NCBI GenBank assembly: GCA_947459205.1
Contig: CANHCR010000007.1
Span: forward strand, 1-64,000
Source of the DNA: Caryophanales bacterium
GTDB lineage: Bacteria > Bacillota > Bacilli > Paenibacillales > CANHCR01
Direction of reading: 5' to 3'
Length of the DNA stretch: 64,000 nt
Part shown: one piece after another, positions 1 to 64,000 of the stretch
How the letters are laid out: every line of letters starts with the position of its first letter
Numbering within the stretch: the first letter of the stretch is position 1
Notes under the pieces: generated by a model
Database searches by the model: none
What the model saw: the letters and a program-made list of their open reading frames with translations, nothing else
Told to the model about the DNA's origin: nothing
Made by a program: the position numbers and the translations under genes

Positions 1-78
1 CTGAACAACAAGTACTGGAAAGAATGCGGATTGCAAAGTCTGTTGGAACGATACAAACACATGCGTTATATTTCATGA
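1..78 (+). CDS. Group II intron reverse transcriptase/maturase, C-terminal end (partial)
   Basis: The first 25 codons of the window read LNNKYWKECGLQSLLERY and on to a TGA at 76-78. This matches the usual C-terminal end of group II intron-encoded reverse transcriptase/maturases, where a tyrosine-tryptophan pair is followed by a helix ending in LLERY. The rest of the protein lies upstream of the window. The RNA domains V and VI of the intron follow directly after the stop codon, which is the normal arrangement and supports the call. The full-length protein would splice and mobilise its host intron; whether this copy is intact cannot be seen. Confidence 0.8.
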   Translation: MNNKYWKECGLQSLLERYKHMRYIS

Positions 79-148
79 ACCGCCGTATACCGAACGGTAC
101 GTACGGTGGTGTGAGAGGTCGGGGGCTAACCGTCCCCTCCTACTCGAT
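1..148 (+). mobile_element. 3' end of a group II intron (domains V and VI)
   Basis: Domain V starts near 77, with a stem formed by ACCGCCGT and ACGGTGGT and the conserved ACGTACGG segment with its CG bulge. It is followed by a domain VI hairpin (GGGGGC/GTCCCC) ending in CCTACTCGAT at 139-148, the usual 3' end of bacterial group II introns. The CCGCCG stretch in the 5' strand of domain V would give a CGC catalytic triad, which is typical of class IIC; I infer IIC but am not sure. The intron is convergent with nadK, whose stop codon is 27 bp beyond the predicted 3' splice site. A 7-bp inverted repeat (153-159 with 173-179) lies in the 3' exon. Confidence 0.8.
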
Positions 149-175
149 TATTATAGTGTGGAATAGTAATAAACA

Positions 176-967
176 CTATTCGATGAACGCCTCGCGCACG
201 CGATTCCAAAAGGTGAAGGGCAAGTAGCGGACGAAGCGGATTTTTTCTTCAGCAACAGCACAGCGCAACTTGTATATTTCGTGATGAGTGCTCGATAATT
301 GATCGACGGTAAACAGTAAATTTTGCTGAGCACGGGGAAAAATTTCGCAATGATGATGTTCGGGTAACAAAATCGACGAACCGAGCGAACGAAAGACGCG
401 ATTGTTGATGGAGGCGATTTCGGCGATTTGAATGCCTTCGAACGATGGGTGAATGATCGCACCGCCCAAACTTTTATTATATGCCGTGCTCCCGGAAGGC
501 GAAGAGATGCAAATGCCGTCGCCGCGGAATTGTACGAACAGTTCGTCATTCAACTTAATTTCGGCGACCATCGTATGGTCGATGCCTTTCAACGTGCACT
601 CATTTAACGCCAACCACTTTTTGCTGCCGCTCGACGTTTCCAATTCGATGGAAACGAGCGGATAACTGACTACTTTCTCCTCCAAGTCCTCGGTCAGCAT
701 CAGGTGTACGAGGTGCTCCATCTGTTCGGGATGCCAATCGGCATAAAAACCGAGATGACCCGTATGGATGCCGAGAAATCCAGTCGAATCAAGGCGATCA
801 GTATACTGATGAAATGCTTGCAGTAGCGTGCCATCACCGCCAATCGTCAGCACTAGTTCCGGTTGTTCTGCGTTCACTCTGAAACCGTGCGGTTTGACGA
901 GCGCGTGGAAACGCTCAGCCAAGCGCTTTGATTTGTCATCGTCGCGTGTAATGATTACGTAGTCCAT
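176..967 (-). CDS. nadK: NAD kinase
   Basis: Phosphorylates NAD to NADP in the cytoplasm, the only route to NADP. The 263-residue length fits the short Gram-positive form of the family. The GGDGT signature is at residues 43-47, and the NE/D motif (ALNECTLKG) and the GDGICISSPSGSTAYNKS region follow in the right order. The start ATG at 967 is preceded by GGAGTGATCAGGA. A shared inverted-repeat terminator (991-1042) separates it from the phosphorylase gene behind it on the same strand, so it is probably transcribed alone. No truncation is seen. Confidence 0.95.
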   Translation of the reverse strand: MDYVIITRDDDKSKRLAERFHALVKPHGFRVNAEQPELVLTIGGDGTLLQAFHQYTDRLDSTGFLGIHTGHLGFYADWHPEQMEHLVHLMLTEDLEEKVVSYPLVSIELETSSGSKKWLALNECTLKGIDHTMVAEIKLNDELFVQFRGDGICISSPSGSTAYNKSLGGAIIHPSFEGIQIAEIASINNRVFRSLGSSILLPEHHHCEIFPRAQQNLLFTVDQLSSTHHEIYKLRCAVAEEKIRFVRYLPFTFWNRVREAFIE

Positions 968-990
968 TCCTGATCACTCCGCATCAAAAT

Positions 991-1042
991 AAAAATGCCG
1001 TCAGTATTGATAACCTTATTGTTTATCACCTGACGGCATTTT
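991..1042 (-). terminator. Rho-independent terminator of the glucan phosphorylase gene
   Basis: AAAATGCCGTCAG (992-1004) pairs with CTGACGGCATTTT (1030-1042). On the minus strand the hairpin is followed by a T-rich run, just downstream of the phosphorylase stop codon at 1066. The other arm also ends in Ts, so it could work in both directions. Confidence 0.85.
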
Positions 1043-1065
1043 GCAAGTTGAATCTAAATTTTCGA

Positions 1066-3579
1066 TTAGTTAACGGTTACGACCGGCAATTCGAACGATG
1101 TTGCAAAGTTCGGGTTGACCGGACGGACGCGTACCGTGAAGTGCGGACCGTGCTTCAAATGCGCAGGCACTTGTGCAGTGAATTTGTAGGTGTGGTAGGC
1201 GACGCGCTCTGGATCTTGCATCGTCACGATGACCGGATTCCAACCGCCGTCTTTTTCTTCGTAATAGATGATTTCGACGACCGTATCTTGCAACCAAATC
1301 GGTCCGTAGTTGAGCGTCGCAGTCACGCGTTTGGTCGGCACTGGCGTCGGGCTCGACATGCGATCATCGACAGAAATGATGTGTACATGGTGCCAATTTT
1401 CCGAGATGAAACGCTTGTAATCCGCAATTTTGTTCGACAAATCGTAGTTGCTTTCTTTGAAACGATTGCCGCGTTGAATCGTCGGAATGTATAGGTCGCG
1501 CGTATAGTCTTGCACCATGCGTTGCGTACTATACAATGGCGCCAACGTTTTGATTGACGATTTGACATGCTTCATCCAGTTTTCTTGTTGATCATAGTAG
1601 AGCGGAACGATGATGCTCTCCAATTTTTCGTACATGTTAATGCTGTTTTGCAAACTTTGCGTTTCCACATCGAGTTCAAGGTCAACGGTGTCGATTGCCC
1701 AACCGTTTTCACCGTTGTAGCCTTCTTCCCACCAACCGTCAAGGATACTGAAGTTGCAAACGCCGTTCATCGCTGCTTTTTGACCGCTCGTACCGCTTGC
1801 TTCATATGGGCGGAGCGGGTTGTTCAACCAAATGTCGACACCTTGGACAAGATGACGCGCCATGTTCATGTCGTAGTTTTCAAGCAACACGACCTTGCCG
1901 CGGAATTCATCCAGTTGCGAAATACGATAAATTTCTTTGATCAACTCTTGACCTGGCTTATCGGCAGGGTGAGCCTTGCCACCAAATACGAACTGTACCG
2001 GTTTTGTCGGGTGGTTGACGATTTTGCTTAGTCGCTCCAAATCGCGGAACAAGAGCGTTGCACGCTTATATGTTGCAAAGCGGCGCGCAAAACCAATCGT
2101 CAATGCTTTCGGATTCAAATAGGTATCCGCTTCTTCGATTTTCGCTAGATCGAAACCGTTGCGACGGCGATGCTCTTTGATGTTGTTACGAGCAAATGCA
2201 ATCATTTCAACTTTCAATTGCTCATGCACAGTGCGGTACTCTTCGTCCGGCATTTTGTCAATAGCCGCCCACATTTTTCCGTCTTCGTGCTTTTTCGTCC
2301 AGTTTTTCGGCAAATATTTGCCGTACAACTCGATCAACGATGGTGCAAGCCATGTCTCCAAGTGAACACCGTTCGTGATGTGACCAATCGGCACTTCGTC
2401 TGTCGGAATGCTGCCGTGGAAATGGCGGAACATCTCGCGCGAGACGTGACCATGCAATTTACTCACACCGTTGCGCAATCCAGAAAGGTTCAGCGCCAAG
2501 TGCGTCATGTTGAATGTGTAATTTTCGCGGTTGATACCGAGATTGATGAACGAATCGCGACCGTTCAATTCATGATATACATTGTGGAAATAGTGATCAA
2601 TCAATTCAACGTTGAACGCATCGTGACCAGCAGGAACTGGCGTGTGCGTTGTGAAAATCGTACTTGCTTTTATTGCTTCAACAGCTGCAGCGTAAGATAC
2701 ACCAGAGCGCACCAACTCAAGCAAACGCTCGACGTTAATGAACGCAGCATGGCCTTCGTTGATGTGGAATGCATTCGGGTGAATTTCCAAGGCGCGCAAC
2801 GCTTTGATGCCGCCCATACCGAGCAACACTTCTTGGGCGATCCGCGTTTCGTGGTTGCCACCGTACAATTGCGCCGTCAGCGCACGATCCCAGTCGGAGT
2901 TGCGCTCGATGTCCGCATCCATCAAGAATACGGAAATACGACCTACTTTCACTTCCCAAATCTTGAGATACACACTGCGACCTGGTAAGTCAACGCCGAT
3001 AAAAATCTCATGTCCATAACGGTCAAGCGCAGGTTTCACCGGAATTTTGCTGAACTCATAATTCAGCTGCTCCGCATGTTGCTGTCCGACACCGTCGAAC
3101 TTCTGGTTGAAGTAACCTTTTTTGTAAAGCAAACCGATACCGATAAACGGCAAACCCAAATCGCTCGCTGATTTACAGTGGTCACCAGCAAGAATGCCGA
3201 GACCGCCAGAGTAAATCGGCAATGACTCGTGATAACCGAACTCCGCCGAGAAGTAAGCAATTCTGTGTTGCTCGTTGTTCGGATAGTTTTGCTTGAACCA
3301 AGTCGAATCATTCATGTATGATTCCCAAGCTTTGATGACCGAATTGTATATTTTAGCGAACGCTTTATCTTTTTCTAACGCGCTCCATCGTTCTGCGTCC
3401 ACTTCCTGCAACAAACGCACAGGGTTGTGGTACACTTCATTCCATTTTTGCGGATCCACCATTTTGAATAGTTGAATCGCATCATTGTTCCAGCTGAACC
3501 ACATGTTGTAACTGAGGTCAGCCAACTTCGCGAATTTCTCCGGAAGCACGATTGCATTGTTGTTCCCCACTTCAAACAC
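1066..3579 (-). CDS. Alpha-glucan (glycogen/maltodextrin) phosphorylase
   Basis: Catalyses phosphorolysis of alpha-1,4-glucans to glucose 1-phosphate. The 837 residues match the alpha-glucan family phosphorylase group (TIGR02094 type), which differs from classical GlgP/MalP. The N-terminal part (LADLSYNMWFSWN, residues 18-30) is the DUF3417-like region of this group, followed by RIAYFSAEFGYHESLPIYSGGLG, which contributes to the substrate site. The pyridoxal phosphate lysine lies in GTSGQKAAMNG at about residue 601, and the last 110 residues form a beta-rich C-terminal domain. The GTG start at 3579 has AAGGTGG in front of it; no ATG alternative is as well placed. The gene may help use the maltodextrins released by the two amylases encoded nearby, which is an inference from context. 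Confidence 0.9.
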   Translation of the reverse strand: MFEVGNNNAIVLPEKFAKLADLSYNMWFSWNNDAIQLFKMVDPQKWNEVYHNPVRLLQEVDAERWSALEKDKAFAKIYNSVIKAWESYMNDSTWFKQNYPNNEQHRIAYFSAEFGYHESLPIYSGGLGILAGDHCKSASDLGLPFIGIGLLYKKGYFNQKFDGVGQQHAEQLNYEFSKIPVKPALDRYGHEIFIGVDLPGRSVYLKIWEVKVGRISVFLMDADIERNSDWDRALTAQLYGGNHETRIAQEVLLGMGGIKALRALEIHPNAFHINEGHAAFINVERLLELVRSGVSYAAAVEAIKASTIFTTHTPVPAGHDAFNVELIDHYFHNVYHELNGRDSFINLGINRENYTFNMTHLALNLSGLRNGVSKLHGHVSREMFRHFHGSIPTDEVPIGHITNGVHLETWLAPSLIELYGKYLPKNWTKKHEDGKMWAAIDKMPDEEYRTVHEQLKVEMIAFARNNIKEHRRRNGFDLAKIEEADTYLNPKALTIGFARRFATYKRATLLFRDLERLSKIVNHPTKPVQFVFGGKAHPADKPGQELIKEIYRISQLDEFRGKVVLLENYDMNMARHLVQGVDIWLNNPLRPYEASGTSGQKAAMNGVCNFSILDGWWEEGYNGENGWAIDTVDLELDVETQSLQNSINMYEKLESIIVPLYYDQQENWMKHVKSSIKTLAPLYSTQRMVQDYTRDLYIPTIQRGNRFKESNYDLSNKIADYKRFISENWHHVHIISVDDRMSSPTPVPTKRVTATLNYGPIWLQDTVVEIIYYEEKDGGWNPVIVTMQDPERVAYHTYKFTAQVPAHLKHGPHFTVRVRPVNPNFATSFELPVVTVN

Positions 3580-3618
3580 CCACCTTAACTAAGTTGAAAA
3601 TTATTGCAGTTGACTGCT

Positions 3619-4644
3619 TCATGTCGGGTTGAATACCGGCCACAAGCAAAGCGCAATCAACGAAGCGATGATTCCGTGAAATACTCGAGATACGGCAAAA
3701 GGCAGATAACGTACAGCGCTATCTTGAAGTAGACTCATAATCTGTGCATGCACTGATAGTCCTGCCCATGATAAGATGAAGCCGGTCGCTGCAACTTGGA
3801 GCGCAGTTGGTGCTCCATGAGCTTCGGCGGCCGTACGGATGCCGAGTGTGACCTCGAAAAGCCCATTTGTCAAAGCCAATGCGAGCGATACGGAATCGTT
3901 CGAAATGACCGACAAAAGCAAATAAACAATACTATAAAAATAATTCATTATTTGTACCGATGTCAATAGCGAGATGTATACACAAAAAAACACGACGAGT
4001 CCGCCAATCATGAAAACAAGCATCAATGATTGCTCGAACGCTTCATATAGCACTTGCCAAATGCCGCGTTTTTCAAATATTTTATGGCTTCGCCAAGCCT
4101 CTCGCAAGCGTTCATAAAGTTTTTTTGTTACGGCCATTCGCGTGTTTTTATTGATGAAACGAGCTTGTAAAAAAGCAAGAATGATCGACGCGCCGTAATG
4201 TGCAATGAGTAAAATGATGGCGATTTCTTGATTGTGAAATAAGCCGACAGCGACAGCACCGATGATGAAAATCGGATCGGCTGTCGTGGCTGTTCCGACT
4301 AGACGTTCTGCTTCAGAACGCGTTAGTTCGGCGGAACGGTATAGTTGTGCCGTCAGTTTGGCGGCAACCGGATAGCCAGCGAGAAAGCCGAGAACCATCA
4401 CGAAACCTGCTGAACCAGGCAGGCGAAACAATGGGCGCATCACGGGTTCGAGTAAGGCGCCAAGCAAACGAACGACGCCTAGACCGAGTAACAGTTCGCT
4501 GAGAATAAAAAAAGGGAACAGCGCGGGCAGTAAAATGTCGCGCCAAATGAGCAATCCTCGGACAGCAGCTTGATGCGACTGCTCCGGAAAAATCACCCAG
4601 GCAATAATGAGCGGCATGATGCCGATGAAATAAATGAGCGCCAA
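3619..4644 (-). CDS. ylbJ: Sporulation integral membrane protein YlbJ
   Basis: A 341-residue polytopic membrane protein with about eight hydrophobic segments and the gate-like motifs of the nucleoside-recognition family. Typical YlbJ stretches are LLPALFPFFILSELLLGLG and GFLAGYPVAAKLTAQLY near the N-terminus and a central TTADPIFIIGAVAVG. In Bacillus subtilis, YlbJ is made in the mother cell under sigma-E and is needed for spore cortex formation; that role is carried over here by homology. The start at 4644 is an ATG with AGGACG-type sequence before it. It is divergent from the DUF2225 gene and lies upstream of the phosphorylase on the same strand with a 39-bp gap. Confidence 0.9.
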   Translation of the reverse strand: MALIYFIGIMPLIIAWVIFPEQSHQAAVRGLLIWRDILLPALFPFFILSELLLGLGVVRLLGALLEPVMRPLFRLPGSAGFVMVLGFLAGYPVAAKLTAQLYRSAELTRSEAERLVGTATTADPIFIIGAVAVGLFHNQEIAIILLIAHYGASIILAFLQARFINKNTRMAVTKKLYERLREAWRSHKIFEKRGIWQVLYEAFEQSLMLVFMIGGLVVFFCVYISLLTSVQIMNYFYSIVYLLLSVISNDSVSLALALTNGLFEVTLGIRTAAEAHGAPTALQVAATGFILSWAGLSVHAQIMSLLQDSAVRYLPFAVSRVFHGIIASLIALCLWPVFNPT

Positions 4645-4728
4645 GGCACGTCCTCCGAAAAAATGTAAATCTCACCTAAATATATGTGCTATAATTGAAA
4701 TTATTTGTCATCGTTTGGAGGTATGAAA

Positions 4729-5388
4729 ATGCTTGAACCGTTATATCAAAAAACAATCGTATGCGATCAGTGCAAAGCGCAGTTTATAACTAGCAAAGTT
4801 CGTTCCAGTACGGTGCGCGTCGCTCGGACTGACAGCGACTTTTGTGCACATTACAAAGACATTAATCCGAATTTTTACGAAGTGCGAGTTTGTCCGAAAT
4901 GCGGCAACGCGACTACAGAGAAATTCAGCGTGCCATTTAACAATGTTTCTCGCACGATATTTCTTGATAAAATCGGCAATCAATGGAGGACCAAAGATTT
5001 TGGCGGAGAGCGAACGAAAGAAGAAGCCTTGCAGGCATATAAGTTGGCGCTCATCAATGCGCAAATCAGAGGTGAACGTGACGTCATCATTGCGCAGTTG
5101 TGCCATCATATCGGTTGGCTCTATCGTTACGATGAAAGGTTTGAAGAGGAAAAGCGATTTCTCGGTCTAGCACTCAAAAGTTATATGCAAGCGTATGTCA
5201 ATGAAAAGTCGGATATTCATCTGGCAAAATTAATGTATGTCATCGGCGATCTGCATGCGCGCACAGGTGATTCGGGCGAGGCGATTCGCTGGTTCGGTAA
5301 AGTGATCAATGACAAAACGGCTGTCGATCCTGCTTTGGTGCAAATGGCACGAGACCGTTGGGCAGAGTTGCGCACCCCACCAGCTTAA
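4729..5388 (+). CDS. DUF2225 family protein, zinc-ribbon plus helical repeats
   Basis: A 219-residue cytoplasmic protein with an N-terminal zinc-ribbon: CDQC at residues 12-15 and CPKC at about 57-60. The remainder is helical and looks like TPR repeats (LCHHIGWLYRYDERFEEEKRFLGLAL and LMYVIGDLHARTGDSGEAIRWFGKV). Members of DUF2225 are common in Firmicutes and have no settled function. I place the start at the ATG at 4729 because GGAGG (4717-4721) is 7 nt upstream; the ATG at 4723 is too close. TATAAT at 4690-4695 is a plausible -10. It is divergent from ylbJ. Confidence 0.8.
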   Translation: MLEPLYQKTIVCDQCKAQFITSKVRSSTVRVARTDSDFCAHYKDINPNFYEVRVCPKCGNATTEKFSVPFNNVSRTIFLDKIGNQWRTKDFGGERTKEEALQAYKLALINAQIRGERDVIIAQLCHHIGWLYRYDERFEEEKRFLGLALKSYMQAYVNEKSDIHLAKLMYVIGDLHARTGDSGEAIRWFGKVINDKTAVDPALVQMARDRWAELRTPPA

Positions 5389-5432
5389 TTGATCGTTCAA
5401 ATTTTATGTCTAATTGTGAACTTTTTGTGAAA

Positions 5433-5446
5433 TGAAAACGATTGCA
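5433..5446 (+). promoter_or_regulatory. Candidate CcpA-binding cre site before the amylase genes
   Basis: TGAAAACGATTGCA agrees at 13 of 14 positions with the cre consensus TGWAANCGNTNWCA; only position 12 (G instead of W) differs. It lies about 100 bp upstream of two starch-degrading enzymes, a class often under carbon catabolite control in Bacilli. A possible -35/-10 pair (TTGTTT near 5474, TATAAA near 5495) has a short 15-bp spacer, so the promoter itself is uncertain. Confidence 0.55.
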
Positions 5447-5543
5447 CGAAATTTTATCGTTCCAATCGTGGAATTGTTTTGGGCTATGTTTTAATATAAA
5501 ATCAGATACAATGCCTATAATTACAGAAAAGGATGGAGTCACT

Positions 5544-8500
5544 ATGTACAATCTCAGATGGCAAAACATGAAATTTGCGTTAATCGCGCTTTTGGTCGTC
5601 ACAATGCTGACTACCGGCTTGCCGATTCCGCAGTCCGTTCAACCTGTTGTCCAGACAGCGCAGGCGACAACGGCAGACACCCCATTTTCGTGGGACAATG
5701 CAACTGTTTACTTTGTTATCATCGATCGTTTTTTCAACGGCAACACTTCGAATGACACCTCGTATGGTCGCAGAAAAGTGGACACGAGCGGGAAAAACAT
5801 CGGAACTTTTCATGGCGGTGACGTGAAAGGGCTTACACAGAAACTGAATGAAAACTATTTCACCAATCTCGGTGTGAATGCGATCTGGATTACTGCACCA
5901 TATGAGCAAGTACATGGTTGGGTATCTGGTGGCGGTGCGGGTGACTTTGCCCACTACGCATACCATGGCTACTACCCACTTGATTGGACAGCGATGGATA
6001 AAAACTTCGGTACTGTCGAAGAGTTCCGTGAGTTCGTAGATAAAGCGCATTCACAAGGCATCCGCGTCGTGATGGACGTTGTCTTGAATCATGTCGGTTA
6101 CGGTACGCTAGCAGACATGGCGGAATACAAATTTGGCGGCAATGATGCCATCAACAACGGAGCGACATGGGATCCGGTACAATTCGGATTGAGTTACACA
6201 GGCATGCACGGGATTATCGATTACCGTTCTAGCGGTGCTTGGGACGGTTGGTGGAGACAGTGGGTACGTGCTGGTTTGCCAGGTTACACACCGGCTCCAT
6301 CCCTTGGTCAAGATGAAATCAAAGGGCAACTTGCCGACCTCGCCGATGTCCGCACAGACTTGACAACTAGCGTCGGCCTGGCACCGATTCTGAATACAAA
6401 ATGGAATAAAGAAAAATCAGGTTTTGACGCATGGATTGTACCGAAAGCAAAGGACTTGCGTAAAGATTTGAACATAGCCCCTGCTGATTACATCATCAAG
6501 TGGCTATCTGCTTGGGTTGAAGAATTCGGGATTGACGGTTTCCGTGCGGATACGGCGAAGCACGTTGAACTGTGGCGTTGGAAGCAACTTGGTGAAGAAG
6601 CAGATCAGGCGCTTAAAAGATGGCGTGCAGCCAATCCGAACAAACCGGGCGCGAAATGGACCGATGACTTCTGGATGACAGCCGAAGTGTTCGGACTTGG
6701 TATGGGCAAAAACAACTACCACACAAGTGGCGGTTTTGACTCAACGATTAACTTTGATTTCCAAGGCGTTCCGAACAACATCAATGGGATTGACAGTACC
6801 TTCAGTTCCTATGCTAATCAAGTTAACAACAATGGTGGATGGAATGTACTCAACTACATCTCTTCGCACGACACATCGCTCTATAATCGTAACAATCTGA
6901 TGAATGGAGCAACTGCACTCTTGTTGGCGCCAGGCGCCGCTCAAATATTCTATGGTGATGAGACTGGTCGAGCGTTTGGTGCTACAGGTTCGGACAAAGA
7001 CCAAGGAACGCGTTCTGCAATGAATTGGGATAATTTCAGTACAAACCTGCTTCAGCATTGGCAACGTATTGGTACTTTCCGCGCGAAGCACCTTTCAGTA
7101 GGTGCTGGTGCTCATAAAAAAATTGCTGATTCACCTTATACTTTCTCTCGGACGTATAGCAAAAACGGTATCAACGATAAAGTCGTTGTGGCGATCGGTG
7201 CTTCTGGCAATACAACCATCAATGTTGGCGGTGTGTTTGCAAATGGCACGAAAGTTCGTGACCACTATACAAACCGTGAGGCGACTGTAACGAACGGTGC
7301 TGTATCGATTCAGGCTAGTACAAACGGCGTAACGTTGCTTGAAGAAGTTAGCGGCGGTGGCGGTGGTGGTGGCGGTGGCACTGGTACGAAACCAGCTGCA
7401 CCTGCAGGTTTGAATAGTACGGCGAAAACTACCAATTCCGTTACATTAGGCTGGACTGCTGTGTCGGGAGCAACGAAATATAATGTGTATCGCAATAATG
7501 TCAAAGTCGGCGAGAATACGACGACAACGTACACAGATAGCAACTTGACAGCGGCTACAGCGTATTCCTACACCGTATCTGCAGTTAATGCTTCCAATGT
7601 GGAATCTGATCGATCGACGGCGGTATCCGTAACGACGAATGCTTCGAGCGGCGGCGGTGGCGGTGGCGGCACTGTAACACCTCCAGTTCCTCCGACGAAT
7701 GTAGACACTGAAAACCAGACTAGAAATACAATCACTATCAACTGGACGGCGCCTGCTGGCATCACCGTGAAAGCTTACAACATATACCGCGACGGTAAAA
7801 AAGTTGGCACGACAGCAAGTACGAAATTTACCGACACTGGCTTGCAACCGGACACAGACTACGCTTACCAAGTGAGTACAGTCAATAGCATAGACACGGA
7901 ATCCAACCAATCTGAAGTCATTTATGTGACGACGTTGCCGGGTAGCGGCGGGAACAGCAACGTTACATCGCCGATTTACAATGATGTTTGGGACGAAGAA
8001 AAATATGAAGTGGTAGATATTGACACAGCTCGTCTCGATGCTGCCATCGAAGCAGCGGACAGCGTGCGCATTCCTTACGTGATTTTTGAAGGTTTTGACG
8101 GTGGCGGCGGTAGTGGTGGTGGCGACACTGGAGGCGGTGGCACAGGTGGAGGCGGTGGCACACCGACCGAACCACCAACCGTTTTGGCTTCACCGCAAGG
8201 CGGAACATTTAACACAGAAGAAACTTCAGTCACATTAAACTTGACGAATGCAACATCTGGTAAGTATACAATTGACGGCTCTGATCCGAAAGACAAAGGT
8301 ACAACTTTTAATAACGGAGATACGATTACATTCGGTGCGACCATCAATCCTGGCGAATCGTTGACATTGAAATTGTACACAGCAAACGGTGCTTTAACAG
8401 CGACCAACTCCTATACATTCACAAAAGAAGCAAAACCTACGGGATTGCGCGTTTATTTCAAAAAACCAGCAAGTTGGGCTACGCCGCAACTTTACTACTA

Positions 8501-9950
8501 TGGCGCACAACCTGCCTCAGTACCTGCGGTCTCATGGCAAACTTCGCCGGCGATGACAAACGTCAGTGGTGATTGGTTCATGTACGAAATTGCTGGTGCA
8601 ACAAGTGCAACGATTATGTTTAAAGATGGAACGAGACAAATTCCAGGCGCTTCGCAACCAGGCTTTGTCCGTTCGACAATGGGTTGGTTTGACGGCATGA
8701 TGAACAGTTGGCTCGATGCTGATCCGTTGAAATTGGCAGCAGCGAATAAAGTGAAAATTGCCTCTGCCACTATCGATAGTGACGTGAGTATTCTTGAAGC
8801 CAATTCTCCGAACTTAGAGACTGGCGTCATTGAAAATGTCAATCTGCGCATCCCATATGCGCAAATCCAAAAACTACGCTCGCTTTCGACTGGCGTCATT
8901 TTGGAACTAAAAATGCCAAATTCGACGTATGAACTTCATGTCGATAAGTTGAATTGGTCGGCGATCAGCAGCAGACTCAATGGCAGTACGACTAGCACCG
9001 CGTTGAACAAATTGATGGTCAATGTTTATTTCGAACGCGTTGATGCGACGCAGGATATGCACGCTGCATTTGGCTTGTCGCTTGAAAAAGCACAAGCTGA
9101 AGCGATGTCCGACTTATTCCGTTACGCAGTAAAAGTCACAAATGATGCAAACAAGGCAGAGTGGGTCAACGAAGTGCCACAAACGTTTATCGCTCGTAAA
9201 ATTCGTTTGAATGGTGACGAAGATACGTCGATTTTGACAGCAGTGTCCTATAATCCGAAAACTGGCGAATCAAGTTACTTACCAGCCAACTTCATCGTCG
9301 AAGATGGTGTCAAATACGCGAACGTCTATGCGACGCACCACGGCCTCGTAGGACTTGCAATGTCCGAGAAATCGTTCGTGGATATCGCCGCTCATCCAGG
9401 CAAGGCAGATATCGAGTTGATGGCTTCGAAACTAGTCGTCAACGGCATGACGCCAACTACCTTCAGTCCGAATAGTAGCATTACTAGAGCACAATACGTA
9501 ACGATGCTTGTTAGAGCGCTTGGTCTACCGCAGGACAGAACGGCGGTTAAATTCCGCGATGTGAAACAGAGCGACTGGTATGCTGGTTCATTAGGCACGG
9601 CATTCAAATACAAACTTGTTGCTGGCAAAACGGCAACGGAATTCAGACCACGTGACACGATTACGAGAGAAGAGATGCTTGTCATATTAGGTCGTGTGGT
9701 AGCCATGGTTGATCCGATGGTATTAGAACCGGTGACGATTACTAGCGCAGAAGTGACGCCGATTATCAATCGATTCAGCGACCGCACGCAAGTGGCAACT
9801 TGGGCTCGTACGCAAGTAGCATTGGCTGCGAAAATCGGTATCATCGATTCGGTTCAAGGTACGAGACTTTCACCGAAAGCAAACGCCAACCGCGGCGATG
9901 CCACGGTGATGATGAAGCGTACACTAGACTATGCCCTCTCTATCAATTAG
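5544..9950 (+). CDS. Cell-surface alpha-amylase, MalS-like GH13 with FN3, CBM26 and SLH modules
   Basis: A 1468-residue secreted enzyme. A signal peptide covers about residues 1-42 (hydrophobic LIALLVVTMLTTGL, then an AQA site). The GH13 core (about 45-600) resembles E. coli MalS (subfamily GH13_19) in motifs such as FSWDNATVYFV and IGTFHGGDVKGLT. Visible catalytic residues are Asp336 (GFRAD), Glu381 (WMTAE) and Asp443 (SSHD). Then come a glycine linker, two FN3 domains (about 615-699 and 713-797), a Gly-rich linker, a chitobiase-C-like domain (about 876-962), a CBM26-like starch-binding domain (about 964-1059), a connecting region and three SLH repeats (about 1280-1468) that should bind secondary cell-wall polymer. 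The start at 5544 has AAGGATGGAG 5 nt upstream; the longer reading frame from 5442 lacks a site. It should degrade starch at the cell surface. Confidence 0.9.
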   Translation: MYNLRWQNMKFALIALLVVTMLTTGLPIPQSVQPVVQTAQATTADTPFSWDNATVYFVIIDRFFNGNTSNDTSYGRRKVDTSGKNIGTFHGGDVKGLTQKLNENYFTNLGVNAIWITAPYEQVHGWVSGGGAGDFAHYAYHGYYPLDWTAMDKNFGTVEEFREFVDKAHSQGIRVVMDVVLNHVGYGTLADMAEYKFGGNDAINNGATWDPVQFGLSYTGMHGIIDYRSSGAWDGWWRQWVRAGLPGYTPAPSLGQDEIKGQLADLADVRTDLTTSVGLAPILNTKWNKEKSGFDAWIVPKAKDLRKDLNIAPADYIIKWLSAWVEEFGIDGFRADTAKHVELWRWKQLGEEADQALKRWRAANPNKPGAKWTDDFWMTAEVFGLGMGKNNYHTSGGFDSTINFDFQGVPNNINGIDSTFSSYANQVNNNGGWNVLNYISSHDTSLYNRNNLMNGATALLLAPGAAQIFYGDETGRAFGATGSDKDQGTRSAMNWDNFSTNLLQHWQRIGTFRAKHLSVGAGAHKKIADSPYTFSRTYSKNGINDKVVVAIGASGNTTINVGGVFANGTKVRDHYTNREATVTNGAVSIQASTNGVTLLEEVSGGGGGGGGGTGTKPAAPAGLNSTAKTTNSVTLGWTAVSGATKYNVYRNNVKVGENTTTTYTDSNLTAATAYSYTVSAVNASNVESDRSTAVSVTTNASSGGGGGGGTVTPPVPPTNVDTENQTRNTITINWTAPAGITVKAYNIYRDGKKVGTTASTKFTDTGLQPDTDYAYQVSTVNSIDTESNQSEVIYVTTLPGSGGNSNVTSPIYNDVWDEEKYEVVDIDTARLDAAIEAADSVRIPYVIFEGFDGGGGSGGGDTGGGGTGGGGGTPTEPPTVLASPQGGTFNTEETSVTLNLTNATSGKYTIDGSDPKDKGTTFNNGDTITFGATINPGESLTLKLYTANGALTATNSYTFTKEAKPTGLRVYFKKPASWATPQLYYYGAQPASVPAVSWQTSPAMTNVSGDWFMYEIAGATSATIMFKDGTRQIPGASQPGFVRSTMGWFDGMMNSWLDADPLKLAAANKVKIASATIDSDVSILEANSPNLETGVIENVNLRIPYAQIQKLRSLSTGVILELKMPNSTYELHVDKLNWSAISSRLNGSTTSTALNKLMVNVYFERVDATQDMHAAFGLSLEKAQAEAMSDLFRYAVKVTNDANKAEWVNEVPQTFIARKIRLNGDEDTSILTAVSYNPKTGESSYLPANFIVEDGVKYANVYATHHGLVGLAMSEKSFVDIAAHPGKADIELMASKLVVNGMTPTTFSPNSSITRAQYVTMLVRALGLPQDRTAVKFRDVKQSDWYAGSLGTAFKYKLVAGKTATEFRPRDTITREEMLVILGRVVAMVDPMVLEPVTITSAEVTPIINRFSDRTQVATWARTQVALAAKIGIIDSVQGTRLSPKANANRGDATVMMKRTLDYALSIN

Positions 9951-9977
9951 AATGTATCTACAAGGGGTGATGACAAC

Positions 9978-12900
9978 GTGACATTCAACAATCCAATACA
10001 TGTCGCAAAAAAATCAATCGTATTTATCGTGATACTGGCAATGCTTGTCAGTTCCATCCCCGCTTTGATGATACCTTCAACGGCAGAGGCACAAGCGGTC
10101 ACAAAAGCAACACCATTTTCTTGGGATAACGCAACCGTCTACTTCGTCATGACGGACCGATTTTGGGATGGCGATCCGAGCAACAACCACTCATATGGAC
10201 GCGAACTTGATCAGAATGGAAAACCATACCCAGGATATCAAGAAAAAATCGGTTCGTTTCATGGTGGTGACCTTAAAGGTTTGACCTTGAAATTGAACGA
10301 AGGTTATTTCAATGAATTGGGTGTCAATGCGCTGTGGATCACATCGCCGCTTGAGCAAATTTACGGATACGTTGGCGGATTTAGTTTCCGCCACTACGGT
10401 TATCACGGTTACTTTCCGCTTGATTTTACGGAAATTGACAAAAACATGGGTTCGGTCGAGGATTTGCGCACGTTCATTGACACTGCGCACTCCAAGGGCA
10501 TTCGCGTCTTGTTCGACGTAGTCATCAACCACGTCGGTTATGGTGATCTGATTACGATGGACCGCCTCGGGTTTGGTGACCCGAAGAGCGCGATGTTCGA
10601 TAACAAGATGATGAGTTGGCAGGAGTATTATTACAGAGACTCATTCAATAGCACGAACAAGTCGGAATGGTCTGCGCATTTTGATCATTACACCAAATTT
10701 ATCGGCAATACAGAAACGAGTGCTTGGGCGCAATGGTGGGGTCCGGACTGGATGCGGGCCCACAATACACCAGGTTATGCACCTTGCGGAACGGGCGAGT
10801 TGGATATGTGTTTGGCGAACTTGCCAGACTTCAAAACCGAGTCAACCAAAGAGGTTGGTCTTCCGCCAATCATGTTAAACAAATGGGATGCGGCTAAGGA
10901 AGCGAAAGAAATTGCTGAACTCGATGCATTTTTCAAACGCACCGGCAAGAAACGCACCGTTGCCAATCACATGATCAAATGGATTACCGATTGGGTTCGT
11001 GAATATGGCGTGGATGGGTTCCGCCTTGATACGGCGAAGCACGTTGAAAACCATGTGTGGGCTGACTTGAAGGATGAGGCGACAATCGCCTTGCGCGAAT
11101 GGAAGAAAAACAACCCGACGAAAAAAATCGATGATACTGATTTCTGGATGACTGGTGAGGTATTCGGTCATAAAGTCGAAAAGACGGCTTATTTTACCGA
11201 AGGCAAGTATGATTCGATTATCAACTTCGACTTCTTGTGGGACAACGTTCCAGCGATGGTTCCGAATCAGATGAGCAAACTGGATGCGAAGTACGTCGAC
11301 TATGCACAAAAGATGAACAACGACCCAACGTTTGCTGTGCTAAATCAATTGTCGTCACATGACACTACGCTATACGGCACTGATTATGCGCAGGCGCAGA
11401 AAAACAATAGTGCAGGAACCATTAATCTGAACGAGCGTAGCAATAATATTAATGCGGCGACTACTTTGATGCTCGCGCCGGGTGCTGCACAGATCTATTA
11501 TGGTGATGAGTCGGGGCGTCCGTATGGACATTATCCGGATAGTTTCGCTGATCGCGGAATACGTTGTTTTAGAGCGGACCGAGCGCCGGCAGAACAAGCA
11601 TGTGACCTGGAGGCAGGCACACGTTCGCGGATGAACTGGAACTCACTCAATCAAAACTATCTCGATCATTGGCGCATCATGGGTAAATTCCGTGCCAATC
11701 ATATCGCGATTGGAGCGGGACAACATCGCAAACTGCAAGACGGTCCATATGCATTCTCGAGAACGTACAACCAAGACGGCATTAACGATACGATTGTAGC
11801 GGCGATTGAAGCGAAGGGTGCATCGACAATTGATGTCTCGACGGTTTGGTCAAATGGAACGTTGTTGCGCGACTACTACACCGGCAGTACTGCCACGGTT
11901 CAGAATGGTAAAGTTACATTTACAGCTGGCAAACACGGTGTCATTTTGATTGAAAATGCAAATGCTCCAGCCCCGCAAACTGCGGTGTTTGCTTCGCCGC
12001 CAGGCGGAGATTTCACGTCTTCGACACAGCAAATTAAGTTGGTGCTTCGCAATGCAACGAGCGGCAAATATACGATTGACGGACGCGATCCGAAGACAAG
12101 TGGTGTAAACTTTGTTAGCGGCGATGTCATTACGATTGGTTCAACGATGAAACTTGGAGATTCGCTCAATCTGCGAATGTATACAAATGGCTCTAGAGGC
12201 GAAGATACGGAAAGTTACATTTTCAAAAAAATGAAGCGCAATCAGTTGACGATTCACTTCAAGAAGCCGGCTGATTGGGGCACACCGCAACTTTTTTACT
12301 ACGATGCGAAACCAAGTGCTCCAGGCGTTAGTTGGGACGGCGCTCCTTCGATGGTGGAGAGCGGTAACGGCTACTTCACGTTTACGATTCAAGGTGCCAA
12401 CACTGCGACGATTTTATTCAAAGATCGTAGCGGAAAGCAATTACCGGCTCCAGGACAAGCAGGATTTGCACGCACGATTGAAGGTTATTATGACAATGGA
12501 ACGTGGAAAGACGGGAATCCAAATGGTAAGCCGATCGACGATCCAGGTGATACTGGACCTGCGCCAGAACCACCGCCTGCAGTCAACCCTGCTTTGCCTA
12601 TTCCTTTGAATGTGAAATTGACGAAACAGGAATTGACCTCGTTGTCGTTTACATGGCCTGCAGTTGATAGCAAGGATGTAGTGGGATACAACATTTACCG
12701 TAATGGTGGAAAAGTTGGAACAACGACCGGTACCACGTTTACCGATAGTGGCCTATCCGTTGATACCGATTACCAGTATGCTGTTCATGCACTCGATGCA
12801 TCTGGGAAAGTATCTGAACCGTCTGAACACATGATTGTATCTACGCTCGCTGATGGCGATGTCGGAACGATTGAAGATCCAGACGTTCCAATTGAAAATC

Positions 12901-14126
12901 CGGATGATGGCAGCACAATTCCTGAGGATATTGCGGTAGTTGAAGTCACTGACAGCCAGTTTGAAACGGCACTTGGCGCTGTGAAAAACGGTTTGTTCCA
13001 ATACAATGTCACGAGTGACGAAGAACAACTGCGCGTGAAATTCACAGCAGAAATGATTGAACTTGCAAAATCTAGCGCGACAACTTTGCGTGTCAGAACG
13101 TCGACCATGTGGTACGATTTGCCACTCAATGAATTCGATTTCGATGCACTAGCTGCTGAGTTGAAAGTGCCTGCTGGAGAATTGTCCGTATACGTTACCT
13201 TCTTAAAAGCAGATGAACAAATTGACCTCGATTTTGAGGTAGAACTGGAAAAAATGCAGGTCAAAAAGATTAGTGCTCCTGTGATGTTCCGTGTGGATGT
13301 GCAATCGGCGGGCAGCAAGGCAAAACGAATCGATGAATACAAGAGTAGTTTTGCCGCACGTACGTTCCCAATCGAAACAAGTTTGGAGCACACTCGCTTG
13401 TCCGTCGTACAGTATGATGCGATTGAGAAGAAAGTGAGATTCGCCCCGGCAACGTTCACTTTGCTTAATGGAAAGCAGGTGCCGACGACGCGCATCAATC
13501 ATCATCCTTGGTTGGCGGTCATCGAGTCTTCACGTACGTTCACTGACTTGGGCAGTGTGACGGCCACGGTTCGCAACGACATTCAATTGCTTGCCTCTAA
13601 GCGACTGCTCAACGGCATTAATCAGCGCCAGTTTGGTCCGAACAACCTAGTGACTCGTGCTGAATTTGCGACGATGTTGGTCAATGCACTTGGTCTGAAA
13701 CCGAATAAAAATGAAGACGATATGCCGTTCGGCGACGTATGGCCAGCACAGTGGTATTTTGCTACGGTGAATACAGCGGTCAACTACAAACTGGTCGCAG
13801 GTATGAGTGACGGCACGTTTCGTCCGAACGATACCATCACTCGTCAGCAGATGGCGGTGATGATTGGCAATGCGATGCGTCTTGCGAAAACGGACCTTAA
13901 GTATTCGACGTCACAGATGAGTAGCACGTTGGCATTGTACGCAGATCGCCGCACCATCGGCGGTTGGGCACAGTCTGATATGGCACGAGCACTTCGCTCT
14001 GGTATCATTGTCGGAACACGTAGCAACAACGTATTAAACGCCGTGCCGAACCAGCAAATTCGTCGTGCAGAGGCTGCTTCCTCGATTCGTCGTATGATGT
14101 CTGCGAGCAACTTTTTGAACAAGTAG
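9978..14126 (+). CDS. Second cell-surface MalS-like alpha-amylase with FN3, CBM26 and SLH modules
   Basis: A 1382-residue paralogue of the preceding gene, 27 bp downstream and probably co-transcribed. It has a signal peptide (about 1-37), a GH13_19-like core with Asp351 (GFRLD), Glu394 (WMTGE) and Asp462 (SSHD), a chitobiase-C-like domain, a CBM26-like domain, one FN3 domain, a connecting region and three SLH repeats (about 1190-1380). Compared with its neighbour it lacks one FN3 domain and the polyglycine linkers, and the order differs: FN3 follows CBM26 rather than preceding it. It has two extra cysteine pairs in the catalytic core (CGTGELDMC and near IRCFRADRAPAEQAC). The GTG start at 9978 has AAGGGGTG 9 nt upstream. 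A strong terminator follows. Confidence 0.9.
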   Translation: MTFNNPIHVAKKSIVFIVILAMLVSSIPALMIPSTAEAQAVTKATPFSWDNATVYFVMTDRFWDGDPSNNHSYGRELDQNGKPYPGYQEKIGSFHGGDLKGLTLKLNEGYFNELGVNALWITSPLEQIYGYVGGFSFRHYGYHGYFPLDFTEIDKNMGSVEDLRTFIDTAHSKGIRVLFDVVINHVGYGDLITMDRLGFGDPKSAMFDNKMMSWQEYYYRDSFNSTNKSEWSAHFDHYTKFIGNTETSAWAQWWGPDWMRAHNTPGYAPCGTGELDMCLANLPDFKTESTKEVGLPPIMLNKWDAAKEAKEIAELDAFFKRTGKKRTVANHMIKWITDWVREYGVDGFRLDTAKHVENHVWADLKDEATIALREWKKNNPTKKIDDTDFWMTGEVFGHKVEKTAYFTEGKYDSIINFDFLWDNVPAMVPNQMSKLDAKYVDYAQKMNNDPTFAVLNQLSSHDTTLYGTDYAQAQKNNSAGTINLNERSNNINAATTLMLAPGAAQIYYGDESGRPYGHYPDSFADRGIRCFRADRAPAEQACDLEAGTRSRMNWNSLNQNYLDHWRIMGKFRANHIAIGAGQHRKLQDGPYAFSRTYNQDGINDTIVAAIEAKGASTIDVSTVWSNGTLLRDYYTGSTATVQNGKVTFTAGKHGVILIENANAPAPQTAVFASPPGGDFTSSTQQIKLVLRNATSGKYTIDGRDPKTSGVNFVSGDVITIGSTMKLGDSLNLRMYTNGSRGEDTESYIFKKMKRNQLTIHFKKPADWGTPQLFYYDAKPSAPGVSWDGAPSMVESGNGYFTFTIQGANTATILFKDRSGKQLPAPGQAGFARTIEGYYDNGTWKDGNPNGKPIDDPGDTGPAPEPPPAVNPALPIPLNVKLTKQELTSLSFTWPAVDSKDVVGYNIYRNGGKVGTTTGTTFTDSGLSVDTDYQYAVHALDASGKVSEPSEHMIVSTLADGDVGTIEDPDVPIENPDDGSTIPEDIAVVEVTDSQFETALGAVKNGLFQYNVTSDEEQLRVKFTAEMIELAKSSATTLRVRTSTMWYDLPLNEFDFDALAAELKVPAGELSVYVTFLKADEQIDLDFEVELEKMQVKKISAPVMFRVDVQSAGSKAKRIDEYKSSFAARTFPIETSLEHTRLSVVQYDAIEKKVRFAPATFTLLNGKQVPTTRINHHPWLAVIESSRTFTDLGSVTATVRNDIQLLASKRLLNGINQRQFGPNNLVTRAEFATMLVNALGLKPNKNEDDMPFGDVWPAQWYFATVNTAVNYKLVAGMSDGTFRPNDTITRQQMAVMIGNAMRLAKTDLKYSTSQMSSTLALYADRRTIGGWAQSDMARALRSGIIVGTRSNNVLNAVPNQQIRRAEAASSIRRMMSASNFLNK

Positions 14127-14154
14127 TAGAATCGGATTGACTGAACAAACAGAA

Positions 14155-14193
14155 ATCCCGCATGCGGTTTTGTGCCGCGGCGGGATTTTTTTG
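14155..14193 (+). terminator. Rho-independent terminator after the amylase pair
   Basis: AATCCCGC pairs with GCGGGATT across a short GC-rich loop and is followed by seven Ts. It lies 29 bp after the second amylase stop codon. Confidence 0.9.
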
Positions 14194-14228
14194 ATGAAAG
14201 TTTGTCGTGCAAAATTGCTAAAGCAGTG

Positions 14229-14237
14229 TGGTATAAT
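14229..14237 (+). promoter_or_regulatory. Extended -10 promoter element before the Rpn gene
   Basis: TGGTATAAT is a perfect extended -10 with no good -35 at 17 bp. It is about 140 bp upstream of the Rpn-family start, so a long leader would result. The same nine bases occur before asnB (18021) and before the Phd antitoxin (37842). Confidence 0.4.
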
Positions 14238-14379
14238 AAACATAGCAGTTCATTGTCATCAAATGTCCATTTTTTAGCGTTGTTTTGAGCCAATTTTCCA
14301 TTTCTTTCATTTCCAATTTATGGTATATTTTTAGTTGCCGACATAAAGGCGATATCAACCATGAAAAGGAAGTGAACCA

Positions 14380-15375
14380 TTGCAGGAGAAGTTGCTCGAC
14401 CCGAAATTGGACATCGTCTTCAAAAAGCTTTTTTGTCTGCCGGAAAATCGGCAGGCGCTGCTAAAATTTCTCAACTTGATTTTCGCTAACCGCGCTATGC
14501 CTCTGATAGAGGATGTCATCATCCAAAATCCGCAAATTGATGGTGAAGCCTTAAAAAATAAGTCGATTGCATTAGACATCTATGCGAAGACGTCTTTAGG
14601 GGAATCGCTGAACATCGAGATTCAGCTCAACAATCACCGTGGATTGCTGGAACGAATCTTGTTTTATTGGAGTCGGCAGTATGGTAGCCAGTTACAGTCG
14701 GGTGAAGAATACCAGCATTTGCAGCGTACGGTATCCATTTTTTTGTTGGATTTTCATTTGACGAATCATCATGAGTTGCACAGTGTTTATCAGGTGTTGG
14801 AAATCGAACGATACGAACTGTTGACAGACCAACTCGAGATTCATGTGATTGAATTGCCGAAATTGTCTTCAGGCAGTAGAGGTCGAGAACAAACGTTGTG
14901 GAACTGGCTGCAATTTTTGTGCGGATCAAGCAAGGAAGATTGGGAACGGCTGAGCATAAACGATGTAGAATTGCGAAAGGTGATGAGTACATTGGAATCA
15001 ATCAGTAAAGACCGGGAAATGTGGTTGTTGGCGGAATCGCGGAAAAAGTGGTTACACGATCAGGCAGCAATGCGAGCTACTGGATATGAGGAAGGAAAAG
15101 AAGCGGGAATCGAAGCAGGGAGAACTCAAGGAATAGCCGAAGGAAGAGTTGAAGGCAAAATCGAAGGCAAAATCGAAGGCAAAATCGAAGGCAAAATCGA
15201 AGGCAAAATCGAAGGCAAAATCGAAGGCAAAATCGAAGGCAAAATCGAAGGCGCTCAGGAAAAAAATCGCGAAATCGCCATCGGCATGATGAACGAAGGT
15301 GTCGCTTTGGAGATTATTATCAAATTAACGGGCTATTCCGTTGAGGAACTAGCGCAGTTGCAGCAACAAAAATAA
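14380..15375 (+). CDS. Rpn/PD-(D/E)XK family nuclease or transposase-like protein
   Basis: A 331-residue member of the family annotated as Rpn recombination-promoting nuclease or PD-(D/E)XK transposase (PF12784). The N-terminal half has the expected pattern: LLDPKLDIVFKKLF at 5-18, Asp66 in ALDIYAKT and Glu80-x-Gln82 in LNIEIQLNN, followed by LLERILFYWSRQYGSQL. A helical region (about 150-250) leads to an unusual tail in which the tetrapeptide GKIE is repeated eight times (residues 259-290), then a helical end. In E. coli, Rpn proteins are DNA endonucleases, and a role in recombination or phage defence has been proposed for relatives; function here is not shown. The start is TTG at 14380 after AAAGGAAGTG. 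A hairpin terminator follows. Confidence 0.8.
   Translation: MQEKLLDPKLDIVFKKLFCLPENRQALLKFLNLIFANRAMPLIEDVIIQNPQIDGEALKNKSIALDIYAKTSLGESLNIEIQLNNHRGLLERILFYWSRQYGSQLQSGEEYQHLQRTVSIFLLDFHLTNHHELHSVYQVLEIERYELLTDQLEIHVIELPKLSSGSRGREQTLWNWLQFLCGSSKEDWERLSINDVELRKVMSTLESISKDREMWLLAESRKKWLHDQAAMRATGYEEGKEAGIEAGRTQGIAEGRVEGKIEGKIEGKIEGKIEGKIEGKIEGKIEGKIEGAQEKNREIAIGMMNEGVALEIIIKLTGYSVEELAQLQQQK
15154..15249 (+). repeat. Eight perfect tandem copies of a 12-bp unit inside the Rpn gene
   Basis: The unit GGCAAAATCGAA is repeated eight times with no mismatch and encodes Gly-Lys-Ile-Glu each time. Copy-number change by slippage would add or remove four residues without shifting the frame. The perfect identity points to recent expansion or ongoing homogenisation. 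Confidence 0.97.
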
Positions 15376-15385
15376 TACTTTCCGG

Positions 15386-15427
15386 ACCGGTTCCGTACCA
15401 CGGTTTTTCGCCGTGGCGGACCGGTTT
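15386..15427 (+). terminator. Rho-independent terminator of the Rpn gene
   Basis: A two-part stem (ACCGG with CCGGT, then CCACGG with CCGTGG) is followed by TTTTA just after the Rpn stop codon. It lies between two convergent genes; the minus-strand T-run is weaker. Confidence 0.8.
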
Positions 15428-15450
15428 TATGCATATCCGATTTTTGAAAG

Positions 15451-15609
15451 TTACTTATCTTTATGTTGTGATTTTTGTTCTTTTTGCGCAAGTTCTGCTA
15501 ATTTTTGCGTCAAAATGTGTGCAGGCATGTGCATGATGTGTTCAATCGGCATTTTTAATTTTTCCGAGAGCATTTTGGCCGTCTCAAGCGAAATTGGATT
15601 TGGTCGCAT
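15451..15609 (-). CDS. yycC: YycC family small protein
   Basis: A 52-residue ORF beginning MRPNPISLETAKMLSEKL and continuing with the segment PIEHIMHMPAHILTQKLAEL. This agrees with my memory of the YycC family (PF14174), short proteins of about 50 residues in Bacilli with a conserved HMP motif and no known function. The start ATG is at 15607-15609; only a weak GGGTG is present upstream, and the ATG three bases earlier is out of frame. It is convergent with the Rpn gene and divergent from tRNA-Pro. Confidence 0.7.
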   Translation of the reverse strand: MRPNPISLETAKMLSEKLKMPIEHIMHMPAHILTQKLAELAQKEQKSQHKDK

Positions 15610-15673
15610 TTCATTCACCCGCTCTTTCGTCTAATTAAGTGATTATTTCTTTTATAATTGATTCCGCTTCGAT

Positions 15674-15701
15674 TTGCAAATTTTAATAAAACTGCTATAC
15701 T
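15674..15701 (+). promoter_or_regulatory. Sigma-A promoter of tRNA-Pro
   Basis: TTGCAA (15674-15679), a 16-bp spacer and TATACT (15696-15701) are placed about 19 bp before the first base of the tRNA, as expected for a stable RNA promoter. Confidence 0.7.
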
Positions 15702-15720
15702 ATTCAACGTTGGACATTGT

Positions 15721-15794
15721 CGGGACGTAGCTCAGCTTGGTAGAGCACCTGGTTTGGGACCAGGGGGTCGCATGTTCAAATCGTGTCGTCCCGA
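15721..15794 (+). tRNA. tRNA-Pro (anticodon UGG)
   Basis: A 74-nt cloverleaf. The acceptor arms CGGGACG (15721-15727) and CGTCCCG (15787-15793) pair perfectly and are followed by an A discriminator. The D-arm contains AGCTCAGCTTGGTAGAGC. The anticodon stem CCTGG/CCAGG encloses the loop TTTGGGA with anticodon TGG. The T-loop GTTCAAATC is present. CCA is not encoded. Confidence 0.97.
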
Positions 15795-15817
15795 TATTTA
15801 TATCGATCATTGGCTAT

Positions 15818-15855
15818 AAGACCTTCGTACATGTGTGGCATCGAAGGTCTTTATT
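15818..15855 (+). terminator. Terminator after tRNA-Pro
   Basis: AAGACCTTCG (15818-15827) pairs with CGAAGGTCTT (15842-15851) and is followed by a short T-rich stretch. Confidence 0.75.
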
Positions 15856-15896
15856 GTATTCAAACAAAGTAACGGATTAGGGGCGGAGGGAGCGAC

Positions 15897-18002
15897 TTGT
15901 TTTTAACAAATGGTCAAGATAATAAAGACAAATTTTTTTCGCGACTCCACATCTTGTTTCTCTGTATCGTCATTTTATTTGTAGTGCTTACCGTGCGTCT
16001 TGCCTACTTGCAGTTCGTTAAAGGCGATGAGTTTACTGCGCAAAAGCAAGAACGCATGATTAAGGACGTGCCAATCGCACCGATTCGCGGAAATATTTAT
16101 GACCGGACTGGCCAGACTGTCGCTCGTTCGACCTCTACACAGTCTTTGTTTTACCGTATTGAGCCGAATACTACGCAAGATGATACGATTCGGATGGCAT
16201 ATCGGCTCGCCGAACTGTTCGCAAAATATGGTGATCCCAACAAACCACCAATGACGCCGAATGATGTCATTTTGGCAATGGAAGTCGGCTATGATATTAA
16301 TAAAAAGTCACAGGATAACCTAACGTATAGTTTTTACCCGCGCCGTATCAAATCTGGATTGTCGAACGCTGAGATTGCTTATTTCATGGAAAATCAAAAT
16401 GCTTTGAAGGGCATCGAGATCGTCGAAGAGAGTATCCGTGAATACGATGAGCGAGGGATTGCCGTGCAATTGGTTGGGTACTTGCGAAATTACGGCATCG
16501 CCCGCAACACCAAATCACTTGAAGATCATTATGGTGAGCAGTCAAACGAAAAACGTTCCAAATTGGAGACCTTCATTGATACTGAGGATGTTGGATACGA
16601 CGGTTTGGAGTTGATGTACCAGGATGTGCTTCGCGGCAAAAATGGTTTAAAAAGTTACCCGGTCAACTCGCGCGCACAAATTGTTGGCGATATGTCTATT
16701 ACGCCACCAGTCAAAGGCAATAATCTACATTTAACGATCGATCATCGCGTGCAACTGGCGGCCGAACAGGCGATTCTTGATCAACTGGATTACATGCGCT
16801 CAGGACAGGCAAACCGCTTTGCTTATGCACCGTATGCGCGTGCAGGTTATGCGGTAGCGATGGAAGTGAATACTGGGAAAATCGTGGCGATGGCGAGTAT
16901 GCCTGATTACGATACGAACATTTGGCGGGGCGGTATCAGCCGTAAAGAGCGCGATGAGAATATGTTTTATTTCACAAACGGTACGATTTCGTCGGCTCGC
17001 CCGAATTTTCCGAGCGAAGTAGAAGTGGGTCGACATCCGACATCGATTGTTCCGCTCGGCTCAACGATTAAGCCTTTGACCGTGTTGTTGGGCTTGAATG
17101 AAAAGTTGTTCGGGCCGTATGAGAGATACAACGATACAGGGACGTTTTTTTTCGGTCGCAACAAGCAGGCCAAACTGAGCAATTCCAATCGCAAATCGTA
17201 TGGGGCGATTGATGCAGTTGAAGCTGTGAGAGTTTCCTCCAACACATTTATGGCCGCGTTGATCGGGAATCGACTCGCTGCGCGTAAAGGTGGCGTGGAC
17301 ACATTCGATCGCTACATGAAGGCGTTTGGTTTAGGGACGGAGACCGGCAGTGGTCTTGCGAATGAACATCTTGGTATTCGCGACTACATTCGCGAGGCTG
17401 AACGCAATTCGGCGCAGTCGGCGCTCATCTACGGCTCGTTCGGTCAGCAAGGGAAGTACACGACGTTGCAACTTGCTCAGTTTAGCGCGACACTTGCGAC
17501 GCAGGGCAAGCGTCCGAAACCGTTATTCGTTGAAAAAGTGACCGATGCATCGGGTAAGTTTTTGTACAGTCCACAGCCGCAGATGATGAGCAACTTCAGT
17601 GCCCCGCAACAATACTGGGATATCGTCAATCGCGGGATGGTGAAAGTGACGGAAACGGGGCATGTCGCTGAGTTGTTCCAGGATTTCCCGCACAAAGTGG
17701 CGTCGAAGACAGGGACTTCACAATCTGATATTGCCCGCAAACTAATTGAAAACTCGGTATTCATTTCGTATGCGCCGGCGGAGAAGCCAGTGCTGGCCGT
17801 AGCGGTTGTCGTACCTGAGGGCGGGTATGGCGCATGGAATGCTGCGCCCATTGCCCGCAAAATCTATGAAGCGTATGATTTGGCGATTGGCTTGACAGGT
17901 AAACCGCGGCCGCAGCCGCCCGAAGCGGAGGCGGCAGACGCCGAGCAGGCTGCAGCAGGCGCAGAGCAAGTCACGGAAAACGCGGAGTCGGCGACCGATT
18001 AG
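15897..18002 (+). CDS. Class B penicillin-binding protein (PBP2-type transpeptidase)
   Basis: A 701-residue membrane-anchored D,D-transpeptidase for peptidoglycan cross-linking. One transmembrane segment lies at about residues 18-38 (LFLCIVILFVVLTVRL), followed by a PBP dimerisation domain starting at PIRGNIYDRTGQ. The transpeptidase domain carries the three catalytic motifs: Ser389-Thr-Ile-Lys392, Ser447-Ser-Asn449 and Lys604-Thr-Gly606. The last 35 residues are rich in Ala, Glu and Pro and look disordered. The gene begins at TTG 15897 with GGAGG 6 nt upstream. It resembles the PbpA/PbpH type used in elongation or spore outgrowth, but the exact paralogue is not settled. Confidence 0.9.
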   Translation: MFLTNGQDNKDKFFSRLHILFLCIVILFVVLTVRLAYLQFVKGDEFTAQKQERMIKDVPIAPIRGNIYDRTGQTVARSTSTQSLFYRIEPNTTQDDTIRMAYRLAELFAKYGDPNKPPMTPNDVILAMEVGYDINKKSQDNLTYSFYPRRIKSGLSNAEIAYFMENQNALKGIEIVEESIREYDERGIAVQLVGYLRNYGIARNTKSLEDHYGEQSNEKRSKLETFIDTEDVGYDGLELMYQDVLRGKNGLKSYPVNSRAQIVGDMSITPPVKGNNLHLTIDHRVQLAAEQAILDQLDYMRSGQANRFAYAPYARAGYAVAMEVNTGKIVAMASMPDYDTNIWRGGISRKERDENMFYFTNGTISSARPNFPSEVEVGRHPTSIVPLGSTIKPLTVLLGLNEKLFGPYERYNDTGTFFFGRNKQAKLSNSNRKSYGAIDAVEAVRVSSNTFMAALIGNRLAARKGGVDTFDRYMKAFGLGTETGSGLANEHLGIRDYIREAERNSAQSALIYGSFGQQGKYTTLQLAQFSATLATQGKRPKPLFVEKVTDASGKFLYSPQPQMMSNFSAPQQYWDIVNRGMVKVTETGHVAELFQDFPHKVASKTGTSQSDIARKLIENSVFISYAPAEKPVLAVAVVVPEGGYGAWNAAPIARKIYEAYDLAIGLTGKPRPQPPEAEAADAEQAAAGAEQVTENAESATD

Positions 18003-18020
18003 AGCAACTGCATCGCTTTA

Positions 18021-18029
18021 TGGTATAAT
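18021..18029 (+). promoter_or_regulatory. Extended -10 element before asnB
   Basis: TGGTATAAT lies 35 bp upstream of the asnB start codon and 19 bp after the PBP stop. No matching -35 is evident. Confidence 0.45.
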
Positions 18030-18063
18030 TTGAACAGCATACAAAGAGACAGGTGAAAAAGAT

Positions 18064-19977
18064 ATGTGTGGGATTGCGGGGTTGTTTTATTTTCAACCGC
18101 AGGAGATTAAGAGGGAAGACGCCGATCAATACATTCAAGCAGTCAGCGAATTGATTCATCACCGCGGACCCGATGACGTCGGATCGTTTTCCGACGATTT
18201 GGAACGGGGCGTTTTGTTGGCTTTTCGCAGACTTTCAATCATCGATTTAAAAGAAGGTCATCAACCGCTTTGTAACGTGGCTGAAGATCAGTCGATCTGG
18301 ATCGTGTTTAACGGCGAAATTTATAATTATAAAAAGTTGCGTGCCGAATTAGAGGCGCGTGGGCATCAGTTCACGACACAGTCCGATACGGAAGTCATCG
18401 TTCATATGTATGAGGAGTATGGCGTTGATTGCGTGCGTCATTTGCGTGGCATGTTCGGTTTTGCGATATGGGATCGGCGCAAACAGTTGCTATTCGGAGC
18501 GCGCGATCATTTCGGCATCAAACCGTTTTACTATCACTTAGATGAGGAACGCTTTGTGTTCGGATCGGAAATCAAAAGCATTCTTGCCGCACCAGGTGTA
18601 CAACGGACGGTACAAAGTGAAAGTTTGCTGCAATATTTGACGTTTCAATACGTACCGCAGCCGCAGACGATGTTTGCCGGTATCCATAAGTTACCGCATG
18701 GTCATTATTTTACGTTGACGCGCGACGGACAGTTTGAGATAGAACAATATTGGGACCCGCAGTTCTCGCCTGAGGACCGATCGATTGAGGATTTGATTGA
18801 AGAATTGCGCACTCGTTTGCAAGATTCTGTGGAGCATCACATGCAGAGTGACGTTTCTCGCGGCTGCTTTCTTTCGAGCGGCATCGACTCGACGGCTATC
18901 GCCGCTTATATGCGCCGGATTGAGCCGATCAAGACGTTTTCGGTCGGTTTTGAAGGTGAGCATAACGAAGCGGTGATTTCTTCTGACACAGCGCTCAAAC
19001 TTGGCACGGAGCATTATGCCAAGATGATCAGCGAACAGGACTTTTTTGATGTCATTCCGAATGCCGTCTGGTATCAGGATGAGCCGGTTGCTGACCCTTC
19101 GGCGATTGCACTCTACCATGTGGCACAATTGGCGCGTAAGCACGTGAAAGTTGTGCTCTCAGGGGAAGGCGCCGATGAAATGTTTGGCGGCTACAATATT
19201 TACCGCGAACCGCAAGCGCTACGTCCGCTCAGTTGGTTGCCAGATTCGCTCAAACAGCGAATTCATGGCATGGTGGCAACGTTACCGGAAAAGGTGTACG
19301 GTCGCAATTACTTGTTGCGCGCGACAACGCCGCTTGAACAGCGGTTTTTCGGGAACGCGAAAATTTTCACCGATGACATCAAGGGACTGATTTTATCGGA
19401 CTCGCTGGCAAAAGTAGAATCGTATTTGAATGCGAGCGAACTTGTTGCACCGTACTATGAGCGTACGAAGGACTGGGATCCCGTCTCGCGCATGCAGTAC
19501 ATCGACATGCATTTTTGGATGCCAGGCGATATTTTGATGAAAGCCGACAAGATGACGATGGCGCATTCGCTGGAGTTGCGCGTGCCGTTTCTCGACAAGG
19601 AGTTGTTCGAGGTGGTCCGTAAAATACCTGCGAAGTATCGTGTCGCTGAAGGTACGACGAAAATGATTTTCCGCAAGGCGATGGAAGGGATCGTGCCAGA
19701 AACGATTTTGCATCGAAAAAAGTTGGGGTTCCCTGTGCCTCTCAAAGAGTGGTTGTATGGTGAGCGTGCCGGACAGTTGCTCGACCAGATTAAATCGGCG
19801 GGCATTGAGGCGTTTTTTAATATGAAAGAAGTGGAACGGATGATGGCGCAACATCGTTCCGGACAGGCTGACCATGCGCGTAAAATATGGGTTGTGTACA
19901 TGTTTGCGCTATGGCATTCGACATACATCACTTCGAATCAATGGCGCCGGGAGGTTGTCCGACATGGCGAAGTATAA
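18064..19977 (+). CDS. asnB: Asparagine synthase (glutamine-hydrolysing)
   Basis: Makes asparagine from aspartate, glutamine and ATP. The 637 residues contain an N-terminal class II glutamine amidotransferase domain with the nucleophile Cys2 (MCGIAGLF) and RGPDD near residue 36, and a C-terminal synthetase domain with the ATP pyrophosphatase P-loop SSGIDSTAIAAYM. LSGEGADEMFGGY is also present. The length matches the AsnB/AsnO group of Bacilli. The AGGTG ribosome-binding site sits 9 nt before the ATG. The final 14 bp overlap the following hydrolase gene, which suggests translational coupling. Confidence 0.93.
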   Translation: MCGIAGLFYFQPQEIKREDADQYIQAVSELIHHRGPDDVGSFSDDLERGVLLAFRRLSIIDLKEGHQPLCNVAEDQSIWIVFNGEIYNYKKLRAELEARGHQFTTQSDTEVIVHMYEEYGVDCVRHLRGMFGFAIWDRRKQLLFGARDHFGIKPFYYHLDEERFVFGSEIKSILAAPGVQRTVQSESLLQYLTFQYVPQPQTMFAGIHKLPHGHYFTLTRDGQFEIEQYWDPQFSPEDRSIEDLIEELRTRLQDSVEHHMQSDVSRGCFLSSGIDSTAIAAYMRRIEPIKTFSVGFEGEHNEAVISSDTALKLGTEHYAKMISEQDFFDVIPNAVWYQDEPVADPSAIALYHVAQLARKHVKVVLSGEGADEMFGGYNIYREPQALRPLSWLPDSLKQRIHGMVATLPEKVYGRNYLLRATTPLEQRFFGNAKIFTDDIKGLILSDSLAKVESYLNASELVAPYYERTKDWDPVSRMQYIDMHFWMPGDILMKADKMTMAHSLELRVPFLDKELFEVVRKIPAKYRVAEGTTKMIFRKAMEGIVPETILHRKKLGFPVPLKEWLYGERAGQLLDQIKSAGIEAFFNMKEVERMMAQHRSGQADHARKIWVVYMFALWHSTYITSNQWRREVVRHGEV

Positions 19978-20704
19978 GATGATTGCACTCGATTTGGACG
20001 GCACTTTGCTCGATGAAGAGCGCCGCATTTCTGCGAAAAATAAAGAATGTATTAAGCGTGCGCGCGAGGCTGGTGCAATCGTCTGTATTTCGACGGGGCG
20101 CGGTTTCAAATCAGCGTTGGAGCACGTTGCCGAGCTTGGGCTCGACGGACCGTTTGTCACGGCGAATGGCAGTGAGGTTTGGTTTGACCGACAAACGTTG
20201 CTCTCGCGTCATCTGTTGTCTCACGAACAAGTGCGTAAATTGATTGAAGTCGCCGATTCACTAGGTATATGGTATTGGTCATATACGATCGACGGATTGC
20301 TGTCACGCGATAATTTTGACGGTAAAATCGAAAGTGTCGATTGGTTGAAACTTGGTTTTTATGATGAAGATGTGAAGAAGTTGCAAGCAGCCCTTGAGAT
20401 TATTAAGGATTGGCCGGGTTTGGAAATTAGCAACTCACATGAACTGAACATCGAAATCAATCCGCAAGGGGTTTCGAAGGCGGTCGGCTTGCAACTCGTC
20501 TGTGAGCGATTGGGTATTACAATGGAGCAAGTGGTCGCATGTGGCGACAGTCTAAATGATGTGGCGATGATTAAGGTGGCCGGCATGGGCGTTGCGATGG
20601 GCAATGCGCAACAAGCAGTGAAAGACATTGCAGACTGGGTGTCGCTCTCCAATCAGGAACATGGGGTCGCGGCGGCCATTGAGAAGTTTATTTTAAATGA
20701 GTAG
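19964..20704 (+). CDS. Cof-type HAD-superfamily hydrolase
   Basis: A 246-residue cytoplasmic phosphatase of the Cof/HAD-IIB subfamily, probably acting on small sugar or nucleotide phosphates. Motif I is DLDGTLLDEERRIS near the N-terminus, motif II is CISTGRGF, and the late motif GDSLNDVAMIKVAGMGVAMGNA holds the Mg-binding aspartates. I start at the ATG at 19964, which follows GGGAGG and lies inside the last codons of asnB. Substrate cannot be told from sequence. Confidence 0.88.
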   Translation: MAKYKMIALDLDGTLLDEERRISAKNKECIKRAREAGAIVCISTGRGFKSALEHVAELGLDGPFVTANGSEVWFDRQTLLSRHLLSHEQVRKLIEVADSLGIWYWSYTIDGLLSRDNFDGKIESVDWLKLGFYDEDVKKLQAALEIIKDWPGLEISNSHELNIEINPQGVSKAVGLQLVCERLGITMEQVVACGDSLNDVAMIKVAGMGVAMGNAQQAVKDIADWVSLSNQEHGVAAAIEKFILNE

Positions 20705-20719
20705 GATGGTGGCACTACC

Positions 20720-21247
20720 ATGGAAATCGAAGGACTGACGCTGATCGGCTGGTCCGTAGTCATTGGATTATTCGTTATTGGAATGCTTGGTGCAGTGTTT
20801 CCGATTTTGCCAGGCGTGTTCGCGGTGTTTGCTGGTTTCATTGCGTACGGCTTGTTTTTTTCGTTCGAGCCGTTCGGTGTCTGGTTTTGGGTGATTCAGT
20901 CGTTGTTGGTGGTCATCGTCATTTTGGCGGAATACGCGATCAGTTCGATTGCGGTCAAACGAGTGGGCGGTAGCAATGCATCCGTGGCAGGGACGAATGT
21001 CGGCTTGATTCTCGGCCCATTTCTTATTCCAGTATTCGGTTTAATTCTCGGTCCGCTGATTGGCTCGATGTTAGGTGAGGCTAAACATTCGCAAGACTGG
21101 CGTCATTTGATTAAAGTCGGGTTCGGTTCGGTGGTCGGTTTTGTGATTAGTGTGGTTGTCAAAGTGATCTTGCAGTTGTTGATGATTATCCTCTTTATCA
21201 TTTGGTTGTTGCAGGCACCTGATATGACGAATTGGGTACCTGCTTGA
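20720..21247 (+). CDS. DUF456 family membrane protein
   Basis: A 175-residue hydrophobic protein with about five to six membrane segments. Typical family features are the early GMLGAVFPILPGVFAVFAG and the glycine-rich GLILGPFLIPVFGLILGPLIGSMLGE repeat in the second half. The function of DUF456 is unknown. It is preceded by GGATGGTGGC, starts 15 bp after the hydrolase gene, and its TGA overlaps the ATG of the next gene (ATGA-type coupling). Confidence 0.82.
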   Translation: MEIEGLTLIGWSVVIGLFVIGMLGAVFPILPGVFAVFAGFIAYGLFFSFEPFGVWFWVIQSLLVVIVILAEYAISSIAVKRVGGSNASVAGTNVGLILGPFLIPVFGLILGPLIGSMLGEAKHSQDWRHLIKVGFGSVVGFVISVVVKVILQLLMIILFIIWLLQAPDMTNWVPA

Positions 21248-22875
21248 TGAAAAAGGATTCGCTATTAACGAAAGATACGCTCATCAAAGGTACGCTTATT
21301 CTTGCAGTGGCTGCGCTGGTCGCACGTGTGTTGGGACTTGTGCAACGTGTGCCGTTACAATATTACCTCGACGACTACGGGATGGCGCTCTACGGCATTG
21401 CCTATAACATTTATTTTGCCTTGCTGATTGTCGCTACGGCTGGTATTCCGAGTGCGCTTAGCAAGTTGGTGGCCGATCGATTAGCGCTCGGCCGAGAGCG
21501 TGAGGCGAACCTCATTTATCGGGCGGCGGTACGCTTTGCGCTGGTTGCCGGCGTGTTGATGACGGTGCTCTTGTACGTTTTAGCACCGCTCTATGCAGAA
21601 CACATTGCTCATGTGCCTGAATCTGCGCTGGCGATTCGCGCGTTGGCACCGGCTTTATTGCTGTTCCCGTTAATCGCCATCATGCGCGGTTACTTCCAAG
21701 GTCGTCAAGTGATGAAAGCGGGCGGGATTTCTCAAATAGTCGAGCAGATTCTGCGAGTGGTTACTGCGGTATTGTTCGTTGCACTTTTGGTTGGTTGGGG
21801 GTACTCACTCGAAATTTCCGCTGCGGGTGCTTCATTCGGCGGAGTGATGGGCAGCATTGGTGCGTTTGCCGTGATGCTCTATTTTTGGTTTCGGTTGCGC
21901 AAAGCGAAGGCAACGTCGAGTCAGTCTGTAAGTCAAGAAGATCAGCAACCTTTGCCTCGAGTGCGTGAAATATATAAACAAATCTTCAAATTATCTGTGC
22001 CAATCAGTGTCATTTCAATCATTGTGCCGGCGATTTATTTTATCGATTCATCGATTGTCGTACCGCTCATCAAAGCACAATTGGCAGGTGGCGCCCGGGA
22101 AGCGCAAGAAATTCTCGGGATTTTGGTCGGACGGGCACAGTCGTTTGCGGGCATTCCGCCCATTTTGGCGATTGCCTTGAGTACTTCGATTATTCCGATC
22201 ATTTCTGCGGCTTATGCCAAAAATGACCGAGCAGAACTAAGTAAACAGGCATCTATGGCACTGCGTCTTTCATTATTGGCTGGGTTGCCAGTTGTCGTGA
22301 TGCTAGTTGTAGCGGCGCGCTCCTATAACGTCTTTTTGTTCGGTGATGATGCAGGTACGGGAATCATTATTGCACTAACGGCTTCGGCGATGTTGCAAAT
22401 CGTGATGATGACGACAGGTGCGATCTTGATGGGACTTGGCATGACTCGTGCTCCAATGGGATTTGTCGGCATCGGTATCGGTGTAAAGTTGCTAGCAAGT
22501 TTTGTGTTCGCTGCCTGGTGGGGAATTTACGGCATCATTGCAGCGACTGCACTCGCTTTTCTCATCATCCTTTTGCTGAATGTGATGAAACTGCGACGAG
22601 AAATTTCGTTTTCGATTCTCGGATATCGCTGGATTGGTTTGCTGATTGCCACGGCCGTCATGTTGGCCATCGGACTTGTTTTTGAAAATTGGACTTATGA
22701 TTGGGGATGGAGCGCCTGGCTGACCGCACTTACTAGCAGTCTGGTGCTAGCGATGGTGTATCCGCTACTATTGGCTGTGACAGCTGTATTGCGTAAATCG
22801 GATGTGCAGTTGTTGCCTGGCAAATTGCAACAACTGATAGCGAAAACAAAGTTTGATCGACTATTGAGGAGGTAA
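21247..22875 (+). CDS. SpoVB/YtgP-family lipid II or polysaccharide flippase
   Basis: A 542-residue polytopic membrane protein of the MOP superfamily with about 14 predicted segments. The N-terminal motif GTLILAVAALVARVLGLVQR, the segment GIPSALSKLVADRLA and the later LARPFAGIPPILAIAL-like stretch (SFAGIPPILAIALSTSIIP) are typical of the Bacillus SpoVB/YtgP/YkvU/YabM group. These move lipid-linked precursors for cortex or wall polymers. The start at 21247 overlaps the stop of the DUF456 gene. I cannot tell whether this is the sporulation-specific SpoVB or a vegetative paralogue. Confidence 0.85.
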   Translation: MKKDSLLTKDTLIKGTLILAVAALVARVLGLVQRVPLQYYLDDYGMALYGIAYNIYFALLIVATAGIPSALSKLVADRLALGREREANLIYRAAVRFALVAGVLMTVLLYVLAPLYAEHIAHVPESALAIRALAPALLLFPLIAIMRGYFQGRQVMKAGGISQIVEQILRVVTAVLFVALLVGWGYSLEISAAGASFGGVMGSIGAFAVMLYFWFRLRKAKATSSQSVSQEDQQPLPRVREIYKQIFKLSVPISVISIIVPAIYFIDSSIVVPLIKAQLAGGAREAQEILGILVGRAQSFAGIPPILAIALSTSIIPIISAAYAKNDRAELSKQASMALRLSLLAGLPVVVMLVVAARSYNVFLFGDDAGTGIIIALTASAMLQIVMMTTGAILMGLGMTRAPMGFVGIGIGVKLLASFVFAAWWGIYGIIAATALAFLIILLLNVMKLRREISFSILGYRWIGLLIATAVMLAIGLVFENWTYDWGWSAWLTALTSSLVLAMVYPLLLAVTAVLRKSDVQLLPGKLQQLIAKTKFDRLLRR

Positions 22876-22881
22876 TGGGAG

Positions 22882-23223
22882 ATGGAGAAGGTAAACGACG
22901 AACAAACGTTTCGTGCACTGACAAGTGAAGAGCACATTACGGTTGCTGTATTTAAGACGACGTGGTGCAAAGATTGTCATTACATTGAACCGTTTATGCC
23001 AGATGTGGAGAAAACATATGAAGGTCGGATCCGTTTCGTTCAGATCGACCGCGACGATTTGCCCGATTTATGTGCGGAGTTACATATTCTTGGTATTCCT
23101 AGTTTTATCGCTTTTTATAAAGGTTCAGAGACGATTCGCTTTGTCAGCAAATTGCGCAAGACGCGCGAGGAGATTGAGCAGTTTCTGGAGCGTGTTGTGC
23201 AAGTGACGACGGCGCTCCTTTAA
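22882..23223 (+). CDS. Thioredoxin family protein (YtpP-like)
   Basis: A 113-residue thioredoxin fold with the redox motif Cys29-Lys-Asp-Cys32 (TTWCKDCHYIEP) and the cis-proline in LGIPSFIAFYKG. No signal peptide is present, so it is cytoplasmic. The C-K-D-C motif and length resemble B. subtilis YtpP. The start ATG has GAGGAGGTAATGGG upstream. It is 6 bp after the flippase gene and probably in the same transcript. Confidence 0.87.
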   Translation: MEKVNDEQTFRALTSEEHITVAVFKTTWCKDCHYIEPFMPDVEKTYEGRIRFVQIDRDDLPDLCAELHILGIPSFIAFYKGSETIRFVSKLRKTREEIEQFLERVVQVTTALL

Positions 23224-23304
23224 GTGCAATTGTTCGGAGAAACATATATAATAGAGAAGTATGGAATGGGAGTTTTTGAATACACATAAAGAGGTGCTGT
23301 ACGA

Positions 23305-24246
23305 ATGCGTCGAGGCCTGAAATGGTTGTCAGCGGTGATGGCGTTTGGCATGCTGCTGGTGCTGCTTGGTGGCGCGGTTGTAACGAAAACGGAATCGGGC
23401 GAAGGTTGCGGGGATTCTTGGCCGTTATGCTACGGCAAGTTTTTACCGGAGTGGACGTTCGAGTCGGTGGTCGAATATAGCCATCGCTTTGTTAGTGGAG
23501 TAGAAGGTCTGTTAGTGTTGGCTGCTTTCATTGGTGTGTTGGTGGCGTTGCGTCGCAATCGCTTGATTGTGTTGCTAGCCTCAGCGACGTTGTTTTTCAC
23601 GATTTTGCAAGCGATTCTTGGTGCACTGGCTGTCATTTGGGAGACATCATCGGCTGTGATGGCGCTCCATTTTGGTTTTTCTTTGATTGCATTCGCCAGC
23701 GCACTGTTGCAGACAATGTACATTTGGCGACTTCCTGACGAAGCGTTTGATTCGGCGGTAAAAGGACAGGTGGACAAGCATCTTGCTGCGGCGCAAGAGC
23801 CTAAGGTGAGTCGCTCGTACCGCAATGAGATTTGGGCATTAACCATATACACATATGCGGTTGTTTATCTCGGTGCATTCGTGCGCCACACGGACTCAAG
23901 CGGCGGTTGTATGGGCTGGCCGCTCTGTAACGGTGAGTTTGTACCTGAACTGACCGGCGCCACTGGTATTGCTTTCTTGCATAGAGTCGGTGCGTTGATC
24001 CTGTTTTTGTGGATTATATATCAGTATTTGGTTACGAGAAAACATTACCGCAGTGTGCGTGATGTGTACGGTTCGATGAACGCTGTGCTCATCTTGGCAG
24101 TGACGCAAATCGCCACCGGTGCGGTCATCGTGTTCACGATTACTACTGGATTTTACGTCTACGCAAGTTTGATTCATACTTTGAGTATAGCCGGTTTGTT
24201 CGGCGTGCTTTGTTACCTAAGCATTCGATCGAAGCAACTTGCTTAG
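23305..24246 (+). CDS. ctaA: Heme A synthase (COX15/CtaA)
   Basis: Oxidises heme O to heme A for terminal oxidases, in the cytoplasmic membrane. The 313 residues contain eight likely membrane segments in two pseudo-repeats. Each repeat has the conserved extracellular cysteine pair: GEGCGDSWPLCYG after the first segment and GGCMGWPLCNG in the second half. Heme-ligand histidines are visible in EYSHRF and FLHRVG. A TATAAT at 23247-23252 suggests a promoter of its own. A bidirectional terminator lies downstream. Its presence implies an aerobic chain with an aa3-type or caa3-type oxidase. Confidence 0.93.
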   Translation: MRRGLKWLSAVMAFGMLLVLLGGAVVTKTESGEGCGDSWPLCYGKFLPEWTFESVVEYSHRFVSGVEGLLVLAAFIGVLVALRRNRLIVLLASATLFFTILQAILGALAVIWETSSAVMALHFGFSLIAFASALLQTMYIWRLPDEAFDSAVKGQVDKHLAAAQEPKVSRSYRNEIWALTIYTYAVVYLGAFVRHTDSSGGCMGWPLCNGEFVPELTGATGIAFLHRVGALILFLWIIYQYLVTRKHYRSVRDVYGSMNAVLILAVTQIATGAVIVFTITTGFYVYASLIHTLSIAGLFGVLCYLSIRSKQLA

Positions 24247-24280
24247 CATAGGGAAAACCAGGGACAGAACTTTTAAGAAA

Positions 24281-24319
24281 AAAATCCTGACTGCACCATG
24301 TCCGGACAGTCAGGATTTT
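24281..24319. terminator. Bidirectional terminator between ctaA and the DUF2621 gene
   Basis: AAAATCCTGACTG (24281-24293) pairs perfectly with CAGTCAGGATTTT (24307-24319). T-runs on both strands suit the two convergent genes. Confidence 0.9.
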
Positions 24320-24348
24320 GTGTACTTGGTTGGTTTTCTTGGAGTTGC

Positions 24349-24780
24349 TTATGGTTCGAGCAAGTGACGATAGTCGCTGTAATCAATCGCGCGCTCGTCG
24401 AGGAACTTCATCAAACTGCGATGGTCGCGTTTCGGTGTAGCGAGGATGTAGCCTTCGATGCAATGAGCACGAGTGACAGTTTTCGCTTTCTTTTCTAGTG
24501 CGAGTTGACTGATTTTAGCGCCAATCGTGTGACGGGCGATGTCGCGGAATGGGCCTGGTACTGGAGATACCAATTCGTCGAGAAACGTGCGTGCCTCGTC
24601 ATTCCATAAATGGCGGCCTTTTTCTACATAGTAATTTTGCCAGTCGAGTTTGGACTTGCCGTCCGCCATCGGCAATACCTTCATGAATTTGCGAAACATG
24701 AAGTAACCGCCTATCGTCATCATGCCAAGCAATATGAACGTCCAGATGATGATCGTCCAACCGATTCCTGTTGATAACAT
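24349..24780 (-). CDS. DUF2621 family membrane-anchored protein (YneK-like)
   Basis: A 143-residue protein with one N-terminal membrane segment (IIIWTFILLGMMTIGGYFMF, about 9-28) followed by a soluble, basic helical domain containing VEKGRHLWNDEARTFLDELVSPVP and PFRDIARHTIG. This matches DUF2621, represented by B. subtilis YneK, of unknown function. The family pattern places the C-terminal domain in the cytoplasm and possibly DNA-binding, but that is inference. It is convergent with ctaA and divergent from nfo. Confidence 0.78.
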   Translation of the reverse strand: MLSTGIGWTIIIWTFILLGMMTIGGYFMFRKFMKVLPMADGKSKLDWQNYYVEKGRHLWNDEARTFLDELVSPVPGPFRDIARHTIGAKISQLALEKKAKTVTRAHCIEGYILATPKRDHRSLMKFLDERAIDYSDYRHLLEP

Positions 24781-24882
24781 AATCTGTTTTCACCTCGCTA
24801 AAATTATACATCAAATATAGAAATATTTCGAACTTATGAGTAAAATGAGTAGATAGAATGTGATAGCAGGAGGTCGCAACAC

Positions 24883-26016
24883 ATGCTGAAAATTGGGTCG
24901 CATGTTTCATTTTCCGATAAGGGTCTGCTCAATGCAGCGCGCGAGGCGGGCGAGTATGGTTCGAGCACGTTTATGATTTATACCGGTGCGCCGCAAAACA
25001 CGAAGCGCAAGCCGATGGAATCGCACTACATAGACGAAGGCAAACAACTGATGGCGGAACTGGGGATCGGTGAAATTGTCGTGCATGCGCCGTATATCAT
25101 CAACCTGGGTTCTTACAAAGAGGACACGTTTCGTTTGGCTGTTGACTTCTTGCAATCGGAAATCGATCGCACGGCTTATATAGGCGTGAAAAATATTGTG
25201 CTGCATCCTGGCGCTTATACGGACAAAGATTCCGAGTATGGCATTCAGCGGATCGCCGAAGGGCTGAACGAGGTGTTGAAAAATACGAAAGATGTCAATA
25301 TTGCGCTAGAGACGATGGCCGGTAAAGGTTCGGAAATTGGGCGCAGTTTTGAAGAGTTGGCGGCGATTATGGATAAGGTGGAGCACAACGAGCGATTGAC
25401 CGTTTGTCTCGACACGTGCCACGTGCATGACGCCGGCTATGACATCGTCAATGATTTGGATGGTGTATTGCAGCAGTTTGATCGTTTGGTCGGTTTGAAG
25501 CGGCTGGCGGTCGTTCATTTGAATGATAGCAAAAATCCGCGCGGTGCAGGTAAAGACCGACATGCCCCGGTCGGTGCTGGTTTTATTGGCTTTCAGGCGA
25601 TGCAAGCGGTCGTGCAGCATGAATCGCTGCGTCATTTGCCGTTCATTTTGGAAACACCATGGATTGGTCGTGACGATGCGAAGTCGCGTCCGATGTATGA
25701 AGCGGAGATCGCTTTGCTCGGCGAAACGGTGGAGCAACGGTTCGGCGCTTCGTTTCTCGAAGACACGGCGCGGCTCGCACATTTTTTCAAAAAACAAGAG
25801 GTAGATCCGCGGCAGTATGTTCTGGGCGTTTGGGATGAACTAAAAGGTCCGGATGCGCAGGCAACGAAAGGCAAAGCGAAAGATAAAAATAAAGATAAGC
25901 GTGAACCGATGGAGCGCTTGTTCGACATCGTTGAAGAGGCTGGCTTATTCGCCGATTTGACGGAAGAGCAGATTAACCATCGAATTACCGCTTGGTTCGC
26001 GGGGGTCGGTTCATGA
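24883..26016 (+). CDS. nfo: Endonuclease IV (deoxyribonuclease IV) with C-terminal extension
   Basis: An AP endonuclease of base excision repair with a TIM-barrel fold and a trinuclear zinc centre. The family motifs are [11 protein letters not shown] at the N-terminus, [51 protein letters not shown] and FILETPW. The usual length is 280-300 residues; this protein has 377. The extra 95 residues follow the barrel, including a Lys/Asp-rich linker ([14 protein letters not shown]) and a small helical domain ([20 protein letters not shown]). The start ATG has AGGAGGTCGCAAC upstream. It overlaps purU by 4 bp. Confidence 0.92.
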
Positions 26017-26912
26017 ACAAGTACGTGCATGCCCACGAACAAAAACGAGCGGAGTTATTGCGCAACCGCGCACGGATGCTGATTGCTTGTCCCGATCAAC
26101 CGGGCATTGTCGCCGCGGTCTCGCGCTTTCTGTTTGAGCAAGGTGCGAACATCGTCCAATCCGACCAGCACTCGATGGACCCGGAAGGTGGCATGTTTTT
26201 CATTCGTGTCGAGTTTGATTTGGAACGCTTGGACGAGCGCGTCGATGCGCTGCGAGCAGCGTTCGCTGAAGTGGCGAATGCATTTCGCATGGATTGGCAG
26301 TTGTTCCGTGCCAGTGAGGCGAAGAAGTTGGCGATTTTCGTGTCAAAGGAAGATCACTGTTTGCTGGAGTTGCTCTGGCAGTGGCAGGCAGGCGATTTGG
26401 CTGCCGACATCGCGATGGTCATCAGCAATCATACGGACATGCAGGAAACGGTCAAAAGTTTCGGAATCCCGTTTTATCATGTGCCAGTGACGGCAGACAC
26501 GAAGGCGGAGGCGGAGCGGCGTCAACTGGAGTTGACGCTTGGTAAGGTCGATACCATCATTCTCGCGCGCTACATGCAAATCGTTTCGCCGAAGTTTCTC
26601 GAACATTTTCCGAATCGCATCATTAACATCCATCACTCGTTCTTGCCGGCGTTCGTCGGCGGTAAACCGTATGCGCAAGCGTACAATCGCGGCGTGAAAA
26701 TTATCGGCGCGACAGCCCATTATGTGACCGAGGAACTGGACGGCGGACCGATTATTGAACAGGATGTGCAACGCGTTAATCACAAGGCGACGATTGAGGA
26801 TTTGAAGCGTATCGGGCGTCATATCGAGCGCATCGTCTTGGCACGCGCCGTCTCGTGGCATTTGGAAGATCGCATTATCGTGCGTCACAATAAGACCGTC
26901 GTATTCGATTGA
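26013..26912 (+). CDS. purU: Formyltetrahydrofolate deformylase
   Basis: Hydrolyses 10-formyltetrahydrofolate to tetrahydrofolate and formate, supplying formate for purine synthesis. The 299 residues comprise an N-terminal ACT-like domain ([33 protein letters not shown]) and a formyltransferase-like domain with the catalytic Asn-His-Asp set visible in [12 protein letters not shown] and [20 protein letters not shown]. The start is the ATG at 26013 inside the nfo stop (ATGA), giving translational coupling between a repair enzyme and one-carbon metabolism. Confidence 0.93.
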
Positions 26913-26964
26913 GCGCGTACGATGATTCATAAATTTTTATACCATTTCTCAGGAGGGTACACAG

Positions 26965-28977
26965 ATGTCTCAACAAAATCCGGCTATTGAAGATTTAGCG
27001 GTCAACACGATCCGCACGTTGGCGATTGACAGTATTGAAAAAGCAAATTCCGGTCATCCGGGCATGCCGATGGGGGCGGCGCCTATGGGCTTCGTCCTTT
27101 GGAGCAAACATATGAAGCATAATCCAGCGAATCCGAATTGGTTCAATCGCGATCGCTTCGTGTTGTCGGCTGGTCATGGTTCGATGTTGCTATATAGTTT
27201 GCTGCATTTGACAGGGTATGACTTGCCGCTAGACGAGTTGAAAAATTTCCGCCAATGGGGAAGCAAGACGCCGGGTCATCCGGAGTTCGGTCATACGGCG
27301 GGTGTCGACGCGACGACTGGTCCGCTCGGTCAAGGGATTGCGATGGCTGTCGGAATGGCGATGGCAGAAGCACACTTGGCGGCGACGTATAACAAAGATT
27401 CATTTGCAGTTGTCGATCATTTTACCTATGCGATTTGCGGTGACGGCGATTTGATGGAAGGTGTGGCGGCCGAGGCGGTATCGCTCGCTGGTCACTTGAA
27501 GTTGGGCAAATTGGTTGTGCTTTATGATTCGAATGATATTTCGCTCGATGGCGACTTGAACGTCTCTTTCTCGGAAAACACGGCACAGCGATTCGAGGCG
27601 TATGGCTGGCAGGTGCTCTATGTAGCAAATGGCAACGACCATGCGGCGATCAGCGCGGCGTTGGCTGAAGCGAAAGCCGATTTGTCACGTCCGACGCTCA
27701 TCGAAGTGAAGACGGTCATCGGCTATGGCAGTCCGAACAAAGCTGGCAAAGGCGGTCACGTCGGTCCGCACGGTTCGCCGCTCGGTAAAGATGAGACGGT
27801 ATTGACGAAGGAATATTATGGATGGCCGAGTGATCAGCCTTTCTATGTACCAGCGGAAGTGAGCGAGCATTTTGCGGCAGTGCAAACCGAAGGTTCGTCG
27901 GCTGAAGCGGCGTGGAGCACGCTTTTGAGTGGCTACAAGGCGGCACATCCAACGTTGGCGGCGCAGTTGGAATTGGCAATGGCTGGACAATATGCGGACG
28001 GTTGGGATGCTGATTTGCCAGTTTATGAATTAGGTAGTGCGAAAGTGTCGACGCGTGTCGCTTCGGGTGCGGCGATCAATGCGCTGGCGCCGCGTGTGCC
28101 GGCGTTGTTCGGCGGTTCGGCTGACCTTGCTTCCTCGAACAATACAACGATTAAAGGTGCTGACATTTTTAGTGCCGCGAATTATGGCGGACGTAACATT
28201 TGGTTCGGCGTACGTGAGTTTGCGATGGCGGCGGCGGTCAACGGCATGGCGTTACATGGCGGGGTGAAGCCGTTCGGGGCGACATTCTTCGTGTTTAGCG
28301 ATTACTTGCGTCCTGCGGTGCGCTTGGCTGCGTTGATGAAATTGCCGGTCGTGTTTGTGTTTACACATGACAGTATCGCAGTCGGTGAAGACGGTCCGAC
28401 GCATGAGCCGATTGAGCATTTGCCAGCGCTCCGCGCCATTCCAGGCGTGACGGTGCTTCGTCCAGCTGATGCGAACGAAACGATCGAAGCGTGGCGGTTT
28501 GCGATGAGCAAGACGGACGGGCCGGTGGCGCTCGTCTTGACGCGTCAAAACTTGGCGATTTTACCTGGCACGACGGAGCGCGGTCAGTTGGCACGCGGTG
28601 CGTATGTGTTGTCGGATGCGGCGAACGGTCAAGCACAGGCACAAATCATTGCGACTGGTTCGGAAGTGGGCCTCGCGGTAGAGGCGCAAAAAGCATTGGC
28701 TGCAGAAGGCATCCACGTGCGCGTCATCAATATGCCGAGTTGGGAACTGTTCGGTGCACAACCGAAAGCATATCGCGATTCGGTGATTTTGCCAGAAGTG
28801 AAGGCACGTCTCGCAGTCGAGATGGCGCATCCACTTGGATGGGAACGGTTCGTCGGTGACGGCGGTTCAATCTTGGGTATCGATCACTTCGGTGCATCGG
28901 CTCCGGGTGAGCGCATCATGCAAGAGTTCGGCTACACGGTTGAAAATGTTGTGGCGCGCGTCAAAGCGTTGCTGTAA
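26965..28977 (+). CDS. tkt: Transketolase
   Basis: Thiamine diphosphate enzyme of the non-oxidative pentose phosphate pathway. The 670 residues match the family. Motifs include [13 protein letters not shown], the cofactor motif [13 protein letters not shown] with the downstream asparagine in [21 protein letters not shown] and the pyrimidine-domain stretch [19 protein letters not shown]. An AGGAGGGT site is 8 nt before the ATG. It stands 52 bp from purU and may have its own promoter. Confidence 0.96.
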
Positions 28978-29015
28978 CGAAATCATATATAAACTTTAGA
29001 GGAGTGCAGGAAACC

Positions 29016-29327
29016 ATGTCACAGTTTGAAAATGTCACGGTATTGAAAAAAGCGAATGTTTATTTTGATGGTAAAGTGACGAGTCGCACGGTGTTGTTCG
29101 CTGACGGTACGAAAAAAACGCTCGGCATCATGATGCCGGGCGAGTATGAATTCGGTGCTGATGTTGAAGAATTGATGGAGATTTCTGCAGGCGAATTGCA
29201 AGTGTTGCTACACGGCGAGAGCGAATGGCGCTCCATCAACGGCAGCGGCGAATTCGTTGTGGAAGCAGGCACGAAATTCAAATTGAAAGTAGCGACAGTT
29301 ACGGACTACTGCTGTTCATACAAATAA
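29016..29327 (+). CDS. ppnP: Pyrimidine/purine nucleoside phosphorylase PpnP
   Basis: A 103-residue cupin of the DUF1255/PpnP family, which phosphorolyses a broad range of nucleosides. The sequence NVTVLKKANVYFDGKVTSRTV, the GIMMPGEYEFGA turn and the C-terminal FKLKVATVTDYCCSY agree with the family. The start at 29016 has GAGGAG 12 nt upstream; the GTG at 29004 is inside that site. The stop codon lies inside the end of the convergent YheC/YheD gene (22-bp tail-to-tail overlap). Confidence 0.9.
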   Translation: MSQFENVTVLKKANVYFDGKVTSRTVLFADGTKKTLGIMMPGEYEFGADVEELMEISAGELQVLLHGESEWRSINGSGEFVVEAGTKFKLKVATVTDYCCSYK

Positions 29328-30418
29328 ACGGCGTATTGTAGCGGTGCCCGGTATAGCCTGGCGATGTTGCGAAAACCGCGAATTTCACGATAAATCGACT
29401 TTTGCGGACTGGCGTTCAGTTCCAATATCCACAAATGGCGATTCACATCGAGTACAAAATCGACGCTCACCTCTGCGAGGGCGTCGTTTTTTGTTTCTGT
29501 GGCGTTCGCTGCGAGTAGTGCTAGCGTTTTAATTTTTTGGCGAAGTGTGGCAAGTTCGGGCGGATTCTGGATGACGTTGTGCATCCACTTGTCGAACATA
29601 TATACGGCAGAGTAGGCACTCGTGTTGAAAAATCCAGCGCGTGCGACGCGGCATGTCAGTGCCGTACATTGCCAACGTCCGCTTCGTCCCTTTTGCAACA
29701 GTGCACGAATATCGAAACAGCGATCATTCACTTTCAAAATGTCGATCGCTTTTTGAATGAGCCATCCGCCGTTCGTAGTCGATTGGAACAGACGATGAAG
29801 TTCTGACGGTTCGCGCGGACGCCAAAACGCTTCGTTCGTGTGACCAGCAACAAGCAAATCGCCGGCAACTGTTTTTTCGATGCGATGTACACCCTCACCG
29901 CGATTGCCGCGCACCGGTTTGACGAACCAACTGCCTGGTTGCTCCAACAAATGTAGCAAACTTTGCTGACGGTAGGGCATCGTAAGTGGTACATGTGCGC
30001 GTAACTTGGCCTGACAGAGACTGCGATACAATGTCCACTTGTCGAACTGGGTGACGCTGTTGAACAATCGCTGCTCGCCGATGAGTTGGCGTAATTGATC
30101 GGAGACGGTGCGATGGGTTCCGTAACAACGATTGATGACGGCAAACGGCAGCGAGCACAATTTTTCGCGGATACTGCCATTTTTTTCGAGTACTAGCGCT
30201 CGAACGTTTCTTGATTTGAAATCGATATGTTGCGGACAAAAGACAATCAGCCGTATTGGCAAACGGGATTGTGCGAGGACGAGCCGTTGATAGAGTAGCA
30301 ACGTGCGCCGGCGATAGGCGACGGATGCGACCATGATACCGACGAGAACATTTCGGACGGCTATTCTTGCGGGAGTGCTGATTGGAATTCCCCCTTGCTT
30401 AAAAGTGCAAAGATTCAC
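29306..30418 (-). CDS. YheC/YheD family endospore coat-associated ATP-grasp protein
   Basis: A 370-residue ATP-grasp protein of the YheC/YheD group (PF14398), known from spore coats of Bacilli. ATP-grasp features are WFVKPVRGNRGEGVHRI (lysine and glycine loop), WLIQKAIDI, the FDIRALLQKG segment and the C-terminal VDFVLDVNRHLWILELNASPQKS with the Mg-binding Glu and Asn. The substrate is unknown. The start is uncertain: the GTG at 30418 abuts the T-run of the upstream gene's terminator, a GGGGGA stretch lies ten codons in without a normal start codon after it, and the first ATG (30334) would cut the conserved VGIMV strand. The neighbour upstream encodes a spore-surface-like protein. Confidence 0.82.
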   Translation of the reverse strand: MNLCTFKQGGIPISTPARIAVRNVLVGIMVASVAYRRRTLLLYQRLVLAQSRLPIRLIVFCPQHIDFKSRNVRALVLEKNGSIREKLCSLPFAVINRCYGTHRTVSDQLRQLIGEQRLFNSVTQFDKWTLYRSLCQAKLRAHVPLTMPYRQQSLLHLLEQPGSWFVKPVRGNRGEGVHRIEKTVAGDLLVAGHTNEAFWRPREPSELHRLFQSTTNGGWLIQKAIDILKVNDRCFDIRALLQKGRSGRWQCTALTCRVARAGFFNTSAYSAVYMFDKWMHNVIQNPPELATLRQKIKTLALLAANATETKNDALAEVSVDFVLDVNRHLWILELNASPQKSIYREIRGFRNIARLYRAPLQYAVYLYEQQ

Positions 30419-30449
30419 AAAAAACGGACAGCCCCTAAGGAACTGTCCG
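30419..30449 (-). terminator. Terminator of the BclA-like gene
   Basis: On the minus strand CGGACAG and CTGTCCG form the stem and six Ts follow. The hairpin sits 22 bp after the BclA-like stop and directly before the YheC/YheD reading frame, so transcription of the latter may depend on read-through. Confidence 0.8.
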
Positions 30450-30470
30450 CGATTCTCACGTGAAACAGCA

Positions 30471-30962
30471 TCAGCGCAGACGGATGATGTTCAGCTGCGC
30501 GGAAACCGGTTGAGCGCCGCCCGCATTTGGCGTGACGGTAATGCTGCCGACGTTGCCAGCAGGGTTGCGCACCGTAAGCACGGTATTTTTCGTGAACGTG
30601 TTGACGATCGTCATTTCGACGATTTGCGTGTTGCCTTGCGCACGCCCAACGACGGTGTATGCTGCTTCGACGCCGTTCAAGGCAATCACAAGCTGACCTG
30701 CTTCGGTCACCGGTACTTGAAAGAGCACCAGATAGGAGCCAGGACATTCGAGATTGAAAGAACTCGCACTCAGACGCGAGATGCCGCCGTTGCTGCTCGG
30801 TCCATCGATTGGAAATGCGACTGCTCCGCCGGGTGCAATCGGCGACGGGTTGTCGGACGGCATGAGCGCGACGAAAGTAGCGAAATCGCGACCAAGTGGC
30901 GGGATCGGTGGATACGGCGGGTGCGGAGGATGTGGTGGACGTGGATGACAATGTTTGCCCAT
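30471..30962 (-). CDS. Spore-surface protein with BclA C-terminal-like (C1q/TNF-like) domain
   Basis: A 163-residue protein. After a short His/Pro-rich leader (HPRPPHPPHPPYPPIPP, about 6-22) comes a beta-rich domain of about 135 residues containing FATFVALMPSDNPSPIAPGG, SFNLECPGSYLVLFQVPVTEAGQLVIALNG and the final PVSAQLNIIRL. This is the pattern of the BclA C-terminal domain of exosporium proteins, here without collagen-like repeats. The ATG at 30962 has GGAGG 8 nt upstream. A perfect sigma-K-type promoter precedes it, supporting late mother-cell expression and a place on the spore surface. Confidence 0.78.
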   Translation of the reverse strand: MGKHCHPRPPHPPHPPYPPIPPLGRDFATFVALMPSDNPSPIAPGGAVAFPIDGPSSNGGISRLSASSFNLECPGSYLVLFQVPVTEAGQLVIALNGVEAAYTVVGRAQGNTQIVEMTIVNTFTKNTVLTVRNPAGNVGSITVTPNAGGAQPVSAQLNIIRLR

Positions 30963-30992
30963 GTTCATCACCTCCTTCTTTTTTAGCTACTG

Positions 30993-31019
30993 TATCGTAT
31001 GCTGCTTGCAAAGCGATGT
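30993..31019 (-). promoter_or_regulatory. Sigma-K promoter of the BclA-like gene
   Basis: On the minus strand AC (31018-31019), a 16-bp spacer and CATACGATA (30993-31001) fit the sigma-K consensus AC-N16-CATANNNTA exactly. Transcription would start about 20 bp before the GGAGG site. Confidence 0.7.
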
Positions 31020-31047
31020 CGGCGGCGAATGCACAGTAGCGTTATGC

Positions 31048-31076
31048 TTGATTTTCCTAGCCATTTTCGATATTCT
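31048..31076 (+). promoter_or_regulatory. Sigma-A promoter of pgi
   Basis: TTGATT (31048-31053), a 17-bp spacer and TATTCT (31071-31076) lie about 40 bp upstream of the pgi start codon. Confidence 0.55.
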
Positions 31077-31117
31077 TTTGTGTATATGTATTTTCAGCAA
31101 CTTGAGGAGGATGTACC

Positions 31118-32473
31118 ATGACGAAATCATTGAAATTTGATTATAGCAAGGCGCTGTCGTTTGTCAGCCAACATGAGGTGGACAACTTGGCCGCTCCGAT
31201 TGCGTTAGCACACGAGCAATTGCACAGCAAAACAGGTGCTGGCTCCGATTACACAGGTTGGGTCGAGTTGCCGCATAACTATGACCGCGAGGAGTTCGCG
31301 CGCATTCAAAAGGCGGCGGCGCAAATCCAAAGCGATTCCGACGCATTAGTGGTGATCGGTATCGGCGGTTCGTATCTCGGCGCACGTGCGGCGATTGAGA
31401 TGTTGTCGCACACGTTTTACAACGTGCTACCGAAAGGACAACGAAAAACACCAGAAATTTATTTTGTCGGCAACAACATCAGTTCGACGTATGTCACGCA
31501 CTTATTGCAAGTGTTAGAAGGGAAGGAAATTTCGGTCAACGTCATTTCCAAATCGGGAACGACGACGGAGCCAGCGATTGCGTTCCGCATTTTCCGCGAT
31601 TTGCTCGAGAAAAAGTATGGTCGCGACGGTGCGCGCAAACGCATCTATGCAACGACCGACAAAGCGCGCGGTGCGCTCAAGCAATTGGCGACAGCTGAAG
31701 GCTACGAGTCATTCGTCATTCCGGACGATGTCGGCGGGCGCTATTCGGTGTTGACGGCAGTTGGCTTGTTGCCGATTGCGGTTGCGGGTGTCGACATTGC
31801 GGCGATGATGCAGGGCGCGGCGGATGCGGCGACGACGTATAGCAATCCGAACGTTGCAGAAAATGAGTGCTACCAGTATGCGGCGGTGCGCAACGCACTG
31901 TATCGCAAAGGCAAAACAACCGAAATTTTCGTCAGCTATGAACCAGCGATGCACTTTGTTGCGGAGTGGTGGAAGCAATTGTACGGCGAGAGCGAGGGTA
32001 AAGACCAACGCGGCATTTTTCCAGCAGCGGTCGATTTTTCTGCCGACTTGCACTCGATGGGTCAATACATCCAAGACGGCGTACGCAACTTGTTCGAGAC
32101 GGTCATCCAGATCGGCGAAGTGGTTGAGCAAATCGTCATTGGCGAAGATGCGGAAAACTTAGACGGGCTCAATTTCCTCGCCGGCAAGACGATGGATTTC
32201 GTCAATAAAAAAGCGTTCGAAGGCACCTTGCTCGCACATACCGATGGCGGCGTGCCGAATTTGGTCGTGACGCTTCCGGGCATGACGGCTTATGATTTCG
32301 GTTACATGGTGTACTTTTTCGAAAAAGCATGCGGCATCAGCGGCTACTTGCTCGGCGTCAATCCGTTCGACCAAGAGGGCGTTGAGGCTTACAAGAAAAA
32401 CATGTTCGCTTTGCTCGGCAAACCGGGCTTTGAGAAGCAAAAAGCAGAATTAGAAGCGCGCTTGACGCAATAA
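31118..32473 (+). CDS. pgi: Glucose-6-phosphate isomerase
   Basis: Interconverts glucose 6-phosphate and fructose 6-phosphate in glycolysis and gluconeogenesis. The 451 residues match the short bacterial (Bacillus-type) enzyme. The phosphate-binding SIS motif [17 protein letters not shown], the family signature [16 protein letters not shown] and the active-site [11 protein letters not shown] near the C-terminus are all present, as is [23 protein letters not shown] precedes the ATG by 7 nt. Confidence 0.96.
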
Positions 32474-32475
32474 GC

Positions 32476-33108
32476 ATGAGCGCCGGTCAACAAGTGAACT
32501 TTCGCACGGTCAAAGCGGCTGCGTCGGTGGAGACGTCGGTCAAAAAATCACGCTTTATCGCATACGCCAAACCTGTCTCCGATGAGGGGCAGGCTTTGGC
32601 GTTTCTTCATGAGGTGAGCAAACGCCACTATGATGCGTCGCACAACTGCTATGCTTACGTGATCGACGAATGGACGCAGAAACAGTCGGACGACGGCGAG
32701 CCGAGCGGCACAGCGGGCAAGCCGATTTTGGAGGCGATCAAACAGCAACAGCTGCAGCAAGTGGCGGTCGTGGTGACGCGCTACTTCGGCGGAACGATGC
32801 TCGGAGCGGGCGGTTTGATTCGCGCGTACGCCGAGGCGGCAACGCTTGCTTTGCGGACTGCCGGCATCGTCGAACAACGGTTGCACTTGCCGCTTTATGT
32901 TGAGATCGATTATCACTGGCTTGGCAAGTTGGAACACGAGATCAAGGCGCGCGCGTGGTTGACGGGCGAGGCGGCGTATGCGGAACGGGTGACGCTATGT
33001 CTATTGCCGACGGTCGAAGAGGCTGCGGCGATGCATTCTTTGCTGACGGAGTGGACACAAGCGCAGGCAGTCATTTCCGAAGGCTCAGAAATTTATGTTC
33101 AGTCGTAA
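32476..33108 (+). CDS. YigZ/IMPACT family protein
   Basis: A 210-residue protein of the IMPACT family (UPF0029 N-terminal domain followed by a DUF1949-like domain). The signature HNCYAYVIDEW, DDGEPSGTAGKPILEAI and VVVTRYFGGTMLGAGGLIRAYAEAA are typical. Biochemical function is not established; roles in translation control are known for eukaryotic IMPACT only. It begins 2 bp after the pgi stop, so the two are one transcript. Confidence 0.88.
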   Translation: MSAGQQVNFRTVKAAASVETSVKKSRFIAYAKPVSDEGQALAFLHEVSKRHYDASHNCYAYVIDEWTQKQSDDGEPSGTAGKPILEAIKQQQLQQVAVVVTRYFGGTMLGAGGLIRAYAEAATLALRTAGIVEQRLHLPLYVEIDYHWLGKLEHEIKARAWLTGEAAYAERVTLCLLPTVEEAAAMHSLLTEWTQAQAVISEGSEIYVQS

Positions 33109-33149
33109 TTTTTTTTTGATATAATATAAGTGAAGGAGGTGAGCGGTAC

Positions 33150-33587
33150 GTGGAGACGGTAGTGATTGTGTGGCTGGCGGTTGGTATCATCCTAATCATT
33201 GCGGAAGTGCTGACCTTTTCGTTTTATTTGCTGTGGCTCGGCATCGGCTCACTGGTGGCTGGCTTGATTGCCATTTTTGCGCCCGACATGTATTACGTAC
33301 AGTTTGCCGGCGGTGCGTTAGTGGCGATCGGATTGACGATGTATACGCGTTCATTTACGAAGCGCATCCGTCAGTCATCGGGATTCATCGACAAAGTTGA
33401 AGATCTGATTGGCAGCAAAGGCGTGGTGCTAGAGACAATTGAACCGGAAGGACTTGGCGTCGTGCGCGTTGGCAATGAGACATGGAGCGCCAAAGCAGAA
33501 GAACACATCGAACAGGACGAGACAATTGTGGTAACAGCGAGAGGAACTTCTATCTTGACCGTCGAAAAATGGAGGAGTGAAAATTAA
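33150..33587 (+). CDS. NfeD family membrane protein
   Basis: A 145-residue short NfeD protein with two or three membrane segments at the N-terminus (VIVWLAVGIILIIAEVLTFSFYLLWLGIGSLVAGL) and an OB-fold domain at the C-terminus (GSKGVVLETIEPEGLGVVRVGNETWSA). NfeD proteins act with neighbouring SPFH proteins, and that partner follows here with a 1-bp overlap. The GTG start at 33150 is 8 nt after GGAGGTGA; TATAAT at 33120-33125 suggests a separate promoter. Confidence 0.87.
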   Translation: METVVIVWLAVGIILIIAEVLTFSFYLLWLGIGSLVAGLIAIFAPDMYYVQFAGGALVAIGLTMYTRSFTKRIRQSSGFIDKVEDLIGSKGVVLETIEPEGLGVVRVGNETWSAKAEEHIEQDETIVVTARGTSILTVEKWRSEN

Positions 33588-34516
33588 TGGAATTTATTTT
33601 GTTATTTGCGCTCGTTGTACTGGTCATTGTTATCATTTTTAACGCGATCAAAATCATTCCGCAACAGCGGGTCGGCGTTGTTGAGCGACTTGGTCGCTTT
33701 AACCGCTTGCTGACACCTGGCTTGAACGTGCTCATTCCGATCGTCGATCAGGTGCGCATTTATCATGACTTGCGCATTCAGCAGGCGAATGTGCCGCCGC
33801 AGTCGGTGATTACCAAAGATAACGTGCAGGTGCAAATCGATAGCATTATTTTTTACCAAGTCATCAATCCGGAGCAAGCGACGTACGGCATCTCCGACTA
33901 CGTGCTAGGTGTGCGCAACATCTCGGCGGCGACGATTCGTCAGATTATCGGTAAAATGGAATTGGATGAGACGCTTTCTGGGCGCGAGAAAATTTCCTCG
34001 GAGCTGCGTACAGCGCTAGATGAAGCAACGGAAAAATGGGGCGTGCGCATCGAGCGCGTCGAGGTAGTCGATATCAAACCGCCGATGGATATTCAGGAAG
34101 CGATGGATAAGCAAATGAAGGCGGAACGCAGTAAGCGTGCGATTATTTTGGAGGCGGAAGCGGCCAAGCAAGATATGATCTTGCGCGCTGAAGGTGATAA
34201 GCAAAGTAAAATTCTGCGTGCCGAAGGTGAGCGTGATGCTCGCATTCGTCAGGCGGAAGGTTTGCAGAAAGCGCAGGAGTTGGAGGCGCTGGGTGAAGCG
34301 ATTGCGATTCGCTCGGTAGCCGAGGCGGAGAAAGCGCGCGTCGAGATGCTCCGTGAAGCGGCGCTTGATGAGAAAACGCTGGCCTACTATTCGTTTGAGG
34401 CGCTTAAAGAAGTGGCGAAAGGCGAAGCGAACAAGGTGTTTATCCCGAGCAATGCAATTGAGACACTCGGTAGCCTTGGGGCCATTGGCGAGTTATTCAA
34501 GTCGAATAATAAGTAA
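33587..34516 (+). CDS. SPFH/Band 7 (stomatin-like) membrane protein, QmcA type
   Basis: A 309-residue protein with an N-terminal membrane segment (LLFALVVLVIVIIFNAIKIIPQQ), the SPFH domain (QRVGVVERLGRFNRLLTPGLNVLIPIVDQV) and a long charged coiled coil (EAMDKQMKAERSKRAIILEAEAAKQ). Such proteins form microdomain scaffolds or cages in the membrane. The ATG overlaps the nfeD stop and has GGAGGAGTG upstream. A terminator follows directly. Confidence 0.9.
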   Translation: MEFILLFALVVLVIVIIFNAIKIIPQQRVGVVERLGRFNRLLTPGLNVLIPIVDQVRIYHDLRIQQANVPPQSVITKDNVQVQIDSIIFYQVINPEQATYGISDYVLGVRNISAATIRQIIGKMELDETLSGREKISSELRTALDEATEKWGVRIERVEVVDIKPPMDIQEAMDKQMKAERSKRAIILEAEAAKQDMILRAEGDKQSKILRAEGERDARIRQAEGLQKAQELEALGEAIAIRSVAEAEKARVEMLREAALDEKTLAYYSFEALKEVAKGEANKVFIPSNAIETLGSLGAIGELFKSNNK

Positions 34517-34565
34517 AATGTATATACAAATAGTAAAATTTTACAAAAAGTTTGATACGTGTTAT

Positions 34566-34599
34566 ACTCCATTCAGAGAAAAAAGAATGGAGTTTTTTT
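34566..34599 (+). terminator. Terminator after the SPFH gene
   Basis: ACTCCATTC (34566-34574) pairs with GAATGGAGT (34585-34593), followed by seven Ts. It runs into the ATG of the next small ORF, whose only ribosome-binding sequence (GGAG) is inside the hairpin. Confidence 0.85.
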
Positions 34600-35076
34600 A
34601 TGGGATTATTGGGGTTAGAGTTGCTGAGTCAGACGTTTTTTGTGGAGCGATTTTTGAATGCGTTATTTACCGAAAGTAGCGCTTATAAAGTAGTGGCGGT
34701 GCATCGTCTTGATGACTGTGGAGGGCTGAGGTTTCAAGCACAACTTAGTCACGGTGATACGCTTTTGGTGGACATTCAAAGGTTGGATCGGCATCAGTTC
34801 AGTGAGTGGACACCGTCGGCGTGGCGTCCGCATGCGAAAGTGAACGCACATCAGCGGCGCGTGCTGGTGCAAATTTGCGACTTCATATGTACGAATCAAG
34901 AACATGCACATAACGTGTATCGTTTTTTTGCGGCGAATGGCGGACGAGAGCGAATTCCGCAATTGGAAGTTCACGTGATTGAGCTTCCGAAATTGGCCTT
35001 GCGTCGCTTGGACGAGCGGGGATCGTCGGATAGCGAGTCGCTTTTTTTGATGCTCAATTCATTCAAAATATGTTAA
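34600..35076 (+). pseudogene. Degenerate Rpn/PD-(D/E)XK-family ORF
   Basis: A 158-residue reading frame that resembles the central part of the Rpn protein at 14380. FVERFLNALF corresponds to LLKFLNLIF, GDTLLVDIQ to GESLNIEIQ and PQLEVHVIELPKLAL to DQLEIHVIELPKLSS. The conserved catalytic Asp of the first strand is absent and Glu in the E-x-Q motif is replaced by Asp, so nuclease activity is unlikely. The N-terminal segment and the whole C-terminal half are missing. Its ATG directly follows a terminator T-run. I regard it as a relic or an inactive relative; expression is doubtful. Confidence 0.6.
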
Positions 35077-35161
35077 GATGGAGAAAATAGCCGGACAATC
35101 ATTGCATAACTCAGTTCGTGACGTGGCAAATTAGATTCAAAAACGAAGCGGAGTGTTGTGA

Positions 35162-35806
35162 ATGTTCGATGTTCTGATTGGCGGTTGGCGCAAAGCGGTA
35201 TTCGGTCTGTTTTTATGTTTTGGATTGTCGATGTTGGTAGTCGGTGTGACGATGGCGGCCGACACGGATACATATGTGGTGAAACCCGGCGATAGTCTTT
35301 GGAAAATCGCTGTGAAATACCAAATCGGCTTGTCAGAAATCATCGCATCCAATCCGCGCATCGCCAATCCAGCGCTTATTTATCCAGGGGACAAGGTGGT
35401 CGTACCGCTCATGACAGATGTGAAAACAGTGGAGAACGAAGTCGTGCAGTTGGTCAACGCTGAGCGTGCAAAATACGGAATGCCTGCACTACAAATGGAT
35501 TGGCAACTAGCACGCGTCGCTCGTCTAAAGTCGATGGATATGCGCGATCGCAACTACTTTGCCCATGAGTCGCCGACTTATGGAAGTCCATTTATGATGA
35601 TCAAACAATTCGGTATTTCCTATACGGCAGCGGCCGAAAATGTCGCGAGCGGTCAGATGACTGCGGTACAAGTAGTGGCGAGTTGGATGAATAGCCCTGG
35701 ACATCGGCAAAACATTTTGAATCGTGATTTCACGTGGATTGGCGTCGGTTATGCAGCAGGCGGTCAATATCGGCATTATTGGACGCAAATGTTCATTCGT
35801 AAGTAG
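35162..35806 (+). CDS. LysM and CAP domain secreted protein
   Basis: A 214-residue protein with an N-terminal signal or anchor segment (FGLFLCFGLSMLVVGVTMA), one LysM domain (TYVVKPGDSLWKIAVKYQIGLSEIIASNP, to about residue 82) that should bind peptidoglycan, and a CAP/SCP-like domain (about 90-214) with VNAERAKYGMPALQMDWQLARVARLKSMDM, NYFAHESPTYG and SPGHRQNILNRDFTWIGVGYA. This architecture is close to B. subtilis YkwD and spore-coat-associated SafA-like or YlbC-like proteins. Enzymatic activity of CAP domains in bacteria is unknown. The start ATG has GCGGAGTG upstream. Confidence 0.88.
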   Translation: MFDVLIGGWRKAVFGLFLCFGLSMLVVGVTMAADTDTYVVKPGDSLWKIAVKYQIGLSEIIASNPRIANPALIYPGDKVVVPLMTDVKTVENEVVQLVNAERAKYGMPALQMDWQLARVARLKSMDMRDRNYFAHESPTYGSPFMMIKQFGISYTAAAENVASGQMTAVQVVASWMNSPGHRQNILNRDFTWIGVGYAAGGQYRHYWTQMFIRK

Positions 35807-35823
35807 AGGTAGGGAAAACGGGG

Positions 35824-36522
35824 ATGTTTGAACAGGATTATTTGATGCGCATGCTGATGCAGGTGACCCACTACATTGCACGTATCATGCGTCTGCGCCA
35901 AGAACAAAAACCGGAGCAAGCATATTTGTTGCTCGGACAAGGATATGAATTTTTCTTTGGTCTCTCGATTGACATGGTGGAACGGATGAGTGCGCAAGAA
36001 ATCTATGAGTGGCTTCGCGATAGCGGGCGCGATCACGAACAAGTGATCCGTGCCCTTTTCGAGTTTTTGCAGGCGCACGTCGAGTTGCTCGAAGCGATGG
36101 GGCAGGATGAAGACGAGCAGATTGTGCCGTGGCGTCTGAAGAAAGTTGAATTGTTTTTATATTCATTGCTCGACGAGGAGCGCCACGAACTGCTTGATAT
36201 CGTTGACGAGCTAGAGCGAAACATGGAAGAGATGCAGGCGTTCGTCTTGCCGAGCGATTGCTATGCGCGGTTGGTGCGCTACTACGAAATTCGCGGTCGC
36301 TTTGCTGCTGCGGAGGATATCCTTTACGTTTGGCGCGACCATATCCTTGAAAGCAACGGTGACGAGACCACCGAATCGCTGCAGGTGCGCTTGGTCGGTA
36401 CGGCTTTTTATGAGCGTCTGCTGCACGTCGACGAGTCATTGCTCGAAATGGGCGGTCTGCCGCGTGAAGAAGTCATTTTTGGGCAGTTGCAATGGCTCAC
36501 CGGCGGGACTGAATCCGCATAA
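35824..36522 (+). CDS. Uncharacterised helical protein (DUF6483-like)
   Basis: A 232-residue, acidic, almost entirely helical protein without signal peptide. It begins MFEQDYLMRMLMQVTHYIARIM and has TPR-like spacing in later parts (YARLVRYYEIRGRFAAAEDILYVWRDH). I associate it tentatively with the DUF6483 group on the N-terminal pattern; no function is known. It is 17 bp after the LysM-CAP gene and directly before gerE, whose likely sigma-K promoter overlaps its last codons. Confidence 0.55.
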   Translation: MFEQDYLMRMLMQVTHYIARIMRLRQEQKPEQAYLLLGQGYEFFFGLSIDMVERMSAQEIYEWLRDSGRDHEQVIRALFEFLQAHVELLEAMGQDEDEQIVPWRLKKVELFLYSLLDEERHELLDIVDELERNMEEMQAFVLPSDCYARLVRYYEIRGRFAAAEDILYVWRDHILESNGDETTESLQVRLVGTAFYERLLHVDESLLEMGGLPREEVIFGQLQWLTGGTESA

Positions 36523-36526
36523 AATA
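36499..36526 (+). promoter_or_regulatory. Sigma-K promoter of gerE
   Basis: AC (36499-36500), a 17-bp spacer and CATAAAATA (36518-36526) match the sigma-K consensus AC-N16/17-CATANNNTA. In B. subtilis gerE is transcribed by sigma-K, so the position is as expected. Confidence 0.7.
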
Positions 36527-36582
36527 TGACACTGTACCCACAGCCCTTGTTAGGGAAATCAGAGGCAAGGAGGGGTGATGGG

Positions 36583-36816
36583 TTGGGCAGTCATTTGGAA
36601 GAAGAAACATTTGGTTTGCGGATTTTGACGTTACGTGAACGCGAAGTGTTTGAGTTGCTCGTGCAAAATCTGACGACGCGTGAAATTGCCGGCAAAATGT
36701 TTATCAGCGAAAAGACCGTTCGAAATCACATCAGCAATGTGATGCAGAAGCTGAACGTGAAAGGGCGCTCGCAAGCGGTCGTGGAGCTGATACGGCTGGG
36801 CGAGTTGAAGATTTGA
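36583..36816 (+). CDS. gerE: Spore coat regulator GerE (LuxR-type HTH)
   Basis: A 77-residue DNA-binding protein consisting of one LuxR/FixJ helix-turn-helix. The stretch LTLREREVFELLVQNLTTREIAG and ISEKTVRNHISNVMQKL, then KGRSQAVVELIRLGEL, are almost the same as B. subtilis GerE (74 residues) as I recall it. GerE activates and represses late coat genes in the mother cell. I choose the TTG at 36583 because AGGAGGGG lies 7 nt upstream; the ATG at 36526 would give a non-homologous 19-residue leader. The last 91 bp of this gene recur twice downstream (37661 and 38476). Confidence 0.92.
   Translation: MGSHLEEETFGLRILTLREREVFELLVQNLTTREIAGKMFISEKTVRNHISNVMQKLNVKGRSQAVVELIRLGELKI
36725..36743 (+). 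repeat. Inverted repeat at the head of the duplicated gerE tail
   Basis: ATCACAT-CAGCA-ATGTGAT: two 7-bp arms around a 5-bp centre, within the codons for the GerE recognition helix. It marks the exact left edge of the segment that is repeated downstream. In the downstream copies the right arm is intact, and the left arm is partly replaced (AACACAT). This is the geometry of a tyrosine-recombinase core site, but it could be chance. Confidence 0.6.
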
Positions 36817-36817
36817 G
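36727..36817 (+). repeat. gerE 3' segment, reference copy of a three-copy direct repeat
   Basis: The last 91 bp of gerE including the stop codon. It is repeated at 37661-37751 with 88 of 91 identical bases and at 38476-38554 with 73 of 79 identical bases, by direct count. Confidence 0.97.
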
Positions 36818-36834
36818 TATTAAGCGAAATTTTG

Positions 36835-36864
36835 ATCCGTTACATGAAAATGTAGCGGATTTTT
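36835..36864 (+). terminator. Terminator downstream of gerE
   Basis: ATCCGTTACAT pairs with ATGTAGCGGAT (one G-U pair) across a four-base loop and is followed by Ts. A different terminator follows the second gerE tail. Confidence 0.85.
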
Positions 36865-36902
36865 CACATTTAACATGAAATACGTGGTATGATTGAACAT
36901 AG

Positions 36903-36929
36903 AGTAAAGAATATCAAGAAGTAAAGAAT
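36903..36929 (+). promoter_or_regulatory. Direct repeat, candidate operator of the AbrB/PIN module
   Basis: AGTAAAGAAT occurs at 36903-36912 and again at 36920-36929, between an extended -10 (TGGTATGAT, 36885-36893) and the ribosome-binding site of the antitoxin gene. Antitoxins of this type usually bind their own promoter, so this is a reasonable operator candidate. Confidence 0.4.
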
Positions 36930-36947
36930 TACTGGAGGGGATATTAG

Positions 36948-37214
36948 ATGGAAATATCAAGATTAAGTTCAAAAGGTCAAGTGACGATTCCGAAAAGCAT
37001 TCGAGATATGTTGAATTTAAGTGAAGGTGATCGCGTCGCATTTGTGGTGGAGCAAGGGAAAGTGGTGGTTACCAAGGCAAGTTTGATTGCGCTCCAAGAG
37101 TTGCAACAAGCGCTAAGTCAGGATTTGGCCATTCGTGGAGAAACTGAAAAAGATGTCATGAAGGAATTGTCTTTGGTGCGGGAGGAACTTTCGGGTGAGC
37201 GATACAAAACGTAG
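36948..37214 (+). CDS. AbrB/MazE-type antitoxin
   Basis: An 88-residue protein with an N-terminal swapped-hairpin AbrB DNA-binding domain (ISRLSSKGQVTIPKSIRDMLNLSEGDRVAFVVEQGKVVV, residues 3-41) and a helical C-terminal tail (residues 45-88) that should bind the toxin. The ATG follows GGAGGGG by 8 nt. It overlaps the PIN toxin gene by 20 bp, the usual arrangement for a type II toxin-antitoxin pair. The module lies between gerE and the second gerE tail. Confidence 0.88.
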   Translation: MEISRLSSKGQVTIPKSIRDMLNLSEGDRVAFVVEQGKVVVTKASLIALQELQQALSQDLAIRGETEKDVMKELSLVREELSGERYKT

Positions 37215-37644
37215 TCGGTTGCGTGTCTTCGTAGACACAAATGTCATCATTTCTGCGATTTTATCTCAAACATCGGTGAGTGCAAGGTTTTTGCATTTTG
37301 TCATTTTAGAGCATGAATTGCTTATTTGCAGTTACACACTTGAAGAAATTCATCGAGTGTTTGAACGTAAATTTCCGGATCGAATATCACTATGGCAGAC
37401 ATTTTTATCTGCATTAAAGTATGAATTGATCGAAACGCCGAAGGAATTAAGCAGAGTAAACTCGGTTCAGATAAGAGATGTTCATGATGTTCCAATTTTA
37501 GGTTCAGCTTTACTCTGTAAACCTGATTATCTGGTGACGGGTGATCATGATTTTTTTACGGAAGAGATCATGAGCAAATTTCAAGTCAATTCACCCGCGA
37601 TTTTTTTAGAAAAGTATAGTAATCAAAATGGTTCAATGAACTAG
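37195..37644 (+). CDS. PIN-domain toxin (putative RNase)
   Basis: A 149-residue PIN-domain protein of the TIGR00305 type (putative toxin component of an AbrB-PIN pair). The acidic catalytic residues are visible: Asp14 in RVFVDTNVIISAIL, the glutamate in YTLEEIHRVFERKF, and the aspartates in RDVHDVPILGSALLCKPDYLVTGDHDFF. It would act as a Mg-dependent RNase held in check by the antitoxin. Start is GTG 37195 after GGAGGAAC. The reading frame appears intact. Confidence 0.87.
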   Translation: MSDTKRSRLRVFVDTNVIISAILSQTSVSARFLHFVILEHELLICSYTLEEIHRVFERKFPDRISLWQTFLSALKYELIETPKELSRVNSVQIRDVHDVPILGSALLCKPDYLVTGDHDFFTEEIMSKFQVNSPAIFLEKYSNQNGSMN

Positions 37645-37660
37645 ATTCATGTTTTCAAAA

Positions 37661-37751
37661 CACATTAGCAATGTGATGCAGAAGCTGAACGTGAAAGTGC
37701 GCTCGCAGGCGGTCGTGGAGCTGATACGGCTGGGCGAGTTGAAGATTTGAG
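37661..37751 (+). repeat. Second copy of the gerE 3' tail
   Basis: 91 bp, three differences from the gerE end: ATC to ATT and CAA to CAG, both silent, and GGG to GTG (Gly to Val). The frame is open to the TGA. With the preceding bases it makes a 33-codon frame from the ATG at 37649 (MFSK, then HISNVMQKL and on to GELKI), but no ribosome-binding site is seen. Confidence 0.95.
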
Positions 37752-37776
37752 ATGTGATTGAGAATGGTGAGATCAG

Positions 37777-37819
37777 ACCGCATCTGTCGGAGCGAGTGCT
37801 TTGGTGGATGCGGTTTTTT
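37777..37819 (+). terminator. Terminator after the second gerE tail
   Basis: ACCGCATC pairs with GATGCGGT and is followed by six Ts. This may be the original gerE terminator displaced by the first toxin-antitoxin insertion. Confidence 0.7.
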
Positions 37820-37841
37820 GAGTAAATTTTGCACATAATTA

Positions 37842-37850
37842 TGGTATAAT
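37842..37850 (+). promoter_or_regulatory. Extended -10 promoter element of the Phd/ParE module
   Basis: TGGTATAAT lies 33 bp before the antitoxin start codon, in an AT-rich stretch. No -35 at the usual distance. Confidence 0.5.
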
Positions 37851-37882
37851 AATGTTACTAAAATGCTTGATAGGGTGTACCT

Positions 37883-38149
37883 ATGCCACATATTAGACCG
37901 ATTACCGATTTAAGAAACACCAATGAGATTTCAGAACTGTGTCACAAACTCGATGAACCAATATTTATTACGAAAAACGGATATGGGGACTTGGTTGTGA
38001 TGAGTATCGAGACATATGAACGTCAATTAGCGATGGTCGAGCTTTATAAAAAGCTGGCTGAGGCTGAACAAGAGGTTGCTGAAGGCAAACCTCCTATTCC
38101 AGCAGAGGCCGTATTTGAAAAAATCATGAGAGAGTATGGAAGAAAATAA
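37883..38149 (+). CDS. Phd/YefM-type antitoxin
   Basis: An 88-residue antitoxin. The N-terminal half (RPITDLRNTNEISELCHKLDEPIFITKNGYGDLVVMSIETYERQL) is the Phd/YefM DNA-binding domain; the C-terminal half is a charged helix that would wrap the toxin. AGGGTG precedes the ATG by 6 nt. It overlaps the toxin gene by 14 bp. It appears intact, while its partner toxin carries a stop codon. Confidence 0.9.
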   Translation: MPHIRPITDLRNTNEISELCHKLDEPIFITKNGYGDLVVMSIETYERQLAMVELYKKLAEAEQEVAEGKPPIPAEAVFEKIMREYGRK

Positions 38150-38456
38150 GTATCAGGTCGAATTTACTCCTAAAGCGATTGCTGACCTAGAACAAATTTA
38201 TTTATACATTGCTAACGAGTTATTTAATCCTGATGCAGCTCAACGGTTGCTGGACAAATTTGAAAAGAAGATCATGATTCTCAGAAGTTATCCTTTCTCA
38301 AGTAACATCGTACAGGACAGTTTTTTGCGAAAAAAGGGTTATCGAAAATTAGTGGTCGACAATTATTTGGTGTTTTATTTAGTTGATGAAATTGAAAATA
38401 AGGTGTAAATCATGAGAGTTTTATATGGTGCACAGCAATATAAACGATACTTGTGA
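38136..38456 (+). pseudogene. ParE/RelE-family toxin with an in-frame premature stop
   Basis: The frame starts at 38136 and codes for 90 residues typical of ParE/RelE toxins (VEFTPKAIADLEQIYLYIANEL, LLDKFEKKIMILRSYPFSS, KGYRKLVVDNYLVFYLVDE), then meets TAA at 38406-38408. Reading on in the same frame gives IMRVLYGAQQYKRYL and a TGA at 38454-38456. That is the normal last strand of this family (VRVLYGAQQY is a hallmark), so the TAA is a nonsense change, most simply from a Tyr codon (TAT/TAC). The truncated product loses about 16 residues of the core and is probably inactive. Confidence 0.85.
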
Positions 38457-38475
38457 TCTAGTTATACTTTCAAAA

Positions 38476-38554
38476 CACATCAGCAATGTGATGCAGAAAC
38501 TGAACGTGAAAGGGCGCTCGCAGGCGGTCATGGAGTTGATTCGGTTGGGCGAGT
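38476..38554 (+). repeat. Third copy of the gerE 3' tail
   Basis: 79 bp with six differences from gerE, of which five are silent (AAG/AAA, CAA/CAG, CTG/TTG, ATA/ATT, CTG/TTG) and one is Val to Met. Similarity stops within GAGT, before the last four codons. The left flank shares TTTCAAAA with the second copy. Confidence 0.93.
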
Positions 38555-38646
38555 ATGTTTCGGTAGAAGTGGTTTTTAATTAATTTTGATTCCCAAACCA
38601 TGATTCTGTAAGTATAATAAATTAAAAAACTTTAAGATGAGGCCTT

Positions 38647-38823
38647 ATGATCAAAGACGAAGTTAAAAAAATGATCGATAACCTGCCTGGCGATTGTACG
38701 TTAGAGGAAATCCAATACACTCAATATGTTCAAGCGAAACTGTTAAAAGCGCTAGATGACGTTGAACACGGCCGGACGCTCGATGCGGATGAGATGATCA
38801 AAAAATTTTCACAAATATTTTGA
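38647..38823 (+). CDS. Orphan addiction-module antitoxin-like small protein
   Basis: A 58-residue ORF: MIKDEVKKMIDNLP, then TLEEIQYTQYVQAKLLKALDDVEHGRTLDADEMIKKF. The pattern of an alpha-helical repeat followed by D-x-E-x-GR-(T)-x-x-x-E resembles antitoxins that partner RelE/ParE toxins (TIGR02574-like). A TATAAT at 38613-38618 and GATGAGG upstream suggest expression. No toxin gene follows: the next 70 bp are non-coding and then an unrelated gene starts. It may be the remainder of a third toxin-antitoxin insertion. Confidence 0.65.
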   Translation: MIKDEVKKMIDNLPGDCTLEEIQYTQYVQAKLLKALDDVEHGRTLDADEMIKKFSQIF

Positions 38824-38899
38824 CTACCCCCCTCAAAATTTGAAACGCTTACGAATGTTTTATTAGAAACAAAAAACGAGATGAAAAGGAATGATGAAG

Positions 38900-39859
38900 A
38901 TGAAGATGAAGATGATGAAAACAGTGCTTGCCACCACGATTACGGTCGGTTTGTTGCTCGTACCGTTCAGCGGAGCGTTGGCTGGCGATAGTAAATCCCG
39001 TTCGAGCAAAGGGGTATTGACAGCGGAGCAGAAAGCAGCAAAAGAAGCTGCGGAACAAGCGAAGGATGCAAGGGAAGCGGCGAAGAAAGCGGCTGAGCAG
39101 GCGAAAGAGGCTGCGAAAAAGGCGAGAGAAGCTGAATCAAAAGCGAAAAAAGAGAAAGATGAGTCTGAAGATGCAGATGATGATGCCGATGAAAAAGCAA
39201 AAGAGGCAGCAAAGAAAAATAAAGATAAAGTAGCGAAGGCGGAAGCGGCAAAAGCAAAGGCGGAAGCGGAAAAACAAAAGAAAGAAGCAGAAGCAGCTGC
39301 AAAGGCTGCTGAGCAAGCAAAGAAAGCGGAATTGAAAGCTGCTTATGAGAAATTAAAAGAAGAAGCAAAAGCGGCGAACGCAAATGCTGAGGCGAAAGGA
39401 AAGGAATTGGCTCAGTTAGAAAAAGAAGCGGTCTCAGAAGCGAGCGAAGAGTTAGTGGCTGCACAAGAGGCGGCGAAACAAGCGCAAGTAGCGGCAGATG
39501 CGAAGGTTGCTGAATTAAAGGCGCTGAAACTGGCGGCGAAAGAAGCGAAAGAGGCGGCTGAACTCGAGAAGAAAGCAGCGAAAGCGAAGAAATCTGAAAT
39601 GAAAGCAGCGAAGAAAGCGGCTGAGAAAGCGAAAGAAGAAGCAGAGAAAGCGGCTGAAGCAGCCAAAAAAGCTAGCAAGAAAGCAAAGGAAAAAAATGGC
39701 GTAGCTGAGGCTGCAAAAGCGAAAGTGAAGAAGGAAAAAGCGGAGCGTGAGGCGGCGAAGAAAGCGGCTGAAGTGGCAAGAAAAGCGAAGAAGGAAGCGG
39801 AGGAAGCAGCTGAGAAAGCGGCTGAACTCGTGCCGGCAACACCTCCTGTTGCTTCGTAA
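38900..39859 (+). CDS. Secreted Ala/Lys/Glu-rich coiled-coil protein
   Basis: About 319 residues. A signal peptide (MKMKMMKTVLATTITVGLLLVPFSGALAG) is followed by some 280 residues made almost only of Ala, Lys and Glu in heptad-like order (EAAKKAAEQAKEAAKKAREAE and similar), with an acidic patch (DESEDADDDADE) at about residue 88. It should form a long charged helix or coiled coil outside the cell. No enzymatic motif is seen and I do not recognise a family. The start is uncertain: several ATGs are stacked at 38891, 38894, 38900 and 38906; 38900 is 9 nt from AAAAGGA. A terminator follows. Confidence 0.75.
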   Translation: MKMKMMKTVLATTITVGLLLVPFSGALAGDSKSRSSKGVLTAEQKAAKEAAEQAKDAREAAKKAAEQAKEAAKKAREAESKAKKEKDESEDADDDADEKAKEAAKKNKDKVAKAEAAKAKAEAEKQKKEAEAAAKAAEQAKKAELKAAYEKLKEEAKAANANAEAKGKELAQLEKEAVSEASEELVAAQEAAKQAQVAADAKVAELKALKLAAKEAKEAAELEKKAAKAKKSEMKAAKKAAEKAKEEAEKAAEAAKKASKKAKEKNGVAEAAKAKVKKEKAEREAAKKAAEVARKAKKEAEEAAEKAAELVPATPPVAS

Positions 39860-39882
39860 AAACAAACAGCATCGAACAAGCG

Positions 39883-39922
39883 GCACCGACCGAAGTGTTA
39901 CGACTTCGGCGGTGCTTTTTTT
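39883..39922 (+). terminator. Terminator after the Ala/Lys/Glu-rich protein gene
   Basis: GCACCG plus CCGAAGT pair with ACTTCGG plus CGGTGC with one bulged base, followed by seven Ts. Confidence 0.9.
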
Positions 39923-40013
39923 CGTAATATGATCGAAAAAACAAGACTTTCACCCACAATCTGTGATATGATGGAAAATGGCAAGTGAATATTGAGACAG
40001 AAGGGTGATGGAT

Positions 40014-41450
40014 ATGAGTAAAACGCCGATTACAGTGGCGTACGGGGACGGAATCGGCCCGGAAATCATGGAGGCGACGCTGAACATTTTGCTGGCAGCG
40101 GGCGCACAACTAGAGATCGAAACAATTGAAATCGGTGAGAAAGTGTACCTTCGTGGCGGCACGAGCGGCATTGAGACGGAGTCTTGGGACTCACTGCGCC
40201 GTACGAAAGTATTCTTAAAAGCACCGATTACGACACCACAAGGTGGCGGATATAAAAGTTTGAACGTGACGACGCGCAAAGCGCTTGGATTGTATGCAAA
40301 CGTACGTCCGGCTGTGTCGTATTCGCCGTTCGTCAAAACGAAACATCCGAACATGAATGTGGTCATCGTGCGTGAGAATGAAGAAGACTTGTACGCTGGT
40401 ATTGAGCATCGTCAAACGCAAGATGTTTATCAATGTTTGAAAGTGGTTAGCCGTCCTGGTACGGAGAAAATTGTCCGCTATGCGTTCGAGTATGCGCGCG
40501 CGAATGGACGTAAGAAAGTCACTTGTTTTGCAAAAGACAATATCATGAAATTTACGGATGGCTTATTCAGTAAAGTGTTCTATGAAATTGGCGAAGAGTA
40601 TCCGGATATCGAGAAAGAGCACTGGATCGTTGATATCGGTGCGGCGAAACTTGCAGATACGCCAGAAAACTTCGACGTCATCGTGATGCCGAACTTGTAC
40701 GGCGACATTTTGTCCGACGTAGCGGCACAAATCTCTGGTTCAGTTGGTTTGGCTGGTTCCTCGAACATTGGCGACCACTGTGCGATGTTCGAAGCGATTC
40801 ACGGTTCTGCACCACGTCGTGCGGGTCAAAACTTGGCGAACCCTTCCGGTTTGTTGCTCGGTGGCGTCATGATGCTGCAACATATCGGTCAAGCGGACAT
40901 CGCTTCCAAAGTACACAACGCTTGGTTGAAAACGCTCGAAGACGGCATTCATACGTACGATATTTTCCGCGAAGGTACGAGCAAAGAGAAAGTTGGCACG
41001 AAAGAGTTTGCGCAAGCGGTGATCGATCGCCTTGGTCAATTGCCAGGAACATTAGCAACGGTTGATTACAAAGAATCTGCGACATTCGATATTAAGCCAT
41101 CGGTGCGCGAACCGCAAAAGAAAGAACAAGTCGGAATCGACATTTTCTTGAACTGGACAGGCGGTGCTGCTGAGCAACTCGGCAAAACGTTGGAGCAATA
41201 TACAGCGGGCAACTTAAGCCTGAAAGTCATCACAAACCGTGGCGTGAAAGTGTATCCAGGCGGATTCCCGGAGACGTTCTGCACGGATCACTGGCGTTGC
41301 CGTTTCATGGCGCCAGACGGTGAGACGATTTCCGCGGCACAAGTTGTTGAGTTGTATGACAATATTAGCAAAGCCGGCCTTGATATCATCAAGACGGAAA
41401 ACTTGTATAACTTTGACGGTGTAGCGGGCTTCTCATCGGTACACGGTTAA
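40014..41450 (+). CDS. icd: Isocitrate dehydrogenase
   Basis: Oxidative decarboxylation of isocitrate to 2-oxoglutarate in the TCA cycle. The 478 residues fit the longer Rickettsia/Thermus-type enzyme with a C-terminal extension rather than the 423-residue B. subtilis form. Motifs include AYGDGIGPEIMEA, PAVSYSPFVKTKHPNMNVVIVRENEEDLYAGIEHRQ, FAKDNIMKFTDGLF and the metal-binding NLYGDILSDVAAQISGSVGLAGS. The last 100 residues (VGIDIFLNWTGGAAEQLGKTL onward) are the extension. Cofactor preference (NAD or NADP) is not certain from sequence. The ATG at 40014 is 8 nt after AGAAGGG. Confidence 0.93.
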   Translation: MSKTPITVAYGDGIGPEIMEATLNILLAAGAQLEIETIEIGEKVYLRGGTSGIETESWDSLRRTKVFLKAPITTPQGGGYKSLNVTTRKALGLYANVRPAVSYSPFVKTKHPNMNVVIVRENEEDLYAGIEHRQTQDVYQCLKVVSRPGTEKIVRYAFEYARANGRKKVTCFAKDNIMKFTDGLFSKVFYEIGEEYPDIEKEHWIVDIGAAKLADTPENFDVIVMPNLYGDILSDVAAQISGSVGLAGSSNIGDHCAMFEAIHGSAPRRAGQNLANPSGLLLGGVMMLQHIGQADIASKVHNAWLKTLEDGIHTYDIFREGTSKEKVGTKEFAQAVIDRLGQLPGTLATVDYKESATFDIKPSVREPQKKEQVGIDIFLNWTGGAAEQLGKTLEQYTAGNLSLKVITNRGVKVYPGGFPETFCTDHWRCRFMAPDGETISAAQVVELYDNISKAGLDIIKTENLYNFDGVAGFSSVHG

Positions 41451-41480
41451 GAGATGATTGCACATTCATAAACGAGAAAG

Positions 41481-41517
41481 ACATCTGCTGTCACGCGTTG
41501 GCGGCAGGTGTTTTTTT
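41481..41517 (+). terminator. Terminator of icd
   Basis: ACATCTGC pairs with GCAGGTGT (one G-U pair), followed by seven Ts, 30 bp after the stop codon. Confidence 0.85.
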
Positions 41518-41581
41518 GTCTGCAAATTGTTTACAATAGAATGGTACAACACGAGAATACAAAGCGAAGGTGTGAATCCGA

Positions 41582-43063
41582 ATGGGTTGGCGACTGGAAA
41601 ATAGTTATGGGCAATTGCCCGGATTTTTTTATACGAAAGTAGAACCGACGAAGGTGAGCGAGCCGAAAATGGTCATCTTTAATCGTTCATTGGCTGCGGA
41701 GTTGGGGCTAGATGTGGATCCATCGGCCATGGATTCATCGGCAACGACTGAGTGGGCCGAACGATGTGCCGGCAATGTGCTGCCGATTGGCGCAGAACCG
41801 CTAGCGCAGGCATATGCGGGGCACCAGTTCGGTCATTTTACAATGCTTGGTGATGGGCGTGCGATTTTGTTAGGTGAGCAAATGACGCCGGCGGGTGCAC
41901 GGTTCGATATCCAACTCAAAGGTTCAGGCAGAACGCCGTACTCGCGGCGTGGCGACGGTAAGGCGGCGCTCGGACCGATGTTGCGTGAATATATCATCAG
42001 CGAGGCGATGCATGCGCTAGGCATTCCCACGACGCGCAGTTTGGCGGTCGTGACGAGCGGTGAGGTAGTGTACCGTGAGACGGAGCTGCCGGGGGCGGTG
42101 TTGACGCGCGTGGCCTCCAGTCATTTGCGTGTGGGTACGTTTGAGTATGCGGCGGCATGGGGCGGTGCGGAGCGAGTGCGCGAACTTGCCGATTATGCGA
42201 TGGCCAGACACTACTCAGAGGTGATTGAGAGGGAACCGGGTGAACAGCGCTACGCTGCGTTTTTGCGAGCGGTGATGGAGCGCCAGGCGACGCTCATCGC
42301 TCAGTGGCAGGCGGTCGGCTTCGTGCACGGCGTGATGAACACGGACAACATGGCGATCAGCGGCGAGACGATTGACTATGGACCGTGCGCGTTTATGGAC
42401 ACGTACAAAATGTCGACGGTGTTTAGTTCAATTGATTCACATGGGCGCTACGCATACGGTAACCAACCGAAAATCGCCGCATGGAATTTGGCGCGACTGG
42501 CCGAAGCGCTTCTGCCGATTTTGGCGACAGAAGAAGAGCAGGCGTTGGCGCTAGCGAATGCGGTCATCGGCGAGTTTCCCGATTTGTTCCGTGAAAAATG
42601 GCTAGCTGCGATGTGCAACAAACTTGGTCTGAGCGGCCGGGAACAGACCGACGAATCGCTCGTCGAAGATTTGCTGGGGCTTATGGAAACGCACTACGCC
42701 GACTATACGAATACATTTTGCGAGTTAACCACTGGCCGACACAAGCAAGCGCTGTTCGAGACAGAGGCGTTCGCGTCGTGGCGCAATCGCTGGCAGGCAC
42801 GTTTGGAGCAGCAAAACGAATCGCATGACGTCATTCAAGAGCGGATGAAACATGCAAATCCAGTGGTGATCGCGCGCAACCACCGTGTCGAAGAAGCGTT
42901 GGCCGCCGCTACTGATGACGACGATTTGAGTGTGCTGCATCGACTACTGGATGCTATAGCGAATCCTTTTGATTATAGCGAACAAAATCGATATGCAGGC
43001 GATCCTTATTTCACGGAACCGTCAGCATCGGTGCGGCCATATCGCACGTTTTGCGGCACGTAA
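41582..43063 (+). CDS. selO: SelO family protein adenylyltransferase (YdiU)
   Basis: A 493-residue pseudokinase-fold enzyme that transfers AMP to protein Ser, Thr or Tyr in characterised relatives. Family stretches are [99 protein letters not shown] and [13 protein letters not shown]. The usual C-terminal Cys motif of eukaryotic/E. coli forms is replaced here by YRTFCGT at the end. Start ATG at 41582 follows GAAGGTG. Convergent with the M23 gene. Confidence 0.92.
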
Positions 43064-43080
43064 TTTTCGAAAAATGCTTT

Positions 43081-44178
43081 TTAGGAACCGAACACTTTCG
43101 CAAGCACCTCGCGAATTTGCGGACGTTTCAGGTGCTTCCAAAACAGTTCGTTTTGAATGAGCACATCCATATGCAAATGCAAATCATCGTTATTGCCGGC
43201 GACACCACTGCTTGTCCCTGAATTGCCGACAAAGCCAATCTGTTGACCGCGCTTCACGATCGTGCCAATCGCTAACTTCTTGTTGACTGTATGCAGATGA
43301 GCATAGCGCACGAGCACACCTTTTTCATACTGCACCCATACTGATCGGCCACGCAATTTGTCGAGAATATAGACTGGCGTTTGCTTCGATTTGGCGGAGA
43401 TGCTCAGGAGCGCTTCACGTTCGCGATGCATCAATTCGAGATAGTCGCTGTCGATGCGCACGACCACACCCTCAGCAACCGAGCGCACTTCCGTTTTGCG
43501 GTCGATGCGGATGCCGCTATAGCTGCTATACCAATCCAACCCTTCATGCGTACCGTTGCGATATGTGCGCGGGGCGCCCGGCAAGTGATTGTCGCGCGTC
43601 GAAAGTGTCGCTCCTGCAATCGGACGGTCCATGAACGACAAATACAATGCAATCTGTTTCGGCGTCGAGCGCTTCAAGTCAAGCGCTGTCAGCTTTTTGT
43701 ACACCGAATGTTTAAAGACGGCGAGCGGCTCACCCAACGTGACATCCGTGCGGACGAAGAGTGATTGCTGCGTGCGGGCTGTGACAGGTAAGGCGAATGC
43801 TTTTTCGATGACAGGTAGCGGCAAATAAATCGCCGTTGTCTGTTTTTTCGTCTCTACGTATGGTTTGGCGTTGAGCGGCAAATGGATGCCGTTGCGCGCA
43901 ATCACTGTCGTGCCACGCAACAGTTCGTACGTATTGCCGGCGTGTTTGATGGACAGCGTGCCTTCGGAAGCACTGTAACGGTAGGTGAGCGGCAATTCGA
44001 GGCGCAGTTCCTCCAACGAGACGAATGGTTTTTTGTAAAAATAATGGATGGTTAGTTGCGTGCTTTTAGGTGCCGATTTCGTTTGTTCGATGTTGCTCGC
44101 TAGCATCGTCGTTGGCGTAAACGCGCCCAATAGCAGGCTGCACGCAAGCAATATTGCAAGTAATCGTAACTGTTTCAA
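43081..44178 (-). CDS. Secreted M23 family metallopeptidase
   Basis: A 365-residue exported protein. The signal peptide (LLAILLACSLLLGAF) is followed by a region resembling copper-amine-oxidase N-terminal-like repeats (LPLNAKPYVETKKQTTAIYLPLPVIEKAF) and then an M23 peptidase domain (about 205-350) with the zinc ligands in GTHEGLDWY and HLHMD, and YAHLHTVNKKLAIGTIVKRGQQIGFVGNSG between. It probably cleaves peptidoglycan or binds it. The start is TTG 44178, 8 nt after GGGGG; the ATG upstream (44208) has no ribosome-binding site. Convergent with selO, divergent from the large exoprotein. Confidence 0.88.
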   Translation of the reverse strand: MKQLRLLAILLACSLLLGAFTPTTMLASNIEQTKSAPKSTQLTIHYFYKKPFVSLEELRLELPLTYRYSASEGTLSIKHAGNTYELLRGTTVIARNGIHLPLNAKPYVETKKQTTAIYLPLPVIEKAFALPVTARTQQSLFVRTDVTLGEPLAVFKHSVYKKLTALDLKRSTPKQIALYLSFMDRPIAGATLSTRDNHLPGAPRTYRNGTHEGLDWYSSYSGIRIDRKTEVRSVAEGVVVRIDSDYLELMHREREALLSISAKSKQTPVYILDKLRGRSVWVQYEKGVLVRYAHLHTVNKKLAIGTIVKRGQQIGFVGNSGTSSGVAGNNDDLHLHMDVLIQNELFWKHLKRPQIREVLAKVFGS

Positions 44179-44325
44179 GTGGAAAACCCCCAGATACATC
44201 ATTTTCAATCTTGCTATCTTGACCTATTCTATCATGTCACACGAACGTTAGGATGGCAATTCGAATAGTAAAATCATGTTATAAGATAAATGATTGAAAT
44301 CGTTTTCACAAGAGGTAAGAAAAGG

Positions 44326-47300
44326 ATGGCGGTAACCATGATTCGAATAAACATGAGAACAACGATTTGGCTGTCGCTTACACTTATATGCTTGCTATTT
44401 GCTACATCCGATGCGTTGGTCGTAAAAGCAAACACAACACCTCCGCCACTGCTCTACACGAGTGATCTGCTCGGGCATTGGCAATTGGACGAAGGTAGTG
44501 GCAGAACGCTCAATGATTCGTCTGGCAAACGCAACCACTTGCAGTTGGGTGCAGATGCTGACTGGCAAGAGGGGTATTTGGGTGCGCATGCCATTCGTTT
44601 TCATGAGCAGGTCCGTGCCTCAAACTACCAATTGAGCGGCCATAGTGCCATCACGCAGAAAAAGCAGTTTACGTTGACGTTTTGGCACAAGCCTTCGGCG
44701 ACGAAAAATAACAAAGTATTTGCCAGTTTGGGTGGCGTGATTCAAGTCTCACAAGGTAGCGATGCTAGTCTGCACATCGACATGCTGAACACATATGCCC
44801 ATTTTTCAAAAATTTTAACGGTCGACCGTTGGCAGCATGTAGCGTTGCGATTCACTGCAGGAACCGTCTTTGTCTATGTAAACGGTGTCGAGAAAGGAAG
44901 CAAAGCGTTTCCCGGCACGTTCACCGCGAGTGGTTATTTTTCGTTCGGCGGCATATGGGCCTATGATACGCCCAATCAATTGGATGATGTTCGTTTGTAT
45001 AGTAACGCCTTGACTGTCGAGCAAATCAAGCAATTGGCGGCACAATTGAAAACGGAAAAAACCGCTCCCGCTGTGCCGAATAATCTTGTCATGGTCGGCA
45101 AAAACAACAGCGCGGCAAACTTTGAATGGTCTGCTTCGACGGATAACATCGATGTCGTCGGTTATCAGCTGTATGTCAATGACAAACAGGCCCTGTTTAC
45201 GGAAAAAACGAGTGCAACGATTACGAATTTACTCGCTGATCAAAACTATGCCGTTACGGTACGCGCAAAAGATGTAGCAGGCAACTTGTCGGCTTCCAGC
45301 ACAGCGCTTCGCTTCCGTACCGATCGCACGTACAATCCGCAAAAAGGAGCGGTCGGCATCAACTTCGACGGTGTATGCGACTATTGCCGCGAAACGATGT
45401 TTTATGATGTCTTCAAAATGGCGCGCCCATGGATGAATTGGAGTTATCCCGACTATAAATTCGATAAGGATGAGCACGGCAACATCCGCTCACTCGAAGC
45501 GGGTCGCGAGGCGTATTCGATGATGCTGATTGCCAATGATGGACGCTACAAAAAAGGGCGCTATCTCGTTACTTACGATGGCGAGGGTGTGCTTGAATTT
45601 TGGCAGCGCGACGGCTCGAAAATCATTTCGCAATCCCCAGGCAAAATGGAGGTTGACGTCCAAGGAGACGGCCTCTGGTTAACGCTGAAGTCGGTCAATC
45701 CGGCCGACTACATCCGCAACATTCGCGCCATTCACATCGATGATCTCGAAGTGGCGAGAGCGCATACATTTCGCCGTGATTTTATCGAGCGATGGAAAGA
45801 TTTTCGCGTCACGCGTTTCATGAGCACGATGAACACCAACAATACGAAAATTGTCGAGTGGAAGGACCGTACGACCCCGCAACATTTGACGCAAGCCGGC
45901 TGGGACAATCCGCTGAATGATGGCATGGCGGTGGAGCACATGGTCGAATTGACGAACGAACTCGGTTCCGATCCGTGGTTCAACATGCCGACGATGGCCA
46001 ACGATGATTATGTGCGTCAGTTTGCTACCTATGTGCGCGATCATTTGCACGATGAGGCGAAAGTGTATATCGAATACTCGAATGAAACGTGGAACACGAT
46101 CTTTTTTCAATATAACTATTGCGTGCAAGAAGGTAAAAAATTAGGGTATAGCGGTTCGGACGCGGAGATCAACGCGAAGTTTCATGCGCACCGTGCGAAG
46201 CAAATGTTTGCCATTTGGGAGGAAGTGTTCGGCAGCGAGCAGCGACTGGTGAAGGTGATTGGCGGATTTCATTACGGTGGCGCTCATTATGCGAAAACGA
46301 TTCTCGAGCATGAAGAGGTGTACAAAGAGGCCGATGCGTACGCCACCGCACCTTACTTTGCCCACGACTACGGCGGCACGAGAGCGGAATGGGTGAAGAA
46401 GGCGACGCCGAGCGAAATTTTCGCCGACATGCAGAACGAGGTCGCATTCAGTAATAAGATGACCAAAGAAATTGTCGATCAGGTGGATACGTTTGCTTTG
46501 GACACGGTTGCATATGAGGGCGGTCAGCACATGGCGCCAATTTTCGTGTGGCAAACGAATACGTTTTATCAGAATGATGATGTGCTTGTCAATAAGTTGG
46601 CGTGGCTCAATCGGCAACCACAAATGTATGACATTTATCAGCAACATTTTGATGGATGGAAAGCGGCTGGAGGCCGGCTTAACGTGACGTACAGCGCGGT
46701 GACGAATTATGGTCGCTATGGCAGCTTCGGTCTGCTGGAATATGCGAATCAGCCGCTTGCGAGCGCATACAAGTATCGTTCGACGATTGACTGGTTGAAA
46801 AGTCATCCTGTGTGGTGGGGCGTGCAACGTGTAGACACGCCTGGTGAAACGCAGGCCAATGTGCCGGCTCCGTCGACAGTGACAATCAGTCAAATCACGA
46901 TGAACACGATGCGTGTCGCTTGGCAGGCGCCTGCATACAAAGAAGCCGTGAAATCCTATGAATTGTTCGTTGACGGCATGGCCGTCGCATCACTGCCCGC
47001 GCAACAGTACTCTTATGTATTGAGCAATCTCACGTCCAATCGCAAATATTCGCTTGGCATAAAAGCACATTATGAAAGCGGTGAGCAATCGGCGCAGACG
47101 TATGCGAACGCTTCAACGTTGGCTGATGTGCAGCCACCGACGTCGCCCAAAGGATTGAATGTGTCAACATCTACAATGAACTCGTTTTCTGTCAGTTGGT
47201 CGGCAGCGAACGATAATCTCGCCGTTGTCGCTTATGAGGTGTACTTGAATGGTGTGAAAATGACAGAAACGCAGCAATTGTCCTATGCAGTAACTGGATT

Positions 47301-48882
47301 GCGGCCAGCGACAGCATACACGGTCGTTGTGCGTGCGCGTGATGCGGCCAATAATCGCTCTCCTGTCAGTGTCAGTTTGTCGGTGCGTACTGCACCAGAT
47401 ACGCAACTGCCGAATGCACCGCAACAAGTTTATGCAGCAAACATAGACATGCGTTCGTTTACTTTATATTGGGCGCCCGTCAATGATGCTTACGGAATAC
47501 GTGCTTATGAGGTATATGAGAGTGGAAAAATGATGGCGCGCGTGACGAATCCATTTTTGGCGCTCCGTTCATTGACGCCGCGAACGACATATAAGCTTAG
47601 GGTGCGGGCAGTTGATCAGGCTGGCAACCTTTCTGAATTTAGCAGCGAAGTGGTGCGCCAAACGAACAGTGATCAGCAGGTGCCATCGACACCGCGCGGC
47701 TTGCGTGTGACGCGCATGTTGCCTGCCACAACGCAACTGGAACTCGCATGGGAGCGTGCATCGGATAATGATTCGGTAGTGAGTTATCAGTTGTATCGCA
47801 ATGGGACGGTAGTCCTCTCGACCGTGCAGACGACGGCGCTCGTGAGCGTCAATGCGCTTGGACAAACCGCATCGTACGCAGTGCGGGCAGTTGATGCTGC
47901 AGGTAACTTGTCCGTTGTTTCTACGGACGTGCAAGCGATGATTCCACAGGCCAGTGCCGGAACGAACCATCCGATTTTGGTGGAAATACAAAGTTTGCGT
48001 CAACCCCAAGGTACGATGAGCACGGTGCTACAATACCGCTTGCTACGTTCGGCGCATGTAACGGTTCGTTTGCTTGATGAGCAAGCGACACAAGTGGCAG
48101 TGCCGTTGTCACGAACCTGGCTCGCTGCCAACACACATACGTTGACGATTCGTCACCTGAATTTGCCGGAAGGACGTTACAAATATGAATTGATTGCTGA
48201 AGGCGTAAGCACGCAACGTTGGCAAGGCGCCTTCGTCATAGACAACACACGCCCCGTGGTCAGTTCATTCACCGTCTCCGGCGCAATCACGAACGAAGTC
48301 AATCGATCCGTTAGCACGATGCAGTTTTCACTGTCTGAGCGCTCATTTGTGCATGTGACTGTTCATGATGGTAAGGGCGCTATAGTGCGCACCTTGCTCA
48401 ACCAACGTATGTCGATGAGCGGCAGACACTCGTTACAATGGAATGGTTTTAACCAAGCAGAACAACTTGTGGCTGATGGCATGTACGAGGTAAGAGTAAC
48501 TGCGGTCGATGAGGTGGGAACTCGCTCGTCGCTAGTGTCGACACAACTTCGTGTGGAGGCGCGAGTGCCGCAACTGACGCAATCAAAACAAAATGTGGCG
48601 TCATTAAAAGTAAAAGACAACAACCGCCTGACAATCAGTTTCCATTTATCAGAAGAAGCGAAAGTGGAGGCGCGCATCTTTGATTTTAACAATCAATTGG
48701 TACTCGACTTGGCCGTTGGCAATTTCCAACCAGGTGTACAAATGTTGCAATGGAACGGCCGCAATAAAGAGGGGAAATACATGACGAATGGCGATTATTA
48801 TGTCCGCATCAAAGCAACAGATAGTGCCAATAAATCATCAACTGAATGGAGAGTGAATGTCAATGTCGCAACTGCATTCTAA
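44326..48882 (+). CDS. Large secreted protein with LamG, FN3, TIM-barrel-like and FlgD-Ig domains
   Basis: 1518 residues with a signal peptide (TTIWLSLTLICLLFATSDALVVKA). Order: LamG-type lectin domain (about 40-240, LGHWQLDEGSG and QLDDVRLYSNALT), FN3 (about 247-332), a 500-residue domain (about 336-838) that looks like a clan-A glycoside hydrolase barrel with IEYSNETWN (Glu587 as possible acid/base) and VAYEGGQH (possible nucleophile), four FN3 repeats (about 847-1200), and two FlgD-type Ig domains (HSLQWNGFNQAEQLVADGMYEVRVTA and MLQWNGRNKEGKYMTNGDYYVRIKA). No SLH or sortase motif, so release or binding through the lectin domain is likely. The start at 44326 is 9 nt after AGAGGT. The 3' end overlaps cobB by 20 bp. 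Polysaccharide target unknown. Confidence 0.82.
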   Translation: MAVTMIRINMRTTIWLSLTLICLLFATSDALVVKANTTPPPLLYTSDLLGHWQLDEGSGRTLNDSSGKRNHLQLGADADWQEGYLGAHAIRFHEQVRASNYQLSGHSAITQKKQFTLTFWHKPSATKNNKVFASLGGVIQVSQGSDASLHIDMLNTYAHFSKILTVDRWQHVALRFTAGTVFVYVNGVEKGSKAFPGTFTASGYFSFGGIWAYDTPNQLDDVRLYSNALTVEQIKQLAAQLKTEKTAPAVPNNLVMVGKNNSAANFEWSASTDNIDVVGYQLYVNDKQALFTEKTSATITNLLADQNYAVTVRAKDVAGNLSASSTALRFRTDRTYNPQKGAVGINFDGVCDYCRETMFYDVFKMARPWMNWSYPDYKFDKDEHGNIRSLEAGREAYSMMLIANDGRYKKGRYLVTYDGEGVLEFWQRDGSKIISQSPGKMEVDVQGDGLWLTLKSVNPADYIRNIRAIHIDDLEVARAHTFRRDFIERWKDFRVTRFMSTMNTNNTKIVEWKDRTTPQHLTQAGWDNPLNDGMAVEHMVELTNELGSDPWFNMPTMANDDYVRQFATYVRDHLHDEAKVYIEYSNETWNTIFFQYNYCVQEGKKLGYSGSDAEINAKFHAHRAKQMFAIWEEVFGSEQRLVKVIGGFHYGGAHYAKTILEHEEVYKEADAYATAPYFAHDYGGTRAEWVKKATPSEIFADMQNEVAFSNKMTKEIVDQVDTFALDTVAYEGGQHMAPIFVWQTNTFYQNDDVLVNKLAWLNRQPQMYDIYQQHFDGWKAAGGRLNVTYSAVTNYGRYGSFGLLEYANQPLASAYKYRSTIDWLKSHPVWWGVQRVDTPGETQANVPAPSTVTISQITMNTMRVAWQAPAYKEAVKSYELFVDGMAVASLPAQQYSYVLSNLTSNRKYSLGIKAHYESGEQSAQTYANASTLADVQPPTSPKGLNVSTSTMNSFSVSWSAANDNLAVVAYEVYLNGVKMTETQQLSYAVTGLRPATAYTVVVRARDAANNRSPVSVSLSVRTAPDTQLPNAPQQVYAANIDMRSFTLYWAPVNDAYGIRAYEVYESGKMMARVTNPFLALRSLTPRTTYKLRVRAVDQAGNLSEFSSEVVRQTNSDQQVPSTPRGLRVTRMLPATTQLELAWERASDNDSVVSYQLYRNGTVVLSTVQTTALVSVNALGQTASYAVRAVDAAGNLSVVSTDVQAMIPQASAGTNHPILVEIQSLRQPQGTMSTVLQYRLLRSAHVTVRLLDEQATQVAVPLSRTWLAANTHTLTIRHLNLPEGRYKYELIAEGVSTQRWQGAFVIDNTRPVVSSFTVSGAITNEVNRSVSTMQFSLSERSFVHVTVHDGKGAIVRTLLNQRMSMSGRHSLQWNGFNQAEQLVADGMYEVRVTAVDEVGTRSSLVSTQLRVEARVPQLTQSKQNVASLKVKDNNRLTISFHLSEEAKVEARIFDFNNQLVLDLAVGNFQPGVQMLQWNGRNKEGKYMTNGDYYVRIKATDSANKSSTEWRVNVNVATAF

Positions 48883-49600
48883 ACTAGCCTCATTGCTGAG
48901 CAAGGCACAGCATACCGTCGTATTTACCGGAGCCGGTTGCTCGACGGAAGCGGGCATCCCTGATTTTCGATCGCGCGATGGTTGGTGGCAGAAAATCGAC
49001 CCCGCGATGTTAGCCAACCCGCACGCGATCTACGCACATTATCCATTGTTCCACGGATTTTATGCGTATCGTGTTGAACAGTTACGCTCCATCACACCGC
49101 ACGCTGGGCATCGCGTGCTCGCTGATTGGCAGACGCGCGGGCTCGTCAAGCATCTCATCACGCAAAATGTTGACGGGTTGCATCAAATGGCTGGCAATCG
49201 TGATGTCATCGAACTTCACGGAACGATTCGCAATTTTCGTTGTCACGAGTGCCAGTGTGCGGTCAGTGAATCGCAGTTTTTGAGCGCTGAACCGTGTCCT
49301 CGTTGCGGAGCGGAGCAACGACTTCGAGCCAATGTGGTGATGTTTGGCGAATCATTGCCGTCCGCAGCGTTAGAGATGGCACAAACGTGTCTGCAAGCGA
49401 CCGATTTGGTGCTCGTCATCGGCTCGAGTTTGCAAGTGTATCCAGCGAATCAATTGCCGCAAATTTGTCGCGGTCCGAAAGTATTGATCAATAACGAGCC
49501 CGTGGGCGGAGATGCGGGCCATTTCGACTTATTTATCGAAGGTACAGCAGGAGAGGTGTTGCTGCAGGTCAATCAATTATTGGATGAAAGCGTGCTTTGA
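48863..49600 (+). CDS. cobB: NAD-dependent protein deacylase (sirtuin)
   Basis: A 245-residue Sir2 family enzyme that removes acyl groups from lysines with NAD. It has FTGAGCSTEAGIPDFRS, the catalytic ITQNVDGLHQMAG, ELHGTIRNFRC with the general-base His, the zinc-binding pairs CHEC and CPRC, and VIGSSLQVYPANQLP. GGAGAG is 9 nt before the ATG at 48863, which is inside the end of the preceding exoprotein gene. The final 28 bp overlap the convergent oxidoreductase gene. Confidence 0.93.
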   Translation: MSQLHSKLASLLSKAQHTVVFTGAGCSTEAGIPDFRSRDGWWQKIDPAMLANPHAIYAHYPLFHGFYAYRVEQLRSITPHAGHRVLADWQTRGLVKHLITQNVDGLHQMAGNRDVIELHGTIRNFRCHECQCAVSESQFLSAEPCPRCGAEQRLRANVVMFGESLPSAALEMAQTCLQATDLVLVIGSSLQVYPANQLPQICRGPKVLINNEPVGGDAGHFDLFIEGTAGEVLLQVNQLLDESVL

Positions 49601-50613
49601 ACGATCGGTGCGACTTTTGTGCCAAAAAGTTCAATCGCACGCATCACTTGATCGTGCGGCATCGAACCAACCGGTACGTGCAGGAAAAAACGCGTCACGC
49701 CAAGTTGTTGCTGCAAATCGATGATTTTGTCGGCCACCGTTTGTGCGTCGCCGACATAGAGTGCGCCATCTCGCGCACGCGCCATATCATAACTGCGCCG
49801 GGAGTAAGGTCCCCAGCCGCGCTCTTGTCCGAGTTTGTTGAGCACATAGGCGGTTGAAGGGTAGAAAAGGTCGGCGGCCTCCTCCGTGCTGTCCCAAACG
49901 AAACCGTGCGAATGGGTAGCGATTTGCAACGAAGATGGATCGTGACCGGCGCGTTCGGCTGCTTGTTTATACAATTGCACAATTGGCAAAAACATTTGTG
50001 GACTGCCACCGATGATGGCTAATACCAACGGCAGTCCAAGTGTGCCGGCGCGAACGGCTGACTCCGGGTTGCCACCACTAGCGATCCAAACTGGTAATGG
50101 TTGTTGAACCGGACGCGGACTGATGTATAAATTTCGAAAAGATGGGCGATGGTGACCGTTCCAAGTGACGTGCTCTGACTCGCGCAATTTTAATAATAGT
50201 GCTAATTTTTCGTCGAACAACTCGTTGTAGTCGTGCAAGTCTTGACCGAATAGCGGAAATGATTCGATGAACGAGCCACGACCAGCCATAATCTCGGCGC
50301 GACCGCCAGAAATTGCATCGAGTGTGGCGAATTCTTGGAACACTCGCACAGGGTCTGCAGATGAGAGTACGGTAACGGCGCTTGTGAGTCTGATTGTTTG
50401 TGTCCGAGCCGCTGCCGCCGCCAAAATGACCGCCGGCGCAGATGCGGCGAAGTCTATACGATGGTGTTCGCCGACACCAAAAACGTCGAGTCCGATGCGG
50501 TCAGCTAAGACGATTTCTTCGATGACATCTTGAATTCTTTGGCTATGTGAAATGACCTCGCCTGACTGTGGATCGGGTGTAGTCTCTACAAATGTGCTAA
50601 TGCCGAGTTCCAA
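49573..50613 (-). CDS. LLM class flavin-dependent oxidoreductase
   Basis: A 346-residue luciferase-like monooxygenase of the group with motifs GLDVFGVGEHHRIDFAASAPAVILAAAAARTQTIRL, SADPVRVFQEFATLDAISGGRAEIMAGRG and LPVWIASGGNPESAVRAG. Substrate is unknown; it uses reduced flavin. The TTG at 50613 is 7 nt after AAGGAGGAG, and the ORF upstream of it is not homologous. Overlaps the end of cobB tail to tail. Confidence 0.88.
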   Translation of the reverse strand: MELGISTFVETTPDPQSGEVISHSQRIQDVIEEIVLADRIGLDVFGVGEHHRIDFAASAPAVILAAAAARTQTIRLTSAVTVLSSADPVRVFQEFATLDAISGGRAEIMAGRGSFIESFPLFGQDLHDYNELFDEKLALLLKLRESEHVTWNGHHRPSFRNLYISPRPVQQPLPVWIASGGNPESAVRAGTLGLPLVLAIIGGSPQMFLPIVQLYKQAAERAGHDPSSLQIATHSHGFVWDSTEEAADLFYPSTAYVLNKLGQERGWGPYSRRSYDMARARDGALYVGDAQTVADKIIDLQQQLGVTRFFLHVPVGSMPHDQVMRAIELFGTKVAPIVQSTLSSNN

Positions 50614-50633
50614 CGATTTTCTCCTCCTTAAGT

Positions 50634-50656
50634 AAAAACGGGCAAGCATGCCCGTT
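50634..50656 (-). terminator. GGGCA hairpin before the LLM gene
   Basis: AACGGGCA-AGCA-TGCCCGTT, followed on the minus strand by TTTTT. It is a second hairpin between the flagellin-like gene and the LLM gene, about 10 bp before the LLM ribosome-binding site, so it may act as an attenuator or as a backup terminator. Confidence 0.6.
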
Positions 50657-50694
50657 TGTCGGCCATCTAATGGCAAAAAGGTCCAAATTTTCAT

Positions 50695-50731
50695 AAAAAA
50701 CGGGTGACATCTTCATTGAAGAAGTCACCCG
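50695..50731 (-). terminator. Terminator of the flagellin-like gene
   Basis: On the minus strand CGGGTGACTTCTTCA and TGAAGATGTCACCCG pair with one mismatch, followed by six Ts, 13 bp after the stop codon. Confidence 0.9.
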
Positions 50732-50743
50732 AGCGTAACTTGT

Positions 50744-51583
50744 TTACTTATAAAGCGGCGCACCATATAAGAGGTTAAACGCTTGGTTGTTGTTCATTTT
50801 CAACATGTTGTTTACGTTCAGTTGGTTGTTTTTCGTCACTTGCTCAATAAACTTATCAAGCACTTCTCGAGCATCTTCGCGATTGTTTGCCTTCTCAGGT
50901 GCATCCGCTAGTTTGGAGATGACTGACGATTGAATGCTTACCGTCTTCAACATTTTCGATTGGACTTCGTTTACGTGCTTGCGTTGATCGCTCACTTTTT
51001 TGAGCGCATCATCGATGGCTGCCGTCGCTTCTTTCGCACCATCCTTCGAGGAAATGTCGAGTTTGTCGACTCCAACACTTTTGCTGTCCATGTTGGCGAT
51101 TTTCACCTTAGACGTATGATTTTTGGAAGCACCAGTTTGGATGTTTTCCGAATATCCGCCGTTCAGTAATTTTTTGTCGTCAAACTTGGTCTTGTCTGTA
51201 ACTTTGTCAATGACAGCAGTCATTTTTTTTAGCTCTGCTTGCAACGCTTTGCGGTCATCAGCGGATAGCGACTCGTCACTTGCTTTGACGGCGAGTTCTT
51301 TCATTTTTTTGAGCGCCTTTTCAGTCGTTTGCAACCCTTGGTCTGCAGTTTGCATTTTGGCGATGTTATCTTGAAGTTTTTCTACATTTTTGGACATTGT
51401 CTTCACGTGAAAACGCATCGGCTCGCTGATTTGAACAGGTGATTGTGCGTTCTGCTGCGGTTGCTTGTTGACAATCGATTGTGCTTGTTCCGCTTGTGAG
51501 GAACGTTGAACCGAAGTTGATTTGCCCGAATAGATCGGAGCGGTTAAAGAGCCGGTCATGTTCACAGGTACTTGCGCCATCAT
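50744..51583 (-). CDS. Divergent flagellin-like protein
   Basis: A 279-residue protein without signal peptide. An unusual Ser/Gln-rich first 50 residues precede a flagellin D1-type helical region: EKLQDNIAKMQTADQGLQTTEKALKKMKELAVKASDESLSADDRKALQAELKKM and KTKFDDKKLLNGGYSENIQTGASK. The C-terminal D1/D0-like part follows (AAIDDALKKVSDQRKHVNEVQSKM, then NNQLNVNNMLKMNNNQAFNLL). The variable D2/D3 domains are absent. No flagellar genes are nearby and the Asn/Gln-rich end is unlike usual flagellins, so it could be a minor filament, a hook-associated or secreted protein. The ATG at 51583 is 7 nt after AGGAGA. Confidence 0.75.
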   Translation of the reverse strand: MMAQVPVNMTGSLTAPIYSGKSTSVQRSSQAEQAQSIVNKQPQQNAQSPVQISEPMRFHVKTMSKNVEKLQDNIAKMQTADQGLQTTEKALKKMKELAVKASDESLSADDRKALQAELKKMTAVIDKVTDKTKFDDKKLLNGGYSENIQTGASKNHTSKVKIANMDSKSVGVDKLDISSKDGAKEATAAIDDALKKVSDQRKHVNEVQSKMLKTVSIQSSVISKLADAPEKANNREDAREVLDKFIEQVTKNNQLNVNNMLKMNNNQAFNLLYGAPLYK

Positions 51584-51686
51584 AAATCACTCTCCTGAAT
51601 GGATGTTAAGAGTGTTATTAACTTCGAACAGATTAAGACGAATTATTTGATACTACTACTATACCCTATAAGTCATTTTTTGTAAA

Positions 51687-51716
51687 ACAAAAACGGGCAC
51701 GAATGCCCGTTTTTGA
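51687..51716. terminator. Terminator of ahpF
   Basis: AAACGGGCA-CGAA-TGCCCGTTT with T-rich sequence on both sides, 14 bp after the ahpF stop codon. Stem almost identical to the hairpin at 50634. Confidence 0.85.
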
Positions 51717-51729
51717 CCATTAGTATAAA

Positions 51730-53259
51730 TCAGTTGCGAATCAAGTAATCAAAGGCGCCGAGTGCAGCCGTTGCACCCATACCCATCGAAATGATGATTT
51801 GTTTGTACGGTACGTTGGTGCAGTCACCGGCTGCGAACACGCCGGGCAAACTGGTTGCTCCGTGATGGTCGATGATGACTTCGCCGAACCGTGTTTTTTC
51901 GAGTTGCTCACCGAGCCAGTCAGTGTTCGGGATGAGACCAATCTGAACGAACACACCCTGTAAAGAAAGATGTTTTTGTTCGCCGCTATCTCGTTCGATA
52001 TAGCTGATGCCGTTCACTTTGTCAGTTCCGGTAATTTCCTTCGTCTGAACATTTTTCAGCACCGTCACATTCGGTAGACTGTACAACCGCTGTTGCAGCA
52101 CAGCATCCGCTTTCAGTTCAGGCATGAATTCGAGTACTGTCACGTGTTTGACGATCCCCGCGAGATCAATGGCTGCTTCGATGCCAGAATTGCCACCGCC
52201 AATTACCGCCACATCTTTGCCGGCAAACAGCGGGCCGTCACAGTGCGGGCAATAAGCGACGCCTTTGTTTTTGAACTCCGCCTCGCCTGGCACCCCGATG
52301 TTGCGCCAACGAGCGCCTGTCGAAAGAATGACGGTTTTGCTCTTCAGCACCGCACCGTTTTCCAACTCAATTTCAATCAAATCTTTTTTCTCGAGACGTT
52401 TCGCGCGCTGTACGTTCATCACGTCGATGCCGTACTCTTTCACGTGTTCTTCAAGACTTGCCACTAATTTCGGACCCTCGGTGTATTTGACGCTGATGAA
52501 ATTTTCGATGCCCATCGTGTCCATTACTTGACCGCCGAAGCGTTCCGCGACGATGCCCGTACGTATCCCTTTGCGCGCCGCATAGATCGCAGCAGAAGCG
52601 CCGGCGGGACCACCGCCGACAACGAGCACATCGAATGGCTCTTTGCTAGCAAGTTCCGATGCATCAGGCGCGTTGCCCAGTTTGGCTAACATTTCTTCAA
52701 TCGTCATCCGTCCGCTGCCGAAAAATTCATCATTCAAATGAACGGTCGGCACGGCCATAATATTTTTGTTTTCCATTTCGGCTTTGAAAGCCGCCCCATC
52801 GACCATCGTGTGTGAAATGCCCGGGTTTAATATGCTCATCAGATTGAGCGCTTGGACAACGTCAGGACAGTTGTGGCAACTTAGGCTGATGTACGTCTCA
52901 AAACGATATGACCCGCGTATATTTTTTATTTGATCGATGATGGTTTGATCCACTTTCGGCGCGCGCCCGCTTACTTGAAGAAGAGCGAGCACGAGCGATG
53001 TGAATTCATGACCAAGCGGCACGCCAGCAAATGTCACGCCTGAATCTTCACCCGGACGATTGACACTAAAACTTGGCGTGCGTGGCAACTGCTTTCTTTC
53101 TACCGTAATTAGGGATGACATGGAGGCAATCTCATCCACCAAAGCAATCAATTGACCAGATACGGCGTCTGCACCTGCACTGACTTGTAGCAATACAGGG
53201 CCTTCCATCAGTTGTAAATATTGTGCGAGTTGCGCCTTAATATCTGAATCGAGAATCAT
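51730..53259 (-). CDS. ahpF: Alkyl hydroperoxide reductase subunit F
   Basis: NAD(P)H-dependent flavoprotein disulfide reductase that recharges AhpC. The 509 residues contain an N-terminal double thioredoxin-fold domain with Cys128-x-x-Cys131 ([11 protein letters not shown]), an FAD domain starting at [22 protein letters not shown] and the redox-active CPHC followed by [28 protein letters not shown], the NADH site. Starts 1 bp after ahpC stop, so it is in one operon with it, probably under PerR. Confidence 0.95.
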
Positions 53260-53260
53260 T

Positions 53261-53824
53261 TTAGATTTTACCTACCAAGTCGATGCTCGGTTTCAATGTT
53301 GCAGCGCCTTCTTCCCATTTCGCTGGGCAAACTTCGCCTGGGTTGTTGCGCACGTATTGTGCAGCTTTAACTTTCGAAACAAGGATGCTTGCGTCACGAC
53401 CAATGCCTCCTGCACTGATTTCAACAGATTGGATGACGCCGTCTGGGTCGACGATGAAAGTTCCGCGATCTGCAAGTCCTGCGGATTCGATCAAAACATC
53501 AAAGTTGCGGCTGATTGTGTGCGAAGGATCACCGATCATGATGTAGGTGATTTTGCCGATCGCTTCGGAAGAATCGTGCCATGCTTTGTGTGTGAAGTGA
53601 GTGTCAGTGGATACGGAATATACTTCCACGCCTAGGCTTTTCAAAGTTGCATATTGGTTTTGTAGGTCCTCAAGTTCAGTTGGGCAAACGAACGTGAAGT
53701 CTGCAGGATAGAAGCAAACAACGCTCCATTGACCTTTCAAATTTGCTTCCGTTACCTCGATGAATTTGCCGTTTTGATAGGCTTGTGCTGTAAATGGTTT
53801 TACTTCAGTACCGATGAGTGACAT
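53261..53824 (-). CDS. ahpC: Alkyl hydroperoxide reductase subunit C (peroxiredoxin)
   Basis: A 187-residue typical 2-Cys peroxiredoxin with peroxidatic Cys47 in FTFVCPTEL and resolving Cys166 in GEVCPAKWE. It reduces H2O2, organic peroxides and peroxynitrite with AhpF. Ribosome-binding site AGGAGGAG lies 6 nt before the ATG. A PerR-like palindrome is 28 bp upstream. Confidence 0.97.
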
Positions 53825-53852
53825 ACTGTGAACTCCTCCTGTGAATTGTTTT

Positions 53853-53867
53853 TTAGAATAATTCTAA
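53853..53867 (-). promoter_or_regulatory. PerR box upstream of ahpC
   Basis: TTAGAATAATTCTAA is a perfect 7-1-7 palindrome and fits the PerR box consensus TTATAATNATTATAA with two symmetrical changes. It lies before ahpC-ahpF, a classic peroxide-induced operon. Confidence 0.8.
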
Positions 53868-54057
53868 TTTAGTGATTATGTTAGTATCTTTTCGGTTGTT
53901 TGTCAAGCGAAGCGCAGGGAGTTCCATTATTTTTGAAAAAATTATGAAAATAAACCGCTATAAAATGAAAATTATGAAAATCATGTTGCGTTTTCATGAA
54001 AATAATGGTATTTTGGTGCTGTGAAACGACAATTTCATGATGAAATGCGGTGTTTTT

Positions 54058-55908
54058 ATGAAAATGAGTAGAAACTTTCAAAGGACAATTCGTGCTTTGC
54101 TTGTCATTTTGATGTGTGTCATGACGATTCCTTTACAGCCTGGGTTGATCGGTGAGCGCCCCCTTTATGATAACTATGTTCCTGATCCGTTTGTTGAGAT
54201 TCCAGTGCAAGGTGCTGAAAAGGTAGCGGATACCTCATTGACGTCCGTTACGCAAAAAACGCAAGTTGATGACGTATCAATCCCTAAACAGGATGATGCG
54301 GAGAATAGCCAGCGAATTGCGGTCAAAATCCCATCGAATCAACTGCAGGAGTTTCAAGCGGAGTGGGAAATCGGCGATCAACTGCATTCGTCCAATTCGC
54401 TTGGCGTTGTCGTCTTCGAGACGCAAGATCAAGCGCAAGCGGAACTTTTGAGGACGCGTCTGGATGCCCATCCTCTCGTAGATTATGTTGAACAGGATCG
54501 GACGATACGCGCTGCAGAGATAACGAATGATCCTTATTATACGAATCAGTCACATCATGAACTGCTCGATACGGCTTCGATTTGGCAAATGATTGGCGAC
54601 AATGTGCAGCAAGTTGTGGCGGTGCTTGATACGGGTGTTGATGGCGCTCATCCTGATTTATCAGAGCGAGTAATGCCAGGCTATAACTTTATTGATGAAA
54701 CAGCCTTGCCTGAAGATGACAACGGACACGGGACGCACGTTGCTGGGCTCATTGCAGCAGTCGCCAATAACGGGCAGGGTGTGGCTGGCGTTTGTCCGAA
54801 TTGTCGCATTATGCCTTTGAAAGTGTTAGATGAGGATTCGTCCGGGAGCTTGTTTGATTTGGTGGATGCGATTATATATGCTGTCGATAACGGAGCGAAC
54901 ATCCTGAACATGAGTCTGACGACGGATGAATGTTCGCCGATGCTTCAGGGAGCACTTGATTATGCTTGGGAGCGGGGCGTGATTGCAGTGGCTGCGGCCG
55001 GCAATGGAGGCGGGCAAGCGCCTGTTTATCCCGCGGCATGTGACCATGTGTTGTCCGTAGGTGCGCTTGGAGAAGGATTGGACAAAGCAGCTTTTTCTAA
55101 TTTTGGCAATACATTAGATGTAGTGGCTCCAGGCACCGATGTATGGTCTGCGTTGCCAGGCGGGGTCTACGGTGTGATGTCGGGGACGTCGATGGCCACA
55201 CCAGTCGTTGCCGGTGTTGTCGCGATGACGAGAATGATGCGACCTGAACTGGATAATGAGGGCGTCGTGCGTGTCATTCAACGTACAGCGGAGGATTTGG
55301 GCGAACCAGGGCGTGATCGACAATTCGGATTTGGACTGGTGAGCGTGCCTCATTTATTGAAATCACCTGATTTGCGCGTGACCGGTGAATATGGATTTAC
55401 GATGAATTTTGCTTTCCATCCGTTGCAACAGGCGCGCAAGATTGAGATGCATCAGTCGACAGATGGCGGAAAGTCGTGGCAACTTTCCAGATTGGCCGCT
55501 CCGTTGCGTGCTGATTCGATGTTCGCGACCGTCTTTAATTTGACGCCAGCAACGAATTATTTGTTCCGTTTGCATGTAATTGGCGGGCCTTATCATGGCA
55601 TTTCGTCGCATGTACGACACAAGACGGCGATCGATTCTATGCCGCCGTCAATGCCAACCGATTTGCGTGTGATTGAACAGACTAAGCAATCGATCATGGT
55701 TAGTTGGACTCCATCCAAGGATAATAAGGGGATGAAACGTTACGAAGTAATGATTGGTGAGCGAATCATTGGCAGTACCGTCAAACCTTACATGAGAGTG
55801 AGTCTTCAACATGTCAATCGCATGGCATCGCTCCGAGTAGTAGCGATTGATCGATACGAAAACCGTTCGCCGATCAGTGTGCCTTTGAAACTTGATATGC
55901 TAAAATAG
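54058..55908 (+). CDS. Subtilisin-like (S8) secreted serine protease with C-terminal FN3 domain
   Basis: About 616 residues. A signal peptide (IRALLVILMCVMTIPLQPG) and a long propeptide (to about residue 165) precede an S8 catalytic domain with Asp191 (VLDTGVDGAHPDL), His224 (DNGHGTHVAGLIAA) and Ser378 (GTSMATPVVAGVVA). A Cys pair is likely in GVCPNCRIM. After the catalytic domain come a beta-rich region and one FN3 domain (about 525-615, MPTDLRVIEQTKQSIMVSWTPSKDNKG). Start is uncertain: ATGs at 54037, 54058 and 54064 all lack a good Shine-Dalgarno sequence. The upstream 150 bp are AT-rich with repeated ATGAAAAT. Confidence 0.88.
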   Translation: MKMSRNFQRTIRALLVILMCVMTIPLQPGLIGERPLYDNYVPDPFVEIPVQGAEKVADTSLTSVTQKTQVDDVSIPKQDDAENSQRIAVKIPSNQLQEFQAEWEIGDQLHSSNSLGVVVFETQDQAQAELLRTRLDAHPLVDYVEQDRTIRAAEITNDPYYTNQSHHELLDTASIWQMIGDNVQQVVAVLDTGVDGAHPDLSERVMPGYNFIDETALPEDDNGHGTHVAGLIAAVANNGQGVAGVCPNCRIMPLKVLDEDSSGSLFDLVDAIIYAVDNGANILNMSLTTDECSPMLQGALDYAWERGVIAVAAAGNGGGQAPVYPAACDHVLSVGALGEGLDKAAFSNFGNTLDVVAPGTDVWSALPGGVYGVMSGTSMATPVVAGVVAMTRMMRPELDNEGVVRVIQRTAEDLGEPGRDRQFGFGLVSVPHLLKSPDLRVTGEYGFTMNFAFHPLQQARKIEMHQSTDGGKSWQLSRLAAPLRADSMFATVFNLTPATNYLFRLHVIGGPYHGISSHVRHKTAIDSMPPSMPTDLRVIEQTKQSIMVSWTPSKDNKGMKRYEVMIGERIIGSTVKPYMRVSLQHVNRMASLRVVAIDRYENRSPISVPLKLDMLK

Positions 55909-55926
55909 ACGAGAGAGGTGATTAAT

Positions 55927-56622
55927 ATGAGGAAACTATACATTCGCAGTTTGCTCAGTATGGCACTTAGTTTTTCGTTAGTGACAGCATGGCCTTATGT
56001 CTGGTTGTTGACGGATAACTTCTCGGGGCTAGAAATGTCTATGCTTATAGCGGTGGTGCTCGCTTGGTTGCTTGCATTGTTGATGCCTGTTGTATATAGC
56101 AAGCGACTGAAGCAGGCGCAAGGTCTCGAGCAAGCGCACATTCGATTTCTCCTATCGTCGTACGTGAAACATATCGTCATCGGCGTCGTATTGCTAATCG
56201 TCAGTTTGATGATTTTTTACGTATCTGATCAACTTTACATTTTGATTTTTACAGACCCGCTGTTTGTGTACGGCATCACGGCTTGCCTCATTACTTCGGC
56301 TTATATGGTGGTTTTGGATTGGATCCTGTTAGACTCGGTGCTTCGATCGTATGCTGCCTTTCATCGACAGGAGCAACCGCATGATGTCATATCTGCACTG
56401 CGCATCTTGCGGAAACCGTTTTGGATTGTGTTGCCTGTGATGATCCTCATTCACTTTGTGTTGATGGGTTGGGGAGCCATCCTTCTTTCGATTTTGATTC
56501 CCGCAGTCATCTTGAGCAAATGGCTGGTGACTTTGGTCAAAGTTCACAGATTCGAACATTTGCCCACAGAATTCATAGGGCGAGATACTGAATCGAATAC
56601 AGAACAGCCACAAACTGAATAA
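55927..56622 (+). CDS. Multi-pass membrane protein of unknown function
   Basis: A 231-residue protein with about five hydrophobic segments (LLSMALSFSLVTAWPYVWLL; LIAVVLAWLLALLMPVV; HIVIGVVLLIVSLMIFYV; YGITACLITSAYMVVLDWIL; FWIVLPVMILIHFVLMGWGAILLSILIPAVIL) and a charged C-terminal tail. I do not recognise a family. It is 18 bp downstream of the protease gene with AGAGAGGTG before the ATG, so it is co-transcribed with it. It might serve its secretion or regulation, but nothing in the sequence proves it. Confidence 0.7.
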   Translation: MRKLYIRSLLSMALSFSLVTAWPYVWLLTDNFSGLEMSMLIAVVLAWLLALLMPVVYSKRLKQAQGLEQAHIRFLLSSYVKHIVIGVVLLIVSLMIFYVSDQLYILIFTDPLFVYGITACLITSAYMVVLDWILLDSVLRSYAAFHRQEQPHDVISALRILRKPFWIVLPVMILIHFVLMGWGAILLSILIPAVILSKWLVTLVKVHRFEHLPTEFIGRDTESNTEQPQTE

Positions 56623-56642
56623 CAAATTTGCAATGATAAGCA

Positions 56643-56674
56643 GCATCGCACGTTTCGGCGTGCGGTGTTTTTTT
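56643..56674 (+). terminator. Terminator after the protease/membrane-protein pair
   Basis: CATCGCACG pairs with CGTGCGGTG (one G-U pair), followed by seven Ts. Confidence 0.88.
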
Positions 56675-56687
56675 GCGGTTGTCTACA

Positions 56688-56716
56688 TTGCCATCCAATC
56701 GGCCGTGTGTTATAAT
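56688..56716 (+). promoter_or_regulatory. Sigma-A promoter of the his operon
   Basis: TTGCCA (56688-56693), a 17-bp spacer and TATAAT (56711-56716). The leader of about 85 nt contains a small hairpin (CACTTTA with TAAAGTG, 56757-56776) but no T-box or attenuator that I can see. Confidence 0.75.
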
Positions 56717-56808
56717 TCGAATATATCTTTATTCTGCTAATTAGTTAACACGACACCACTTTAATTCGATAAAGTGAAGTGACTATATTTTTGACTGAGG
56801 TGACCGGT

Positions 56809-58038
56809 TTGTCTAAGCCAAAGGTATTTGAAAAACCGATCGGTGTGCGCGATTACTTGCCGCACATCGTTCGTCGCTTACGCCAACTACAAGCACAAGT
56901 GCTCGAAGTGATGGAAAGGTGGGGTTATGAGGAAATCATGACACCGACACTCGAGTATTACGATACGGTTGGTGCAGCCAGTACGACGTCCGAAAGCAAG
57001 CAGTTCAAATTGCTTGATCCGAAAGGGAAGACGCTTGTTCTGCGCTCAGACATGACAGCGCCGATCGCAAGGGTGGCTGCTTCATTACTGAAAGATGAGC
57101 CTCTTCCGCTACGTCTTTCTTACCACTCGAACGTGTTCCGCGCTCCTGAAGAGGAAGCTGGTCGCGACGCCGAATTTTTTCAGACGGGTGTGGAGTTAAT
57201 CGGTGATCATTCGATTGATGCAGATGCTGAGGTTGTCGCTTTGGCGATTGCTTGTTTAGAGTCGAGCGGGTTACAACAATTTAAAATGGCGCTCGGACAT
57301 AGCGGATATATTGACGGTATGATGAGCGATTTGCTGGCGGGTTATGAAGCAGAGCAGCATTCGCTGAAAGAGTATTTATTGAAACGAAACTATGTCGGAT
57401 TCAGTCAACTTTTGAAGCGATTGCCTGTATCGGAGGCCGTTAAGAATTCGCTCGCATCAGTGCTACGTTTGCGTGGCGGCGTTGAAGTGTGCGAGCGTGC
57501 GCTTGAACTGACAGCAAGCGATAAAGCTGCTCGGGCAATCGAGCAATTGCGCGAAGTGTACGGCGTGCTATCGGAATACGGAGTTAGCGATCGAGTGTTC
57601 GTCGATTTGACGATGATTGGTGATTTTTCTTACTACACAGGAATCACTTTTGAGGGATATGCGGTTGAACAAGCTTTTCCGGTGTGTAGTGGCGGTAGAT
57701 ATGATTTCCTGCTCCAACAGTTCGGCCGAAGCGCGCCTGCGACTGGGTTTGCGCTCAAAACGAATCGTATCTTAGAACTGCTCGGTAAACGTGCTGAAGA
57801 ATCGCATGACGAGTCGGCACCATATAAAGTTTTAATTCTTTATGACAATCATCGTCGTTCGCAGGCAATTGCTTATGCGCAGATGATGAGAAGCAGACAC
57901 GGGTTGATGGTGGAGACGAAGTTGCTTGCGGATGGTGAATCACCACTAGTGGAAGCAGAAGGCGAAGATTGTTTCCGCTACAATGGTCGTATCTATCATG
58001 ATGTTATCACTTATTTGGATGGGGAATCATCGACATGA
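56809..58038 (+). CDS. hisZ: ATP phosphoribosyltransferase regulatory subunit
   Basis: A 409-residue catalytically inactive paralogue of histidyl-tRNA synthetase that joins the short HisG to form an active, histidine-inhibited enzyme. [49 protein letters not shown] and [21 protein letters not shown] are the HisZ versions of synthetase motifs. I start at TTG 56809, 5 nt after GAGGTGA; the GTG at 56779 has no such site. First gene of the his operon. Confidence 0.9.
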
Positions 58039-58667
58039 AACCTTTACTTAAAATTGCGATACCAAAAGGGCGAATCTTTAAGGATGCGACGAAGTTATTT
58101 CGCGCAGCTGGCTTGCCGCTGCCAGAAGATTTTGATGAAGGGCGAAAACTGATTGTGCAATCGCCAGAGGCAGGCTTCGAATTTATTCTTGCTAAACCGG
58201 TTGATGTTCCGACTTATGTGGAATATGGCGTTGCTGACCTTGGCATATCGGGCAAGGACGTCCTCTTAGAAGACAATCGTGATGTTTATGAATTGCTTGA
58301 TTTGAACATTGCGCGGTGCCACATGTCGGTGATTGGTCTGCCAGACTGGAAACCGGTTTATTATCCGCGAGTGGCGACCAAATATCCGCATGTCGCTTCG
58401 CAGTTTTTCCGTGAGCGCGGTCAGCAAGTAGAAGTCATCAAACTGCATGGTTCCATTGAATTGGCGCCGCTCATCGGTCTAGCGGATCGAATTGTCGATT
58501 TGGTTGAAACAGGGCAGACGATGCGTGAAAACGGCCTAGTCGAACTAGAGAAAATGTACGAGATTACGAGTCGGCTGATTGCCAATCGCGTCAGTTATCG
58601 TTTGAAAAACGAAGCGATTCAAGCGTTGTGCGATCAACTGCAGCCAGTGCTGCTGACAGGAGGGTGA
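58035..58667 (+). CDS. hisG: ATP phosphoribosyltransferase, short form
   Basis: First step of histidine synthesis: ATP plus PRPP to phosphoribosyl-ATP. The 210 residues lack the C-terminal regulatory domain of long HisG, consistent with the HisZ partner. [32 protein letters not shown] and the PRPP-binding [21 protein letters not shown] are visible. ATGA overlap with hisZ. Confidence 0.95.
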
Positions 58668-58674
58668 TGACAAC

Positions 58675-59964
58675 ATGATGAAATTGCAGGCAGCGGAGCA
58701 ATTTGCGCTCGAGCGAAAAATCGATTACGGCACAGAGGCGCAAAATGAGGCGGTTCGTCAAATTTTGGCACGTGTCAAACGAGAGGGAGATCAGGCGCTG
58801 ATCGATTTCACGGCTCAATTTGATGGTGTACAACTACAGGGCCTGCGAGTATCTGAGGCGGAGATTCGTGCAGCCTATGAAAAGGTGAACCCTCAATTTC
58901 TGACTGCTCTACGCGAGGCGGCGAGCAACATTCGCTCCTTTCACGAGAAACAAAAACGTAACACATGGGTTGATGTTCAGCCAAATGGAACCATGCTGGG
59001 TCAACTGCTTAAACCGTTGCAACGTGTCGGCATCTACGTTCCAGGCGGCAAGGCTGCGTATCCGTCATCCGTGCTGATGAACGCGATTCCTGCGAAGGTG
59101 GCGGGTGTAAAGCAAGTGGTGATGGTTACTCCGCCAGCCACTGCCGGAGAAGCAGGCATTCATCCGAATATTCTAGTGGCTGCTGCTGAGGCTGGGGTTG
59201 ATGAAGTTTATCGTGTAGGCGGAGCACAGGCAGTCGCTGCATTGGCATATGGTACGGAGTCGATTGAGCCAGTGGACAAGATTGTCGGCCCAGGAAACAT
59301 CTACGTAGCGCTTGCTAAACGTTATGTTTATGGAGTCGTGGACATCGACATGATTGCGGGTCCGACTGAAATTGTTGTGCTTGCAGATGAAACAGCCGAC
59401 GCATCTTATGTTGCGGCAGACTTGCTATCGCAGGCAGAACATGATGAGTTGGCCAGTGCCATTTTAATAACGACTTCAGAGCGTTTGGCGAACGAAGTGC
59501 AAACGGAAGTCATGGCTCAACTTGAGAAATTACCGAAGCGCGAGATCGCAGCAAAGTCCATCGAGAATCATGGCGTCATTTTGCTGGTTTCAACAATTGA
59601 ACGTGGTATCGAAGTGATGAATCGATTGGCACCCGAACATGCAGAGGTCATTGTCGCTGAACCACTCAAATATTTAGGCTTGATCGAGAATGCGGGTTCG
59701 ATTTTTCTGGGGCCGTACAGTTCTGAACCAGTGGGTGATTATTTTGCTGGACCGAACCACGTGTTACCGACTAACGGCACAGCACGCTTTTCATCGCCTT
59801 TGAACACAGATGATTTTATGAAAAAATCGAGCGTCATTTACTACAGCAAGCAAGCGTTGCTGGAAAATGGCGAGAAGATTATTACGCTTGCTGAAGAGGA
59901 AGGTTTGCACGGTCATGCGCAAGCGATTCGTGTACGCCTCGAAAAAGAAGGAGGATTCCAATGA
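58675..59964 (+). CDS. hisD: Histidinol dehydrogenase
   Basis: Last two oxidations of the pathway, from histidinol to histidine, with NAD and zinc. The 429 residues carry PLQRVGIYVPGGKAAYPSSVLMNAIPAKVAGV, VYRVGGAQAVAALAYGTESIEPVDKIVGPGN, the zinc-binding SQAEHDELASAIL and GPYSSEPVGDYFAGPNHVLPT. AGGAGGGTG precedes ATG 58675; a second ATG at 58678 is equally possible. Confidence 0.96.
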   Translation: MMKLQAAEQFALERKIDYGTEAQNEAVRQILARVKREGDQALIDFTAQFDGVQLQGLRVSEAEIRAAYEKVNPQFLTALREAASNIRSFHEKQKRNTWVDVQPNGTMLGQLLKPLQRVGIYVPGGKAAYPSSVLMNAIPAKVAGVKQVVMVTPPATAGEAGIHPNILVAAAEAGVDEVYRVGGAQAVAALAYGTESIEPVDKIVGPGNIYVALAKRYVYGVVDIDMIAGPTEIVVLADETADASYVAADLLSQAEHDELASAILITTSERLANEVQTEVMAQLEKLPKREIAAKSIENHGVILLVSTIERGIEVMNRLAPEHAEVIVAEPLKYLGLIENAGSIFLGPYSSEPVGDYFAGPNHVLPTNGTARFSSPLNTDDFMKKSSVIYYSKQALLENGEKIITLAEEEGLHGHAQAIRVRLEKEGGFQ

Positions 59965-60563
59965 GTAACAACGAAAAAACGCGTTTGGCATCAATCGCTC
60001 GTCAGACCAATGAGACAAATATTAAATTAAGTTTGAATGTCGACGGAGAAGGGCAGTCCGAGATTATTAGTGATGTTCCGTTTCTCAATCACATGCTTGA
60101 CTTGTTCACCAAACATGGGCAGTTTGATTTGCAAGTAGATGCGATTGGTGACGTCGACATTGACGATCACCACACGGTGGAGGATATCGGTATTTGCTTG
60201 GGCCAGGCACTGTTGAATGCACTCGGCGACAAGAAAGGGATTAAGCGCTACGCGAGCGTGACCGTGCCGATGGATGAGGCGTTGGCACAAGTCGTAATCG
60301 ATGTCAGCAACCGACCTCATTTTGAATATCGAGCCCAATACCCGAGCGATATTGTCGGCAGTTTTCACGTAGAATTGGTCCATGAATTTTTATGGAAATT
60401 CGCCTTGGAGGCGCGCATCACATTGCATGTCATCGTACATTATGGACAAAACACGCATCACATGATTGAAGCGGTGTTCAAAGCGCTTGGTCGTGCTTTA
60501 GATGAAGCGACCGCCATTGATCCGCGCGTCAAAGGGGTTCCCTCGACGAAGGGAGTGCTGTAA
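59961..60563 (+). CDS. hisB: Imidazoleglycerol-phosphate dehydratase
   Basis: Dehydrates imidazole glycerol phosphate. The 200-residue monofunctional form has the manganese-binding histidine clusters FLNHMLDLFTKHGQFD, DDHHTVEDIGICLGQAL and HVIVHYGQNTHHMIEAVFKALGRAL. GGAGG precedes the ATG, which overlaps the hisD stop by 4 bp. Confidence 0.96.
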   Translation: MSNNEKTRLASIARQTNETNIKLSLNVDGEGQSEIISDVPFLNHMLDLFTKHGQFDLQVDAIGDVDIDDHHTVEDIGICLGQALLNALGDKKGIKRYASVTVPMDEALAQVVIDVSNRPHFEYRAQYPSDIVGSFHVELVHEFLWKFALEARITLHVIVHYGQNTHHMIEAVFKALGRALDEATAIDPRVKGVPSTKGVL

Positions 60564-60566
60564 GTT

Positions 60567-61166
60567 TTGATAGCGATTGTTGATTATGGAATGGGCAATT
60601 TGCACAGCGTCAGCAAAGCGGTTGAACGTTTGGGATATGAAGCACTTATTAGTGGCGATGCTCAACAAATATTGAGCGCGCGCGGAGTGATTTTACCTGG
60701 CGTCGGCGCATTCGGCGATGCGATGCAACATCTCCGTGAAACGGGACTCGATCACACCATGCATCAAGTGGCCGCGAGCGGGAAACCGTTGCTCGGGATT
60801 TGTCTGGGCATGCAGTTGTTATTTGAACAAAGTGAAGAGCATGGAGTCCATCAAGGTTTAGGACTCCTTGGTGGTCAAGTTGTCAGGTTTCGCGGTTCTT
60901 ACAAAGTACCTCATATGGGATGGAATCGTCTGCACAACACACAAAACAGTCCGTTATTTGAAAATGTCGAGGAAGGACATGTTTACTTTGTTCATTCCTA
61001 TCATGCCATAGTGACGGATTCTACCGACTTGCTGGCAACTACAGATTATTATCAGTCTGTGACTGCGATCGTCGGGCGCAAGAATGTATTCGGTATGCAG
61101 TTTCATCCCGAAAAAAGCGGTGAGACTGGCTTGAAATTACTCGCGAACTTTTTGAAACATTGCTGA
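60567..61166 (+). CDS. hisH: Imidazole glycerol phosphate synthase, glutaminase subunit
   Basis: Class I glutamine amidotransferase of 199 residues that feeds ammonia to HisF. Start VDYGMGNLHSVSKAVE, oxyanion strand GVILPGVGAFGDAM, nucleophile Cys in LLGICLGMQLLFE and His/Glu in FGMQFHPEKSGETG. Starts with TTG 60567, 3 bp after hisB, with GGGAGTGC upstream. Confidence 0.95.
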   Translation: MIAIVDYGMGNLHSVSKAVERLGYEALISGDAQQILSARGVILPGVGAFGDAMQHLRETGLDHTMHQVAASGKPLLGICLGMQLLFEQSEEHGVHQGLGLLGGQVVRFRGSYKVPHMGWNRLHNTQNSPLFENVEEGHVYFVHSYHAIVTDSTDLLATTDYYQSVTAIVGRKNVFGMQFHPEKSGETGLKLLANFLKHC

Positions 61167-61190
61167 TTTAAACATTTTGGAGGAACGAAT

Positions 61191-61919
61191 ATGTCATTTA
61201 CAATCTATCCTGCGATCGATATTTTAGGCGGTCGCTGCGTGCGTCTTCTTCAAGGGGACTATGCGAAAGAAACAGTATATAATCAAAACCCAGTAGAAGT
61301 GGCCAAAGCGTGGGAAGCGCAAGGTGCACGTTGGATTCATACCGTCGACTTGGACGGTGCGAAAGTTGGTCATCCCGTCAATCACGCGTTGATTGGTGAA
61401 ATCGCACGCGCGGTCAATGTGCCAGTACAACTTGGCGGTGGTTTGCGCACGCTCACTGATGTTGAAACGTTGTTGGGCCTCGGTGTGGCACGTGTCATCA
61501 TCGGCACGGCAGCATTAGAAAATCGTACCTTTGTCGGCGAACTTTTGGCGAAATACGGCGAGAAAATTGTGATCGGGCTTGATGCGCGCGATGGTTTCGT
61601 AGCAACGCGCGGTTGGCTAGAGACTACGCAGGTCCAAGCCACCGAACTAGCGGTCGAACTTGCATCGATGGGGGCAAAAACGTTCATCTTCACCGACATT
61701 TCTCGGGACGGTATGATGGAAGGCCCCAATGTAGCGGCGATTCGCGAATTGGCAAAAGTGTCTGGACAATCAGTCATTGCTTCGGGTGGTGTCAGTAAAT
61801 TATCCGATTTAACGGAACTTGCCGCTCATGTCGCGGATGGAATAAGCGGTGCGATTGTCGGTAAAGCCCTGTATGAACGGACGATTGACTTGGCGAGCGC
61901 GCAAAGCTCGTTATCTTAA
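61191..61919 (+). CDS. hisA: ProFAR isomerase
   Basis: Half-barrel-repeat TIM barrel of 242 residues that isomerises ProFAR to PRFAR. Catalytic Asp in [20 protein letters not shown], the second Asp in [15 protein letters not shown], and phosphate-binding QLGGGLRT and [13 protein letters not shown] 8 nt before the ATG. Confidence 0.95.
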
Positions 61920-61939
61920 GAGAAAGTTGGCGAACAGTA

Positions 61940-62701
61940 ATGTTGGCAAAACGAATTATTCCATGTTTGGATGTGAAAGACGGACGCGTCGTCAAAGGCG
62001 TGAATTTTGTGAATTTGCGTGATGCCGGTGATCCTGTAGAATTGGCTGCCATTTATGACCGCGAAGGTGCGGATGAATTGGTGTTTCTTGATATTTCCGC
62101 TTCGCATGAAGGGCGTGAAACGATGGTTGAGGTTGTTCGCCAGACAGCCGGTGAAATCAGCATCCCGTTCACTGTGGGCGGTGGCATCAAACATGTCGAT
62201 GATATGAAGCGTTTGTTGCGGGCAGGTGCGGACAAAATAGGTATCAATACGGCAGCCGTTCTCAATCCAACGCTCATTTCTGAAGGGGCTGAAAAATTCG
62301 GTTGCCAATGTATCGTTGTTGCCGTAGATGCGAAATATAATGTCGAATGGCAAGAGTGGGAAGTGTATACACACGGCGGCCGTAAACCGACCGGGATTCG
62401 TGCTTTAGAGTGGGTGAAACGTGCAGAGCAACTTGGAGCAGGCGAAATTTTGCTGACAAGTATGGATTGCGACGGAACAAAAAATGGATTTGATCTCGCT
62501 CTTACCGCTGCTGTCTCGGATGCATTGTCGATTCCGGTAATCGCCTCAGGTGGTGCGGGTCAAGTTGGACACTTTCATGATGTATTTACCGCGGGCAAAG
62601 CGGACGCAGGTTTAGCTGCATCGATCTTTCATTACAAAGAACTTACCATCGCTGAGGTTAAGATTGATTTGCGCGATAAAGGGGTGGAAGTACGTTTATG
62701 A
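61940..62701 (+). CDS. hisF: Imidazole glycerol phosphate synthase, cyclase subunit
   Basis: Barrel partner of HisH, 253 residues, converts PRFAR plus ammonia to imidazole glycerol phosphate and [32 protein letters not shown] with the catalytic Asp, [36 protein letters not shown] and [12 protein letters not shown] are the family motifs. Only a weak ribosome-binding site is seen, 20 bp after hisA. 4-bp overlap with hisIE. Confidence 0.95.
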
Positions 62702-63468
62702 ATAACGGATTGGTCATCGAAGTTGATGAGTTGCTTGCAGTCATTAAATGGGATGAGAAGGGGCTTGTACCTGCTGTTATCCAAGATGTACAGAGCAAAG
62801 AAATGCTGATGCTTGCTTATATGAACAAGGAATCTCTAAACAAAACAGTGGAAACCGGTCAAACATGGTTTTATAGCCGTTCTCGCCAAGGGTTATGGAA
62901 CAAAGGTGCTACTTCCGGGCATGTACAAAAAGTGATGGAGTTGCATTATGATTGTGACGCAGACACCATTTTGGTGAAAGTTCAACAAACGGGACCTGCT
63001 TGTCATACGGGAAAATATAGCTGTTTTCATACCCCGGTTATTTTGCAGAGCCAATCGTCGAATGATGAACGGCAATCGGCAGAGTACGGCAACACTTACA
63101 TGCAAACACACGGAGCGAGAAAAGAATCGGTCAGTGAACCAGCGAATTCGGTATCGTACCTTTATCAAGCTAAAAATCGTTATGGAATTTTATCAGAACT
63201 AGAGCAGACGATTGCAGAGCGTGATGCCGAACGTCCGGACGGCGCCTATACCACCTATTTGTTTGACAAGGGCGTCGATAAAATTTTGAAAAAAATTGCC
63301 GAAGAAGCGGGCGAAGTTTTGATTGCCGCCAAAAATCGTGACCAGAGTGAATTGCGTTACGAGGTCAGTGACTTACTGTTTCACTTGCTGGTGCTTTTAC
63401 GCGAACAGCAGTTGCCGTTCGACGAGGTGTTAAAGGAACTGGCTGCACGCCACTTGAAACGTAAATAG
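62698..63468 (+). CDS. hisI: Bifunctional PRA-CH/PRA-PH (HisIE)
   Basis: Phosphoribosyl-AMP cyclohydrolase (residues about 10-115: [59 protein letters not shown]) fused to phosphoribosyl-ATP pyrophosphatase (about 165-256: [49 protein letters not shown]). At 256 residues it is longer than the usual 200-220 because of a hydrophilic linker of about 45 residues (about 120-162) between the domains. It overlaps hisF by 4 bp. Confidence 0.94.
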
Positions 63469-63480
63469 AGGTGTACAGAA

Positions 63481-64000
63481 TGAAGATTGATTATCATACC
63501 CATCATCAAAGGTGCGGACATGCGGTGGGAACGCTTCGAGAGTACGTGGAGAAAGCAATTGAGTTAGGCATTGAACAACTGGGATTGTCCGATCATATGC
63601 CTTTATTTCATATCGATCCGCAGCAATACTTGCCAGAGGTTGCGATGTCGCGCTCTGAATTGGCGAACTATGTCGAAGAATGTTACAATCTAAAGCGTGA
63701 ATATACACGTCAGATTGACATTCGTGTCGGTTTGGAAGCTGACTACATCGAAGGGCATGAGCGCGAGATTGAACGAATTCTTGGTGATTTCGAGTGGGAT
63801 TATGTGATTGGATCCGTTCATTTTATCGGTCACAACAGCGAGTGGGATATTACCGATTATCGCATGATTCATCTTTGGCAGGGGAAAGATGTCGCTGATG
63901 TTTATCGGCACTATTATGACAAAGTGAAAAAAGCAGCAAGTTGTGGTTTGTTTGATTTCATTGGTCATGTAGATGCTATCAAGCGATTTGGATTCCAGTG
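63481..64000 (+). CDS. hisJ: Histidinol-phosphatase, PHP family (partial at window end)
   Basis: The frame from ATG 63481 (GAGGTGTACAG upstream) is open to the window end, 173 codons seen. DYHTHHQRCGHAVGTLREYVEKAIELGIEQLGLSDHMP is the PHP metal site, GLEADYIEGHE the second cluster, and DYVIGSVHFIG and FDFIGHVDAIKRFG follow. The usual length is about 265 residues, so about 90 are missing. It removes phosphate from histidinol phosphate before HisD. Confidence 0.93.

Follow-up and report, generated by a model that had tools for sequence, protein, structure and literature searches.

The locus lies in a stretch of 64,000 nucleotides (the window) and consists of two genes on the minus strand with an intrinsic terminator between them. 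The upstream gene (P0001, 30471..30962, minus strand) runs from ATG 30962 to the stop at 30471 and encodes a BclA-like protein of 163 amino acids without collagen. It is preceded by a very strong Shine-Dalgarno sequence, AAGGAGGT (30970..30977, minus strand; duplex of -17.4 kcal/mol). The downstream gene (P0002, 29306..30382, minus strand) encodes a YheC/D-type ATP-grasp ligase with a putative ATC start at 30382, in a frame that is open from GTG 30418. The terminator (30424..30450, minus strand) is formed by a 12-pair stem with a 3-nt loop and a T-run, at about -20 kcal/mol. An exact match to the sigma-K-like consensus, AC-N16-CATACGATA (30993..31019, minus strand), ends 15 nt ahead of the Shine-Dalgarno sequence and 30 nt ahead of the ATG of P0001. 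A sigma-A-like extended site with an 11/12 match (31140..31167, minus strand) lies inside the 5' end of pgi and is aimed at the BclA-like gene. At their 3' ends P0002 and the convergent ppnP overlap by 22 bases (29306-29327). Judged by family resemblance, P0001 and P0002 probably form a two-gene spore-surface unit.

The BclA-like protein

The structure of P0001 was modelled with AlphaFold2 from a 20-row alignment (mean pLDDT 76). A beta jelly roll begins at residue 27 in the model, and residues 1-15 have a pLDDT below 50; this model and that of P0002 described below are monomer models. Heads of the BclA/C1q type form trimers. Foldseek placed the F-BclA head 9h38 nearest in fold (TMq 0.74, E=2.1e-10); the BclA structure 1wck was matched at E=7.2e-9 and TMq 0.73. 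The Pfam family PF18573 (BclA_C) matched residues 44-162 at E=1.7e-7 with 31.6 bits, below the curated cut-off of 38. No GXY collagen repeats occur anywhere in the 163 residues, and the reading frame from 30962 to 30471 and these fold matches bore out the BclA-like domain without collagen repeats that the initial annotation had described. The structure 9h38 was also the best PDB sequence match; it is named FliK in its sequence record and comes from work on F-ENA. P0001 was considered as an F-ENA pilus subunit and this assignment was rejected, 9h38 being the F-BclA head and not the DUF4183 subunit; DUF4183 was absent among the Pfam matches of P0001 at E<=1.

The first 24 residues, MGKHCHPRPPHPPHPPYPPIPPLG, have a glycine-free triplet rhythm of PPH-PPH-PPY-PPI. 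This leader (MGKHCHPRPPHPPHPPYPPIPPLGR, 30888..30962, minus strand), with its PPX triplets lacking glycine, stands where relatives have a collagen leader of the form MG..PPGPPGP. It starts MGKHCHP and gave no NCBIfam match to the exosporium leader motif at E<=1. The His/Pro-rich leader is unusual, as had been proposed. The F-ENA study describes F-BclA and ExsF, and the hook given in its accessible text is M-P-hydrophobic (PMC11952670), as against MGKHCHP in P0001.

The genome to which the window belongs encodes two more BclA-like collagen proteins (G000 contig C43, L009:259-2010 and 2029-2550), one of which runs on into about 400 residues resembling a repetitive beta-helix; neither adjoins a YheC/D gene. 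Collagen-less BclA-domain proteins were also seen at three other loci (L029, L040 and L046), where they share a different leader, SQRIYVSDSHFSCC, and do not adjoin yheC/D.

The ATP-grasp gene and its start

P0002 was assigned to PF14398 (ATPgrasp_YheCD) with E=1e-51 and 176.1 bits against a curated cut-off of 26.8, the match covering profile positions 3-255 of 255. The TTL family scored barely above its own Pfam cut-off in P0002 and RimK below its own. In a 14-row alignment that included P0002, residues K156, D309, E322 and N324 were invariant and of ATP-grasp type, and we take them to be ATP/Mg-type residues. The AlphaFold2 model of P0002 had a pLDDT of 88.6; its top Foldseek matches were D-Ala-D-Ala ligases, and tubulin tyrosine ligase and LysX came lower in the ranking. 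The reaction of ATP-grasp enzymes links a carboxylate to an amine, and D-Ala-D-Ala ligases join small molecules. In a tree of 33 rows P0002 grouped with 32 genes paired with collagen-like partners (support 98/97), on a long branch (1.63) for which the program warned of long-branch joins. YheC/D genes are numerous in the spore formers examined, 11 genomes having between 6 and 23 matches each when fragments are counted; the window's own genome carries five in tandem (G000:C2:95452-101191), and clusters of at least four were seen in 11/11 relatives searched.

The initial annotation had placed the YheC/D gene behind a terminator and without a normal start, and both points held: the 12-pair stem is followed by a T-run, and no in-frame ATG, GTG or TTG of P0002 has a well-placed ribosome site. 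The best ribosome-binding site, AAGGGGG (30390..30396, minus strand; -10.5 kcal/mol), lies 7 nt ahead of ATC 30382. GTG 30418 falls just past the T-run, and its sole upstream pairing (-6.1) is within the terminator stem. ATA 30364 lies in frame without a ribosome site, and a start at the first in-frame ATG, 30334, would cut away residues 13-18, which are predicted to form the first beta strand. The yheC/D genes of relatives start at ATG, TTG or GTG, by eye about 7-12 residues ahead of the conserved [GA]I[ML]V; counted from ATC 30382, P0002 has 14 residues to that position. ATC 30382 is thus the best placed start, to which we assign slightly less than an even chance. Somewhat less probable, and kept in consideration because the family is represented by a single genome, is that the ATC stems from a sequencing error or that the original start was lost. 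A start at GTG 30418 is doubtful. A literature search on AUC start codons yielded nothing of use here.

The order of features suggests how this arrangement may have arisen. A co-directional surface gene with its terminator lies just before yheC/D; a rearrangement with its breakpoint at the yheC/D 5' end would account for the lack of a promoter as well as of a start codon.

Pairing of the ligase clade with collagen-like genes

A search with P0002 through 198 genomes of the order (E<=1e-40) gave 46 matches, including the window, in 44 of the genomes. In 45/45 of the matches other than its own a partner gene lies immediately upstream in divergent orientation, and 44 of these 45 partners are collagen-like proteins that begin MG..PGPPG[PA], some of them ending at a contig or locus end and a few having short GXY runs, of 7 in L075 and L243. 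The 45th partner (L250, in G191) has the same kind of C-terminal domain without the leader and start. P0001 and the 46 partners of relatives for which a leader was found all have Gly2 and, after it, a Pro-rich run. This universality of MG is partly built in because the expressions used to find leaders demand MG, but a Shine-Dalgarno-like run precedes the partner ATG in the rows inspected (15/46). Residue 3 is Lys in P0001; many partners have Arg there, and a few have neither of the two (MGQK, MGIL, MGII). At least three types of C-terminal sequence follow the collagen in the partners: one is BclA-like, one is of an 'IPFSTG' type, and one is a second TNF-like type, for which L063 gave a weak match to BclA_C as well (E=3.3e-5). 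The other partners are cut or unclassified. A damaged pair was seen at L152 (G073), where a truncated BclA-domain gene overlaps a yheC/D fragment.

When the flanks of 10 such loci were compared (ORFs of at least 130 aa, collagen-like ORFs left out), the YheC/D family was the only one shared by all 10, and no other family occurred in more than 3; the remaining shared families were common to 2-3 loci, mostly in the sister genomes G012 and G022. This recurrence of one protein partner class across differing gene surroundings speaks against a role of the ligase as the source of a small peptide or polymer laid down on the coat, with the collagen-like protein as a mere carrier or neighbour. We consider such a role quite improbable, although the top fold matches of P0002, the D-Ala-D-Ala ligases, are in its favour.

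The specificity of the association was examined with 115 other YheC/D genes from 12 genomes, namely that of the window and 11 chosen genomes (9 carrying a clade gene, the other 2 a BclA-domain gene). A neighbour was counted when a GXY run of at least 8 occurred on either strand within 2.5 kb. By this rule a collagen-like ORF was near 1/115 of the other YheC/D genes, at 1174 bp downstream, in a set that includes loci cut by contig ends (L178 and L228) and excludes two fragments (G105:C19:314854-315308 and 348452-349149) and two sub-cut-off matches (G010:C8 and G022:C1:1900427). Under the same rule 31/32 of the paired clade pass, L075 failing with its run of 7. Seen from the other gene, 6/72 BclA-domain neighbourhoods adjoin an intact yheC/D; at L152 the gene is truncated, and at L144 there are only fragments, about 5 kb away. 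The MG..PGPPGP leader is found in 6/6 of the BclA-domain genes that adjoin an intact yheC/D versus 2/66 of the others, at least 7 of these 66 running off a contig end that hides leader and neighbour. In G030 and G193 such cut genes may equal cut partners, since a clade yheC/D lies near another contig end there.

The reach of the pairing was assessed in a class-level search of 398 genomes at E<=1e-70, which gave 6 matches other than the window's own. A collagen partner was present in G312, G369 and G004, the last already among the 45, and no collagen neighbour was found beside the more distant matches in G376, G643 and G332. In these three a small ORF of 71-83 aa with the pattern MG..GC.C adjoins (L237:2603-2851, L239:1112-1327 and L240:1060-1272, all minus strand), divergent and upstream in two and convergent and downstream in G376. 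The small ORFs had no Pfam or NCBIfam match except one weak Pfam hit (E=0.24), and are possibly another partner class. The unpaired G376 match scores 339 bits and the paired G004 match 331, so the partner is not predicted by score alone. The window's genome is the only one available for its genus and family, and a contig search gave a single locus, in an Oscillibacter MAG at 43% identity.

The pair in the window departs from the common arrangement: it is the sole co-directional pair seen, and a PPX His/Pro leader replaces the GXY collagen. A clade YheC/D gene still adjoins a partner with an MG-Pro-rich start. This copy may be decaying and nonfunctional, having lost its collagen and had its yheC/D severed from promoter and start, a reading that is compatible with the others discussed here. 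The lack of a canonical start and the strong terminator upstream, the long branch of P0002 and the damaged partners elsewhere (L250 without leader and start, L152 with a truncated pair) are in keeping with decay. Both reading frames are nevertheless intact with their conserved residues kept, and the ribosome site of P0001 is very strong, which makes decay rather unlikely in our judgement.

The sigma-K promoter claimed in the initial annotation fared less well than the gene pair. The gene bclA is expressed under sigma-K, and the motif upstream of P0001 is exact and well placed. It occurs twice in the window against 0.81 expected, with two or more matches in 17/100 shuffles, and 40 times in the genome against 91 for a reversed control pattern; the motif is not rare in itself, and only its position before P0001 is suggestive. 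The exact motif was found in 0/32 intergenic regions of paired relatives (32 of the 45) in both directions, and control of the pair by sigma-K as judged by motif conservation was dropped on this count. A relaxed pattern, AC-N16/17-CATWNNNTA, was found on the yheC/D side in 13/32 regions against 0.74 expected, but these sequences are related, and on the collagen side in 0/32. The 88 nt preceding ATC 30382 of the window's yheC/D contain no CAT. With no genome-wide enrichment, no exact motif in the relatives and a sigma-A-like site upstream, expression at the time of sigma-K is a tentative suggestion. Elsewhere in the genome an exact sigma-K-like motif (G000:C25:10700-10726) also precedes a second YheC/D gene, with about 27 nt between it and a possible start codon.

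Proposed role and comparison with known systems

The link between ATP-grasp enzyme and surface protein that the initial annotation had suspected is supported far more strongly by the pairing in 45/45 relatives, 44 of them with a collagen-like partner, than the sequence alone could tell; modification of the partner is a presumed meaning of that link. The near-constant collagen-like neighbour of the close relatives of P0002 suggests that the enzyme acts on the surface protein. Since the MG-Pro-rich start is common to the partners and their C-terminal parts and surroundings vary, recognition by the ligase is inferred to depend on the leader or the collagen. Our preferred reading, with a probability somewhat above even (about 0.55), is that the enzymes of this YheC/D clade serve as ligases dedicated to the MG-Pro-rich leader or the collagen region of their partners, the chemistry being the one presumed for such an enzyme.

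The product of the first gene would then be a BclA/C1q-like head on a short Pro-rich stalk starting MGK, located on the spore, and the second product a YheC/D-clade ATP-grasp ligase dedicated to such proteins. In the mother cell, the presumed compartment, the ligase would spend ATP on activating a carboxylate and then form an amide between it and an amine on the partner. The site would probably be the conserved MG-Pro-rich N-terminal part common to the partners, and the filament would thereby be fixed to the coat or capped there. No Glu or Asp occurs in P0001 ahead of residue 26, making an acceptor amine (Gly2 after Met removal, or Lys3) likelier than Glu; a Glu side-chain target, possible in relatives, could on this sequence not apply to P0001. 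A more specific form of the proposal is that the clade is a post-translational ligase for collagen-like spore filaments, acting on the leader and perhaps on Gly2, for which the leader and not the helix is needed, and that the window's copy starts at ATC. This full combination is speculative and unlikely to hold in every part.

Set against modification is the view that the two genes form a co-regulated coat module and that YheC/D has a structural or scaffold role in it, leaving its neighbour unmodified. YheD of B. subtilis encases the spore, forming shells around it with self-interaction, its function being described as undetermined in the available text (PMC7911427), and yheC and yheD are assigned to the sigma-E regulon and stimulated by SpoIIID in the portion available of another report (PMC517825). 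The invariance of the ATP-grasp residues in the 14 rows including P0002, and the confinement of the linkage to one clade, argue against a scaffold, which we regard as clearly the less likely role.

The accessible text of the F-ENA study contains no occurrence of YheC, YheD or ATP-grasp (PMC11952670), and neither YheC nor YheD occurs in PMC8939145. In paenibacilli a YheC/D gene is placed between gyrA and gyrB in the available part of PMC5627462, and the one paper in which ATP-grasp, collagen-like and spore all occur, PMC8303946, has the terms apart, in gene lists, in its available part. No description of an ATP-grasp/collagen-like linkage was found among titles and opening lines, in a literature that included few subscription papers. 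A clade-specific, near-obligate genomic partner gives the YheC/D family a concrete candidate substrate. If the preferred reading is true, collagen-like spore filaments would be assembled with an additional step of protein modification.

P0001 has the C1q/TNF-like head of BclA and F-BclA, as seen in its Foldseek matches to 9h38 and 1wck. Unlike them it is without collagen repeats and without a match to the exosporium leader, and its PF18573 score is under the cut-off. The basal-layer proteins ExsFA/BxpB are likewise collagen-less, and their jelly roll is about as long as that of P0001 (7r1m, TMq 0.60), whereas the fold of P0001 is nearer to the BclA heads and is joined to a Pro-rich leader. P0002 belongs to the same ATP-grasp family, PF14398, as B. 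subtilis YheC/YheD and lies in a distinct clade, one that is paired with collagen-like genes. RimK, tubulin tyrosine ligase and the graspetide ligases are ATP-grasp enzymes that act on protein or peptide partners; compared with these, P0002 would have a collagen-like protein as its candidate partner.

Follow-up and report, generated by a model that had tools for sequence, protein, structure and literature searches.

Two toxin–antitoxin units behind an intact gerE as probable remnants of gerE-targeting large serine integrase elements

The tolerance of mobile elements lodged in sporulation genes is ascribed to their excision on cue. Skin, SPbeta in spsM, vfbin and the other sporulation gene-intervening elements are serine-integrase elements residing in mother-cell sporulation genes (PMC4191935). 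The gene gerE is itself a described target. In Bacillus cereus ATCC 10987, the element gin sits in the Ile47-Asn49 codons of gerE, encodes the large serine recombinase GirC and its partner GirX, and has an imperfect inverted repeat around a 9-bp core (PMC5595907). A Xenia-type phage of Paenibacillus larvae integrates into gerE in the laboratory with a 9-base duplication (2025 study, PMC12453123). An earlier note on the present DNA had named no described cassette system using gerE, and these two cases fill that gap. At other loci, CIMEs and the tandem accretion of ICEs and IMEs provide examples of decayed, integrase-less elements piled at one attachment site by successive insertions (PMC5704250).

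Here we analysed a 64,000-nucleotide stretch from a Caryophanales bacterium (the window), in which an intact gerE is followed by displaced copies of its own 3' end (tails) and by predicted toxin–antitoxin (TA) genes. The features are as follows.

36583–36816, + strand: intact gerE, 77 aa, LuxR/GerE helix-turn-helix protein (Pfam GerE)
36727–36738, + strand: integration target, the His-Ile-Ser-Asn codons of gerE, positioned by comparison with relatives and with gin (PMC5595907)
36727–36817, + strand: tail 1, the restored gerE 3' end with the regenerated attB-like core CACATCAGCAATGTGATG
36948–37214, + strand: predicted MazE/AbrB-fold antitoxin (Pfam PF04014, E 4e-12; TIGR01439)
37195–37644, + strand: predicted PIN_3 toxin (Pfam PF13470, E 2e-11; TIGR00305), ending 8 bp short of the attP left arm
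37653–37665, + strand: attP left arm TTTCAAAACACAT of element 1, the element half of attR 1, matching attP of phages Lily and Shelly
37661–37751, + strand: tail 2, displaced gerE 3' end, 88/91 identity to the gerE tail
37883–38149, + strand: predicted Phd/YefM antitoxin (Pfam PF02604, E 5e-9)
38136–38408, + strand: predicted ParE/RelE toxin (Pfam PF05016, E 4e-13)
38468–38480, + strand: attP left arm TTTCAAAACACAT of element 2, the element half of attR 2, assigned by comparison with relatives
38476–38554, + strand: tail 3, displaced gerE 3' end, the most diverged, native end missing, 73/79 identity
38647–38823, + strand: 58-aa ORF 3' of tail 3

The gerE start codon is TTG, preceded by AGGAGGGG, and the reading frame is whole in this genome, so that the host gene is not interrupted in the manner of a sporulation gene-intervening element. 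A whole-genome search found just three copies of the gerE tail in the 2.5 Mb genome, all in the window. Tails 2 and 3 both begin at the His-Ile-Ser-Asn target codons (His codon at 36727), on the same strand as gerE; the recurrences were thus recovered as the earlier note had given them. Divergence from gerE is 3% for tail 2, whose translation has a Gly-to-Val change at a conserved site (KGRSQ to KVRSQ), and 8% for tail 3. The 13-bp flank TTTCAAAACACAT that the note had seen before both tails occurs in the whole genome at 37653 and 38468 only; it is absent from gerE and is part of what was inserted. A repeat of 91 bp lies far outside what chance would give, and it is unlikely to stem from misassembly, since the copies differ by several bases and a like arrangement is found on multi-megabase contigs of four relatives (G250, G262, G283, and G349).

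The genes between the tails match Pfam and NCBIfam families in the order the note had read, AbrB/PIN and then Phd/ParE, and each neighbouring pair has, on these family matches, the predicted layout of a type II TA system. The pairs stop 8 bp (MazE/PIN) and 59 bp (Phd/ParE) before the arm, in the position adjoining attR, and the units are 0.72–0.85 kb long. No Pfam, NCBIfam or PHROG model matched the 58-aa ORF after tail 3, so that its designation as an orphan antitoxin is unconfirmed. Just 3' of the array, at 38891–39859, lies a 322-aa ORF of secreted type, repetitive and rich in Ala, Lys, and Glu, with no Pfam match.

The integration target was placed by comparison across 399 genomes of the order, the window's included and the rest outside its genus and family. 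In these relatives too, gerE matches are interrupted at the His-Ile-Ser-Asn codons. Ile-Ser-Asn are residues 50–52 of the 77-aa GerE in the window and 47–49 of 74 in B. cereus, an equivalent position in the protein. The target is therefore mid-gene and not, as had been supposed, the 3' end of gerE. Alignment of the junctions across relatives showed that a common arm, GTAYTTCAAAMCACAT, precedes the displaced tails and that a mirrored arm, ATGTGGTTTGAAAT, follows the truncated 5' halves; as read from this alignment, the two arms are the halves of a near-palindromic attP. The attP is intact in the P. larvae phages Shelly and Lily, where it reads GTRTTTCAAACCACATCTCCAAT... and lies directly after the serine integrase stop codon (also in IMG/VR records), and the Shelly/Lily integrase is 48–49% identical to that of one split-gerE element. 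A translated search found no gerE tails in phage genomes, consistent with phages having attP and not the tail. The attR pattern (flank joined to gerE tail) was found in 48 of the 399 genomes, in 17 of 50 genera, and the attL arm pattern in 31, the reversed-pattern controls giving 0 in both cases; the search patterns were derived partly from loci later counted with them. In the window's genome, attR occurs twice and attL (right arm joined to the 5' half of gerE) has no match. Joined left and right arms, forming attP-like sites away from gerE, were observed in G267 (L201) and G348 (L207), together with a nearly full-length gerE match.

The loci of every attR genome except the window's were read over up to 20 kb, and two states of gerE were distinguished. 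In state A, gerE is split by an element with attL, attR, and a large serine integrase of about 540 aa. These elements range from 2.6 kb (G221) to 46 kb (G147), and their integrases form one family with Resolvase, Recombinase, and Zn_ribbon domains, 39–94% identical to each other; the integrase gene often ends about 15 bp short of attR. The minimal element of about 2.6 kb (L206 in G221, oriented 16130–18713) has little beyond the integrase and is a good candidate for locating the excision factor. In state B, which accounts for about 5% of the sampled related genomes, gerE is intact and a displaced attR with its tail lies 0.5–14 kb downstream. The exception is G125, where the displaced attR and tail lie about 1 kb from gerE in the opposite orientation. 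Between them and the intact gerE is a two-gene pair (L162; 99 and 92 aa, no family match), possibly a new TA-like pair accompanied by an inversion.

Neither attL nor an intact family integrase was found in any of the 20 state B genomes, the window's included, whereas the other attR genomes have attL in 21 of 25 cases and the integrase in 23 of 25 (Fisher test, 5e-9 and 7e-11, respectively, uncorrected for kinship); some of the 25 run unresolved beyond 20 kb, and G267, G348, and G381 were excluded for having att sites away from gerE. At an intact-gerE locus outside the pattern matches (L114 in G013) the integrase is frameshifted, and another such locus (L198) has a 38-aa integrase fragment. In the window's units, as the note had observed, there is no integrase, and none related to the family remains in the genome. 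The sole PF07508 serine recombinase of that genome (L210, at G000:C2:12897–13181) has 566 aa and is about 25% identical to the gerE integrase family. Because both attL and the family integrase are absent, the units are, on comparison with relatives, probable remnants and not complete members of gerE-targeting large-serine-integrase elements, and the window represents, by the same comparison, state B twice in succession. Excision in sporulation would not be expected of such units. The note had assumed a system that replaces the 3' end of its target gene; the family that uses this site consists of large serine integrases and splits the gene. A tyrosine-recombinase reading, in which the element carries the gene's 3' end, was likewise dropped on finding the split-gerE loci with their serine integrase.

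Two relatives show how a remnant can be derived from a complete element. In G227 (state B), the 5.5 kb insert aligns with the final 5.2 kb, through and past attR, of the 36 kb state A element of G203, and the insert of G057 (state B) matches the final 5.7 kb of the 34 kb state A element of G199, at 79–80% identity over 5.2 and 5.7 kb. Since the matches are to the attR-proximal ends, these inserts are, from the alignments, elements shortened from the attL side. What the note had taken for small cassettes as such are accordingly best read as truncated larger elements, by analogy with these 5.2–5.7 kb portions of 34–36 kb elements. An empty and filled pair was provided by P. taichungensis, which has the empty site for G250: 1.2 kb is collinear, and the gerE tail, repeated directly over 172 bp, flanks the 1.8 kb insert on both sides. 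The window's TA proteins and isocitrate dehydrogenase were sought beside gerE in the fetched relatives and found in none, so that this genome has no direct empty site among them.

The origin of the second tail can be judged from its similarity to the first. Two tail copies within one genome are usually far closer to each other than to other species, non-coding DNA past the stop codon included; in G283 they agree at 164 of 164 positions, compared with 91% to the nearest other species compared. Because the copies track the tail of their own genome, the comparison suggests that the displaced and restored tails arose by local duplication of the resident tail, and not, as the note had proposed, that each insert brings a new one. 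The copied length varies from locus to locus, which is what independent accidents would produce and a fixed cassette would not. A common Arg-to-His change (KGRSQ to KGHSQ) was observed in the displaced tails of L043, L114, and L115.

The part of the note that proposed successive site-specific insertions at gerE, each leaving a displaced tail, is borne out by relatives with stacked attR. G248 has a 14 kb state A element ahead of an older displaced tail, with two attR 1.04 kb apart, and G262, G349, G389, and G160 have the arrangement of the window, an intact gerE and two displaced tails. In the window, an order in which Phd/ParE came earlier and MazE/PIN later, with the newest insert adjoining gerE and tail 3 the oldest, fits the 3% and 8% divergence of tails 2 and 3, the conserved-residue change in tail 2, and the lost end of tail 3.

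The attR-adjoining position in other genomes is occupied by known or candidate defence genes, in the attR-proximal 2–5 kb of L180, L168, L181, L184, and L189. They include PARIS-like AriA/AriB (G236), Lamassu-like LmuA/LmuB (G147), a SIR2/ThsA-like protein (G295), GmrSD (G203 and G227), and a NACHT-type protein (G136). In Shelly and Lily, HicAB lies directly across attP. With defence genes beside attR elsewhere and HicAB across a phage attP, TA pairs are plausible as attR-side cargo, and gerE looks like a defence-gene hotspot in Paenibacillus relatives. Often found near gerE, in either orientation and sometimes within inserts, are a retropepsin-like protease gene and a small ORF upstream of it (L051, L118, L064, L104, and others). 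This pair was rejected as insert cargo; it also stands beside undisturbed gerE in other species and is a common neighbour.

We consider it likely, with a probability of roughly 0.8, that the window's units are stranded, truncated gerE-targeting elements from two insertions, with gerE mended by a copied tail. Twice, a gerE-specific large serine integrase would have recombined the attP of an element with attB inside gerE, at His-Ile-Ser-Asn, splitting the gene and creating attL (5' gerE and right arm) and attR (left arm TTTCAAAACACAT and 3' gerE). On both occasions the integrase and the attL side would then have disappeared, and a second copy of the resident tail would have restored gerE before the remnant, which would thus have been cut off, with an intact gerE on one side and a displaced attR with its tail on the other. 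The restored gerE would bear attB again, and a second element could then have entered ahead of the first. The simplest route for the tail copy would be a single illegitimate join of two chromosomes, one from which the element had been excised and one that still carried it; selection for sporulation without excision would then fix the copy. The TA pairs would be the surviving attR-proximal cargo, and the resistance of TA systems to loss may account for their being what remains. The steps seen in relatives, namely the exact site and its arms, the integrase family, the split and restored states, the loss of the attL side, tail duplication, and, in two relatives, truncation, with successive insertion in another, are read from sequence comparison; that the window passed through them, by this route and with TA pairs retained for this reason, we infer. 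As a counterpoint, many intact elements have the integrase adjoining attR, the end that stranded inserts keep, and the loss of the integrase would therefore need an extra deletion.

The tail copy could instead have come about through an imprecise circle, carrying attR and the gerE tail, that re-entered by homologous recombination with the tail in gerE. This Campbell-type route, a variant of the stranded-element reading, accounts precisely for the order in which the parts are found; homology of 90–190 bp is available in the tails, and the extra 5' pieces or second full gerE at some loci (L114 and L170) are what variable breakpoints would give. It takes two rare events, though one illegitimate join would be enough, and no circle was seen; as a route it seems to us doubtful.

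A larger departure would be to regard the units as small TA cassettes, each with its own gerE tail, moved in trans by a gerE-specific recombinase and re-capping gerE on entry. The shortness and regularity of the window's units (0.72–0.85 kb) speak for cassettes, as do similar short units in several relatives, some of them paired (L194, L195, L200, and L193). The recombinase of the site, however, belongs to the large serine integrases, and complete elements of this family split gerE without bearing a tail; a unit ended by attR is not a normal substrate of such an enzyme. The copied tails match the host's own tail and not that of other species, with an endpoint that differs per locus, and two of the inserts are truncations of larger elements. 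We regard such cassettes as improbable, and hold out equally little hope for the version in which the gerE-specific serine integrases of resident phages supply the movement and the re-armed gerE becomes a growing cassette array. A further origin, in which gerE was duplicated in tandem and then decayed and TA genes landed there by accident, could draw on the second full or nearly full gerE of some relatives (L170 and L043). It is contradicted by the shared 13-bp flank behind which both displaced copies begin at one codon, and which neither gerE nor any other part of the genome contains; this flank type and start are found in 47 other genomes as well. The comparison of the region downstream of gerE that the note had proposed revealed displaced tails in relatives and generally no full-length tandem paralogues with transposed genes, so that neither outcome by which the note would have given up its model came about. 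We consider the tandem-duplication origin highly improbable.

The stranded-element reading would describe an alternative outcome to excision, recurrent across the order, in which the integrase is lost, gerE is made permanently intact by tail copying, a fresh attachment site arises, and the remnant remains in place together with its cargo. The displaced tails would be a record of past attacks on gerE by phages and other elements, marking the gene in Paenibacillus relatives as an accumulation site for defence systems and TA pairs, and the escape of a host from dependence on an element becomes testable. No description of this restored gerE state was found in the literature searched, with most subscription journals outside its coverage.

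Among known systems, skin, SPbeta/spsM, and vfbin differ from the window in that they interrupt their gene and rely on regulated excision. Xenia, Shelly, and Lily are complete temperate phages, whereas the window has attR scars and TA genes only; the attP of Shelly and Lily is nevertheless of the window's left-arm type. CIMEs resemble the window in having no integrase and in stacking at one site, but they keep both attL and attR and are mobilisable; in the window attL, absent from the whole genome, appears to have been lost, the site lies in the middle of a gene, and a copied tail appears to have restored that gene. The element gin, likened here to the gerE integrase family by its site and description and not by the GirC sequence, shares the Ile-Ser-Asn codons of gerE as insertion site and a non-phage cargo. 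Unlike the window, gin retains its integrase and RDF, and its gerE is rebuilt only in sporulation; the window has neither attL nor integrase, and its gerE is permanently intact.

Follow-up and report, generated by a model that had tools for sequence, protein, structure and literature searches.

In spore coat formation, the small gene gerE acts as a key switch; genetic elements are known that split it and are excised during sporulation. The window analysed here, a stretch of 64,000 nt from a Caryophanales bacterium, contains a complete gerE gene followed by two displaced copies of its own 3′ end. How did a whole gene come to be trailed by two surplus ends, each separated from the next by unrelated genes?

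Only a single full copy of gerE is present in the 2.52 Mb assembly, and the displaced ends (termed tail 2 and tail 3) are the sole further matches to the gene there besides hits at chance level. Proceeding 3′ from gerE, an AbrB/MazE–PIN gene pair (36948–37644) is followed by tail 2, a Phd–ParE/RelE pair (37883–38408) and tail 3. The features of the locus are as follows.

36526–36816, plus strand: gerE, a complete ORF for a LuxR/GerE HTH regulator (Pfam GerE, 3.3e-21, amino acids 33–86)
36727–36738, plus strand: integration core CACATCAGCAAT, codons H-I-S-N of gerE, which match the gin core CATCTCAAA (PMC5595907) and the attL/attR junctions of relatives
36834–36865, plus strand: terminator hairpin of the current gerE end (fold −17.7 kcal/mol, z = −4.9)
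36948–37214, plus strand: AbrB/MazE-type antitoxin of insert 1 (Pfam MazE_antitoxin, 4e-12; TIGR01439)
37195–37644, plus strand: PIN-domain toxin of insert 1 (Pfam PIN_3, 2e-11; TIGR00305 above cut-off)
37653–37660, plus strand: element-end-like arm TTTCAAAA at the left edge of tail 2, the same in both tails and unlike gerE, resembling the attR arm consensus TACTTCAAAC
37661–37750, plus strand: tail 2, a displaced gerE 3′ end of 90 nt including the stop codon (75/78 identity with gerE)
37775–37816, plus strand: tail 2 terminator hairpin, unrelated to that of gerE by UTR comparison (−28.9 kcal/mol for 37751–37824, z = −5.1)
37883–38149, plus strand: Phd/YefM antitoxin of insert 2 (Pfam PhdYeFM_antitox, 5.5e-9)
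38136–38408, plus strand: ParE/RelE toxin of insert 2 (Pfam ParE_toxin, 4e-13; TIGR02385)
38468–38475, plus strand: element-end-like arm TTTCAAAA at the left edge of tail 3, the same in both tails, compared with the attR arm consensus TACTTCAAAC
38476–38554, plus strand: tail 3, a displaced gerE 3′ end whose final codons, stop codon and terminator are gone (72/78 identity with gerE; no terminator fold)

The four genes located between the junctions are all toxin–antitoxin genes, and phage genes are absent from both intervals as judged by ORFs and Pfam matches. Specifically, the adjacent and overlapping antitoxin and toxin genes match type II family models (Pfam, NCBIfam) and are predicted toxin–antitoxin pairs, and each compact interval carries exactly one. 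The intervals have a GC content of 37%, compared with 48.6% for the window, which places them among its lowest 1%. Directly 3′ of tail 3, AT-rich DNA contains a 58-amino-acid ORF (38647–38823) that could be the leftover of an older insert; its identification as an antitoxin was dropped after family searches gave no match. Positions 38891–39859 encode a 322-amino-acid protein rich in Ala, Lys and Glu, which resembles a coiled coil and starts with a signal-like sequence; its sole match is weak and SMC-like.

The first codons of both tails are H-I-S-N, with the sequence CACAT(C/T)AGCAAT. The gin element of Bacillus cereus uses the gerE codons Ile-Ser-Asn 47–49 with the core CATCTCAAA (PMC5595907), and integration of the Paenibacillus larvae phage Xeni_IDv2 in gerE was observed to duplicate 9 bases (PMC12453123). 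When the window was examined for gin-type junctions, both tails proved to begin at the same gerE codons as the gin core. As judged from sequence, the tail breakpoints coincide with a known site-specific attachment site within gerE, and an attB-like site lies intact within the complete gene. The 8 nt preceding CACAT, which the initial annotation did not mention, read TTTCAAAA in each tail, as opposed to TTCGAAAT in gerE. On scoring with an arm matrix built from other genomes, each tail arm ranks in the top 1.6% of window positions, compared with 16% for gerE itself. Of the imperfect inverted-repeat pair expected at the ends of a gin-type element, only the attR-side arm is present in the window; its match to the order consensus appears moderate, and the arms of the two tails are not necessarily independent of each other.

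Neither a recombinase nor a recombinase fragment was found in the window, where the inserts consist of toxin–antitoxin pairs only. The sole PF07508 large serine recombinase of the whole genome lies on another contig (C2) and is ∼24% identical to gerE-type recombinases, and we did not find it convincing as an enzyme acting in trans on this locus.

When 399 genomes of the order were searched for TACTTCAAACCACATNTC with one mismatch allowed, 31 places were identified, and about half of the 30 that were retrieved as loci lie exactly at a gerE junction. These junction loci form two classes: those in which gerE is split (class A) and those in which a complete gerE is accompanied by a displaced tail (class B).

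Class A includes L158 (15.4 kb), L161 (15.7 kb), L164 (18.7 kb), L165, L166 and L168 (2.6 kb). The left junctions read gerE5′-AACCACATCTCCAA.GAGATGTGGTTTGAAGTAC and the right junctions GTACTTCAAACCACATCTCCAA-gerE3′, from which it follows that the element ends make a palindromic attP. Class A elements encode large serine recombinases that are 48–66% identical to the L161 or L168 protein, and the L168 element holds little beyond its recombinase gene. The best NCBIfam hits of the L168 recombinase are CcrB and CcrC (2e-33; 116 bits, where the CcrB cut-off is 900). The recombinase of phage PBL1c is 50% identical to that of L168, and a matching attP, GTATTTCAAACCACATCTCCAATATAACATGTTTTGAAACAC, is located directly after its gene. 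Furthermore, in viral contigs L176 and L180 the same phage end is fused to a gerE 3′ end; a protein search of the viral contigs for a recombinase yielded none. The L161 element also encodes reverse-transcriptase-like and tyrosine-recombinase-like proteins (3334–4677 and 10364–11371; judged from translation). Another locus, L170 (G381), has 3.8 kb (∼3515–7304) flanked by the same inverted arms and located beside sequence encoding NHISKVMQKLEAKNR; this stretch is possibly an element of the same kind in another LuxR-type gene.

Class B comprises about ten genomes (L055, L068 (= L159), L078 (= L160), L046, L155 (partial), L156, L162, L163, L167, L171 and L172). Their tails mostly lie behind the arm GTACTTCA/AACCACAT, and the opposite arm is absent at all class B loci examined. 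Junctions are degenerate in L046, L172 and for one tail each in L162 and L167, the latter two of which carry more than one tail. Recombinase fragments persist in L167, L171 and L172, and in L171 the new gerE end and its terminator lead directly into a recombinase gene at about codon 95. The L163 remnant matches DNA just 5′ of the L158 recombinase gene together with the right end of the L158 element, the gene itself having been lost. At three of these loci (L163, L167 and L171), the tail and the DNA downstream of it are collinear with uninterrupted gerE loci (L012, L029 and L024), so it is the tail that represents the original gerE end, and the end now attached to the gene arrived later. A tail-like copy occurs within 6 kb downstream in 6 of 80 named gerE loci, and in none of the 80 is one found upstream or inverted.

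Several other arrangements were noted at these loci. A homologous aspartyl-protease-like module of ∼0.7 kb is located just before the tail in L055, L155, L162 and L167, which belong to different families. Short internal gerE pieces in L118 (G013; ∼1930–2010 and 3386–3477 in gerE orientation) and in L182 are bounded on the left by the QDKTT codons and on the right by the HISN core, with a displaced tail beyond; gerE may thus harbour a second integration site upstream of the HISN core. Members of the P. tyrfis group (L045, L047, L048 and L050) share their gerE end up to the terminator, after which the sequences are wholly different until shared DNA resumes ∼1–5 kb further on. On this sequence comparison, the DNA right behind the gerE terminator is a hot spot for gene content. 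A candidate tail in L047 was rejected, because this second gerE copy (∼8149–8358, ∼2 kb downstream) is frameshifted and reaches further 5′ than the core. The second match in L102 is an ordinary LuxR protein.

The coding differences between the tails and gerE, on which the initial annotation had concentrated, were recounted over the 78 nt that are comparable in all three copies. Tail 3 differs from gerE in six codons (gerE/tail: AAG/AAA, CAA/CAG, GTG/ATG, CTG/TTG, ATA/ATT and CTG/TTG), and all of these changes except the Val-to-Met replacement at GTG/ATG are silent. Two of the three differences in tail 2 are silent (ATC/ATT and CAA/CAG), and the third (GGG/GTG) replaces Gly with Val. Both tails have CAG where gerE has CAA. 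These counts agree with those given previously. Under a null model in which the same 78 nt receive random point mutations with transition weights of 1–8, a silent fraction of 21–28% is expected. The probability under this model is 0.002–0.011 for tail 3 (5/6 silent), 0.14–0.22 for tail 2 (2/3 silent) and 0.0005–0.004 for both tails pooled (7/9 silent). The silent excess is therefore beyond chance for tail 3 and for the pooled tails, whereas the earlier claim of a non-random pattern does not extend to tail 2 alone. Moreover, changes that arose on the gerE branch would be silent in any case, and the silent excess taken by itself is to that extent a weaker argument.

Both replacements affect strongly conserved positions. 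Tail 2 has lost Gly13, a glycine shared by all 114 other gerE genes, and tail 3 has lost Val19, which is valine in 111 and isoleucine in 3 of these 114. Replacements at an invariant and a near-invariant residue suggest that constraint was relaxed after displacement. Together, these changes point to tail copies that diverged mainly under constraint and later lost it. The proposal that the tails are former working gerE ends is thus supported, given their mostly silent divergence and the retention by tail 2 of its stop codon and a strong terminator (z = −5.1).

Strong terminator hairpins follow both gerE (z = −4.9) and tail 2 (z = −5.1), and folding of the RNA downstream of tail 3 revealed no terminator. 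The sequences 3′ of the stop codons of gerE and tail 2 are unrelated, with a similarity score equal to the median of shuffled sequence. In contrast, all 42 gerE pairs with 75/78 identity elsewhere in the order have recognisably related UTRs, as does every pair at 74/78 (n = 10) and 76/78 (n = 17). This mismatch indicates that the two ends stem from gerE loci with different surroundings, and it disfavours a simple local duplication. The gene end and tail of most relatives share their UTR up to the terminator, unlike those in the window, and the route by which gerE was completed again may therefore differ here. Because the duplicated segment of relatives stops at the terminator T-run, an RNA or cDNA source of the new gerE end was considered. 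We set this idea aside because divergence after the terminator is also seen in relatives with no detected tail, and the terminator may merely bound the conserved sequence.

The initial annotation had favoured recombination between lineages over local duplication, and had proposed a tree of the 79-bp segment as a check. Its case against local duplication is borne out by the unrelated UTRs of gerE and tail 2, but the tree does not place the tails in different known lineages, and the known attachment site that provides the mechanism had been missed. In the tree, built from the comparable 78 nt, the three copies form one clade (support 0.81). They are mutually closest (71–75/78), and the other sampled gerE genes reach at most 65/78, such that donors cannot be named from this sampling; these distances account for the lack of a lineage signal. 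The CAG codon common to both tails, which had been cited in favour of recombination between lineages, is a single shared silent change and constitutes weak evidence.

We consider it likely that the window has the anatomy of class B and carries two stacked scars of past insertions into gerE, the gene having since been made whole. Direct support for this interpretation comes from the breakpoints, the recurrence of the arrangement in relatives, the att structure, the UTR mismatch and the base composition. The gerE codons H-I-S-N would serve as a recurrent attB for elements with phage-type or Ccr-like large serine recombinases, and at least two such elements would have entered gerE in this lineage, presumably through serine recombinase action in this genome. 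Each integration would sever the gerE 3′ end and leave it downstream behind the element end sequence as an attR scar. Subsequently, gerE would be completed by another 3′ end, fused to the remains of the element. This end might have been supplied by gerE DNA from another strain or by an element that had itself captured a gerE end. In class B the attB in gerE is intact once more and would be open to the next element, which could lead to stacking.

By this history, tail 3 would have been displaced first; the end that replaced it would have been displaced next to become tail 2, and the present gerE end would be the third. Tail 3 is read as the older because it has six differences and an eroded end, compared with three differences and an intact end for tail 2. 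Each tail would have acquired its mostly silent changes as a working gerE end, and the two replacements would postdate displacement. The mobile bodies would have decayed to one AT-rich toxin–antitoxin pair per interval. Retention of these pairs would fit addiction, because recombination between the repeats would delete a pair. Similarly, with its glycine lost, tail 2 could yield a defective gerE if insert 1 were excised through the repeats, and this might lock the insert in place. The uninterrupted gerE loci compared here come from other genomes of the order, and the sampled gerE genes are all distant.

The tandem arrangement could also have arisen without gerE ever being broken. A small non-autonomous unit, made up of a gerE 3′ end with its terminator in addition to cargo and an element arm, might be inserted in trans at the gerE core, through recombination between a circle bearing an attR-type site and the chromosomal attB. 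Each newly arrived cassette would shift its predecessors downstream, in the manner of SCC islands or integron arrays, and a recombinase-less family would thereby insert in tandem at one codon while the gene works throughout, with toxin–antitoxin pairs as an anchor. A gene with displaced tails is indeed the expected product of such a reaction, the window intervals are compact with one toxin–antitoxin pair each, and short tail-bearing intervals with homologous aspartyl-protease cargo occur across several species (L055, L155, L162 and L167). However, large serine integrases do not usually catalyse an attR × attB reaction. The new gerE end of L171 joins the middle of a recombinase gene (∼codon 95), which resembles a secondary join more than a cassette boundary. 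Also, the gene end and tail of relatives mostly group within their own genome in trees, with no clearly foreign gerE end among them. We regard mobile cassettes as an unlikely, though not negligible, origin of the tails.

Duplication of the gerE 3′ end in place, combined with unrelated insertions of toxin–antitoxin pairs between the copies, would explain why gerE, tail 2 and tail 3 are mutually closest. It is very improbable when considered against the coincidence of both tail breakpoints with the integration core, the unrelated UTRs of gerE and tail 2 where all comparable pairs are related, the mostly silent changes and the recurrence of the same arrangement with element arms in distant relatives. 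Nearly as improbable is homologous recombination alone, between strains that differ in content behind gerE and with site-specific recombination at no stage. Such exchange would leave no second truncated gerE end at a fixed codon behind a conserved arm, even though DNA after the gerE terminator is highly variable among close relatives, which speaks for this explanation.

Stacked integration scars thus remain the interpretation that we prefer. Our search of a set of open-access papers found gin and phage integration in gerE, but not a re-completed gerE with displaced ends. The loci described here would represent another outcome of such integration, in which gerE is whole again with a clean, open attB, and the displaced end stays behind together with a portion of the element. 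They suggest how a host may escape from dependence on the excision of the element itself, and they preserve a legible history of repeated invasion at a single codon. The silent-change pattern of the tails would date from the time when they served as working gene ends, and re-completion with its scars may help to explain why the region behind gerE is a hot spot of gene content in this order.

Among the closest known systems is the gin (gerE-intervening) element of B. cereus ATCC10987, with recombinase GirC and factor GirX, which splits gerE, encodes serine recombinases and is excised during sporulation (PMC5595907). The window resembles gin in its use of the same gerE codons as the attachment site, its short core and its non-prophage cargo. 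It differs in that gerE (36526–36816) is complete rather than split, the inserts carry no serine recombinase and two scars are stacked. For the temperate phages of P. larvae (PBL1c, Lily, Likha and Xeni_IDv2), the PBL1c attP located beside the recombinase gene matches the scar arms of relatives. These phages have ∼40 kb genomes that interrupt gerE, whereas the window intervals have no phage genes. SCC elements use serine recombinases to insert at one gene, specifically within the last bases of rlmH, and form composite islands and recombinase-less remnants while the target gene stays intact. The window shares with SCC a one-gene target that is kept intact and remnants without a recombinase, and the L168 recombinase best matches CcrB/CcrC, although far below the cut-off. 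In contrast to the SCC site, the gerE site lies ∼90 nt before the stop codon and a whole gene end is displaced; furthermore, the window has no ccr gene and its target is not rlmH. Finally, the late sporulation genes sigK and spsM harbour serine recombinase elements, skin and SP-beta, respectively (PMC5595907, PMC4191935). Those two genes are split until excision occurs, whereas gerE here is whole with a scar left behind.
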